A stretch of 41,798 nt of DNA from Caldilineales bacterium (GTDB lineage: Bacteria; Chloroflexota; Anaerolineae; J102). Every line of letters starts with the position of its first letter. Position 1 is the first letter of the stretch. The stretch covers positions 1 to 41,798 of the forward strand of contig JAIBAP010000054.1 of the NCBI GenBank assembly GCA_019695115.1, in the 5' to 3' direction. Of this stretch, positions 1 to 41,798 are shown piece after piece. The translations under genes were made by a program, and so were the position numbers. The notes below the pieces were generated by a model. It did no database searches, had not been told where the DNA came from, and saw only the letters and a program-made list of their open reading frames with translations.

Positions 1-120
1 CCCCCACCCACCCCCCCTCCCCCTCCCCATCCGCCCATCCCCCCACCCCCCACCCCCCCCCTCCCTCCCCATCCGCCCATCCCACCACTCCCCCACCTCC
101 CTGCGTCCCCACCTCCCTGC
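1..120. repeat. C-rich low-complexity array
   Basis: Imperfect tandem repetition of CCATCCGCCCATCCC-like words and C runs fills the DNA 3' of prfB. The same word family recurs at 2981-3236 and 34138-34320. No coding capacity is credible on either strand; the G-rich complement only yields Gly/Trp-rich shadow frames. The array may continue beyond the left edge. Confidence 0.8.
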
Positions 121-136
121 GTCCCTCCTTCTCCCC

Positions 137-1238
137 CTACCCCTCACTCACCTGCAACTTCAGCCAGGCATCGATAAACGCATCGATATCCCCATCCAGC
201 ACTGCCCCCGTATTCCCCGTCTCATACTCCGTCCGCTCATCCTTCACCATCTGATACGGCTGCAACACATAATTGCGGATGCGGCTGCCGAACCCCGCCT
301 TCACATACGCCCCCCGCAGCGCCGCCTCCTGCGCCTCCCGCTTCTCCTGCTCGATCTCATACAACTTCGCCCGCAGCACCCGCATCGCACTCTCCCGATT
401 CTGCAACTGACTGCGCTCATTCTGGCAACTCACCACAATCCCCGTCGGCAAATGCGTCAACCGCACCGCCGTCGAATTCTTCTGCACATTCTGCCCGCCC
501 GCCCCGCCCGACAAAAACACATCCATCTTCACCTCCTCGGGCCGGATCTCGATCTCGATATCATCCTCCAGGATCGGCATCACCTCCACCTTCGTAAACG
601 ACGTATGCCGCCGGGCGCTGGCATCGAACGGACTGATCCGCACCAGCCGATGATTACCCTTCTCCCCCTTCAGATAACCATAAGCCCACGCCCCCTCGAT
701 CTCCACCGTCGCCGTCTTGATCCCAGCCTCATCCCCCGGCATCATATCCGTCACCGTCGACTTGAACCCCCGCCGCTCGGCCCAGCGCAAATACATCCGC
801 AGCAGCATACTCGTCCAGTCCGCCGCCTCCGTCCCCCCCTCGCCGGCGTGCAAAGTCAGGATCGCCCCGGCGTCATCGTGCGGCCCCGAAAGCGCCAACT
901 TCAGCTCGCGCTGATCGACCGCCGCCCCCAACCGCGCCGCCTCCTCGGCCAGGATCGCCTCGATCTCGGCGTCCTCCTCCATCTCCGCCAGCTCCAACAA
1001 CTCCAGCGCCTCGTTCACGCCCCGATCCAGCTGCTCCCAGCCCTGCACCAACTCTTGCAGAGCCGCCAACTGCCGCATCGTCGCCTGCGCCGCCGCCGGG
1101 TCCGACCACAGATCAGGCGCCGCCGCCTGCTGCTCCAACTTCTCCAACTGTGCTAAACGGGCAGGCCAGTCAAAGACGCCCCCTGATTGTCTGAAGGCGC
1201 TCCTTCAGAGATTCGAGTTGCACTCGTACTTCACTCAT
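137..1238 (-). CDS. prfB: Peptide chain release factor 2 (programmed +1 frameshift)
   Basis: RF2 recognises UGA/UAA stop codons and triggers peptidyl-tRNA hydrolysis on the ribosome. The gene is in two frames. A 22-codon ORF starting MSEVRVQLESL runs from 1238 to a UGA at 1170-1172. It ends in AGGGGG-CGT-CTT-TGA-C, the classic RF2 shift site with an internal Shine-Dalgarno-like AGGGGG. A +1 slip at CTT reads on as DWPARLAQLEKLEQQ and continues to 137, giving about 366 aa, normal for RF2. The anticodon-mimic SPF tripeptide is near residues 202-204 and the catalytic GGQ near 247-249. A GGAG lies upstream of the ATG. High cellular RF2 should terminate at the UGA, low RF2 should allow the shift: known autoregulation in this family. 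Confidence 0.95.
1170..1185 (-). promoter_or_regulatory. RF2 programmed frameshift site
   Basis: On the minus strand the sequence AGGGGGCGTCTTTGAC matches the known RF2 recoding signal: an SD-like stimulator three nucleotides before a CTT slippery codon, followed by the UGA stop and a C in the +4 position, which makes UGA weak. Confidence 0.93.
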
Positions 1239-1317
1239 CTTACATACTCCATGAAAGTAGAGGAGCGGTCGGATCGCTGCGAACGCTCCGACAGCTTCGT
1301 TCCCGATCAAGCCATCA

Positions 1318-2163
1318 TCACCCGGCCCTCTGCTGCTTGCGCGCCTGGCCGAGAAGAAAATACAAATTTGCCTTGTGCATCTGCTGCACGAACCCATTCA
1401 GGGCGATGCGGGACAGCCCGCACTCATCCAGAGTCAACGTCTCCAGCTCCTCCTTGCCCCCGCCCCGCGCCGCCACCGCCCGCGCGTGCGCCTCCACCTT
1501 GTCCAGATAATCGAGATGCGTCTGCAAGACGGTATTCACCTCCCCGCGCAGCAACACATCACCGTGCCCCTGCACCACATCCTCCACCGGCGACAACTCC
1601 ATGATCTCGCGCAGCGAGCGGCGGAAATCGTTGATATTGCCATTGATGAAATAGGGCGCCGGCATCACCGTATCGCTGGCGAACAGCACCTTCTCCTCCT
1701 TCACATAGACCGTGATCACATCCGGCGAATGCCCTGGCGAATGCCGCAGCGTCACCGTAAAATCCCCCAGCCGCAGCGTCGCCTCCTTCTCCACCAACAT
1801 ACTCGGCAGATGCAGCGACACCTCGGCCAGGGCCGCGTGCCGTTGCCTGGCCTCGATCAACGCCGGCCGCGTCTGCTTGATCATCAGGTCGCGACACAGC
1901 AAATGCCCCACCACCTCAGCCTCGGGGAAAAGATAGGCCCCATAGACATGGTCGGCGTGCGAATGCGTCAGCACCAGAAAACGCACCCGCGAACGCAGCC
2001 GGCGATGCACGAAATCGATGATCTCCTGCGTCTCCTGCGGAAAGGGCAGCGTATCGATCACGATACAGCCCTCGTTCGTCGTCACCAGCCCGGCGTTCAC
2101 CTGGGCATACAGGCCGCTTCGAAACACAAAAACGTGGTCGGCGATGCGCTCACGCAAAACCAT
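1318..2163 (-). CDS. MBL-fold metallo-hydrolase
   Basis: A 281-aa soluble protein of the metallo-beta-lactamase fold. The metal-binding signature HSHADH is near residues 67-72. Further expected ligands follow in order: a His in SPGHSPD, an Asp in ASDTVMP and a His in QGHGD, so both metal sites look complete. There is no signal peptide, so a cytoplasmic hydrolase is likely. The motif set is that of the broad glyoxalase-II/beta-lactamase-like superfamily and the substrate cannot be read from sequence. The start ATG at 2163 lacks a close Shine-Dalgarno (a GAGG lies about 13 nt upstream). The gene lies upstream of prfB on the same strand with an 80-nt gap and may or may not be cotranscribed. Confidence 0.85.
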   Translation of the reverse strand: MVLRERIADHVFVFRSGLYAQVNAGLVTTNEGCIVIDTLPFPQETQEIIDFVHRRLRSRVRFLVLTHSHADHVYGAYLFPEAEVVGHLLCRDLMIKQTRPALIEARQRHAALAEVSLHLPSMLVEKEATLRLGDFTVTLRHSPGHSPDVITVYVKEEKVLFASDTVMPAPYFINGNINDFRRSLREIMELSPVEDVVQGHGDVLLRGEVNTVLQTHLDYLDKVEAHARAVAARGGGKEELETLTLDECGLSRIALNGFVQQMHKANLYFLLGQARKQQRAG

Positions 2164-2362
2164 GACAGATCAAAACCTCGCAAACAGTCAGAAAAAGTGC
2201 AGCGCCCAGGAACAGGCGCTGTCAAAAGGGATCGTAGCACAGCCTGGCCGTGCGATCAAGGCTTCGTGTCTAATTCACACGAACTAAGCTAAGTCGAAGA
2301 AACCCTACAGGTCTTGAAACCTTTAGGGTTTTGGTCGGTGGGGGTTTGGGTGGCCGGACGAC
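2164..2362. other. Intergenic stretch with imperfect palindrome
   Basis: No gene is visible. At 2303-2328 the sequence CCCTACAGGT, a 6-nt loop and ACCTTTAGGG form a 10-bp stem with one mismatch. It is related to the two longer AGACCCTAAAGGTCT palindromes at 15313-15397, so it is a dispersed copy of that element. Confidence 0.5.
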
Positions 2363-2395
2363 AAAAAAAGACCGGCCTCTCAACGAGGCCCGGCC
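2363..2395 (-). terminator. Rho-independent terminator
   Basis: Reading the minus strand, GGCCGGGCCTC-GTTG-AGAGGCCGGTC forms a strong GC-rich hairpin followed immediately by seven T. It ends the transcript that contains the putative 6S RNA upstream. There is no T tract on the plus-strand side, so it is directional. Confidence 0.85.
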
Positions 2396-2465
2396 TGAAT
2401 AAACTGGCCCGCCCGGCGTTCTGGCGCCGGCGTGGCCGCATAATGCCACGTAGCCTCTTCCATAC

Positions 2466-2614
2466 CGTGTGCTCAGATTGGTTTGAACCTGCTTGCGCAG
2501 GTGGGGGCCTTGGCCCGGTTTCCGCCTTGCCCGCCATGGGCTGTCGCGTCCGTCCGGGACATCTCCGGCCCCCGAGAGGTAGGTGTTGGCTCAGAACGTC
2601 TCAGGAGCATCACG
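2466..2614 (-). ncRNA. ssrS: Putative 6S RNA
   Basis: 6S RNA binds housekeeping RNA polymerase by mimicking an open promoter. Seen here: a roughly 150-nt element on the minus strand, followed by two small hairpins and a T-run terminator. Its ends pair (CGTG and GCTC near 2614 with GAGC and CACG near 2466). The 5' side contains CTGAGCC, and the 3' side a perfect hairpin ACCTGC-GCAA-GCAGGT running into AGGTTCAA. These resemble the CCTGAGCC and CACCT..AGGTTCAA elements flanking the central bubble of proteobacterial 6S RNAs. A GGGGGCC/GGCCCCC stem encloses the apical part. No ORF, tmRNA, RNase P or SRP core signature is seen. The identification rests on motif memory, not on a covariance-model search. 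Confidence 0.55.
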
Positions 2615-2703
2615 CGTATGAAAGTAAAGCTACAACCAGAGCATAGCACAACCCACCCCGCCGCGCAAATGCCACCCGGATCGGGGGATGAAGGTGCAGC
2701 AGT

Positions 2704-2766
2704 GGTCAGTCGTCAGTGGTCAGTCGTCAGTCGGCAGTGGTCAGTCGGCAGTAGTCAGTCGGCAGT
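2704..2766. repeat. Heptad array, GGTCAGT/CGGCAGT words
   Basis: Nine consecutive 7-nt words, variants of GGTCAGT, CGTCAGT and CGGCAGT, in strict phase. It lies between the putative 6S RNA and folD and has no coding sense. Confidence 0.85.
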
Positions 2767-2815
2767 CAACGCCAAACGCCACCCACCGCCTTGTCACCTT
2801 ACCCCTTGTCTACCT

Positions 2816-2900
2816 CCCCCTTGTCTACTTGTCTACCTATCTACTTGTCTACCTGTCTACCTGTCTACCTCCCCCTTGTCTACTTGTCTACCTGTCTACC
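2816..2900. repeat. TGTCTACC octad array
   Basis: Tandem 8-nt words TGTCTACC, TATCTACT and similar, interrupted by short C runs. The same words reappear at about 24624-24640, in front of tgt. Confidence 0.8.
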
Positions 2901-2939
2901 CTCCCCCCCAAAACAATTGTGCCAGAAATTACAAAGAAA

Positions 2940-2969
2940 TTGCACCATCCCGTCCCCCTGTGCTATAGT
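2940..2969 (+). promoter_or_regulatory. Candidate folD promoter
   Basis: TTGCAC (2940-2945), an 18-bp spacer and TATAGT (2964-2969) preceded by TG form a reasonable housekeeping promoter. Transcription would start near 2976, exactly where the C-rich array begins, so the array would become the folD 5' leader. This is a consensus match by eye only. Confidence 0.45.
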
Positions 2970-2980
2970 TGATCCGGTTG

Positions 2981-3236
2981 CCCCACCCCCCATCCCCCAT
3001 CCGCCCATCCCAGCAATCCGCCCCCACCCCCATCCGCCCATCCCAGCAATCCGCCCACCCTCATCCGCCCATCCCAGCAATCCGCCCACCCCAACAATCC
3101 GCCCACCCCAACAATCCGCCCATCCCCCATCCGCCCATCCCCCCATCCGCCCATCCCCCCATCCGCCCATCCCAGCAATCCGCCCATCCCAGTAATCCGC
3201 CCGCCCCAACAATCCGCCCATCCGCATCCACCCACC
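2981..3236. repeat. C-rich CCGCCCATCCC array in folD leader
   Basis: About 255 nt of repeated ATCCGCCCATCCC and AGCAATCCGCCC words, almost without G in runs on the plus strand. It ends about 15 nt before the folD ribosome-binding site. Same family as 1-120 and 34138-34320. Confidence 0.85.
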
Positions 3237-3260
3237 CAACCTCATCCCACGGAGGACCAT

Positions 3261-4142
3261 GTGACAGCCCAAATCATCGATGGCCAGGCCATCGCCGCCC
3301 AGATTCGGGGCGAAATCAAAGCCGAAGTCGAACAAATGAAGGCCGCCATCGGCAAAGTCCCCGGCCTCGCCGCCGTCTTGGTCGGCGAGCGCAAAGACTC
3401 ACAAACCTATGTCCGCATGAAGAAAAAGGCCTGCGCCGAGGTCGGCATCGCCTCCTTCGGCTATGACCTGCCCGCCGACATCAGCCAGGCCGACCTGAAA
3501 CAGGTCGTCGCCGAACTAAACGCCAACCCCGACGTCCACGGCATCCTCGTCCAACTGCCCCTCCCCGGCCACCTGGACGAAGAAGACATCCTCGGCGCCG
3601 TCAGCATCGAAAAAGACGTCGACGGCTTCCACCCTCTCAACATCGGCCGCCTGTCGATGAAGCGCCGCGAGCCACTGTTCACCCCCTGCACCCCGCGCGG
3701 CTGCATCGAACTGATCACCCGCAGCGGCTTTGCCATCGAGGGCAAGCGCGCCGTCGTCCTCGGCCGCAGCAACATCGTCGGCCTGCCGGCGGCCATGCTC
3801 CTCCTCCACCGCAACGCCACCGTCACCATCTGCCACTCGCGCACGGCCGACCTGCCCGCCGTCGTCCGTGAGGCCGAGATCCTGATTGCCGCCGTGGGCC
3901 GGGCGCAGATGGTGCGCGGGGACTGGATCAAGCCCGGCGCCGTAATCATCGATGTTGGCGTCAACGCCGTCGATGACCCCAGCGACCCCCGCGGCTACAA
4001 ACTGGTGGGCGATGTCAACTTCGCGGAAGCCAAAGAAGTGGCCGGGGCCATCACCCCGGTGCCGGGCGGCGTCGGCCCCATGACCATTGCCATGCTCCTG
4101 CGCAACACCACCGACGGCGCCCGCCGCGCGTACGGTTTCTGA
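3261..4142 (+). CDS. folD: Bifunctional methylene-THF dehydrogenase/methenyl-THF cyclohydrolase
   Basis: FolD interconverts 5,10-methylene-, methenyl- and 10-formyl-tetrahydrofolate in the cytoplasm, feeding purine synthesis and formyl-Met. The 293-aa length is typical. The catalytic-domain motif TYVRMKKKA contains the expected active-site lysine near residue 55. VQLPLPGH, DVDGFHPLN and the nucleotide-binding GRSNIVGLP segment follow, and the C-terminal TPVPGGVGPMT is diagnostic. The GTG start at 3261 is chosen because GGAGG lies 5 nt upstream at 3251-3255; the overlapping ATG at 3259 runs into TGA at once. The gene stands alone on the plus strand behind a C-rich transcribed leader. Confidence 0.96.
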   Translation: MTAQIIDGQAIAAQIRGEIKAEVEQMKAAIGKVPGLAAVLVGERKDSQTYVRMKKKACAEVGIASFGYDLPADISQADLKQVVAELNANPDVHGILVQLPLPGHLDEEDILGAVSIEKDVDGFHPLNIGRLSMKRREPLFTPCTPRGCIELITRSGFAIEGKRAVVLGRSNIVGLPAAMLLLHRNATVTICHSRTADLPAVVREAEILIAAVGRAQMVRGDWIKPGAVIIDVGVNAVDDPSDPRGYKLVGDVNFAEAKEVAGAITPVPGGVGPMTIAMLLRNTTDGARRAYGF

Positions 4143-4165
4143 ACCGAAGTCACTGGCGCTGCCAT

Positions 4166-4288
4166 TCAGCCGAGTATCTCATCAATCACGCGAGCAAGGG
4201 TCGGCGCACCTGATTGTTCGACCCCTGTCATCGTGTGCTTGTGTTCGGCTTGTGGCAGCGCCGGTTTATGGGCGGCATTGTCGTGCAT
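4166..4288 (-). CDS. Small ORF downstream of the 98-aa unknown
   Basis: A 40-aa reading frame starting MHDNAAHKPALPQ and ending ARVIDEILG. It overlaps the end of the 98-aa gene by 23 nt in another frame. A GGGAG about 8 nt upstream of its ATG is a plausible ribosome-binding site and the overlap suggests translational coupling. It matches nothing I recognise. It could be the remnant of a longer second gene of a toxin-antitoxin-like pair, or not a gene at all. Confidence 0.3.
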   Translation of the reverse strand: MHDNAAHKPALPQAEHKHTMTGVEQSGAPTLARVIDEILG

Positions 4289-4562
4289 TTCCCAGCTCCC
4301 GCAACTCAAGTTCAAGGCCTTCGAGCAACTTCGCTTCGCCCGCCCACTCCACGTACTCCAGATCGCCGCCCTGGAGGTCCTCGGCCGACATCTCGGCAAG
4401 GAAACGACTTGTACTTACTGCGTAGCGTTCTTCGAAGCTGGCCAGCCGGCATCGCGTACGCTGGATACTGGCCCGCAAGCGCACTTGATAGCTCGCCAAC
4501 ACATGCTGCACGGTTTGGGCCGTCCGGCGATCCGGTAATTCGATAACCATTTCGACGCTCAT
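4266..4562 (-). CDS. Hypothetical protein, antitoxin-like small helical protein
   Basis: A 98-aa protein starting MSVEMVIELPD. An acidic, helix-rich central part contains FEERYAVSTSRFLAEMSAED and later EYVEWAGEAKLLEGLELEL. The F..RY..S...F pattern followed by D..EW resembles small proteins often found as the first gene of antitoxin-like pairs in cyanobacteria and Chloroflexota. That is a resemblance from memory, not a family assignment. The start at 4562 has AGAGG about 8 nt upstream. Codon use and composition look coding. It is followed by a 40-aa overlapping ORF and no complete toxin gene is visible. Confidence 0.55.
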   Translation of the reverse strand: MSVEMVIELPDRRTAQTVQHVLASYQVRLRASIQRTRCRLASFEERYAVSTSRFLAEMSAEDLQGGDLEYVEWAGEAKLLEGLELELRELGNARQCRP

Positions 4563-4652
4563 GGCGTTTGCCTCTCTGGGTTGGGTTCTTGCTGAAATCC
4601 ATTCGCTGATGCTAACAACGCCATTGTATGCTGGCTGAGGCCGCGATGCAAT

Positions 4653-4683
4653 AGTGCGACGCACCTGGCAGGTGCGTCGCACT
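4653..4683. repeat. Perfect palindrome, copy 1
   Basis: AGTGCGACGCACCT, loop GGC, AGGTGCGTCGCACT: a 14-bp perfect inverted repeat 10 nt beyond the stop codon of the beta-helix gene. It can form a strong hairpin but no T tract follows. A sister copy sits at 7076-7106 and a longer relative at 7741-7806. Confidence 0.9.
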
Positions 4684-4693
4684 TCTCTCTCTC

Positions 4694-6799
4694 TCATCGC
4701 CCCAACCACCGCGGCAGCCAATGACGGAAGACGGCTGGCGTGCTGGTGGGGGTCGGGGTGGCGGTAGGGGTGGCGGTGGGGGTATCTGTTGGCGTCGGCG
4801 TGGCGGTGTCGGTCGGCGTCGGGGTATCGGTCGGCGTGGCGGTGGGCGTCGGGGTGGGGGTGTCGGTCGGCGTGGCGGTGGGCGTCTCGGTGGGGGTCGG
4901 GGTCGCCGTGCGGGTGGCCGTTGGCGTGCGCGTGGGCGTCCGCGTGGGTGTTGGGGTGCGCGTGGCCGTGCGGGTAGGGGTGATAGTGGGCGTAGGCGTG
5001 CGCGTGGGCGTGGCGGTGGCGGCCGGCGGCTCCTGCACCTCGAAGGCGCCGGCGTCGCACTCGTTGGCCGTGGCGGCGCCATCCCCGTCGCGTGGACGCG
5101 GCAGCCCGCGCTGGTCGGTGCTGATGCAATCGGCGGACGGCGCCCGGTCGATGGCCGGGCTGCCGGGGCTGAGGGCGTGCGTCTGCGTGGGGCCGCCGTT
5201 ATCGGCCAGCGGAGCGAGGATGTCGGCCAGACTCGTGGGCAGGTTGCCCGTCTGTGTGGCGATCACATCGGTGCAGCTGGCCCCACTGCACGGGGAGAAC
5301 CCGGCGAATGCCTGGCTATCGGTTTCGCCGCTCTGTCCGAAGACGTTGAACGCATCGGCGCCGATGATTCCACCCGGTCCGACAGGCAACTCGACATCCA
5401 CCTCTGCTCCGGCCGGGGCGCTGTTGCCGGCGACGATGTTGCGCCGCCACTGGAAGTTCTGCGTGGGGTAGAGTGGGACAAAGATGCCGCCGCCCTCGTG
5501 GGCCGTGTTGCCGGTGATCGTCGTGTTATCAATGTGATTGAGGCTGCCAAACAGACCGCCGCCTTGCCCATAGGCCGAATTACCCGAGAGGGTGCTGTTG
5601 ATCAGGGTCAGGTTGTTGAACGTGGCAAAGATCGCTCCGCCCTGGCCCAAGAAGCCGGTCATGGGGCGTGATTTCAAGGTGGCATTCCCGGTCAGCGTGC
5701 TGTTGAGCACCGCCATCCGCCCGCCCTCGATACCGCCGCCGAGATACGTAGCCGTGTTGTTGCGGATGGTGGTCTGCTGAATCGTACACGTCTGGCCGGC
5801 GTAGACGGCGCCGCATCTGATGCCCCCACCCGAAAGCGAGGACGAGTTGCCAGAAACCGTGCTCTGACCGATATAGAGATAGTCCCCGACAAGGGACACG
5901 CCCCCGCCCATATTATCCGTGATCGCACTATCCGTGATCGTCAATCGGGGGCTGGTATGAATGCCGCCACCGCCCCCGGCGCTGTTTCCGGAAATGGTGC
6001 TGCGCCGTACGGTCACGGTCGTAGCTTGTCCCCAGAAGCCGCCGCCACCGATGGTGGCCGTGTTGTTTGAAATGATGCTATCCTCGATCGTGACCGTGCT
6101 GTTCGTGTCGGCATGGATGCCGCCGCCCCATGTATAGCTGGAATTGCCGGTGATCGTGCAGTTCATGATCGTGACCGTGCTCTGCTTGGCTCTCAGCCCG
6201 GCCCCATACGTGTTCCAGACCTCGCCCTGCACGGTGCTGCCGCCGGAGATGGTGCAATTCTTCAGCGTCAGCGCCGCCTGCTTGGCGTACAGGATGCGAA
6301 AGTTGCGAGAGGCGGGGTTGCGTGTGATGGAATGCCCCACGCCATCCAGGGTCATGTTGCTGGTGATGGTCGGCAGCGCGGTGGTCAGAACCACATCCGT
6401 GGCCAGTTGGATCACATCCGTCCCCTGGCCCTTCGGGCAGCCGCCGGCGGCGGCATCGGTATTGGCGGCGGTAATGGCATCCGCCAGCGTGCAGCTGCCA
6501 TGCACCGTGATCAGGTTGGCCGGCGCCGCCTGGCTGCCACTGCCGAGGGCCAGCAGCAGCGCCGCCCCGGCCAGGCCCACGCCCAACCGCCGCTGCAACA
6601 CCTGCCTCTGTCCCGGTCGCAGCCGCCGCAAGCGCTCCTTCCACAGCGCATAGCGCGCCGCCAACGCTGCGCCGCTTTCGGCCAGCAACTTCAGCAGCCA
6701 GGGCCTGTCCTGTCCTGCCTGCCGCGCCGCTTCGGCGGTCAATTCCTGCCAGGCTGCCAGCAGGCCATTGTCATCGCCAGGTCTTTGCTCTGCAAACAT
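4694..6799 (-). CDS. Cell-surface parallel beta-helix protein with Thr/Pro stalk
   Basis: A 701-aa protein. An N-terminal cytoplasmic stretch of about 70 residues is rich in Arg and Leu. One membrane segment follows at about 72-90 ([16 protein letters not shown]), then a CSLREA-like motif [20 protein letters not shown]. Next come many short turns of NSTVSGN/GGGI type, typical of a Pmp-like right-handed beta-helix. Last come about 100 residues of TPT repeats and the tail [13 protein letters not shown]. It is probably displayed outside the membrane as an adhesin-like or polysaccharide-active protein; no catalytic residue set is obvious. The start at 6799 is chosen because AGGAGG lies 9 nt upstream; the frame stays open to 7012 without such support. 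It is bracketed by two copies of one palindrome. Confidence 0.85.
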
Positions 6800-7075
6800 C
6801 TTCGTTAGCCTCCTACGCATCTGCATGAGGCAGGCTGCTCCGGCCTCCAGCCAGCGCGCCTGCGGTGATAATTGCGCCCTGGGCAGCCGAGCCTCAACCT
6901 GGCCCGCGCCTGGTCCCAGAGGTGACGCCTTCAGCGGCCCAGCCTGCCCGAAGCGGCCCCCGGGGGAGGGTGCACCTGTGCTCCAAAGCAGCCAACGCCA
7001 CTGCTTGCCCATCCTACTCCCCTTTTCTCCCCTGCGCTACGACTTTAGTCACATCCGCGCCACGAATTTTCAGCC
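6800..7075. other. Upstream region of the beta-helix gene
   Basis: No separate gene is recognisable. The minus-strand frame of the beta-helix gene stays open to 7012, but that extension is Pro/Gly-rich and unsupported. A GACTTTAGTC at about 7040-7049 matches the core of the palindrome found twice at 23188-23262. Confidence 0.4.
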
Positions 7076-7106
7076 AGTGCGTCGCACCTGGCAGGTGCGA
7101 CGCACT
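7076..7106. repeat. Perfect palindrome, copy 2
   Basis: AGTGCGTCGCACCT, loop GGC, AGGTGCGACGCACT: 14-bp perfect arms. Relative to copy 1 at 4653, the A:T pair in the arm is exchanged for T:A on both sides, so pairing is kept. The stop codon of the disrupted toxin gene overlaps its last base. Confidence 0.9.
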
Positions 7107-7444
7107 TACAGTTCGGCCAAAAGCAACTCCAAGTCCTCGTAATCGTATGGTGGACGCTTTTGGATGCTCAGGACGACGACTTCGCCCCAGGCGTCATTGA
7201 TGGCGTAGATGACTCGCCAGTCATCAATACGAATCCGCCTTGCTTCCCATTCCACCGGCGCGGGGAATTGTAGAGTCAATTCGATGCTCGTGCCAGGCCG
7301 GGGATCATCACCCCAATCATCGATGATCCGCTTAACCTATTGGCGAACGTGACCCGGAAGGCGCTTGCGGGCATTGTGCACCGCCGGTCTGGCCCACACT
7401 TTGTAGTGTGGCTGAAACTCGCGCCGACTACCCGACTTCGTCAT
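7106..7444 (-). pseudogene. RelE/ParE-family toxin with in-frame amber stop
   Basis: Conceptual 112-codon frame beginning MTKSGSRREFQPHYKVW. The second half is typical of the RelE/ParE mRNA-interferase or gyrase-poison fold: EWEARRIRID, DWRVIYAIND, EVVVLSIQKRPPYDYEDLE. A single TAG at 7337-7339, directly after GHVRQ, interrupts it near codon 36. The rest of the frame is intact to TAA at 7106. Its ATG overlaps the end of the antitoxin gene by 17 nt, the normal arrangement of such operons. Either the toxin is dead, or the stop is suppressed, or a shorter product starts downstream; I consider inactivation most likely. A sequencing error at one base would also explain it. Confidence 0.75.
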
Positions 7445-7697
7445 CGTCCCAGGCGTCGCGAATGCTGTCCCAGTCCAACCAACCGGCTTGTTCCGGCCTT
7501 CCGCCCGCTGCGGCTAACTCCTGCAAGCCAAGCTGGGCGATCTTGGCGTCCGTTACGGCCTCGACCCACTCTGACAGTAGTTCCCATGATCGCACATCCA
7601 TCAGCACAGCTGTGCGCTGGCCGTTGCCATCGACGACGAATTGTAGAGGTGAGATGGCGTTTGCAATCATCGCCGCCTCGCTGGTGCGCGTGGACAT
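7428..7697 (-). CDS. Phd/YefM-like antitoxin
   Basis: An 89-aa protein. The region PLQFVVDGNGQRTAVLMDVRSWELL resembles the Phd/YefM-type DNA-binding fold in which a short strand ends in AVLMD, followed by an acidic tail DWDSIRDAWDDDEVG that would wrap the toxin. It would neutralise the overlapping RelE/ParE-type toxin and repress the operon. The listed ATG at 7697 has no clear ribosome-binding site; an internal ATG (MIANAISPLQF) at 7670 with GAGG 6 nt upstream is an equally good start. The antitoxin remains intact although the toxin is interrupted. Confidence 0.7.
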   Translation of the reverse strand: MSTRTSEAAMIANAISPLQFVVDGNGQRTAVLMDVRSWELLSEWVEAVTDAKIAQLGLQELAAAGGRPEQAGWLDWDSIRDAWDDDEVG

Positions 7698-7740
7698 GAT
7701 GGTAGCTTAGCACTACGAGCACAAAAGTCAAATCGCCTCA

Positions 7741-7806
7741 GTAAGTGGTAAGTGCGTCGCACTCAGAGCAACCATCGGTTGCCGGCGCAACGCACTTACC
7801 ACTTAC
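7741..7806. repeat. Long palindrome, 17-bp arms
   Basis: GTAAGTGGTAAGTGCGT at 7741-7757 pairs perfectly with ACGCACTTACCACTTAC at 7790-7806. The enclosed 32 nt contain a smaller CAACC/GGTTG hairpin. The AGTGCGTCGCAC core links it to the palindromes at 4653 and 7076. Location: between the antitoxin promoter side and the aspS 3' end. Confidence 0.85.
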
Positions 7807-7816
7807 CAATGACCAA

Positions 7817-7876
7817 TCCTTCGACTCCGCTCAGGACAAGCCTCCAATCTCCAGTCTCCAAATCTCCAATCTCCCC
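7817..7876. repeat. TCCTTCG..GGACAAG element plus CCAATCT heptads
   Basis: TCCTTCGACTCCGCTCAGG and ACAAG at 7817-7840 form one copy of a dispersed 23-24-nt element (others at 24651, 24710, 24772, 36589). CCAATCT-type 7-nt words follow up to the aspS stop codon. Confidence 0.7.
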
Positions 7877-9637
<1,761 letters not shown>

Positions 9638-9641
9638 AGTT

Positions 9642-9690
9642 GAAACGATTCGTGAAATTCGTCTATTCGTGAAATTCGTGAGAGAAAAAC
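9642..9690. repeat. ATTCGTGAAATTCGT short repeat in aspS leader
   Basis: Two and a half copies of ATTCGTGAAATTCGT-type words lie directly in front of the aspS ATG (minus-strand sense ATTTCACGAAT). It belongs to the class of start-codon-abutting arrays and has no ribosome-binding site. Confidence 0.65.
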
Positions 9691-9853
9691 AGAACAAAAA
9701 AAGAGACCGCTGGCCGCGGCCCTTGTGCCCACGATTATAGCCGCCCCTTGTCCTGCGCGCAAACGATGGTATAATCTCCCAGGCACACGAACTCTTCCCC
9801 GCCGGCCTTGCAGTCACCGGCGCCCGCCCTGCATTCCCCCCGAAGGAAAGGCC

Positions 9854-12800
9854 ATGACTCGGCGTTCATTCGAATCCGAATATCTCTACGGCATTCACGA
9901 CATCGGCGGCGAGCAGATCATGCTCGACAAGGGCATCCCCGGCTGGATGCTGGTCACCGAGAAATTGGGGAGCAACCCCAACGACCAGGGCGGCGTCAAC
10001 TACCGCCATCTCGCGGACAAGGGTTTGGGGGTGATGGTGCGTTTGAACAACGGCTACGAGGAAGATGGCACCCTGCCCCCTGAAGCTCGCTACGCCGACT
10101 TCGCCCAACGCTGCGCCAATTTCGTCCGCAACTCCGACGGCGCCCACATCTGGATCATCGGCAACGAGCCGAACTATGCCATCGAGTGGCCCGGCGCCCG
10201 CTGGGACTGGAACACCGTGCAACCGGTCAGCCCCGACAAGGCCGGCGAGCCGATCACGCCGCAACGCTACGCCCGATGCTACGTCCTCGTGCGCAAGGCC
10301 ATCAAGTCCCTGCCCGGCCGCGCCGACGACCTGGTGCTGCCGGCGGCGGTGGCGCCGTGGAACGCCATGACCAAATACCCCGGCAACGAAAAGGGCGACT
10401 GGGTCAAATACTTTGTCGATATGCTGGGCGCCATCGGCGCCGACAACCTCGACGGCATCACCCTCCACACCTACACCCACGGCCAGAGCGAAGACCAGAT
10501 CTGGGCCGAAGACAAACAGGACGCCGAGGGCTACAGGCATCTGCGCAAAACCTTTCGCACCTACCGCGATTTCATCGACGCCCTGCCGGCCGCCATGCGC
10601 CAGCTGCCGCTCTACATCACCGAGATCAACCCGCACCCCACCTGGGAAGACCGCAACACCCGTTGGGTGCAGCGAGCCTACGGCGAAATCGACTACTGGA
10701 ACAAGAACAACTCCCAGAAAATCCGCTCCGTCATCCTCTTCCGTTGGACCAAATCCGACCAGCGTTGGGGCTTCGAGGGCAAAAACGGGGTGATCGACGA
10801 CTTCCGCCAGGCCCTGGACTATCGCTACAAATGGGAGGTGGGCGCGGCCCCCGAACCGGAAAAACCGGTCGTCGACACCCCCTACCGGGCCGAAATCACC
10901 TGGAAGCAGGCGCCGGGCAAGGGACAGTCCGGCCAGCAGACGCCCGTCATCGTGGCCGTGCGCAACACCGGCAGCCGGGAATGGCCTTCCGGCGGCGGCA
11001 ATCCCGTCCGCCTGGGCTACCACTGGTACACCCCCGCCGGCGCGCCCGTGAGCGATGTGGCCGATAACCGCGTCTTCCTGCCCCGAAACCTGAAGACCGG
11101 CGAAAGCGCCGACCTCACCCTCCCCCTGGGCATGCCCGGCCAACCGGGAAGCTACACCCTCGACCTGGACATGGTGCACGAAGGCATCACCTGGTTCGCC
11201 GACGCCGGCAGCCAGGTCTTGCGCAGCACGGTTGCCGTCGAGGGCGCGCCCTTGCCGGCCGAACAGTACTTCGAGATCAGCAAAGTCTGGGTGCGGGGCG
11301 TTTTTCTCGACTTCTTCCGGCGCTACGGGCTTGACATCTGCGGCTATCCCATCACCGAGCAGTTCACCGAAAACGGTATGGCCGTGCAATACTTCCAGCG
11401 CCTGGCCCTGGAAGAATACGAGAAAGGCAAAGTGCGGCTGCGGCTGACGGCCAGCCAGGCCTGGGAAGCCGACAAGAAACTGGCCGCCCTCCAACAGCAG
11501 GTCGCCGTGCTCACGCAGCGGCTGCAACAGGGCGGCGGCGCCGCGCCCCGGCCGCCAATCCAGGATGTGATCGCCCAGTTGCCGCGCGACCCGGCCGGCC
11601 TCCTGCCCCGCGCCGACGAGCAGACCAAATACATCATCATCCACCACACCGGCATCCCTGGCGGCGTCTCGGTGCAGCGCGTGGCCCAGGTCTACCGCCA
11701 GAAGAACTGGCCCGCCATCACCGGCCATTTTTATGTCGATTACGATGGCGCCCTCCTCCAAACCGGCGCCCTGACCGAAGCGGTGAGCAACGCCGGCTGG
11801 GCGCAGGAAGGCATCAACATCCTGGTGGCGGGCAATTTCACCGACGCCACGCCCTCCCCGGCCCAACTCGACTCTCTGGCCGCCCTCTGCGCCTGGCTGC
11901 TCGATAGCCACAACCTGGAGACGGCGGCCGTGCGCGGGCTGGGCGAGGGCTTCTCGCCCACGCAATCGCCGGGCAAACAGTGGCTGAACGGCCAACGCTG
12001 GAAGGAAATGCTGGTGCAGCGCATCGAGCCGCTGCGCGGAAGCGGCGGTGCGGTTGGCCCCGGCCCGGACGAAGGCGCCCTGGCCGCCCTTCGCCAGCAG
12101 ATCGAGCAGGCGCGCCAGGAAAGCGAAAGCCTGCGCCGGCAGGTCGCCCAGATCACGGCCGAGCGCGACCAATTCTCTGGCCAGGCAACCGCGCTCGGCG
12201 GCCAGGTCGCCGCCCTCAGCAGCCAGGCCGCCTCCCTCCAAACCGAGATCACGGCCCTGCGCCAGGCCCTGGCCCAGGCGACGAAGACCGTCGTCGCCCA
12301 ACCGACCGTGCGCGATGTCATCGGCCAGTTGCCGCGCGACGCCAGCAAGATGTTCAAGCGCAGCACCGCCGACATCCAATACATCGTCCTCAACCACACG
12401 GCCGTGCCGGCCAGCGTCGGCATCGACCGCGTGGCCAAGGCCCATCGGGCGCGCTGGCCGGCCTTCGTCTCGCAGTTCTTCGTCGATGGCGAGGGCGCCA
12501 TCTTGCAAACCAACCCCATCGATGAGGTGGTGGACGACAAACAGCCCTGGCTGTTCCACGGCATCAACATCCATGTCGCCGGCAACTTCAACGACGCCGT
12601 CCCCGCGCCTGCCCAACTCGATGCCCTCGCCGCCCTGGTCGCCTGGCTCCAGCAGACCTACGACGTTCCATCCGAAAACGTGAAGGGCGTGCGCGAGTTC
12701 ATCGTCACGCAGTCGCCGGGCGAGCAGTGGCAGGCGGGCAGCAACTGGAAGCAGATGCTGTTGGAGCGGGTGGAGGCCGTGCGGGCCGCCGCCCAGCCGG

Positions 12801-14266
12801 GTGGCGCCCAACCGGGCGGGGGAGCCGGGGCCGGGAGCGAGGTCATCCAGACCTTGCGCCAGCAGATCGCCACCCTGCAGACCCAGAACCGCGACCTGGC
12901 AGCCCAATTGGCGACTGCCCGCTCGCAATTGCAGACCCTCCCCGCCGAAAACCAGCAGTTGCGACAGCAGATCGGCCAGCTCCAGGCCCAGGTGCAGGAC
13001 CTGACGCAGAAGTTGGAGGCCGCCAACAACCAGCTCAAGACCCTCCCCGCCGAAAACCAGACCCTCAAAGCCCAGGTCGCCCAACTGCAAACCCAGAACA
13101 AGGACCTGGCCCAACAATTGGCGACGGCCAAAGCGCAGCTGGACAAACTCCCCGCCGACAGCCAGGCCCTGCGCCAGCAGATCGGCCAACTCCAGACCCA
13201 GGTGCAGACACTCGGCCAGCAGTTGTCCGCCGCCCAGACCGAGGCCCAGACCCTGCGCACACAGGCCGACGGGTTGCGGCAACAGGCAAGCGCTTTGCAG
13301 GCCGAGAAACAGACGCTGCAAACCCAGCGCGACCAGCTCAACCAGACCATCGCCGGCCTCAACAGCACGGTGGCGGCGTTGCGGCAAGAAAATGACCAGC
13401 TGCGCACCCAGCCGCATCCCGACGCCCCGGCCATCGTGCCCCAACCGGCCATGCAAGAGCTGGTGGACAAGCTGCCCAAACACCCCACCAATCGCTATCC
13501 CGCCCGCACGCTGGATCAGATCACCCACATCGCCATCCATCACAGCGCCGCGCCCGCCAACATCCCGCCCGAACGCATCGCCCAGTACCACGTCACCAAT
13601 CCCCAGCATCAGTGGCCGGGCATCGGCTACCATTATTACGTTGGCCCGGACGGGACCATCTACCACACCCAAGACCTGGCCCTGGTCTCGAACCACGTCT
13701 ACAAGAACAACGCCTACACGGTGGGGATCTGCGTGGCGGGCGATTTCACCGAGGTCGCGCCCACCCCGGCCCAGATCGACGCCGCCGCCCGCCTGACCGC
13801 CTGGCTGATGCAGGAGCTAAAGATTCCGCTCGGCAACATCTGGGGCCACAAAGAGTTCCCGCACAACGTCACCGCCTGCCCCGGCCGGCAGTGGACAGAC
13901 GGCCAGAAATGGAAGGAAGGCCTGTTCGATCAGATTGCCCGCGCCCGCGGCGAAGCCGGCGTCCACCCGCTCAACCACTATTTGCTCTTCTGGCAGAAGC
14001 AGGATGCCTGGGCGCAGCAGGATTGGGCCGGAGCGATGAACTATATCGCCCGCTTCCGCCCCACGGCCGGCTTCTCGCTCGATGACGCCCGCCAGGCCGA
14101 GTATGTGACCATCGTTGGCGGCGTCGCCGGGGTCAGCCAGCAGGCCGAGGACGAGTTGCGCGGCGCCGGCGCGAAGGTCGAGCGGCTGGCAGGCAAGGAT
14201 TTCGCCGAGACCAAGGCGCTGCTCGATGGCCTGGCGCAAGCGGGCAAGCGCTTCGCCACCCTGTGA
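9854..14266 (+). CDS. Multidomain protein: GH-like TIM barrel plus three PGRP/amidase-2 domains
   Basis: A 1470-aa protein. Residues 1-330 resemble a clan-A glycoside hydrolase barrel, with GNEPN (Glu105) and ITEIN (Glu257) as likely acid/base and nucleophile. About 350-465 is an Ig-like domain and 470-545 an LGFP-like segment ([14 protein letters not shown]). Three peptidoglycan-recognition/amidase domains lie at about 566-725, 816-980 and 1196-1365, separated by Gln-rich coiled coils, the longest at about 995-1190. The third has His1229/1230, His1332 and Cys1342, the zinc-ligand set of amidase-2. The first two carry Leu or Val for the second His and Ser for the Cys, so they look catalytically dead. 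The C-terminus resembles a cell-wall-binding repeat ([15 protein letters not shown]). No signal peptide is visible. The start is chosen for GAAGGAAAGG just upstream. Confidence 0.85.
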
Positions 14267-14275
14267 ACCATCCCC

Positions 14276-14541
14276 TTTCCATCCGCGTTCCTCCGCGTTC
14301 ATCCGCGTACCCTTTCCTCTCCTCCTGCCTTTCCATCCGCGTTCCTCCGCGTTCATCCGCGTACCCTTTCCTCTCCTCCTGCCTTTCCATCCGCGTTCCT
14401 CCGCGTTCATCCGCGTACCCTTTCCTCTCCTCCTGCCTTTCCATCCGCGTTCCTCCGCGTCCATCCGCGTACCCATTCCACTCCTCCTGCCTTTCCATCC
14501 GCGTTCCTCCGCGTTCATCCGCGTACCCTTTCCTCTCCGCG
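14276..14541. repeat. 54-bp tandem repeat, about five copies
   Basis: Unit built of decamers CATCCGCGTT, CCTCCGCGTT and CATCCGCGTA followed by CCCTTTCCTCTCCTCCTGCC. The copies are nearly identical, the fourth differing by a few bases. The array fills the gap between the PGRP protein stop and the scpA start. It is not a CRISPR: there are no spacers. The decamers recur at 18451-18480 and 20889-20925. Confidence 0.9.
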
Positions 14542-14548
14542 TACCCCA

Positions 14549-15340
14549 ATGAAGTCGCCCTTCCGGCTCAACCCGGCCGATGATTATGTACTCCGGCTGG
14601 ATGTAGGCGAAGACGAGCCGTTCGAAGGCCCGCTCGACCTCCTCCTCCATCTGATCGAGCACGAAGAACTACCGATCACGGCCATCAGCCTGACCCAGGT
14701 GACGGGGCAATACCTGGCCTATCTGGCCACGCTCGAACAGCGCAAACCCGAAGGCATCGCCGATTTCCTGGTCATGGCGGCGCGGCTGCTTTACATCAAG
14801 TCGGCGGCCCTGCTGCCCCGCCCCGCCGACGAAAGCGACGAGGACGACGGCGAGGACCCGGCCGAGGCCCTGGCCCGGCAATTGCGCGAATACAAGCTGT
14901 TCAAGCAGAAGGCGGAGATGCTGCTGGACCGCGAGGTCAGCGGCCAGCGCGCCTACGTCCGTCTGGCCCCGCCGCCCAAGCTGGAAAAACGCCTGGCCCC
15001 CGGCGGCATGCAGGTGCAGGCGCTGCTCCTGGCCGTATACGAGGTGTTGCGCGACTACGAGGCCCCCCCGCCGCCGGTCGCAGGCATCACGCCTCATCAG
15101 GTCACCGTCCAGGACAAGATGGCGGCGCTGACCACACAGTTGCAGGGCCAGAAAGTGGTGCGTTTTCGCCAATTCCTGGGCCAGTCGCATTCCCGCGTCG
15201 AGATCGTGGTCAGCCTGCTGGCCGTGCTGGAACTGCTCAAGCGCCGCCTGGTGCGGGTCGAGCAGCCGACGCCGTTTGGGGATATTTTGATCGAGGCGTT
15301 GGCGGCGAGCGAAGACCCTAAAGGTCTGGGAGACCTTTAG
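14549..15340 (+). CDS. scpA: Segregation and condensation protein A
   Basis: ScpA is the kleisin subunit that bridges the SMC heads in bacterial condensin. The 263-aa length and the N-terminal FEGPLDLLLHLIEHEELPI signature are diagnostic. LVMAARLLYIKSAALLP follows, then an acidic linker (DESDEDDGEDPAEAL) and a C-terminal winged-helix region (VSLLAVLELLKRRLVRVEQ). The ATG at 14549 has no Shine-Dalgarno and stands 7 nt behind the 54-bp repeat array. The stop codon and last residues (EDPKGLGDL) are encoded by the first of two palindromic repeats, so the repeat supplies the C-terminus. No scpB is seen next to it. Confidence 0.95.
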   Translation: MKSPFRLNPADDYVLRLDVGEDEPFEGPLDLLLHLIEHEELPITAISLTQVTGQYLAYLATLEQRKPEGIADFLVMAARLLYIKSAALLPRPADESDEDDGEDPAEALARQLREYKLFKQKAEMLLDREVSGQRAYVRLAPPPKLEKRLAPGGMQVQALLLAVYEVLRDYEAPPPPVAGITPHQVTVQDKMAALTTQLQGQKVVRFRQFLGQSHSRVEIVVSLLAVLELLKRRLVRVEQPTPFGDILIEALAASEDPKGLGDL

Positions 15341-15397
15341 GGTCTAGGCGTTGGCGGCAAGCGAAGACCCCAAAGGTCTGGGAGACCTTTAGGGTCT
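15313..15397. repeat. Two tandem palindromes spanning two stop codons
   Basis: Copy 1 (15313-15345): AGACCCTAAAGGTCT, GGG, AGACCTTTAGGGTCT, a perfect 15-bp hairpin. Copy 2 (15365-15397) has one mismatch. They belong to a 52-bp direct duplication that includes the preceding GGCGTTGGCGGCRAGCGA, i.e. part of the scpA 3' end. The scpA stop lies in copy 1 and the stop of the convergent ATPase gene (15389-15391) in copy 2. The hairpins probably act as a two-sided terminator, though no long T tract follows. Confidence 0.9.
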
Positions 15398-16792
15398 TGG
15401 TCCTGCGAGCGTCACATCTTCGGGCGTGAACAAGTGGATGTTCTCCTCATCCATCCCTGCTGTCTCGATCTGGCCCAGGTTGCGGGCGAAAAAGGCATAG
15501 TGCACATCCCAGCGGGCAGTGTCGCCCCGCAGCCATAGGAGGCCCTTTTCCATCAACGCCTTGAGGTCGGCTGTTGTAACCGGTGTGCTGCGCCAGCGCG
15601 CCTCGCCGAACACCACACGATGATCGGCTCGATTCACGCCCACCAGGTCGACCTGCGCCCCCCGCGCCCACCACGACCCCACCTCCTGCACCGAAAAGGG
15701 GATCTGCCCCCTGCCAGAAGCCGTGAGCAAGTGCTGGCGGGCGAGCGATTCCCACACCGGCGCCACGATGTACGGCAAGTTGTTGCGGATCTCGCTCAAG
15801 GTCTCGTCCTGTCGCTGGCCGATCTCCAGCAGCGCCCGGTGGGGTGCGATCCATCGGTGCCAGAAACGCAGAAAGGGATCGAGGATGTGGTAGGCGCCCA
15901 GCCGGCCGTCCTCACGCTCTCGGTTCAACGGCAAGCGGTGCTCGACCAGCCCATTCGTCACCAGGTCGTTCAAATAGTGTTGGAGCGAAGCCAACGTCAG
16001 GTTGGCAGCCGCGGCAGCATCCTGACGGCGGTGATGGCCGGCCGCCAGAGCCGCCAGGACGCGGCCATAGGCATCCACCTCGCCTTTCAATTCCTCGTGC
16101 AGCAGCAGCCGCACCTCGCTAAACAGCCCGCCGGACGGATCGAGGATCTCACGGCCGATATTGCGCATCAGCGAGAGTTCCGGGGCGAAGGACAACAGGT
16201 TGCGAGGCATCCCGCCTAACACGGCATAGGTCTCGATCAGTTGCTCGGCATCCAGGTCGGGAAAGAAGGCCGCAAGGTCGGAGGGTTGCAGGGGCATCAA
16301 CTCGTAGGCCCAGGTGTGGCGACGATAGAGCGGCGCCGAGCCATCCAGGATTTCCCGCCGCACCACGCTGAAGGTGGAGCCGGTGAGACACAGGAACAGC
16401 CGGGTGTGCTGCAACACCGTATCCCAGGCGCGCTGGAGCAGGGTCGAAAAGCCTGGCACCGAATCGGCCAGATAGGGGTACTCGTCGATCACGACCACGA
16501 AGCGCTGCTCGCCGGCCAACTCGGCCAGGGCAAACAGGGCGCTGTCCCAATTGGCGAAGGTGCGTTCGGGCTGACCCAACGCAGCCGCCAGTTGCCGCCC
16601 GAACTCGTGCAGCAGCGCCTGGCCAGGAAGTCGGGCGGCAAAGAAGTACAGGTGCGGCTTTTCGCGGCACCATTCGTAGATCAGGCTGCTCTTGCCCACC
16701 CGCCGCCGGCCGTAGAGGACGGCAAATTCGGCCCCTGGCCGGGCGTAGCGGCTTTCCAGATAGCCCAACTCGCGTTGGCGATTGCGAAACAT
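15389..16792 (-). CDS. AAA-type ATPase with C-terminal DUF234/nuclease-like domain
   Basis: A 467-aa protein. The Walker A motif GRRRVGKSS is at residues 28-36 and Walker B FVVVIDEYPYL near 113-123. A winged-helix part follows, then a C-terminal segment DLVGVNRADHRVVFGEARW whose D...E.RW pattern fits the restriction-endonuclease-like fold of DUF234. This is the layout of the archaeal-type ATPase/DUF234 family, widespread in Archaea and some bacteria and of unknown cellular role. The start at 16792 (MFRNRQRELG) is chosen because GAGAGGG lies 6 nt upstream. The longer frame to 16867 would include the promoter. It converges on scpA and diverges from the 124-aa gene. Confidence 0.85.
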   Translation of the reverse strand: MFRNRQRELGYLESRYARPGAEFAVLYGRRRVGKSSLIYEWCREKPHLYFFAARLPGQALLHEFGRQLAAALGQPERTFANWDSALFALAELAGEQRFVVVIDEYPYLADSVPGFSTLLQRAWDTVLQHTRLFLCLTGSTFSVVRREILDGSAPLYRRHTWAYELMPLQPSDLAAFFPDLDAEQLIETYAVLGGMPRNLLSFAPELSLMRNIGREILDPSGGLFSEVRLLLHEELKGEVDAYGRVLAALAAGHHRRQDAAAAANLTLASLQHYLNDLVTNGLVEHRLPLNREREDGRLGAYHILDPFLRFWHRWIAPHRALLEIGQRQDETLSEIRNNLPYIVAPVWESLARQHLLTASGRGQIPFSVQEVGSWWARGAQVDLVGVNRADHRVVFGEARWRSTPVTTADLKALMEKGLLWLRGDTARWDVHYAFFARNLGQIETAGMDEENIHLFTPEDVTLAGPRP

Positions 16793-16810
16793 GGCGTCCC
16801 TCTCGATCAG

Positions 16811-16867
16811 AGTGTATCTCAGTAGGATAGTCTGCGCGAGTGTATCATGGTAGGATAGACTTGTCAA
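16811..16867 (-). promoter_or_regulatory. ATPase gene promoter with two direct repeats
   Basis: On the minus strand TTGACA (16867-16862), a 17-bp spacer and TACACT (16844-16839) form a good promoter with a start near 16832. Two 20-bp direct repeats matching at 17 of 20 positions, AGTGTATCTCAGTAGGATAG (16811-16830) and AGTGTATCATGGTAGGATAG (16839-16858), cover the -10/spacer and the start site. They are candidate operator sites. Confidence 0.6.
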
Positions 16868-16958
16868 TGGAGGTTCGGGGGCGCAAATCCCCGATTTGAC
16901 ATCGCCCCGTCTTGCTTGCAGACTACACGTAGCTCAATCGGACTGCAAGGAGGTTGAC

Positions 16959-17333
16959 ATGGAAATCATCACCAGCGACCTGGCCCCCATCCGCGCCCGC
17001 TACATGCGCGACCCACTTCCCGTCCGCCTGGGCGGCCTGGCTGCGGACATGGCCCGCATTGCCTCGTTCTCTTACAACCCGGCCAACCTGCCGGCCGTGG
17101 CGTCCTCGATGCGCGAGGCGGCGCATTTCATCGAATGGTGCGCGCCCGACTGCGACCTGGAAACGCAGATCGTACTCTTGGAATTGCAGCGCGGGCTGGC
17201 AGGTTGGCGAGCACATCTGGCGGCGCGCTTTCCCGAAGCAGCCTGGCGCCAACAGATCGCCAGCAGTGCCCAGGGCTGGAGCGAACGTGTGCTGGGAATG
17301 AGCGGGTTGTTGGCAGAGCCGCCATTGGCATAG
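16959..17333 (+). CDS. Hypothetical protein, 124 aa
   Basis: A soluble, mostly helical protein starting MEIITSDLAPIRARYMRD. The first third contains LGGLAADMARIASFS. The middle has FIEWCAPDCDLETQ, with two cysteines four residues apart, and the C-terminal part is amphipathic helix (LELQRGLAGWRAHLAARF). I do not recognise a family. AGGAGGT 5 nt upstream makes the start secure. A TTGACA at 16896-16901 might be its -35 element but no good -10 follows. It is divergent from the ATPase gene and might share its regulatory region; function unknown. Confidence 0.7.
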   Translation: MEIITSDLAPIRARYMRDPLPVRLGGLAADMARIASFSYNPANLPAVASSMREAAHFIEWCAPDCDLETQIVLLELQRGLAGWRAHLAARFPEAAWRQQIASSAQGWSERVLGMSGLLAEPPLA

Positions 17334-17351
17334 TCATTCACGCGCCCCCGT

Positions 17352-18473
17352 TTAGTGCCCATCCACCGCGTACAGCCCCACCACCACCGCCGCCCGCCTT
17401 TCCCACCTCTGCCCCCTGGCCCCCTCCCACGCCGCCCGGCCCCACGCCCGGCGCATCTCCGGCTGCAACAACAGCTGCGCGCAGACCCGCACCAGCCCCT
17501 CATCGTCCCCTGCCGCCACCGGCGCCCCGGCCTCGCTCGTCAGCGCCGCATACTCCCCCACCTCCTCCGTCACGGCCGGCAACCCCTGCGCCAGACAATC
17601 CAGCAGCCGGGCCGGGCTTTTTGCCCGCGTGCGGGCATCGTCGTTGACCGGGAACAGAGCCAGGGCCGAGCTGCGCAGCGCCGCCGTCAGCGCCTCGCCC
17701 TCCAGCCAGCCCCACCGCTCGCTCTGCGCCAGATCGGGCGCGGCCGGCCAGTCGCCCACCACCCGCAGCCGGGCCTGGGGGACGGCCGCCAGGATGCCCG
17801 CCCACAGCTTGCGCAACCTGTCCGGGTCGAGGTCGTTCCCGCGCGTATAAACCAGCACCACCGGCGGGTTCGTCGCCACCGGCGCCGGGGCAGGAGCCAG
17901 ATCGAGACCGTTGGGCAGATAAAGAACGCCCTCGGCTGAGCCACGCGCCCGGATGGCCCGTTCCGCCAGCTCCCGCGACGCCACGCTGACGCCGTGCGCC
18001 CGGCGCAGCAGATAGCCTTCCTGCCGCTCGACCAGCCAGCGCCCCGGCCAACTGCGCCCGCCGCCCCACCCGGCCCCGCTTTCCAGGTCATCCTGGTCGA
18101 GGAACACCCTGGCCCCCGCCCGCCGCAGCCAGACCGCGCCGGCCAGCCCGGCATAGCCCAGCCCCTTGCTCACATGCACCACATCCGGCCGGAACGCACT
18201 CACCGCCGCCAGCAGCCGGCGCAGCAGCAACGGATCGGCCAGGGGGTGGGGGGCCGGGCCGAGGGGCGGGGCGATGACCTCCACCCCCCGCCAGCTCTCG
18301 ACCCGCCCCGCCTCATCCGGGCAATCCCAGGCCGGGATCAGAACCGCAACCGTGTGCCCTCGCTCGGCCAGCGCCGCCGCCAACGGCAACAGCCGCCGCG
18401 CCACCGTCTGCTTCTGGCCGCGCCCAAACGGCGCCACGAAAAGAATCCGCCATCCGCGTCCATCCGCGTTCAT
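17352..18473 (-). CDS. Glycosyltransferase family 4-like protein
   Basis: A 373-aa GT-B-type glycosyltransferase. The N-terminal half has WRILFVAPFGRGQKQTVARRLLPLA and DVVHVSKGLGYAGLAGAVWLRR, an acceptor-domain pattern. The second half has YLPNGLDL, VLVYTRGND, VVGDWPAAPDL and AKSPARLLDCLAQGLPAVTEEVGEY, the equivalent of the E-x7-E nucleotide-sugar region of family 4. The linkage made cannot be predicted. The ATG at 18473 lies inside a decameric repeat GCGGATGAAC; two further ATGs 10 and 20 nt downstream are out of frame. No Shine-Dalgarno is visible. It lies 22 nt behind the 3' end of glmS on the same strand. Confidence 0.85.
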   Translation of the reverse strand: MNADGRGWRILFVAPFGRGQKQTVARRLLPLAAALAERGHTVAVLIPAWDCPDEAGRVESWRGVEVIAPPLGPAPHPLADPLLLRRLLAAVSAFRPDVVHVSKGLGYAGLAGAVWLRRAGARVFLDQDDLESGAGWGGGRSWPGRWLVERQEGYLLRRAHGVSVASRELAERAIRARGSAEGVLYLPNGLDLAPAPAPVATNPPVVLVYTRGNDLDPDRLRKLWAGILAAVPQARLRVVGDWPAAPDLAQSERWGWLEGEALTAALRSSALALFPVNDDARTRAKSPARLLDCLAQGLPAVTEEVGEYAALTSEAGAPVAAGDDEGLVRVCAQLLLQPEMRRAWGRAAWEGARGQRWERRAAVVVGLYAVDGH

Positions 18474-18480
18474 CCGCGTA
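18451..18480. repeat. CATCCGCGTT decamers at the glycosyltransferase start
   Basis: Three decamers (CATCCGCGTC, CATCCGCGTT, CATCCGCGTA), the same words as in the 14276-14541 array. On the minus strand each carries an ATG, and the outermost one is the glycosyltransferase start codon. Confidence 0.8.
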
Positions 18481-18495
18481 CCGTAAACACGAACA

Positions 18496-20343
<1,848 letters not shown>

Positions 20344-20406
20344 AGTTCTTTCTCCGTTGGAGTGGGGATAGTGACCGGGCTTGGAGAGGCAGAACCTGCG
20401 AAGAAA

Positions 20407-20483
20407 CGTGAAACGTGAGGCGTGAAACGTGAGACGTGAAGTTCATCGAAGTGTGTTCACGTTTTACGTTTTACAATTCACGT
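20407..20483. repeat. Heptad words CGTGAAA/CGTGAGG in glmS leader
   Basis: Five in-phase 7-nt words at 20407-20441 (CGTGAAA, CGTGAGG and variants), then four words of TTCACGT/TTTACGT type at 20456-20483. Same family as 27746-27843 and 36401-36554. It lies in the transcribed glmS leader downstream of the ribozyme. Confidence 0.8.
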
Positions 20484-20559
20484 TGCACCAAGCCAGGCGC
20501 CAATATGGATTCCACCCTGCCAGGGCAGCCCGCGCCGGGACGCGCCGCGCGCATCCTTG

Positions 20560-20741
20560 TCTGCGGGTGTTTCGATTGTGAGAACCGACGTCCGGGTATG
20601 GCGACCCGGGGAGGCATCCGCCGAACCTTCGCTTTTCCCCGCCGGCCGGTCTGGGGCCGGGGGTTAGCCCACACTCGCGCATGGGAACCTCCACCTCGTC
20701 TGCTGCCGCCCAGCCCAAACACGGGCAGCAGCACAGGCGCT
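20560..20741 (-). ncRNA. glmS ribozyme (GlcN6P-activated self-cleaving riboswitch)
   Basis: The minus strand reads GAAGCGCCTG, a GC-rich hairpin with GCTGCTGCC and GGCGGCAGC arms, then ACGAGGTGGAGGTT. After an expanded stem region comes CGAAGGTTCGGCGGATGCC and TCCCCGGGTC, with a following CCGGGT/ACCCGG stem. These are the conserved core blocks of the glmS ribozyme (GCGCC cleavage site, GACGAGGUGGAGGUU, CGGCGGAUGCCUCCCGG) in the right order and directly upstream of glmS. Cleavage is expected between A (20741) and G (20740). The region between GGAGGTT and CGAAGG carries about 60 extra nt: a CCCATGC-GCGA-GTGTGGG hairpin and a CCCC..GGGG hairpin. The 3' boundary is approximate. Confidence 0.9.
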
Positions 20742-20819
20742 TCGTCGTTTCTGTTTTCGTCGTCTTCATGGTCGATAGGCAGGCTCCTTTGTGGCGTGGG
20801 TGCAAACAGCAAGGGTGAG

Positions 20820-20849
20820 ATTATAGACCGCCTGCCCGTGGATCGACAA
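20820..20849 (-). promoter_or_regulatory. glmS promoter
   Basis: The minus strand has a perfect TATAAT (20825-20820) and TTGTCG (20849-20844) 18 bp upstream. Transcription would begin near 20812, about 70 nt before the predicted ribozyme cleavage site, consistent with a ribozyme-controlled glmS leader. Confidence 0.65.
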
Positions 20850-20888
20850 ACGCTTCGCTCGACCGAATCATGCGATTTTCGCCAACAG

Positions 20889-20925
20889 AAAACATCCGCG
20901 TTCATCCGCGCAAATCCGCGTACCC
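20889..20925. repeat. CATCCGCG words at the plsC 3' end
   Basis: CATCCGCGTTCATCCGCGCA and a following AATCCGCGTACCCC, the decamer family of 14276-14541, abutting the plsC stop codon. Confidence 0.75.
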
Positions 20926-21654
20926 CTACACATACTTCACCCAATCGGGCGTGCTGGCGGGTGGGGTGTAGACCCCGCGCATCGCTTCCGGCAGCAGCCC
21001 GGCCAGTTCTTGCATGGCGAAATCGGTGGCTGCCGCCTCGGCCTCCTTGCGCGGCAGGCCCGGCGGCATCTCCAACCGGAATGGCCTTCCCCACCGCACC
21101 GTCACCGGCGTGCGACGCCCCCGCTTCAGGCAGGCGCCGAAATCTTCAGTCCCCCACACCCCCACCGGCATCAGCACCGCCGACGTACGCCGGACGAGAA
21201 AGGCCATCCCCCGCCGGCCCGCCTGCAAACTGAAATCGACCTGATTGCGGGTTCCCTCCGGCGCGATCATCAGGGCGTGGCCGTTCTCCAGCACCTGCTG
21301 GCAGGCGCGCAGCGCCTCGATGTCGGCCTCGCCACGAGCGACGAGGATGACGCCAAAATCGGTGACGAAACGACCGATCAGAGGCATCTCGACCGACTCC
21401 TGCTTGCCCAGCGCCGCCACATAGCGCCAATGCAGCATACTGGAGAGGATGACCGCCGGATCGATGGCGTGGATGTGGTTGTAGTAGATGATCAGGGGGC
21501 CTGTACGCGGCGCCCGTTCGCGCCCCTCCTCGTCGATGCGCAGCAACACGCCCACCAACCAGTTGAGGACGGTGAACCACAGACGCCGCCAGAAGCGCGT
21601 GGTGACGACCTCCGGGTGGGCGGCGTCGTAGGGGTTGTAGCGGGACGGCTTCAT
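20926..21654 (-). CDS. plsC: 1-acyl-sn-glycerol-3-phosphate acyltransferase
   Basis: PlsC-type acyltransferase that makes phosphatidic acid at the inner face of the membrane. It is 242 aa. Motif I is NHIHAID (the H-x4-D catalytic pair). The APEGTRN motif with EGTR follows, preceded by IGRFVTDFGVILVARGEAD. A hydrophobic segment near residues 27-38 (WFTVLNWLVGVLL) may anchor it. The start overlaps the cmk stop by 4 nt (ATGA), so it is translationally coupled in the operon pseudouridine synthase-cmk-plsC. Confidence 0.88.
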   Translation of the reverse strand: MKPSRYNPYDAAHPEVVTTRFWRRLWFTVLNWLVGVLLRIDEEGRERAPRTGPLIIYYNHIHAIDPAVILSSMLHWRYVAALGKQESVEMPLIGRFVTDFGVILVARGEADIEALRACQQVLENGHALMIAPEGTRNQVDFSLQAGRRGMAFLVRRTSAVLMPVGVWGTEDFGACLKRGRRTPVTVRWGRPFRLEMPPGLPRKEAEAAATDFAMQELAGLLPEAMRGVYTPPASTPDWVKYV

Positions 21655-22382
21655 GGCCAGAACGCCTCGGTAGAGACGCCCGGCAACCGCTCCCCGGCCA
21701 GGGCCTCGATGACATCCACCACCTGCTCGATGCTCAGGGGGCCGGTGTCCAGCAGGATGGCATCGTCGGCCGGGCGCAGGGGCGAGGCGGCCCGCCCGCT
21801 GTCGATGGCGTCGCGGCGCCGGACGGCGGCCAGCACGCTCTCGTAGCCCTCTGCGCCCTCGCGCTCGGCCATCTCCAGGAAGCGGCGGCGAGCGCGCTCT
21901 TCGGCCGAAGCCGTGAGATAGACCTTCAGCGGCGCCTCCGGGAAGACGACGGTGCCGATGTCGCGGCCCACCATCACCACCCGCCCGGCCAGGGCAATCC
22001 GGCGTTGCTGTCGCACCATCGCCGCACGCACACCGCGATAGGCAGCCACGGCCGAGACATCGGCCACCACCTCCGGGCTGCGAATCTGCCAGGTGATGTC
22101 TTCGCCTTCGACCAACACGGTGTATTGCCGTCCGTCGTCCACCGTGGGTGGCAGGATGTCGATCGTGATCGCCTCGGCCAGGGCGGTGATCCGGGCCTCG
22201 TCGTCGATGGCGAGGCCGCGGGCCAGCGCCGCCTGCGTCACAGCCCGGTACATGGCCCCGGTGTCGAAATAGAGGAAACCGAGTCGCCGGGCCAGGCGCT
22301 CGCCGACGGTGCTCTTGCCGGAGGCAACGGGGCCATCGATGGCAATGACGGCGGCAGGTGGGGAGAGGGTGGGGTCAGTCAT
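21651..22382 (-). CDS. cmk: Cytidylate kinase
   Basis: Phosphorylates CMP and dCMP with ATP in the cytoplasm. It is 243 aa, slightly longer than usual because of a Pro-rich N-terminus. The P-loop GPVASGKSTVGERLA is near residues 17-31. FDTGAMYRAVT, VVADVSAVAAYRGVRAAMV and VVMVGRDIGTVVFPEAPLKV are all characteristic of the family. The start overlaps the pseudouridine synthase gene by 8 nt and the end overlaps plsC by 4 nt. This gene order is common in bacteria. Confidence 0.95.
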   Translation of the reverse strand: MTDPTLSPPAAVIAIDGPVASGKSTVGERLARRLGFLYFDTGAMYRAVTQAALARGLAIDDEARITALAEAITIDILPPTVDDGRQYTVLVEGEDITWQIRSPEVVADVSAVAAYRGVRAAMVRQQRRIALAGRVVMVGRDIGTVVFPEAPLKVYLTASAEERARRRFLEMAEREGAEGYESVLAAVRRRDAIDSGRAASPLRPADDAILLDTGPLSIEQVVDVIEALAGERLPGVSTEAFWP

Positions 22383-23178
22383 CGCTCTTGGGGGGAGGGG
22401 CGGGTTGGTTTTTGATCGCCTCGATCGCCCGGCGCTGGCGGGCGGTCAACAGCCGCCACTGGCCCGGCCCCAGGTCGCCGATGTGCAGCGAGGCAATGCG
22501 CACCCGGATCAGCCGCAGGACATCGAGATCGACCGCCTCGCACATCCGCCGGAGCTGGCGTTTGCGGCCTTCGTGCAACAGGAACACGAGCCAGGTGTGC
22601 CGCGGGTCAGGCTCGGCCTCGACCCAAAAACGCTGCTCGGCGGGGATATGGGCCAGGGGGCGCACCTGGGCCGCGGCCAGACCATCCTCCAGTTCCACCC
22701 CCTTCTGCAGCTTGCGGAGGGCCGGGGCCGGCACCCGCCCGCGAATCTGCACCCAATATTCCTTCTCGTGCTCGAACGAAGGGTGGGTGAGGCGATAGGT
22801 GAGGTCGCCGTCATCGCTCAGCAACATCAGCCCCTCGCTATCCATGTCCAGCCGCCCCACCGGATACAGCAGCCGGTATTCGGGCGGCGTCAGATCGAAG
22901 ACAGTGGGCCGGCCCCCAGGGTCGCGGCGGGTGGAGAGATAGCCGGCGGGCTTGTTCAGCGTCAGGGTGATCGGCTCGGCCGCCGTCAGGACAATCTCGC
23001 GCCCGTTCACCAGCACCCGGTCGCGACCGGGGATGACGCTGACCCCCATCGTATACACCGTGCGGCCATTGACCTGCACCCGCCCCTGGATGATCAACTC
23101 ATCGGCGCCGCGTCGCGAGGCAACGCCGGCGTGGGCCAGAAATTTGTTCAGTCGCATGGGTTCAGGTGGATTAGACAT
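22375..23178 (-). CDS. 23S/16S rRNA pseudouridine synthase, RsuA/RluB family
   Basis: A 267-aa protein with an N-terminal S4 RNA-binding domain (MRLNKFLAHAGVASRRGADELI) and a catalytic domain carrying GRLDMDSEGLMLLSDDG, in which the first Asp is the conserved catalytic residue. KEYWVQIRGRV and GRKRQLRRM complete the family pattern. It probably modifies a uridine in 23S rRNA (RluB type), though RsuA or RluE specificity cannot be excluded. It is the first gene of the operon with cmk and plsC. An upstream ATG (MSNPPEP) is taken as the start; the ATG seven codons later is the alternative. Confidence 0.9.
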   Translation of the reverse strand: MSNPPEPMRLNKFLAHAGVASRRGADELIIQGRVQVNGRTVYTMGVSVIPGRDRVLVNGREIVLTAAEPITLTLNKPAGYLSTRRDPGGRPTVFDLTPPEYRLLYPVGRLDMDSEGLMLLSDDGDLTYRLTHPSFEHEKEYWVQIRGRVPAPALRKLQKGVELEDGLAAAQVRPLAHIPAEQRFWVEAEPDPRHTWLVFLLHEGRKRQLRRMCEAVDLDVLRLIRVRIASLHIGDLGPGQWRLLTARQRRAIEAIKNQPAPPPKSDD

Positions 23179-23187
23179 CTCTCTTCT

Positions 23188-23262
23188 CTCGTAGTAACGA
23201 CTTTAGTCGTTATTCTCATTATCGTCGCCTTGCTTCTCGTAGTAACGACTTTAGTCGTTATT
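23188..23262. repeat. Two copies of an AACGAC-TTTA-GTCGTT element
   Basis: The 27-mer beginning CTCGTAGTAACGACTTTAGT occurs at 23188-23214 and 23236-23262. Each holds a 6-bp AACGAC/GTCGTT palindrome. The second copy contains the stop codon (TAA) of the D,D-carboxypeptidase gene. A GACTTTAGTC core occurs again near 7040. Confidence 0.85.
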
Positions 23263-24418
23263 TTACCCTCATAAACTCAATCCCCGTCTCAATCAACTTC
23301 TCCTCACCCAACCACACCCGCAACACACCGCTGGGCTGATTGGCCTCGTCGAAGCTGACCTGCCGAACCATGCGGAGTTGGCTGGCCTGCCAACGTGTGA
23401 GGAAAAGCGGCTGCGCAGGCGTCCGCAGCATGTACACCGCCCCATCGGGCGCGGTGATGCGGTTGAGAACATCATGGCCCAGGCCAACATCCCGCCAAAG
23501 CCAGTGCCCAAAATAGAAATCGAGCAGCCGCCCGGCTTCGGCGTAGCGGTCGGGGCTGTTCATCACCACGGCCAGGGCATCGCCCGATGGGCGTTTGGCG
23601 GCGGCGATGAGCACCTGTCCGGCGGCGTCGGTCGTCCCGGTCTTGACGCCATAAGCGCCATCATAAACGCCCAGCAATTCGTTGGTATTCTGCAGCGTGT
23701 AACCGCCAACCTGAGCGGTGGGCTGGCCGACGATGCTGGCGATGAGGGGGTTTGCCAGCGCCCGGCGGCCCAGCGCCGCCAGATCGAGGGCGCTGCTGGC
23801 ATGGCCGGGAGCGTCGAAGCCGGTGGGGTTGGCAAAATGGGTCTGATTCAGACCCCATTCGGCGGCCTGCTGGTTCATCCGGGCCACAAAACCGGCTTCG
23901 TCGCCTTCGGCAGCCAGGGCCAGAGCGGTGGCGGCATCGTTGCCCGATGGCAGCAAAGCGCCGTAGAGCAAGGTCAGCACATCCACCTGCTCGCCGGCCG
24001 ACAGGCCCATGCTGGCCCCACCTACCAGCGCTGCCCCCGGCACGCCGACGACCTGATCCGGCGACAGCGATTTCAGTGCCTCCAGAACGGTCATCAGCTT
24101 GGTGGTGCTGGCCATCGGCAAGGGCATGGTGCCGTTCTTGGCGAACAGGGTGGCGTTGCTGGCCCGATCCACCAACGCCGCCGACGATGCCTGCACCGCC
24201 GGCCCCTGCTGCTCGGCCACCATCGCTGCAATCTGCCCGCCGCTGACGCGCAGAGGAAAGTCGCTGTGCCCGCTGACGATGACGGGCGGGCCGGCTGCCA
24301 AGCACAACAGCGCCAGAACCACCACCAGCAGGGCAGCCCCAACCGGAAGCGCACCAGAACCGATCTGGCGCCAGCCAGATGGCGAATGCGCGGGTGTCGT
24401 TGGCGATGTAGCCTTCAT
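23258..24418 (-). CDS. D-alanyl-D-alanine carboxypeptidase (PBP5/DacF-type)
   Basis: Removes the terminal D-Ala from peptidoglycan stem pentapeptides outside the membrane. It is 386 aa. An N-terminal membrane segment GAALLVVVLALLCLAAG is near residues 25-41. The three penicillin-binding motifs are clear: STTK in MASTTKLM, SGN in LLPSGNDAA and KTG in GVKTGTTDAAG. The C-terminal domain (YMLRTPAQPLFLTRWQ) is less conserved. The ATG at 24418 (MKATSPTTP) is chosen because the signal segment follows at the usual distance; the frame is open to 24559 through repeat-derived sequence. Its stop codon lies in a palindromic element. Confidence 0.9.
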   Translation of the reverse strand: MKATSPTTPAHSPSGWRQIGSGALPVGAALLVVVLALLCLAAGPPVIVSGHSDFPLRVSGGQIAAMVAEQQGPAVQASSAALVDRASNATLFAKNGTMPLPMASTTKLMTVLEALKSLSPDQVVGVPGAALVGGASMGLSAGEQVDVLTLLYGALLPSGNDAATALALAAEGDEAGFVARMNQQAAEWGLNQTHFANPTGFDAPGHASSALDLAALGRRALANPLIASIVGQPTAQVGGYTLQNTNELLGVYDGAYGVKTGTTDAAGQVLIAAAKRPSGDALAVVMNSPDRYAEAGRLLDFYFGHWLWRDVGLGHDVLNRITAPDGAVYMLRTPAQPLFLTRWQASQLRMVRQVSFDEANQPSGVLRVWLGEEKLIETGIEFMRVK

Positions 24419-24465
24419 CGCCGGGCATGGTATCATGGGCCGCACGAAACCCGGAAAGAGAACGA

Positions 24466-24810
24466 CGGCGATCAATGGTAATTGGTGATTGGTTATTGGT
24501 TGTTGGTGATTGTCGGTGCGGAATCCGTTACCCGTCACCTGCCATCCGTCACCTGCCACCCGCCATCCTTCGTTACACTCAGAGCCTGCCCTTTGCGGAG
24601 CGAAGGGACAACCTCTGCCACCTGTCTACTTGTCTACCTGCGACTTGCGATCCTTCGCTTCACTCAGGACAAGCTCTGCCACTTGCCACTTGCCACCTGC
24701 GACTTGCGATCCTTCGCTTCACTCAGGACAAGCTCTGCCACCTGCCACCTGCCACCTGCGATCCTTCGCTTCACTCAGGACAAGCTCTGCCACCTGCCCC
24801 CTGCCCCCCC
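24466..24810. repeat. Mixed word array upstream of tgt
   Basis: Heptads of TTGGTGA/TTGGTTA type (24479-24515), ACCTGCCATCC-type words, TGTCTACC octads, and then three near-identical units. Each unit is built of CTTGCCA/CTTGCGA heptads plus the 23-nt element TCCTTCGCTTCACTCAGGAC-AAG (24651, 24710, 24772; a diverged copy at 24566). No gene is present. The array ends directly before the tgt ATG. Confidence 0.85.
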
Positions 24811-24811
24811 C

Positions 24812-25927
24812 ATGCCCTTCCGCTACACCCTCCACGCCACTGACGGACTGGCCCGTTTGGGCGTGTTCAGCACCCCGCACGGCGACATCCGCACCCCCGC
24901 CTTCGCGCCAGTCGGCACGCAAGCCACCGTCAAAACCCTCAGCCCTGAAGAAGTGCGTGGGGTGGGCGCCGACATGGTGTTGGCGAACACCTACCATCTC
25001 TACCTGCGCCCCGGCGCCGACCAGGTGGCGCGCTTCGGCGGATTGCACGGATTCATGAGTTGGGAGGGGCCTATCCTCACCGATAGCGGCGGGTTTCAAG
25101 TCTTTTCGCTCAGCAAACTGCGCAAAGTCGACGCCGATGGCGTCACGTTTCAGTCACACATCGACGGCAGCCGCCATCGTTTCACCGCCGAAATGGTGAT
25201 GGAGGTGCAGGCCAAACTAGGCGCCGACATCATCATGTGCTTCGACGAATGCGCCGACCCCCTCGACCGGGCCTACAACGAGCGGGCACTGGAGCGAACG
25301 CACGCTTGGGCTGCCCGGTGCGCCCACTCCCAGCGCCGTCCCGATGCCCAGGCCCTGTTCGGCATCGTCCAGGGCGGCATCTTCGAGGACCTCCGCCAAC
25401 AGAGCGCCGCTGCCCTTGCCGCCCTCGACCTACCCGGCTATGCTATCGGCGGGCTGGCCGTGGGTGAGACCAAGCCGCAGATGTACGCCACCCTCGATGC
25501 CACCCTGCCCTTCGTCCCTGCCGACCGCCCGCGCTACCTCATGGGTGTGGGCGCTCCCGATGACATCGTCGAAGCTGTCGCCCGCGGCATCGACCTCTTC
25601 GATTCGGTCCTCCCCACCCGCGTCGCCCGCCACGGCGCCTTCTTCACCGCCCACGGCCGGCGCAACCTGCGCAACGCCCGCTTCGCCGACGAGACCGGCC
25701 CGCTCGAACCCGGCTGTGATTGCTATGCCTGCACCCGTTTCAGCGCCGCCTACGTCCACCACCTCATCCGCGCCGAAGAAATCTTCGGCTTGCGCCTCAC
25801 CACCCTCCACAACCTCCGCTTCCTCCAGCGGCTGATGCAAGCGATCCGCGACCACATCGCCGCCGGTACATTCGACGCTTTCAAAACCTCGTTTCTGAGC
25901 GAGTACGTTGCGAAACGTGATCTTTGA
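24812..25927 (+). CDS. tgt: Queuine/preQ1 tRNA-ribosyltransferase
   Basis: Exchanges guanine-34 of GUN-anticodon tRNAs for preQ1, a step to queuosine. It is 371 aa. Seen: the catalytic pocket motif ILTDSGGFQVFSL, FDECADPLDRAY, GIVQGGIFEDLR, GGLAVGE, the nucleophile region GIDLFDSVLPTRVARHG, and the zinc site CDCYACTRF with the His pair YVHHL downstream. The ATG at 24812 starts at the homology boundary and has no Shine-Dalgarno; it is preceded by CTGCCCCCCC and the word array. The frame stays open far upstream only through repeats. Heptads begin one base after its stop codon. Confidence 0.96.
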   Translation: MPFRYTLHATDGLARLGVFSTPHGDIRTPAFAPVGTQATVKTLSPEEVRGVGADMVLANTYHLYLRPGADQVARFGGLHGFMSWEGPILTDSGGFQVFSLSKLRKVDADGVTFQSHIDGSRHRFTAEMVMEVQAKLGADIIMCFDECADPLDRAYNERALERTHAWAARCAHSQRRPDAQALFGIVQGGIFEDLRQQSAAALAALDLPGYAIGGLAVGETKPQMYATLDATLPFVPADRPRYLMGVGAPDDIVEAVARGIDLFDSVLPTRVARHGAFFTAHGRRNLRNARFADETGPLEPGCDCYACTRFSAAYVHHLIRAEEIFGLRLTTLHNLRFLQRLMQAIRDHIAAGTFDAFKTSFLSEYVAKRDL

Positions 25928-26119
25928 GTGGTTCGTGTTCCGTGTTCCGTGGTTCGTGTTCCGTGGTTCGTGTTCCGTGTTCCGTGGTTCGTGTTCCGTA
26001 TTCCGTATTGCACAAATCACTCCATAATACGCAACACGCAATATGCACTACGCATCAAATATCGCACAATACCAATAACCAATCTCCAATAACCAATCTC
26101 CAATAACCAATCTCCAACC
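25928..26119. repeat. Heptad arrays filling the tgt-uppP gap
   Basis: Twelve in-phase words (GTGGTTC, GTGTTCC, GTATTCC) at 25928-26011 begin directly after the tgt stop. After 18 nt, a second phase-constant series runs from 26030: CGCAACA, CGCAATA, TGCACTA, then CCAATAA/CCAATCT words. It continues to the base before the uppP ATG at 26120. The intergenic region is essentially all heptads. Confidence 0.9.
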
Positions 26120-26923
26120 ATGTCCATCCTCGAAGCCATCATCCTCGGCCTGGTTCAAGGCCTGACCGAATTCCTCCCTGTCAGTTCCTCCGCTCATCTC
26201 GTCCTCGTCCCCTGGTGGTTGGGGTGGACGCCTCCTCCTCTCGCCTTCGACACCACCCTGCATCTCGGCACCCTACTGGCCGTGCTGGCCTATTTCTGGC
26301 GCGACTGGTGGGAATTGGCCCAGGCTGTGCTCGACCGGCTGCGCGGCCGGGGTGACGAGGCCAAATGGCGGCTGGCGCTTGCCATCGTCATCGGCGTCAT
26401 CCCCGCTGCCGTCATCGGCTATCTGTTCGAGAGTTTCTTCGAGGCCATGTTCAGCCAACCGACGCTGGTGGCGGCCATGTTGCTCGTCACCGGCGCCATC
26501 CTCATCCTTGCCGAAACCTGGAAACGAGGCGGCCTGCCGTTGGCGAACATCCGTCTCAGCGATGCCGCCGTCATCGGCCTGGCCCAGGCCGCAGCCATCA
26601 TCCCCGGCATCAGCCGCAGCGGCGCCACCATCGCCGCCGGCCTGCTGCGCGGCCTCGACCGCCCCGCCGCCGCCCGCTACTCCTTCCTGCTCAGCGCCCC
26701 CATCATCTTCGGCGCCGGCGTGTTCCAGATCAAAAACCTGGCCGGCGCCGGCATCGACGCCATCGGCCTGACCCCCCTCCTCATTGGCTTCCTGGTCGCC
26801 GCCATCAGCGGCTTCCTGGCCATCCGCTTCCTCATGCGCTTCGTACAGACCCGCAGCCTCTACCTCTTCGCCGTCTATGTCTGGCTCTTCGGCCTCCTGT
26901 CATTGCTGCGGGCGCTCCTGTAA
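26120..26923 (+). CDS. uppP: Undecaprenyl-diphosphatase
   Basis: UppP (BacA) dephosphorylates undecaprenyl pyrophosphate, recycling the lipid carrier for peptidoglycan and glycan export. The 267-aa length and about eight membrane helices are typical. Diagnostic motifs are QGLTEFLPVSSSAHL near residues 14-28 and IPGISRSGATIAAGLLRG near 157-174, which carry the catalytic Glu, Ser and Arg residues. The ATG is immediately preceded by a heptad array and has no Shine-Dalgarno. The 3' end overlaps the proposed start of the next gene. Confidence 0.95.
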   Translation: MSILEAIILGLVQGLTEFLPVSSSAHLVLVPWWLGWTPPPLAFDTTLHLGTLLAVLAYFWRDWWELAQAVLDRLRGRGDEAKWRLALAIVIGVIPAAVIGYLFESFFEAMFSQPTLVAAMLLVTGAILILAETWKRGGLPLANIRLSDAAVIGLAQAAAIIPGISRSGATIAAGLLRGLDRPAAARYSFLLSAPIIFGAGVFQIKNLAGAGIDAIGLTPLLIGFLVAAISGFLAIRFLMRFVQTRSLYLFAVYVWLFGLLSLLRALL

Positions 26924-27701
26924 GATCGGCGTCCGCCTTCTCGCCCTCCTGTTCCTCCTCTCCCTCACGGCCTGCACCCGCGGCCCGGCATCGCCGACGC
27001 CAACACCAAAGCCGTTGCGCGGGGCAGGCAGCGCCGTGATGACCGACCTCTGGCCCACCCTGGCCGCCGAATTCGCCCAAGGCCGCGTCGACCAGACCCC
27101 TCGCTACGAAGCCATTCCCAGCGGCCTGGCCGTGGACGAGCTGGCCGCCGGCAAGTGGGACTTTGCCATCAGCGCCGACCCCACCGCCAGAGAACGCCAT
27201 CCCGACCTGAACTACACAGCCATCGCCGCCGACGCCCTGGCCATCCTCGTCCATCCCCGCACCCAGCTCCCCAACCTCAGCCTTACCCAGGCCCGCGACC
27301 TCTTCGGCGGCTACGTCAAGGACTGGTCGGAGCTGGGCGCTGGCGGCGGCGAGGTGCAACTGGTCGGGCGGGAGGAGGGCAGCGGCGCCCGCAGCCTTTT
27401 CGCGAGCGTGGTCATGGGCGAGCGACCCCTCGCCCTGACAGTCCTGCTCATGCCGGACGACGCCGAAATCGTGGACTACATCGCCAGCCATCCCGGCGCC
27501 GTCGGCTTTGCCAGCGAGCGCGTTGCCAGGGGCCGGCCCGCGACCATCGTCGCGCTTGAAGACCTGCGCCCGGGTCAGAATGGCTACCCCCTCGCCCGCG
27601 CCATCGACCTCGTCCTCCCGCCCTCCCCCACGCCCGCCGCCCTGGCCCTGCGCGACTTCCTACTCTCTGCCCAAGCCCAGCGCCACCTCCTCCCCCCCTA
27701 A
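26877..27701 (+). CDS. PstS-like substrate-binding lipoprotein
   Basis: A secreted lipoprotein of the periplasmic-binding-protein-like (PstS/phosphate-binding) fold. A basic n-region, hydrophobic LLALLFLLSLTAC with a lipobox, and a short Pro/Thr linker open the protein. GAGSAVMTDLWPTLAAEF, WDFAISADPTARE, VHPRTQLPNLSLTQARDLFGGYVKDW, GREEGSGARSLF and HPGAVGFASE follow, the typical order of PstS-like domains. The start is uncertain: the nearest in-frame ATG is 26877, inside uppP (47-nt overlap), giving 274 aa; no ATG, GTG or TTG lies closer to the signal peptide. No ABC permease is adjacent. Confidence 0.75.
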   Translation: MSGSSASCHCCGRSCKIGVRLLALLFLLSLTACTRGPASPTPTPKPLRGAGSAVMTDLWPTLAAEFAQGRVDQTPRYEAIPSGLAVDELAAGKWDFAISADPTARERHPDLNYTAIAADALAILVHPRTQLPNLSLTQARDLFGGYVKDWSELGAGGGEVQLVGREEGSGARSLFASVVMGERPLALTVLLMPDDAEIVDYIASHPGAVGFASERVARGRPATIVALEDLRPGQNGYPLARAIDLVLPPSPTPAALALRDFLLSAQAQRHLLPP

Positions 27702-27745
27702 CACCCCTAACACCCCCCGCCTCGCCCCTCTCCCGCTCCACCCCC

Positions 27746-27843
27746 CACGTTTCACCCCTCACGTTTCACCCCTCACGTTTCACGCCTCACCCCTCACGTT
27801 TCACGCCTCACCCCTCACGTTTCACGCACCACGCACCACGCAC
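27746..27843. repeat. Heptad array CACGTTT/CACCCCT/CACGCCT
   Basis: Fourteen consecutive in-phase 7-nt words (CACGTTT, CACCCCT, CACGCCT, CACGCAC), ending 5 nt before the ATG of the FAD oxidoreductase. In gene-sense orientation it reads like the arrays before glmS and the PrsW gene. Confidence 0.92.
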
Positions 27844-27848
27844 CCCCC

Positions 27849-29030
27849 ATGACCCCATCCATCCTCATCATCGGCGGCGGCATGGCCGGCGTCGCCAGCG
27901 CCTGGTTCCTCGCCCAAAGCGGCGCTCGCGTCCTCCTGCTCGAACGGGGCAAAACCTTCGGCTGGCTGACCACGGGCGCCTCGTTGCAGGCCGTGCGCGC
28001 CCAGTTCAGCGACCCGGTCAACATCGCCTTCATGACCGACAGCCTGGCCTTCTACGAGCAATTCGGCCAGCGCCTCGACCTGCCCGGCTACGACATCGGC
28101 TTCCACCAGCAGGGCTACCTCTTCATCACCTCCGAAGAAGCCGCCATCCCCGCCCTGCGCCAGCGCGTTGCCTTCCAACACCGCCACGGCCTGAGCGACG
28201 TCGAATTCCTGGAGCACGACGAACTGCACCACCGCTTCCCCTTCCTCGCGCCCGAAGCCCTGGCCGCCACCTTCCGCCAGCGCGATGGCTGGCTCTCGGC
28301 CCACGAGGCCCTTGATGGCTTCCGGCGGGCGGCGCGGCGGCTGGACGACGGCCGGCGGGCCGAATTCCGGTTGAACACAAGCGTCGAGGGCTTCATCCAG
28401 GCCGGCGGCCGGGTGACGGGGGTGATCACCCCGGATGGGAGGCTCGAAGCCGACGCAGTGGTGATCGCCTGCGGCCCCTTCAGCGGGCTGGTGGCGCAGA
28501 TGGCGGGGGGCGAGTTGTCCATCGAGGCCGTCCGCCGGCACCGACTGGTCATCGGCGAGCACCATCTCATCCCCGGTTGGGCGCCCATGACCATCGACCA
28601 CGACACCGGCGCCCATTGGCGACCGGAGGGGCCGGGTGCGGCCCTGGCCTGGGCCGAACCAGAGCCAGCCACACCGCCCAGCTTCGACGTGCGCCCCGAC
28701 CCGAACTTCCCCTTCCGCATGTTGGAGGGCGTCTACCGGCTCTGCCCATTTTGGGGCGACGTGGCCGAGACGCTGCCGCGCAGCCAGGTCTTCCTCCACG
28801 CCGGCCAATATGACATGACGCCCGACCACAACCCGCTCATCGGCCCGGTGCCCGGCCTCGAGGGGCTGTGGGTCAACGCCGGTTACAGCGGGCACGGCGT
28901 CATGGCGGCGCCCGGCGGCGCCCGCCTGTTGGCCGACCTGCTGATCGGCGCCCGGCCGCTCGCCGGCAACCCCTTTGCGCCCGACCGCCCCTTCGCCCAC
29001 GAGGGCGAGGCCGAGAAGATGGTGATCTAA
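27849..29030 (+). CDS. FAD-dependent oxidoreductase, DAO family
   Basis: A 393-aa amine or amino-acid oxidoreductase of the glycine/sarcosine-oxidase type. The N-terminal dinucleotide-binding motif ILIIGGGMAGVASAWFLAQSG and the LLERG ribose-contacting acidic residue are clear. The C-terminal FAD segment GLWVNAGYSGHGVMAAPGGA is typical of DadA/SoxB-like enzymes. The substrate is unknown. There is no signal peptide. The ATG is preceded by a heptad array and lacks a Shine-Dalgarno. Confidence 0.85.
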   Translation: MTPSILIIGGGMAGVASAWFLAQSGARVLLLERGKTFGWLTTGASLQAVRAQFSDPVNIAFMTDSLAFYEQFGQRLDLPGYDIGFHQQGYLFITSEEAAIPALRQRVAFQHRHGLSDVEFLEHDELHHRFPFLAPEALAATFRQRDGWLSAHEALDGFRRAARRLDDGRRAEFRLNTSVEGFIQAGGRVTGVITPDGRLEADAVVIACGPFSGLVAQMAGGELSIEAVRRHRLVIGEHHLIPGWAPMTIDHDTGAHWRPEGPGAALAWAEPEPATPPSFDVRPDPNFPFRMLEGVYRLCPFWGDVAETLPRSQVFLHAGQYDMTPDHNPLIGPVPGLEGLWVNAGYSGHGVMAAPGGARLLADLLIGARPLAGNPFAPDRPFAHEGEAEKMVI

Positions 29031-29155
29031 AATGTCCGCGCCTCGCTGCCAAACCAGCTCGAACAGATCAGCCAATGACTTGACCGCCCTGGTTTGGACA
29101 CTTTACAGTTGCGTCGCAACCGCGGGTCTAAACGACTCATAAGCTGGATTGCCTT

Positions 29156-29581
29156 CTACGCAAGTTGTTCCGCGCTCGACCGATAATGCGCCACCGCCCG
29201 TGCGATCATCTCCCTCAGCGTCGCTAGATCGACATCGTCGAGCCTCTTGAGATACAGACAGCCCTTACCTGTGGCGTGCTTGCCCAGCTTCTGCAACAGC
29301 TCGCCGTGCTGCTCCAATCCGGGCATGAAATACAGCGTCAGGTTCTGCTTGCGCGGTGAGAAGCCGATGACGAACCAGTCGCCCTCACGGCCGCTGGCAT
29401 ACTTGTAGTGATAGCTGCCAAAACCGACGATGGCATCGCCCCACATCCTCGGTTCCTCGCTCGAGATTTCCTGCATCATCGCCAGGATGGTGAAGGCGTC
29501 GCCGCGTTTCCTCTCGTCGGCGACGCCGTTCAGAAAGGCTTCGACGCTGGCATCGTTCAGTTTTGTCTTCAATTCTGCCAC
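29156..29581 (-). CDS. DUF1801-domain protein
   Basis: A 141-aa small soluble protein. NDASVEAFLNGVADERKRGDAFTIL at the start, then PRMWGDAIVGFGSYHYKY and GDWFVIGFSPRKQNLTLYFMPG, is the typical DUF1801/YdhG-like pattern; the biochemical role is unknown. The GTG at 29581 is chosen because GGAGG lies 6 nt upstream and conserved sequence starts there. An ATG at 29626 would add 15 residues without better support. Confidence 0.82.
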   Translation of the reverse strand: MAELKTKLNDASVEAFLNGVADERKRGDAFTILAMMQEISSEEPRMWGDAIVGFGSYHYKYASGREGDWFVIGFSPRKQNLTLYFMPGLEQHGELLQKLGKHATGKGCLYLKRLDDVDLATLREMIARAVAHYRSSAEQLA

Positions 29582-29779
29582 TTCTTGCCTCCACTTGGGT
29601 CTGCGAATAGGAGTGTGTGCAAACATCTCTCGGCATCATCTGCAAGAGCGGAGCGGTATTCTGCCACAAGTGGCGGTTGCAGACCAAGCGGATGACGGCA
29701 CACCCGGTTTCTGCTTGCGCCTGCGGCAAGCGCCCGACTACAATCGACCCCACTCACCTCACACCCTGGCAGGAGCCTC

Positions 29780-30844
29780 ATGTCCACACCTCCCCACTTC
29801 GAGATCGGCGTCTATTCCTTCGTCGAACTGACGCCCGACCCGCGCACCGGCGCCCTCATCAGCCCAGCTGAGCGGATGCAGAACCTGCTCGAGACCATCG
29901 TCCTGGCCGACCAGGTCGGGCTGGATGTCTATGGCATCGGCGAACACCACCGCCCCGATTTCGTTTCCTCGGCCCCGGCCGTCATCCTGGCCGCGGCCGC
30001 CGCCCGCACCAGCGCCATCCGCCTCACCAGCGCCGTCACCGTCCTCAGCTCCGACGACCCCGTGCGCGTCTTCCAGGACTTCGCCACCCTCGACCTGCTG
30101 TCGGCGGGCCGGGCCGAGATCATGGCCGGGCGCGGCTCGTTCATCGAATCCTTCCCGCTCTTCGGCTACGACCTCAAAGACTACGACGCCCTCTTTGCCG
30201 AGAAGCTGGACATGCTGCTGAAACTCCGCCAGAGCGAACGCCTGACCTGGTCGGGAACATTCCGGGCGCCGATCGCCAATTTGGGCGTCTATCCCCGGCC
30301 GGTGCAGCAGCCCCTGCCGGTGTGGATCGCCGTCGGCGGCACACCAGCCTCGGTGGTGCGGGCCGGGAGCCTGGGCTTGCCCCTGGCCCTGGCCATCATC
30401 GGCGGCCTGCCCGAACGTTTCCAGCCGCTGGCCGACCTCTATCGCCAGGCCGGCCGTCGCGCCGGCCACCCCCCCGACCGGCTGCGGCTCAGCATCAATT
30501 CCCACGGCTTCATCGGCGACGACGGCGACCGGGCCGCCGACGAGTACTTCCCCAGCCTGTCGGTAGTGATGAACAAGATCGGGCGCGAGCGGGGTTGGGC
30601 GCCCTTCAGCCGCCAGCAGTTCGACTTCTCGCGCACCCTGCGCGGCTCCGACTTCATCGGCAGCCCGGATGAGATCATCGCCAAAATCCTCTTCCAACAC
30701 GAGCTCTTCGGCCACGACCGCTTTCTGATCCAACTCGGCGTGGGCAGCCTCGCCCACGACACGACCATGCGGGCGATCGAACTGCTGGGGACGCGCATCG
30801 CCCCGGTGGTACGCGAGGAAATCCGGCGGCGGATCGGCGGCTAA
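29780..30844 (+). CDS. LLM-class flavin-dependent monooxygenase
   Basis: A 354-aa bacterial-luciferase-like TIM-barrel oxidoreductase. [18 protein letters not shown] opens it. [61 protein letters not shown] and [10 protein letters not shown] follow, all standard for the family. The cofactor is likely FMN (or F420 in some members) and the substrate is unknown. AGGAG just upstream of the ATG supports the start. It converges on the HEAT-like gene with 1 nt between the stops. Confidence 0.88.
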
Positions 30845-30845
30845 A

Positions 30846-31586
30846 TCAGCCCGCGTGCAACCATTTCTCCACCCAGGCCGCATCCATCCGCTGGAGTCGC
30901 GCTTTTTTCAGATTCTCGCGCATGACCCATTGGATATCACGGTTTGGGTTGGTCAGCCATTTCCCCATCAGCGGTTTGCCGTCGGCAGGCAAGGCGGCCA
31001 CAGCCACGCTCCAACAGTAGCCCAGCCCCTTGCGCAATGCCAGCAGATCTTCAGAAGAATGCGGGCGATCCACCGTCAAGAAGACGGTGATCAGGTCGAG
31101 AAGCGCCAGGGCGGCGGCGGCATGGCGGGGTTGAGCCAACAAGCGTGGCTCGCAGATGGCTGCCGCTGCCGCCCGTTGTTCCAGCGGCGTTCCCTGCGCC
31201 CAGCTCTGCATCGCGGCCAACAGACGATCCATATCCGCGTCGCCCAGCCGCTGCAAGGCCATCGCCACACCTTCGCGCAGCCGCCAGCGCGGGTCCGCAG
31301 CACAACGGCGGAGCGTTTGCAGATGTTCGTCTTCACCCTCGGCCAGCAGCCGCCCCAACCCGACGACGCCGCAGAAAGCCAGGAATTCGTAGGGCGAATT
31401 GGTGGGGGCAAGGTCGGCGGTGTAGGTCAGATAACGCCGAAAGAGGGGCAAATCTCCCTCATCCGCCACTACCTGGGCCAGTTCGAGGTTCCCGCGCGGC
31501 CCCGGCAGCCCCGATTCCTGCAAGAGATAGGCATCCCACGAGTCGAGCGTATGCAGTTTGCGGCGATAGTCGTCGGCCTTGCTCAT
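30846..31586 (-). CDS. HEAT-repeat-like protein
   Basis: A 246-aa all-helical protein. Repeated helix pairs such as LQTLRRCAADPRWRLREGVAMALQRLGD and a C-terminal MGKWLTNPNRDIQWVMRENLKKARLQ resemble HEAT or DNA-alkylation-repair-like repeats. No catalytic motif is identified; a scaffolding or DNA-binding role is only a guess. GGAGTGG precedes the ATG. It follows the AlkZ-like gene by 12 nt on the same strand, and that neighbour also points to DNA damage response. Confidence 0.65.
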   Translation of the reverse strand: MSKADDYRRKLHTLDSWDAYLLQESGLPGPRGNLELAQVVADEGDLPLFRRYLTYTADLAPTNSPYEFLAFCGVVGLGRLLAEGEDEHLQTLRRCAADPRWRLREGVAMALQRLGDADMDRLLAAMQSWAQGTPLEQRAAAAAICEPRLLAQPRHAAAALALLDLITVFLTVDRPHSSEDLLALRKGLGYCWSVAVAALPADGKPLMGKWLTNPNRDIQWVMRENLKKARLQRMDAAWVEKWLHAG

Positions 31587-31598
31587 GAGCCACTCCGG

Positions 31599-32663
31599 TC
31601 AGGGCATCGGCTTGTCGAGAGAGAAACCCAGAAAGGCGGCATAGGTCTCCGCCGCCTGCACATAGGCCTGGTGCTGCCAGCGGTTGGGCGGGCGGAACCA
31701 GGCGGGCGAGACCACAACCGCCGTCTTTTTCAGCGTCCTTTTCCACACGCCCACCACCTGGCCATCGATGACGATGGCCGGGTTCAGAAGGCCGCCGCCA
31801 GCGTTGATCGCTTTGACGAAGGCGGGGTCGAGCACGGCGTCACGGTTTTTGTAGCCGACCAGGTACTCATCGAAGGCTGGAAGCAACACGGGCGGGAGCA
31901 GAGCGGCGGGCGGGGGCGCGGAGGCCGATCTCCAGGTGGTCTGGCCGCCGATGACCTCAGAAGACAGGTGCGAGCGGGCGCTCTCGACGCCTGCCCTGGC
32001 CTCGGCCAGCGTCAGCCCGGCCCACCAACTGAAGTCCGCCAGCGCCGCCGGGCCGTGACTGCTGAAGTAGCGCCGGGAAAGCTCGGCCAGGGCTTCGTCG
32101 CGAGGCCTGGTCGGTGTGGGCGGCAGCCACTCATCCAACAGCACAAAGCGCTGCTGCTTGCCCTCGCGGACGCCAAAGCACAACAGCCCTTCTTGCGCCA
32201 GCCGCCCCAAAACGTGGATGCCTCGCTGCCCGGCGGTGGCAATCCCGCCCGCTTCCAGCACCCCATACAGGGCCTCGCGGCGCAACTGCCTGCCGCCCTG
32301 GAGCGCGGCAATCAGAAGGTCGCGAGCGCGAGCGAAATCGGCTTCCTCCAGGCCCAGCTGCCGGTGACGTCCGGCGGCGGCGGCGATGGCGCGGGGAGTC
32401 AGAAGGGCGAGCAACCAGCGCACATCCTCCGCCGCAGCCAGATGCAAGGTTCCCCGCGCCGGCCAGGTGCGGACGAGGCGCCGCTCGACCAGCGCCTGCT
32501 CGACCGCAGCCTCGCTTGCTTCCTCCATCCGCACGCCCACCGCCCACAGCGCCGCCAGATAATCCTGGGCCTGAACCATGCCCATCCAGCGCACCACCTC
32601 CTCCGGCTGCCGAAAACCGACGCTGGCAAGATGGTGACTGTTGAACCGGTGATGGGCGATCAT
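31599..32663 (-). CDS. Winged-helix DNA glycosylase, AlkZ-like family
   Basis: A 354-aa protein of the HTH_42/AlkZ-like family. Near the N-terminus MGMVQAQDYLAALWA contains a Q-A-Q motif at residues 31-33, matching the QxQ catalytic motif of AlkZ-type glycosylases that unhook interstrand crosslinks. RTWPARGTLHLAAAEDVRWLL and the late LLPAFDEYLVGYKNRDAVL are family signatures. The role is probably repair of bulky or crosslinked bases. The ATG at 32663 with GGGGG upstream starts at the homology border. It sits between a membrane protein gene and a HEAT-like gene. Confidence 0.82.
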   Translation of the reverse strand: MIAHHRFNSHHLASVGFRQPEEVVRWMGMVQAQDYLAALWAVGVRMEEASEAAVEQALVERRLVRTWPARGTLHLAAAEDVRWLLALLTPRAIAAAAGRHRQLGLEEADFARARDLLIAALQGGRQLRREALYGVLEAGGIATAGQRGIHVLGRLAQEGLLCFGVREGKQQRFVLLDEWLPPTPTRPRDEALAELSRRYFSSHGPAALADFSWWAGLTLAEARAGVESARSHLSSEVIGGQTTWRSASAPPPAALLPPVLLPAFDEYLVGYKNRDAVLDPAFVKAINAGGGLLNPAIVIDGQVVGVWKRTLKKTAVVVSPAWFRPPNRWQHQAYVQAAETYAAFLGFSLDKPMP

Positions 32664-32703
32664 GATTCCCCCAGACGCCTGGCAGAGGGGCCCGGCCGCG
32701 ACC

Positions 32704-33261
32704 TCATTGCTTCTTGAATCGATTCCTGATCGCCAGCACAAGGGCAAAAAGGATGAGCACCAGGGTGGCAAGGGCGAAGACCCATTTGACCACCGTAAAC
32801 AGGATCGTCGCCCAGGCCAGCAACCCCGATGTGTTCGGATAGATCGAGAGCAAGGCCACGATGCCGAGATTCTCGAGCAGGTCGAAGAGCCAGGCGCCGA
32901 CGGGAACGAGGTTCAGCCGCCGGGCGCTGCTGCCGCTGGCAAAGGCGCGCTGGAGCAGCCAGGAAAGGAGGAGGGCGAAGAAGAGCGTGTAGACGATGGG
33001 ATAGAGGATGTCGGCCGTCAACTCGACCAGCCGATATGAGGCCCGGCCCGCCTCGCCATAGGCCTCGATCATGGCATTGATCTGTGCGGGTGTGGAAAAG
33101 AAGCGCAGGTCGATGGGGCCGACGCCGCCCGACAAGGCTTCGAGGCTGGCCTGTATCCGCGGCAGAATGACGCCCATGAACAGGGCATCGAGGATGGCGA
33201 AGATCACGATCAGCCAGCCTTTGGTGTAGCGATGAAACAGATGGGACAGTCTGACGAACAT
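32704..33261 (-). CDS. Hypothetical four-helix membrane protein
   Basis: A 185-aa integral membrane protein with four predicted transmembrane segments: GWLIVIFAILDALFMGVILP, ILYPIVYTLFFALLLSWLL, the region with WLFDLLENLGIVALLSIYP, and ILFTVVKWVFALATLVLILF. The polar stretch between helices 1 and 2 holds DLRFFSTPAQINAMIEAYG. No family is recognised. Two adjacent ATGs (33264, 33261) follow GGAGG; the second has the better 5-nt spacing. The gene is 40 nt upstream of the AlkZ-like gene and likely cotranscribed. Confidence 0.75.
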   Translation of the reverse strand: MFVRLSHLFHRYTKGWLIVIFAILDALFMGVILPRIQASLEALSGGVGPIDLRFFSTPAQINAMIEAYGEAGRASYRLVELTADILYPIVYTLFFALLLSWLLQRAFASGSSARRLNLVPVGAWLFDLLENLGIVALLSIYPNTSGLLAWATILFTVVKWVFALATLVLILFALVLAIRNRFKKQ

Positions 33262-33343
33262 CATTTCCTCCGGGAAGAGTGGGGGCGGGGTTGGCCCGGA
33301 CAATGAGTGTGGGTGGATGTCAGGCAAGGTGAGGTGGGGATGA

Positions 33344-33949
33344 TCAAAGAGCGTCGGCGGGCGGGCGCCATTCGTTGGCGCGGAGGTTCTGCGCCGCCAG
33401 GCGGGCGGTCTGCTCGATGCGTCGGGCGCGGGTTTCCGGTTTCTTGGCGCTGGCGATCCAGGCCAGGATGGCGAGCCTGGCCGAGCGAGGAAAGGCGTCG
33501 AAATGGAGCCGGGCGGGTTCGTATGCGGCCAGGGCCGCAGCCAGGTCGGGCGGGATGGTCAGGGTCTCGAGCTCATCCAGCGCCGTCCAGGCGCCGCTCT
33601 TCTTGGCGGCTTCGATCTTGGCCAGCCCGGCCGGCGTCATCGCCCCGGCCTGAATCAGTCGCTCCACCCGCTCTTTGTTCGACCGCGACCAGATCGACCC
33701 GGCGCGACGCGGCGCGAACCACAGCCGCGAGCGTTCAGCATCGAGCACGTTCAAGGTGCTGTCGATCCAGCCGAAACAAAGCGCCTCTTCGACCGCTTCC
33801 TCGTACTCGAGGCGCGGCTGGCCGGTGGCCCTCTTGTAGCTCACCAGCCAGACGCCTTCGGTTTCAGCGTGGTGCTCGGCCAGCCACTGCCGCCATTCGG
33901 CGCGAGAAAGGGGATGGATGCTGCGTTTTTCGCTAGTTTTTGCCGGCAT
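33344..33949 (-). CDS. YdeI/OmpD-associated family protein
   Basis: A 201-aa soluble protein. WRQWLAEHHAETEGVWLVSYKR, YEEAVEEALCFGWIDSTLN and SIWSRSNKERVERLIQAG are characteristic of the YdeI/OmdA family. Some members have been linked to bacteriocin or peptide resistance, but the function is not established. The C-terminal FDAFPRSARLAILAWIASAKKPETRARRI is also typical. The upstream sequence has only a weak ribosome-binding site. It is 82 nt upstream of the membrane-protein gene on the same strand. Confidence 0.85.
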   Translation of the reverse strand: MPAKTSEKRSIHPLSRAEWRQWLAEHHAETEGVWLVSYKRATGQPRLEYEEAVEEALCFGWIDSTLNVLDAERSRLWFAPRRAGSIWSRSNKERVERLIQAGAMTPAGLAKIEAAKKSGAWTALDELETLTIPPDLAAALAAYEPARLHFDAFPRSARLAILAWIASAKKPETRARRIEQTARLAAQNLRANEWRPPADAL

Positions 33950-34395
33950 ATCGAGGCTCAGAACTTGACGTTCCCTTGTGTGCGTCCGCGTCGATCAACC
34001 ATGTTACTGACTCCAGACAAGCGCTCGCTCCAGCGCCTGTTCCAAATCAACCAGGGCCAGAACTCTTTCAAGTATCCATCTCATTATCGCGCTTCCCCTC
34101 CTGCGTGCAAATGAGTGCGCGGGCAGAGGGTGGCAGTTCAGTGATCCGCCCATCCCCCCAATCCGCCCATCCCAATCCGCCCATCTCCCCAATCCGCCCA
34201 TCTCCCCCAATCCGCCCATCCCCCCAATCCGCCCATCCCAATCCGCCCATCCCCCCAATCCGCCCATCTCCCCCAATCCGCCCATCTCCCCCAATCCGCC
34301 CATCCCCCCAATCCGCCCACATGATAATCGCCCCACGCGTTGGAGCCTTCGCCACCGCCGCGGTAAAATAGCCAGGCTCCACTCCCATTTCTACT
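33950..34395. other. Intergenic region with C-rich array
   Basis: Positions 33950-34137 show no convincing gene; a 26-codon minus-strand frame (MRWILERVLALVDLEQALER) looks protein-like but is unsupported. 34138-34320 is the AATCCGCCCATCCC array. 34321-34395 is the G-poor leader of the SH3 gene. Confidence 0.5.
34138..34320. repeat. C-rich CCGCCCATCCC array, third locus
   Basis: About eleven repeats of AATCCGCCCATCCCCCC and shorter variants. Same word family as 1-120 and 2981-3236, upstream of the SH3-domain gene in the same orientation as at folD. Confidence 0.88.
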
Positions 34396-34932
34396 ATGTC
34401 CTCCACTCGCGCCCCCAACCCCCTCCTAGCCGGTCTTGGCGCCGGCCTCCTCCTCTTTGGCCTCACCCTCTGCACGGTTGGCATCTTCACCATGCCGGCC
34501 CTGGCGAGGGTGCTCAACATCGGCGGCAGTTCAGGCCAAACCTGGTCGCCGCCTGAGCCGATCGAGCCAGCTCCCACCCTGGCGCCCGCCGGCGGGACCG
34601 AACCCACCCTCGAACCCGCCCCCACCGCCGAAGCCACCCCGACCATCGTCCTGCCCACGCCGTCCGGCCCGCAGACCTTCCAGATCGGCGACACGGCCAT
34701 GAACATCAACGACGGCGCCGTCAACCTGCGCAAGACGCCCGGCTACCAAAACAAGCCCGCCTCCGACCGCATCACCCTCGTCCCCCAGGGTGAGCGCCTG
34801 CTCATCGTCGGCGGCCCGGCCGAAGCCGATGGCCTGGTGTGGTGGAATGTGGAATGGCAGGGGCAGAACGGCTGGATGGCCGAAACCCGCGCCAGCGGCG
34901 GCCGCATCCTCGCCCCTGCCACCTCCCAATAA
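34396..34932 (+). CDS. Membrane-anchored SH3b-like domain protein
   Basis: A 178-aa protein. The N-terminal membrane anchor LLAGLGAGLLLFGLTLCTVGIF is followed by a Pro/Thr/Glu-rich linker (PTLEPAPTAEATPTIVLPTP) and a bacterial SH3 domain (AVNLRKTPGYQNKPASDRI through LVWWNVEWQGQNGWMAE). It is probably an extracytoplasmic protein binding cell wall or another surface component. There is no Shine-Dalgarno; the leader is CCACTCCCATTTCTACT. Confidence 0.8.
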   Translation: MSSTRAPNPLLAGLGAGLLLFGLTLCTVGIFTMPALARVLNIGGSSGQTWSPPEPIEPAPTLAPAGGTEPTLEPAPTAEATPTIVLPTPSGPQTFQIGDTAMNINDGAVNLRKTPGYQNKPASDRITLVPQGERLLIVGGPAEADGLVWWNVEWQGQNGWMAETRASGGRILAPATSQ

Positions 34933-34936
34933 CGGC

Positions 34937-34980
34937 GAAGACCCTGACCACAACGCGAATTCGCGCCAGCCAGGGTCTTC
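34937..34980. terminator. Hairpin between convergent genes
   Basis: GAAGACCCTG (34937-34946) pairs with CAGGGTCTTC (34971-34980), and an inner GCGAA/TTCGC stem fills the loop. No T tract follows on the plus strand (CCCCAAC). It probably marks the 3' end of the SH3 gene transcript. Confidence 0.5.
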
Positions 34981-35043
34981 CCCAACATTTGTCGGCTTGC
35001 TCTAACCGCACGGCGGCCCCACGAGCGCCGTCGGGTGGCGGTT

Positions 35044-35247
35044 CTACTTACTTGGCGACTGGAGCGGCGAGACGAGGGTCTGGTTGCCGGGGGCCAGTGT
35101 GGGAGCCGGGGTGGCGATGGCCGTGGTGGGTCTGGCCGGAGAACCGGGGTTGACGGTCGGTTCCTTATCGCCGCGGTCGCGGCAGGCAGCCAGCGTCAGG
35201 GCCAGCAGCACGATCAAGACGAGAGAGCGCAGGGTGGTGAGCTTCAA
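35044..35247 (-). CDS. Small lipoprotein
   Basis: A 67-aa protein. A signal sequence KLTTLRSLVLIVLLALTLAAC with a clean lipobox is followed by a short charged stretch (RDRGDKE) and a Pro/Thr/Ala-rich tail. The start is TTG at 35247, with GGAGG 7 nt upstream. It is too short for a folded domain and is likely a lipid-anchored spacer-like surface peptide. Its neighbours, the SH3 protein and the PrsW-type protease, are also envelope proteins. Confidence 0.75.
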   Translation of the reverse strand: MKLTTLRSLVLIVLLALTLAACRDRGDKEPTVNPGSPARPTTAIATPAPTLAPGNQTLVSPLQSPSK

Positions 35248-35361
35248 CGAGAATCCTCCAGAAAGGGGCGAATGGCAAGTAGATGCGACTTGACTCGGCG
35301 GAGCTTAACACAAGCGTTGCGGCATTGCCAAGCCGAACCGAAGCCTGACCACCGGCGCTGG

Positions 35362-36372
35362 TCAGGCCAGCGTCTCGATCAAAGCCGCATCCAGACGGGC
35401 CAATCGCTGCCGCAAGCGCGCTGTCTCGTCAACCGCGCCCGAGTCGGCGCCGATGCCCTCTAGCCGGTGTTTGTAGAAAGCCAACTCGGTGGCCGCGTGC
35501 TGGAATTCGTGCTGGATACGAGCGCAGCGCCGGTCGCGGCCGCCAGCCAGCGCCACCCACCCCCCGCACCGCTGCGCTGCGCCCTGGGCAAAGCGATAGC
35601 CATCCTCGCTCAGCACCGCCGGCACCTCGTCGGCCAGATAGGTGCGGATCCAACCCTTCTCTTTGCGCCAGGCCGCGACGATGATCACGACCAGCACGAT
35701 GACGCCGCCCCAACTGAGCAAGACGTCAAACAGCAATAGGGCCGGCGCAAACGGAGTCAGCAGCGATACCAGGTTGTGCAGCCCGTGGACGACGATAGCA
35801 GCGGCCAGACCGAACAGGGCGAGAAGCCAGCGTCCGCCGGTGGTCGGGCGGGTTGTCAGCGCATAGCCCAAAACTGCGCCCAGGATGGCAGAGTAGAAGG
35901 CATGGTTGAGGCCGAAAACCACCGTGCGCAGAAAGGCCACCACCGGCCAGTTGGCGCCATTCTGCTCGATGGCCACCTGCAAAAAATAGAGGAAGTTCTC
36001 GGTCATGCCAAAGCCGATCCCCACCAGCGCGCCGTAGATGATCCCGTCCAACGTACTATCGATCTCGCGTGCGAAAAAGACAGCGATCCCGACCAGCGCC
36101 AACCCTTTGGCGATCTCCTCCACCACCGGCGCCACCAAGGCGCCGTGGAACAGACTGTTGCGCAGACCGGTGTCGAAAACCGCCTGCGGCCCCTGCAACA
36201 ACACCGCCCCCGCCACCGACAGCAGGATGGCCGGGATCGCGCCCCACAAGAAGGCCGTCGTCAGCAACCAACCTGGCTCGCGCTCGTAGCGGTCGCTCCA
36301 CCAGACCGCAACCACATAGACGATGGCCGGAACCACCGCCGCAACAACCGAAAGCGGGATGAGGGAGGACAT
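35362..36372 (-). CDS. PrsW-family intramembrane metalloprotease
   Basis: A 336-aa multi-spanning membrane protein. PrsW motifs are present: APVVEEIAKGLAL (EExxK), FGMTENFLYF (ENxxY-like), FGLNHAFYSAILGAVLG (HxxxSxxxG) and AIVVHGLHNL, which together hold the catalytic Glu and His residues. PrsW starts regulated proteolysis of anti-sigma factors in Bacillus; the target here is unknown. A cytoplasmic C-terminal tail of about 100 residues (YRFAQGAAQRCGG onwards) is helical. The ATG at 36372 lacks a Shine-Dalgarno and stands 7 nt from a heptad array. The longer frame to 36582 only translates the repeats. Confidence 0.85.
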   Translation of the reverse strand: MSSLIPLSVVAAVVPAIVYVVAVWWSDRYEREPGWLLTTAFLWGAIPAILLSVAGAVLLQGPQAVFDTGLRNSLFHGALVAPVVEEIAKGLALVGIAVFFAREIDSTLDGIIYGALVGIGFGMTENFLYFLQVAIEQNGANWPVVAFLRTVVFGLNHAFYSAILGAVLGYALTTRPTTGGRWLLALFGLAAAIVVHGLHNLVSLLTPFAPALLLFDVLLSWGGVIVLVVIIVAAWRKEKGWIRTYLADEVPAVLSEDGYRFAQGAAQRCGGWVALAGGRDRRCARIQHEFQHAATELAFYKHRLEGIGADSGAVDETARLRQRLARLDAALIETLA

Positions 36373-36379
36373 GGGAAAT

Positions 36380-36636
36380 GCGGATTGCGGATTGCGGAAC
36401 GTGAGGAGTGAAATGTGAGGAGTGAAACGTGAGGAGTGAAACGTGAGGAGTGAAACGTGAGGAGTGAAACGTGAGGAGTGAAACGTGAGGAGTGAAACGT
36501 GAGGAGTGAAACGTGAGGAGTGAAACGTGAGGAGTGAAACGTGAGGAGTGAACCTTGCCACTTGCCACTTGCCACTTGCCACCTGCGATCCTTCGTTTCA
36601 CTCAGGACAAGCTCTGCTACCTGCGACCTGCCCCCC
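36380..36636. repeat. Phase-continuous heptad array of three word families
   Basis: From 36380 to 36589, thirty consecutive 7-nt words: GCGGATT/GCGGAAC (3), alternating GTGAGGA and GTGAAAC/GTGAAAT (22), then TTGCCAC/CTGCGAT (5), with no change of phase at the junctions. A copy of the 23-nt element TCCTTCGTTTCACTCAGGAC-AAG follows at 36589, and more CTGC words run to the PHP gene stop. Confidence 0.93.
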
Positions 36637-37308
36637 CTACCTCCCCCTCTTCACCATCGCCGCGTAGCGCGAGAAGAGGCGAACGTGGGCGCCGCTCAGC
36701 CGGGCCTGGAAGGTGGCCTGAGCCAGGCTGCGGCGAAAGCTCTCGGCATCGTCGAAAGGCGGCATCAGCGTCACCGCCGTCCCGATCTCGCCGGCGGTGT
36801 GGGCATCCGAGCTGGCGTGCATCAGCTTGCCATAGTCCTCGGCCAGCCGGCGGGCGGCCTCGTTCGGGTCGGGGCGCAGACATCGGGCGTTGAACACCTC
36901 CAGCGCGTCCACCTGCTCGATGATACTCAGCGTCGCCTCCAGCCCCATGGCCGAACTCCCGCGCGAGGGGTCGAGCGGGTGCGAAAGACTGATCACCGCC
37001 CCCTGCCCGCGCAAGCGACGGATCGTCTCCTCTGGCGACAGGCCTTTGGGCACTTCTTCGCTCAGGAACCAGGCCAGGATCTCGCCGGCGGTGGTCTTGA
37101 TCTCCTCGCCGACGATCACCAGATCGGGGGCCAGGCTGCGCACGGCCAGCGCCCCGGCGATGTTGTTGTGCTCGGTGATGGCGATACGGTCGATGCCGCG
37201 CTGGCGACAGGCTGCGACGATAGCCTGGGGCCTGGTCAGCGAGTCGGGCGAGAACATGGTGTGGCAGTGCAACTCCACCCGCCACAGCGTCGATGAGGTC
37301 GCAGTCAT
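36637..37308 (-). CDS. PHP-domain phosphoesterase
   Basis: A 223-aa PHP-family metal-dependent phosphoesterase (TrpH-like). Motif 1 is VELHCHTMFSPDSLT. IAITEHNNIAGAL, VIVGEEIKTTAGEIL, VISLSHPLDP and LMHASSDAHTAGEIG supply the further His, Asp and Glu ligands in the usual order. Likely substrates are nucleotide or oligonucleotide phosphates, unconfirmed. The ATG at 37308 has GGGAG upstream and begins 2 nt after the flippase stop codon, so the two are probably coupled. Confidence 0.88.
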   Translation of the reverse strand: MTATSSTLWRVELHCHTMFSPDSLTRPQAIVAACRQRGIDRIAITEHNNIAGALAVRSLAPDLVIVGEEIKTTAGEILAWFLSEEVPKGLSPEETIRRLRGQGAVISLSHPLDPSRGSSAMGLEATLSIIEQVDALEVFNARCLRPDPNEAARRLAEDYGKLMHASSDAHTAGEIGTAVTLMPPFDDAESFRRSLAQATFQARLSGAHVRLFSRYAAMVKRGR

Positions 37309-37310
37309 GT

Positions 37311-38330
37311 TCAGATGCTCCCGGCAAGGCCTGGCGCCGGCGTTTCGGCGGCGACGATCTCCGTCTCCTGACTCACCCCCAGCTGCCGGAACACGATCAC
37401 CATTGCCGCCAGACCGAGGCCGACGCCGAACCACAGCGTGAAGAAACGGATGATCAACGTCGCTGCCACTGCCATCCCCGTCGAAACGCTCAACAGCCCC
37501 ACCAGCAGCCCGGTGAGAGAAATATCGGTCGCGCCCAGGCCGCCCGGCAGGAAACTCACGGCGCCAATGAGGGTGGAGGTAGCCAGGGTGAAAGTGGAGA
37601 CCAGGAGCAGCTCCTGTCCCGGCCTCTGCCCTAGCCCAACCAGAGTGAAGTACAAGGCCAGGCACTCGCACCCCCACGAAACCACGCCCAACCCCACCGA
37701 CAGGGCTAGGTTGCGCAGCCCGAACAGATCAAAGGTGCTCTCGTAGGCCGTGGCCAGAAACGGCTCGAACCGGCCCACCAGCGGCAACCTTCGCCACTGG
37801 CGCAAACCCCACCCCACCAGCCGCCGCCAGCGCGTCAGCAGCACGAAAACCAGCATCGCCGCCGCCACCCCCACCACCACCCAGGTCGGCATCCCCCCCG
37901 GCGCGAAGGTGAGCAACCCGGCCAGAGCGAGGACGAACATCGCCAGGCCATCGCTGATGCGCTCAGCCAGGACGACAGGGGCCGAGCGGGCGATGGGCGT
38001 GCCGTTGCTGGCTCTGAGCAAGAAGCTCTTCAACAACTCGCCCACCTTGCCCGGCGTCAGCACCATCGGGAACCCGGCCACAAAGATGCCCAGGCTGCGC
38101 CGCCAGGGCAGGGCCGCAGCGATGATGCGCAGATACCACTGCCATTTCAAGAACCGCAGCCCATAGTTGCACAGCGTCAGCGCCAGGATCAGGGGCGCCA
38201 AACGCCAGTCGAACGCGGCCAGATGCTCGACCAGCGCCCGCGCGTCGCCCCACAGCGCCAGACCAGCCGCCACCAGGATGCCAAAGAAGACACCCCACAG
38301 CAGCTTGCGGCGCAGGTCGCGGATGTGCAT
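37311..38330 (-). CDS. YbhN/lysylphosphatidylglycerol synthase-type membrane protein
   Basis: A 339-aa UPF0104/AglD-like integral membrane protein with about eight helices. NYGLRFLKWQWYLRI, the loop AGFPMVLTPGKVGELLKSFLL, VVLAERISDGLAMFVLALAGL and VSFLPGGLGATDISLTGLL are family signatures. Proteins of this family resemble the flippase domain of MprF; a lipid or polyprenol-sugar transport role is inferred. It lies between the EF-G-like gene (9 nt) and the PHP gene (2 nt), all on one strand. Confidence 0.85.
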   Translation of the reverse strand: MHIRDLRRKLLWGVFFGILVAAGLALWGDARALVEHLAAFDWRLAPLILALTLCNYGLRFLKWQWYLRIIAAALPWRRSLGIFVAGFPMVLTPGKVGELLKSFLLRASNGTPIARSAPVVLAERISDGLAMFVLALAGLLTFAPGGMPTWVVVGVAAAMLVFVLLTRWRRLVGWGLRQWRRLPLVGRFEPFLATAYESTFDLFGLRNLALSVGLGVVSWGCECLALYFTLVGLGQRPGQELLLVSTFTLATSTLIGAVSFLPGGLGATDISLTGLLVGLLSVSTGMAVAATLIIRFFTLWFGVGLGLAAMVIVFRQLGVSQETEIVAAETPAPGLAGSI

Positions 38331-38339
38331 GGGCCGGAA

Positions 38340-40415
38340 CTATTCTTCCTCTTCTTCCTTGCGCTCGCGTTGGGCGCTGGCGATGATGCCCTGGGCCAGA
38401 TGGCTGGGCACCGGCTCGTAGCGCAGGAATTCGACTGCATAGATGCCCCGGCCCTGCGTCATCGAGCGCAGATCGTTGGCATAGCGGAGCAGTTCAGCAA
38501 ACGGCGCCTCCGCCGTGATCACACTCTTACCGCGCACCGAATCCATGCCCTGCACGCGCGCCCGGCGGGTGTTGAGGTCGCCCAGGATGTCGCCCATGTT
38601 GCCTTCGGGGACGGTGATCTCGACCTTGTAGATCGGCTCCAGGAAGACCGGGCCGGCCTCCATGAAGGCTTTCTTGAATGCCTCGCGCCCGGCGATCTGG
38701 AAGGCGATGTCTTTCGAGTCCACCGGGTGCTCTTTGCCGTCGAACACGGCCACCGCCACATCCACCACCGGATAGCCGGCCAGAGGGCCGTTCTCCAGCA
38801 CCTGCCGGATGCCTTTCTCGATCGAAGGCTGGAAGCTGGACGAGATCGCCCCGCCGAACACCTCCCAGGTGTAGGTCAGACCGGTGCCCTCGGCGCCTCT
38901 CTCCACCCGCAGATGGACTTCGCCGAACTGGCCGGCGCCGCCGGTCTGCTTCTTGTGGCGGTGCATCGACGAGGCCGAACGCAACACCGTCTCGCGATAC
39001 GAGACCTTGGGCACCGATGTCTCGACATTGACGCCGAATTTGTTCTTCAGGCGGTTGACGGCGATGGTGATGTGGACATCGCCCATGCCCGAAAGGATGA
39101 GTTGGCGGATGCTGGGGTCATTGTTCCAGCGCAGGGTGGGGTCTTCCTCCACCAGCCGGGTCAGGGCAGAACTGATCTTGGCGCTATCGGCCTGGGTGGC
39201 GGGGGCCACGGCCACGCTGTAGAGCGGGCTGGGGAAAGCGGGCGGGGGCAGGATGATGTGACTGCCCTTCTCTACCAGCGTGTCGCCCGTGGCAGTGACG
39301 CCCAGTTTGGCGGCGGCGGCGATGTCGCCGGGGGTCAGGCCCTCGAGTGGCAATTGTTCTTTGCCGCGCAAGCTGAAGATCTGGCCCAGGCGCTCGTCGG
39401 CGTGCTTCTGGACGTTGTGCAGGCGCACATCGCCGTGCAACGAGCCGCTGAACAGGCGGAAAAGGGTGATCCGGCCCACGAAAGGGTCGGCCACGGTCTT
39501 GAAGACCAGAGCCGCCACCGGCCCACTCGCCTCGCCCTTCAGCTCGATGCTGACGCCATTCTGCTCGGCCGCATAGGGGCCGGCTTCGGCCGGCGAGGGC
39601 GTCAGGGCCAGCAAGGTGTTCATCAGGGCCTGGATGCCCTGTTCGGTGGTGGCCGATGCGCACAGCACCGGCGTCACCTTGCAGCTGCGGATGGCCGCCG
39701 TCAGGCCGGAGGCGATTTCATCGGCGCTCAGTTGTTCGCCATCCAGATACTTCAACAACAATTCGTCATCGCTCTCGGCAGCAGCCTCGGCCACGGCATT
39801 CTTTGCCAGTTCCAGGTCGTCGGCCATCCCCGCCGGCGCCTCGGCCACCTTGCCCTCCTTGCCCAGATAGGCTTTGCCATCCAGCACCGAAACCACGCCC
39901 TTGAAGCTCGATTGGCTGCCAACCGGCAACAGCACGGGCACGAAATTGCCGCCCAGCGTCTTCCGGGCCGCTTCGATGGCCGCCTCGAAGTTGGCGTGTT
40001 CGCGATCCATCTTGTTGATCAGAAGGAAACGTGGCTTGCCCATCTGCTCGAGGTATTGCCAGGCCAGCTCGGCCCCGACCTCGACGCCGGCCACCGCATC
40101 CATGACCACGACACCGGCCTCGGCCACGCGCAAGGCGCTGATGACCTCGCCCAAAAAGTCGGGATAGCCGGGCGTATCGAGGACGTTGATCTTGTGGCCC
40201 TGCCATTCGCACGGGGCCAGGCCCAGGCTGATCGACTGCTTGCGTTTGATCTCGTCTTCGTCCCAGTCGGTGGCAGTGGTGCCGTCTTCCACCCGGCCCA
40301 GGCGGTTGGTGGCGCCAGTGGCGTGAAGCAGGGCTTCGGCCAACGATGTCTTGCCGGAGCCGCTATGACCCATCAGGGCGATGTTGCGAATTTTATCGCT
40401 GGAATAGACCTTCAT
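38340..40415 (-). CDS. Elongation factor G-like protein (EF-G2 type)
   Basis: A 691-aa translational GTPase with the five-domain EF-G layout. The P-loop is GHSGSGKTSL at residues 16-25 instead of the canonical AHIDAGKTT. G3 is DTPGYPDF and G4 NKMDRE. Domains III-V are recognisable (SGMGDVHITIAVNRLKNKFG, GAISSSFQPSIEKGIRQVL, GDILGDLNTRRARVQGMD). The variant P-loop and divergence point to the EF-G2/FusA2-like subfamily rather than the main translocase; its cellular role is not settled. GGAGG 4 nt upstream fixes the ATG at 40415. The C-terminus ends in a run of Glu. It is first in an operon with a flippase-like and a PHP gene. Confidence 0.88.
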   Translation of the reverse strand: MKVYSSDKIRNIALMGHSGSGKTSLAEALLHATGATNRLGRVEDGTTATDWDEDEIKRKQSISLGLAPCEWQGHKINVLDTPGYPDFLGEVISALRVAEAGVVVMDAVAGVEVGAELAWQYLEQMGKPRFLLINKMDREHANFEAAIEAARKTLGGNFVPVLLPVGSQSSFKGVVSVLDGKAYLGKEGKVAEAPAGMADDLELAKNAVAEAAAESDDELLLKYLDGEQLSADEIASGLTAAIRSCKVTPVLCASATTEQGIQALMNTLLALTPSPAEAGPYAAEQNGVSIELKGEASGPVAALVFKTVADPFVGRITLFRLFSGSLHGDVRLHNVQKHADERLGQIFSLRGKEQLPLEGLTPGDIAAAAKLGVTATGDTLVEKGSHIILPPPAFPSPLYSVAVAPATQADSAKISSALTRLVEEDPTLRWNNDPSIRQLILSGMGDVHITIAVNRLKNKFGVNVETSVPKVSYRETVLRSASSMHRHKKQTGGAGQFGEVHLRVERGAEGTGLTYTWEVFGGAISSSFQPSIEKGIRQVLENGPLAGYPVVDVAVAVFDGKEHPVDSKDIAFQIAGREAFKKAFMEAGPVFLEPIYKVEITVPEGNMGDILGDLNTRRARVQGMDSVRGKSVITAEAPFAELLRYANDLRSMTQGRGIYAVEFLRYEPVPSHLAQGIIASAQRERKEEEEE

Positions 40416-40538
40416 CCATCCTCCAAAAAATGATGAACACAAGAACTCGAAGGCAAGAAGATGACGTAAAAACGATCAAGGTTCTTGGCGTCTTCTTCGT
40501 CTCCTGCGCGTTTTCGTGTTTGGCGTCTTTTTAGGCTC

Positions 40539-40582
40539 AAAAAGGCCGCCCGCCCGGCATCCAACGCCAGGTTGTGGCGGCC
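40539..40582 (-). terminator. Rho-independent terminator
   Basis: The minus strand has GGCCGCC pairing with GGCGGCC around an inner CCTGGC/GCCGGG stem, followed by TTTTTG. It lies 135 nt downstream of the Cys-rich membrane protein gene and would separate it from the EF-G operon. Confidence 0.8.
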
Positions 40583-40717
40583 AATCGTGAGATTTTACGC
40601 ATATCGGCCCCGCCTGTCAAAGACACGGGAAACCGGGAGACCGGGAGGGCGAGAGACTGCCCCGCGCCGCCCCTTCCGCCATTCGCCATTCCCCTTTCGC
40701 CGTTCTGATCGGCCCTG

Positions 40718-41233
40718 CTATTGCAGCCACTGCCTGGCGGCCGGCTGCCCCTCGGCCGCGAACAGACCGGCGCCAGAGGTAGCGGCGAAGATCGGACACT
40801 GCTGGCAGCGATCCGGCAGATGGCCATCGGCCTGAAAGCGCGCCAGCCAGCAGGGGTTTTCAGGTTGGTGGTAGGCCGGACACTCTGCGCGTGCGGCCGG
40901 GTCGCAGTCGTTGATCGCCCAGCACGGCTGGCCGAAGACATCCATCACCGTGGGGCCGCCGGCGAACGCAGGCAAACGCTGAGGCCCCGGCCAACCGCCG
41001 GGAAGCGGACGCTGAGCGGGGCGGGCGGGCAGAGGCGCCGGTTGACCTGCGCCCGGCCGTTGTTCTGGCCGGATGGAACGGGTGGCAGTCCCGGCCTGCT
41101 CTCTGGCTTCAGCCTCCCAGCGGGCGTCCAGCCGCCGCAGCAGATAGCCGACACCGACCACCAGCAGCAGCGGGACGCCCAGCCGCAGGAAGAACATGCC
41201 GAGGATGACGAGGATATCGAGGAGGGCGTCCAT
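40718..41233 (-). CDS. Membrane protein with C-terminal Cys cluster
   Basis: A 171-aa protein. One N-terminal membrane segment (LVILGMFFLRLGVPLLLVVG) is followed by a basic/acidic helix, a Pro/Arg-rich linker, and a C-terminal region with seven cysteines and a His: CWAINDC, AECPAYH, NPCW and RCQQCPIF. The spacing suggests a metal or Fe-S site, probably cytoplasmic. No family is recognised. The ATG at 41233 has no good Shine-Dalgarno and is preceded by heptad words in sense orientation. A terminator follows downstream. Confidence 0.7.
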   Translation of the reverse strand: MDALLDILVILGMFFLRLGVPLLLVVGVGYLLRRLDARWEAEAREQAGTATRSIRPEQRPGAGQPAPLPARPAQRPLPGGWPGPQRLPAFAGGPTVMDVFGQPCWAINDCDPAARAECPAYHQPENPCWLARFQADGHLPDRCQQCPIFAATSGAGLFAAEGQPAARQWLQ

Positions 41234-41242
41234 AGGCGGATG

Positions 41243-41326
41243 GGGAATTGCGAATTGTGAATTGCGGATTGCGAATTTGGCGTCGGTAATTGGTTACTGG
41301 TAATTGGTTACTGGTTACTGGTCACT
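41243..41326. repeat. Heptad array GCGAATT joined to GGTTACT words
   Basis: Twelve in-phase 7-nt words: GGGAATT, GCGAATT, GTGAATT, GCGGATT, GCGAATT, a junction word TGGCGTC, then GGTAATT/GGTTACT/GGTCACT. Two unrelated word families share one phase. The array begins 9 nt from the start codon of the Cys-rich membrane protein gene. Confidence 0.9.
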
Positions 41327-41353
41327 GACTAGATACCGTTGGTTTATTTATAG

Positions 41354-41798
41354 TCAAGTAGCCAATGCAAGAGCAGCGAAGGATGAGCGTCGAGTGGTGG
41401 AGCGAGTATTGCCACGAAGCCAGGCAACCGCACTGGTCAGATTCATGGCAGCGGCAGTCAAGATGTGCTGCAAATGCGTCTTGGCGAGGCCGATGTAGCG
41501 AGCAGAGCGGAGGTCAAAGGCGCGAACGCCATGAGAAATGGTGCCTTCGATGCCGGCCCGTTTGGCATAACGCTGCTTGAATTCTTCGGTGGTCTGGTAA
41601 CGACGACGCTCTTCCAGGGCGGCATGCTGGTCTTGAGGCTTCAAGCTCAGACAACGTCCGTGTTTTTCGGACAATACCTTCGCCAAATCAAGGCGGCGAG
41701 AAGGTTGAAGAAGGCTCATGGATGCTGCCGAGCCTGGTGATTTGGTCAAGAATGGCGGCAAATAAAAATGGCTGAGGTTTTTGTGGCAGCAAATTAAT
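41354..41798 (-). mobile_element. Transposase C-terminal part, IS1182-type, cut by window edge
   Basis: At least 135 codons of an IS1182-family DDE transposase. TTEEFKQRYAKRAGIEGTIS and HGVRAFDLRSARYIGLAKTHLQ are the strongly conserved C-terminal block with the final catalytic Glu in GIEGTIS. The frame stays open to the window end, so the gene continues outside. The part upstream (QPSRRLDLAKVLSEKHGRCLSL) aligns with the usual CPxRxxCTxx segment but has lost both cysteines, suggesting a decayed copy. Terminal inverted repeats cannot be defined. Confidence 0.8.

Follow-up and report, generated by a model that had tools for sequence, protein, structure and literature searches.

The window, by which we mean the whole 41,798-nt stretch of DNA that was analysed, has a gap without genes that is bounded by a metallo-beta-lactamase-fold gene (MBL; start 2163, minus strand) and by folD (start 3261, plus strand). 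On the minus strand of this gap lies a gene for the well-known small 6S RNA, whose mimicry of an open promoter holds back RNA polymerase. Two mechanically called open reading frames overlap the RNA, and no Pfam match was found for either. The features are:

137-1147, minus: prfB, the next gene after MBL
1318-2163, minus: MBL, flanking the gap
2363-2395, minus: intrinsic terminator, a GC stem followed by seven T, about 55 nt past the 6S core
2450-2630, minus: 6S RNA core, about 181 nt, from the RF00013 and R2 matches
2452-2474, minus: closing stem, 3' arm, containing the conserved GCACACGG (alignment, covariation and fold)
2484-2489, minus: central helix, 3' strand GGUUCA, its first three bases common to the hairpin
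2487-2502, minus: central hairpin ACCUGC-GCAA-GCAGGU, the putative release hairpin, partly exclusive with the central helix
2585-2598, minus: predicted pRNA template, starting opposite C2585 and running towards 2598 (5'-GUUGGCUCAGAACG)
2588-2593, minus: central helix, 5' strand UGAGCC, pairing with 2489-2484
2605-2631, minus: closing stem, 5' arm (fold; 10 of 17 stem pairs with changes on both sides)
2640-2648, minus: extended -10 element TGC-TATGCT, ending 9 nt before the core; predicted start at about 2633-2631
2663-2668, minus: -35 element TTGCGC, 17 nt before the -10, read from the sequence
3261-4142, plus: folD, flanking the gap on the other side
7877-9817: aspS, with other genes now between it and the 6S gene

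The sequence-only reading had placed a probable 6S RNA with its own terminator at 2363-2614, in a gap that it rightly took to be free of genes. Its low end coincides with the end of the terminator and stands. Its high end does not: since the 6S core is 2630-2450, a boundary at 2614 leaves out about 16 nt of the closing stem's 5' arm and, further out still, the promoter (2668-2640). Beyond the promoter, tandem repeats with units of 7, 8, 15, 17, 31, 34, 81 and 98 bases occupy much of the interval up to folD (2700-3238).

Covariance searches

When the local stretch was scanned permissively with the whole of Rfam, the 6S family RF00013 matched 2630-2453 of the minus strand along the full model (1-187), with 46.4 bits and an E-value of 2.5e-8. 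This is the only strong match in that stretch and, by genome search, the only RF00013 match in the whole 5.99-Mb genome. The score equals the Rfam cut-off exactly; in the genome search it was marked as exceeding that value, whereas Rfam scans at the gathering threshold, of the whole window and of the local stretch, listed nothing. The same permissive scan also returned sX11, MIR7991, rmf, SpF66 and SorX on this stretch, all rejected at chance-level E-values of 0.63 to 9.

Because the RF00013 score was borderline, a separate model, R2, was built from 33 sequences of the same class, with all 14 rows of the window's own family removed (alignment A2). R2 matched 2630-2450 with 112.2 bits and an E-value, to be taken as rough, of 5.3e-34, the next best match in the window having 3.3 bits; its rows had themselves been found via RF00013, so that the test is independent of the window's family, not of Rfam. 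Another model, R1, gives 146 bits here. The window is itself part of R1, and this score is thus not independent, which is why R2 was used for the test. Together, the full-length RF00013 match and the R2 score bear out the identity that had been proposed from the motifs.

Structure, promoter and terminator

A structured element on the minus strand had been anticipated, and the fold agrees. For the minus strand of 2700-2300 the folding energy is -131 kcal/mol, the mean of the shuffles being -111.8 (z -3.63), and none of 200 dinucleotide shuffles was as low. The individual elements that had been picked out by eye are likewise present on this strand, namely a closed stem, a CTGAGCC block (2594-2588), and an ACCTGC-GCAA-GCAGGT hairpin (2502-2487) continuing into AGGTTCAA at 2490-2483. 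The RNA has the rod architecture of 6S RNA, with a closing stem, a central bubble and an apical stem, and its 3' side carries the conserved central hairpin.

Comparison of relatives was based on an alignment, A1, of 47 of 51 loci, from which L047, L049, L050 and L051 were omitted as weak or partial. In the consensus rod of 33 pairs, 93.9% of the pair cells over the 47 sequences are standard, a figure biased towards the structure, which RNAalifold derived from A1 itself. More weight falls on the compensatory counts: two-sided changes occur at 19 pairs, in 150 cells, against 41.6 in shuffles and 16 to 44 in slid versions of the structure.

The centre of the rod has two conserved states that have three bases in common. 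The helix UGAGCC:GGUUCA is paired in 97.5% of the cells and the hairpin ACCUGC:GCAGGU in 94.0% (47 sequences each); the window's hairpin has an ensemble probability of 0.72-1.0 per pair. Both elements vary little, and their support is therefore conservation more than covariation. Constrained folding of the window's RNA, protein absent, gives -78.2 kcal/mol for the helix and -78.8 for the hairpin, that is, within 1 kcal/mol. Such nearly balanced calculated energies make a switch between the two plausible.

The gene also appears to have its own start and end. A scan for consensus sigma-70 promoters did not find the 6S promoter, which matches the consensus poorly (7 of 12 hexamer positions by our count), and the claim for it thus rests on the comparison of relatives. 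With a pattern framed after viewing the relatives' upstream sequences, TGnTAnnnT is found within 50 nt upstream in 43 of 51 loci, 3.6 being expected from mononucleotide shuffles; the extended -10 together with TTG at the right distance is again found in 43 of 51, with 0.3 expected. At the other end, the strong intrinsic terminator that had been described is there, its stem and seven T occupying 2395-2363 and the terminator scan giving 2390-2374. The 181-nt core fits the range of about 153-237 bp given for 6S genes in PMC7726162; the precursor is predicted at about 270 nt.

These features also bear on whether the locus is a 6S-like relic, homologous to 6S RNA, drifting and no longer active. The window does score lowest by RF00013 among the 14 loci of its family, and its closing stem departs from the CCC/GGG ends usual in A1; we attribute the low score to these changed ends. 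However, the changed stem still pairs: folding 2631-2450 gives it 23 pairs, with small bulges confined to the 5' side. The motifs of the centre are intact, R2 gives 112 bits, and a promoter and terminator are kept by what is the sole copy in the genome. We therefore consider a relic highly improbable. The locus is a genuine, ordinary and slightly divergent 6S RNA gene, of a family already reported from the phylum; it is homologous to 6S RNA in sequence and structure, its promoter pattern is conserved, and it is a single-copy gene with a terminator.

Distribution and gene order among relatives

At E up to 0.05, the search of relatives gave RF00013 matches for 50 of its 61 genomes, among them the window's own; in 46 of the 50 the match lies over the cut-off. 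Of 399 genomes drawn from the phylum, 118 match at E up to 0.001. R1 was applied to 24 genomes, mostly those that RF00013 had missed or matched weakly, and matched nine; two further members of the window's family (G015 and G018) were recovered, as were G056 and G292. In another family of the class, f4, none of the eight members tested matched R1, all of them listed at ≥94% completeness, and loss or strong divergence of 6S RNA is possible there. Two genomes carry two 6S-like copies: G051, in which the second is much weaker (L046 and L047, 51.8 and 33.5 bits), and G393. The sequence-only reading had called Chloroflexota 6S RNAs poorly known, which is right only in part. Our literature search for 6S RNA and Anaerolineae found no paper; 6S genes in Chloroflexi are already published, having been found by Wehner et al. 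in 2014 as stated in PMC7726162.

Of the 49 Anaerolineae loci with enough sequence, 22 have MBL downstream of the 6S gene and on its strand (here and for aspS, flanks of mostly 1.5 kb are covered). This link would suit a reading of the RNA as a structured leader or a cis-acting regulator of the MBL gene, not as a free RNA. Against it, a strong terminator stands between the two, and MBL has a promoter-like CCTTGAT...TAnnnT of its own, downstream of 6S, in 8 of 23 MBL loci, all in the window's family. In addition, 6S RNA occurs without a nearby MBL in other loci and in Bacillota, where MBL is downstream at 0 of 23 loci among the matches listed. We find the leader reading very hard to credit.

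In the window, the promoter-like site reads CCTTGAT...TACGAT, and a palindrome, GTGT-N7-ACAC, lies just upstream of it (palindrome 2266-2280, site 2231-2259, both minus). Palindrome and site occur together in the same eight loci, and the palindrome looks like an operator.

Upstream, the gene of note is aspS, here a homologue of the window's copy with at least 40% identity, on the same strand and upstream within 500 bp. It precedes 6S in 11 of the 50 Anaerolineae loci whose upstream sequence reaches 300 bp; all 11 are among the 36 that do not belong to the window's family, and none is among its 14 members; in two loci of that family (L025 and L032), aspS ends about 1.2 kb upstream of 6S with folD between. 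The other Chloroflexota classes have it at 2 of 20 hand-picked 6S loci. The Bacillota counts are based on an exact-motif scan, of which 80 of 119 matching loci were taken and divided by record title into Bacillota and others. Among the matches listed, aspS is upstream at 19 of 22 usable Bacillota loci and rarA downstream at 17 of 24 Bacillota loci; aspS is also upstream in 10 of the 49 remaining usable records listed, many of which are genomes of the Anaerolineae set. In the literature on 6S RNA and aspS, which was surveyed in part, we know of no published account of the aspS-6S order in Chloroflexota. The B. subtilis 6S gene bsrA is flanked by aspS and yrvM (PMC11077062).

A tentative reading, to which we would give somewhat less than even weight, is that the 6S genes of Chloroflexota and Bacillota still occupy the same ancestral site immediately after aspS, where they would have been passed down from a time before the phyla split, with MBL as a second conserved link and co-inherited partner in Anaerolineae. 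If this is true, gene order could provide an anchor when divergent 6S RNAs are sought in deep lineages.

The folD link is narrower, being present in 6 of 51 loci; all six belong to the window's family and have folD on the opposite strand. E. coli ssrS also has a folate gene as its neighbour, which this link resembles. Given its restriction to six loci of one family, on the opposite strand, we read no function into it.

Proposed mechanism and comparison with known 6S RNAs

Occupation of the primary-sigma holoenzyme by 6S RNA and its release driven by pRNA synthesis are family knowledge (PMC12005410), and by analogy the same mechanism likely applies to the window's RNA. From the TGAGCCAACAC block, which is nearly invariant in A1, the start of the pRNA is predicted to lie opposite C2585. 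Judged by its letters, the predicted pRNA, GUUGGCUC... from C2585, has GG at 4/5, and A2584 is just upstream of the start; PMC8414754 describes as conserved in pRNAs a GG at 4/5 or 5/6 together with an A adjoining the start. The pRNA of B. subtilis 6S-1 is GUUCGGUCAAAACUA (PMC12005410).

The sequence of events would be as follows. The precursor, about 270 nt long, would be transcribed by a sigma-A-type RNA polymerase between about 2632 and about 2364 and then trimmed to the rod of about 181 nt. With its open centre the rod would mimic an open promoter and occupy the primary-sigma RNA polymerase as growth slows. On outgrowth, the polymerase would copy C2585 and the RNA bases 5' of it into a short pRNA (5'-GUUGGCUCAGAACG...), and this synthesis would open the UGAGCC:GGUUCA helix. 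The freed GGU could then complete the ACCUGC-GCAA-GCAGGU hairpin, and the polymerase would be released.

That the RNA is instead of the Ms1 type, which binds core polymerase and is structurally related to 6S RNA (PMC9130861), has a negligible chance, given that RF00013 is the only significant match in the whole-Rfam scan of the region and that the pRNA-template and release-hairpin features are conserved. Taken together, we are nearly certain that the locus is the single ssrS gene of a member of the Anaerolineae (Chloroflexota), with occupation of polymerase and release by pRNA as its likely mode of action.

The understanding of 6S RNA itself is unchanged by this gene. What it adds is a 6S gene, together with its promoter, terminator and predicted pRNA, in a genome where the Rfam gathering threshold misses or barely lists it, and the class-level alignment, together with the common aspS-6S order, may aid 6S annotation in poorly studied Chloroflexota.

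Several likenesses and differences emerge on comparison with characterised 6S RNAs. E. coli 6S RNA carries the strands CTGAGCC ... GGTTCAA, as the window does. Its pRNA differs in its start letters from the one predicted here, and its gene has different neighbours as well (ssrS-ygfA). Release by a central hairpin, as proposed for the window's RNA, would be a feature in common with E. coli 6S RNA, which forms a hairpin upon release (PMC12005410). The nearest characterised type is B. subtilis 6S-1, encoded by bsrA. As in RF00013 and 6S-1, there is a full-length structural match, a rod with an open centre, a central hairpin on the 3' side and a predicted pRNA template giving GG at 4/5; aspS is upstream in many relatives, as it is in B. 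subtilis. Unlike RF00013 at large, the window scores at the Rfam cut-off; unlike RF00013 and the B. subtilis type, its family has an AU-richer closing stem, and the usual downstream neighbour is MBL, as opposed to the rarA of the B. subtilis type.

Follow-up and report, generated by a model that had tools for sequence, protein, structure and literature searches.

The window, 41,798 nt in length, is contig C54 of the 5.99-Mb, 135-contig genome (G000) of an uncultured Chloroflexota bacterium. The gene tgt, encoding tRNA guanosine(34) transglycosylase, was called on the forward strand at positions 24812 to 25927 (TIGR00430, 502 bits, over the cut-off) and ends with the stop codon TGA at 25925-25927. 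It is followed on the same strand by uppP, encoding undecaprenyl-diphosphatase, at 26120 to 26923 (TIGR00753, 232 bits, over the cut-off). The uppP ATG at 26120 was supported by homologue alignments starting at residue 1, and the nearest matches were MAGs of the Caldilineae/Anaerolineae, at 63%, so that the bacterium probably belongs to the Caldilineales. No structured RNA families or tRNAs were found in the window.

The 192-nt gap between the two genes carries three heptad arms, given here as read on the forward strand. A G/T-rich arm (25928 to 26009) is made of GTGGTTC/GTGTTCC and then GTATTCC words, a weak middle arm (26026 to 26054) of ATACGCA/ACACGCA-like words, and a C/A-rich arm (26071 to 26117) of CCAATAA/CCAATCT words with a higher-order unit of 14 nt, followed by CC and the ATG. 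At a permissive threshold and with the weak middle arm included, 158 of the 192 nt were period-7. The two arrays of the original prediction are real, and the GTGTTCC array does start one base past the tgt stop, at 25928, opening with a perfect 35-nt duplication of GTGGTTC/GTGTTCC words; the last seven bases before it, TCTTTGA, lie outside the heptad series. The CCAATCT array had been said to run up to the last base before the uppP ATG, but it ends at 26117 with 2 nt (CC) intervening, and the middle of the gap, where 18 nt had been said not to be clearly heptads, holds the weak third arm, with about 16 nt unassigned on either side of it. The C/A-rich arm contains neither start codons nor a Shine-Dalgarno motif.

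Neighbouring gaps are also rich in repeats. The TAACACC words after the downstream substrate-binding-protein gene had been read as heptads beginning at its stop codon; their unit is in fact 9 nt (CCCCTAACA, 27695 to 27716, forward strand), and the repeat begins inside the gene and provides its TAA stop (27699-27701). A C-rich heptad array of TCACGTT/TCACGCC/CACGCAC words follows on the same strand (27739 to 27844) and stops 4 nt short of the following gene, whose ATG is at 27849. The divergent gap before tgt holds a G/T-rich TGGTGAT array (24476-24507) and then C-rich TGCCACY arrays (24677-24709, 24735-24759 and 24787-24808, all forward strand), so that the G-then-C order is seen here too, and the last of them stops 3 nt short of the ATG of tgt. 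Upstream of tgt, a unit of 52-59 nt that combines TGCCACC heptads with GATCCTTCGCTTCACTCAGGACAAGCTC is present in about three copies (24606-24805); the part of it outside the heptads resembles a dispersed element. Elsewhere, an almost perfect array of a 54-nt unit (14274-14538; 4.9 copies, 97%) lies between the long gene 9854-14266 and the ATG at 14549, starting 8 nt past the stop of the former and ending 10 nt short of the latter, and fills the gap in the same way with a longer unit. A 52-nt duplication (15294-15397, 96%), which has a palindrome-like stretch inside it, spans the stop called for the gene 14549-15340 and is a further example of a repeat at a gene end. The 14-nt unit AACGTGAGGAGTGA is repeated 11 times (98%) at 36398-36552, in a gap whose other arrays keep the G-then-C order.

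Genes were called on 1.24 Mb, and later on 1.64 Mb, with a purpose-written Markov gene finder, in which starts are less certain than stops; the array statistics cover 1.64 of the 5.99 Mb (27% of the genome). An array was defined as a run in which base i equals base i+7. In 1.24 Mb, 261 period-7 arrays were detected, compared to 2, 38, 27 and 1 for the control periods 5, 8, 10 and 11, and GTGTTCCGTGTTCC occurred 214 times in the genome while its reversed control did not occur. These counts indicate that the heptad arrays are not a product of chance. In the same 1.24 Mb, 94% of period-7 array bases were intergenic, and the arrays covered 7.9% of intergenic bases compared to 0.08% of coding bases. 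Loss of mismatch repair was rejected as the cause, as MutS1 is full-length in this genome and 37 of the 41 genomes have a MutS1 above the cut-off.

Perfect tandem pairs in the sampled gaps fell into 87 canonical word classes, the top 20 of which made up 70% of gap-word incidences; the commonest were AACACGG, AATCTCC, AACACGC, ACGCCTC and AAACGTG. Two copies of GTGTTCC in tandem matched 214 times in this genome, 0 times in two congeners and 8 times in G004, and two copies of CCAATCT matched 193 times here, 1 and 0 times in the congeners and 13 times in G003. The data suggest that words spread inside a lineage and that species differ in their words. Slippage by itself cannot carry one word to hundreds of gaps, which implies some exchange between arrays. 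Two gaps of the window lying 31 kb apart (2999-3238 and 34144-34319) have a 17-nt C-rich repeat in common, ATCCGCCCATCCCNNCA, indicating that longer words are dispersed too.

The original prediction held that arrays end exactly at the codon. Among 209 stop-side outer edges in 1.64 Mb, 7 lay at 0, 26 within 1 nt and 49 within 3 nt, while 24 lay at least 4 nt inside the gene and 105 at least 14 nt away. The 223 start-side outer edges included 5 at 0, 25 within 3 nt and 50 at 4-13 nt. Edges do gather near stops, but the claimed exactness did not hold. Nor are the edges random relative to gene ends: at 0-3 nt from the stop, 24 edges were observed versus 10.3 under random placement in the same gaps (1.24 Mb), and this two- to threefold excess is what clipping or gap growth would give. 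Both outer edges lay at most 7 nt from the genes in 21 of 216 array gaps, and at most 3 nt in 9 of 216. The tgt|uppP gap is a clean instance of edge-to-edge filling, not a unique one. A model in which single arrays are clipped failed to reproduce the frequency of edges at 4-13 nt from genes (18.8% observed, 3.4% by the model); two-arm gaps may account for this excess.

The match rate at lag 7 stayed at the coding background of about 0.27 up to the stop, was 0.33-0.36 right after it and remained flat to +150 nt; ahead of starts, it rose gradually over about 12 nt. Array coverage in tandem gaps was alike after stops, in the middle of gaps and in the stretch 10-29 nt ahead of starts. It was lower in the final ~10 nt before starts, where some space is kept for ribosome binding. 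In coding sequence, coverage was 0.02 in the last 10 nt and 0.0013 in the middle. The flat density across gaps, together with the collapse in coding sequence, indicates that gene ends are not preferred sites and that coding exclusion clips the arrays; neither a density peak at gene ends nor exact edges were found. Of the two mechanisms offered earlier, this exclusion supports the removal of arrays from coding DNA by selection; recognition of gene ends is not supported, the density being uniform and not raised there.

Orthologous tgt|uppP gaps were compared among relatives. Where no heptads were detectable, the two genes overlap (G006 and G032, -4; G033, -10; G035, as ATGA) or are separated by 21-64 nt (G014, G020 and G040). 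Heptad-bearing gaps are 29-192 nt long (G001, G025, G002, G004, G005, G017 and the present genome), with different words in every heptad-bearing genome. This comparison argues that the tgt|uppP gap is largely a product of array growth. In three relatives, the repeat passes through the tgt stop itself: an array in G001 spans -19 to +26 around the stop, in a gap of 29 nt; an array in G004 begins at -12; and in G008, both the stop and part of a tgt tail of 14 residues lie in repeats of an 8-nt unit, GTAGACCG. Stop codons can therefore come from an array. The G008 array (contig L095) goes from the tgt tail through the stop to the contig end, and assemblies may break at such arrays. In the sampled genome, array gaps had a median length of 86 nt after subtraction of their arrays, and array-free gaps a median of 114 nt. 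Exact block duplications of 35 nt and 14 nt were also present in arrays.

Taken from sequence comparison, the probable explanation is that heptad arrays grow in non-coding DNA and are clipped at gene ends by selection, and that the gap itself was largely made by array growth. Duplication of 7-nt units and of multi-unit blocks would drive growth and turnover of the arrays in non-coding DNA, with slippage as the presumed growth step and with a word set largely peculiar to the present species. Selection would remove arrays that damage genes, so that arrays stop at gene ends. Clipping on the stop side would be loose, an array being tolerated at the very end of the coding sequence provided that a stop is kept. 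The tgt|uppP gap would be full from stop to start because it was mostly built by array growth between overlapping or nearly touching genes. Three observations stand against this explanation: the excess of edges at 4-13 nt, the polarity on the stop side and the failure of slippage to spread words.

Strand polarity, which was absent from the original prediction, is the one array feature that does depend on gene ends. In tandem gaps, arrays nearer the stop were GT-rich on the coding strand in 70 of 94 cases, and arrays nearer the start were AC-rich in 89 of 101 (Fisher p = 1e-19). By this AC/GT measure, 69 of 70 multi-array gaps showed no reversal of the order from G-rich to C-rich. The measure was replaced by G versus C after the data of the relatives had been seen, and the present genome, but not the relatives, was recounted; in this larger sample, G-rich arrays preceded C-rich ones in 93 of 94 multi-array gaps. 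The order is nearly exceptionless in this genome. Among the matches listed for two tandem copies of CCAATCT, the reverse-strand copy came first in the six places where both orientations occurred within ~100 nt. Of the single arrays that lay close to a stop but at a distance from starts, 16 were G-rich and 5 C-rich. Short contig samples of the relatives, scored with the AC/GT measure, yielded few arrays, and G002 and G003 appeared mixed; their sequences, read by eye without a count, have GA-rich and then CT-rich words, in the same order.

On the start side, the near-start arrays carried 0.68 start codons per array on the coding strand, compared to 9.4 if reversed. The C/A-rich orientation would be favoured beside starts because the other orientation would burden the leader with around nine false start codons. 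A Shine-Dalgarno-like motif was found in 1 of 42 genes with an array at most 6 nt from the start, versus 41% of all genes and 9% in a control interval. About 5% of genes in the sample (42 of 890) are apparently translated from repeat leaders that have no Shine-Dalgarno motif. The growth-and-clipping explanation would thus include an orientation filter by which almost only C/A-rich arrays are retained beside starts and G-rich arrays prevail beside stops, with selection as the likely cause on the start side. For the polarity on the stop side, by contrast, no reason based on selection is apparent.

The order could alternatively come from a polar generator, in which the strand leaving a gene 5' to 3' is laid down G-rich by telomere-like addition or by fold-back copying at broken intergenic ends, so that every gap would consist of two arms that join. 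The order in multi-array gaps speaks for such a process, as does its extension to divergent gaps, where all 17 arrays lying no more than 40 nt from a start followed the polarity, and mostly to convergent gaps, few in the sample, with 10 of 11 arrays within 7 nt and 14 of 18 within 40 nt. Pure and degenerate arrays were equally polar, which also fits, and the arms of one gap were complementary in 28 of 62 cases compared to 17.5 expected from pairings across gaps. However, most arm pairs have unrelated words, the purest stop-side arrays were polar in just 10 of 15 cases, and on the start side the selective reason suffices. We consider such a generator unlikely.

The same complementarity is relevant to a reading at the RNA level, in which the G-rich and C-rich arms pair as a hairpin between the cistrons, or Rho is loaded at the C-rich arm, facing inward, and ends transcription that is antisense or reads through. 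The tgt|uppP gap was predicted to fold better than its shuffles (z = -2.74), with the middle arm pairing with the G/T-rich arm, and a C-rich, G-poor RNA would precede gene entry from either side. However, real gaps folded only marginally better than gaps with swapped arms (p = 0.09), most gaps have no arrays, and orthologous gaps differ; an RNA-level role for the arrays is therefore quite improbable. A hairpin as the sole cause of the polarity was rejected because the gains in complementarity and in folding were modest. Placement by a mechanism that recognises gene ends, to which the edge excess within 3 nt of stops and the boundary-dependent orientation might point, is very improbable given the flat density across gaps, the edges scattered around stops and the orthologous arrays that cross the stop.

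Heptanucleotide repeats are described, in citations within PMC4692102 and PMC4679880, as more common in several bacteria than any other class of long SSR, and the length contacted by the polymerase is cited there as a proposed reason for the unit of 7. The GGGAATC and GGGGA(C/T)T repeats of Xanthomonas and Nostoc are ~90% intergenic, lie near gene ends and in some cases overlap stop codons; their G-rich strand is coding after stops and non-coding before starts, and their sequence and length differ among close relatives (PMC4692102). They have the 7-nt unit, the intergenic location and the strand set by the gene boundary in common with the present arrays, but each of those genomes has one G4-forming word family, whereas here many words occur, mostly with no G-tracts, two opposed arms occupy a gap and divergent gaps carry arrays too. 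Words of the GGGAATC/GGGGAYT type were represented here by AATCCCC-type words in only 2 gaps, and the commonest words have little G4 potential. The TAACTGA direct repeats of marine Beggiatoaceae and some Cyanobacteria and Bacteroidetes are intergenic, abut starts mostly in the absence of a Shine-Dalgarno motif, overlap the stop of the upstream gene in some cases, differ by indels of 7-nt steps between Cyanothece strains and have been proposed as the site of a translational regulator (PMC4679880). The present arrays resemble them in the 7-nt unit, the intergenic location and the abutting of starts in place of a Shine-Dalgarno motif; unlike here, a single word is used, with 2-6 copies in most sets, directed forward toward starts. 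TAACTGA was absent among the 40 commonest words listed for the sampled gaps.

In a cyanobacterial plasmid, Trichormus variabilis plasmid A (100 kb), just 2 period-7 arrays were found, too few for an independent check of the polarity. The STRR heptanucleotides of heterocystous cyanobacteria comprise several heptad words scattered over many intergenic loci. They resemble the present arrays in both respects and differ in phylum and in words; STRR heptanucleotides are mentioned for Calothrix (PMC4692102). The tandem repeats of archaeal Borg elements are perfect and of varied unit length, with units in ORFs being multiples of 3, and are not period-7 (PMC9879509). Unit length and placement assign the present arrays to the bacterial heptanucleotide-array kind; with their two arms per gap and many words, they seem to be a variant of the kind found in Nostoc, Xanthomonas and Beggiatoaceae. 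It is unlikely that a polar DNA process of this lineage, which might also act in Nostoc and Xanthomonas, builds the arrays with the G-rich strand 3'-outward from gene borders, every gap then holding two joined telomere-like arms and the words being replaced from one species to another. Heptanucleotide arrays were already known from these three groups, with the polarity partly reported there, and our literature search found no description of such arrays in Anaerolineae; the present analysis documents that the arrays are excluded from coding DNA, are evenly dense across gaps, turn over between orthologous gaps, can cross stops and are polar.

Heptanucleotide arrays recur in distant bacterial phyla and have no accepted cause. 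With hundreds of arrays in a nearly exceptionless order, species-specific words and orthologous gaps that do or do not carry arrays, it becomes testable what fixes the unit at 7, by what route words spread and whether the strand is set by selection or by the generator. In such genomes, repeats have a share in setting start sites, the lengths of intergenic gaps and the C-termini of proteins.
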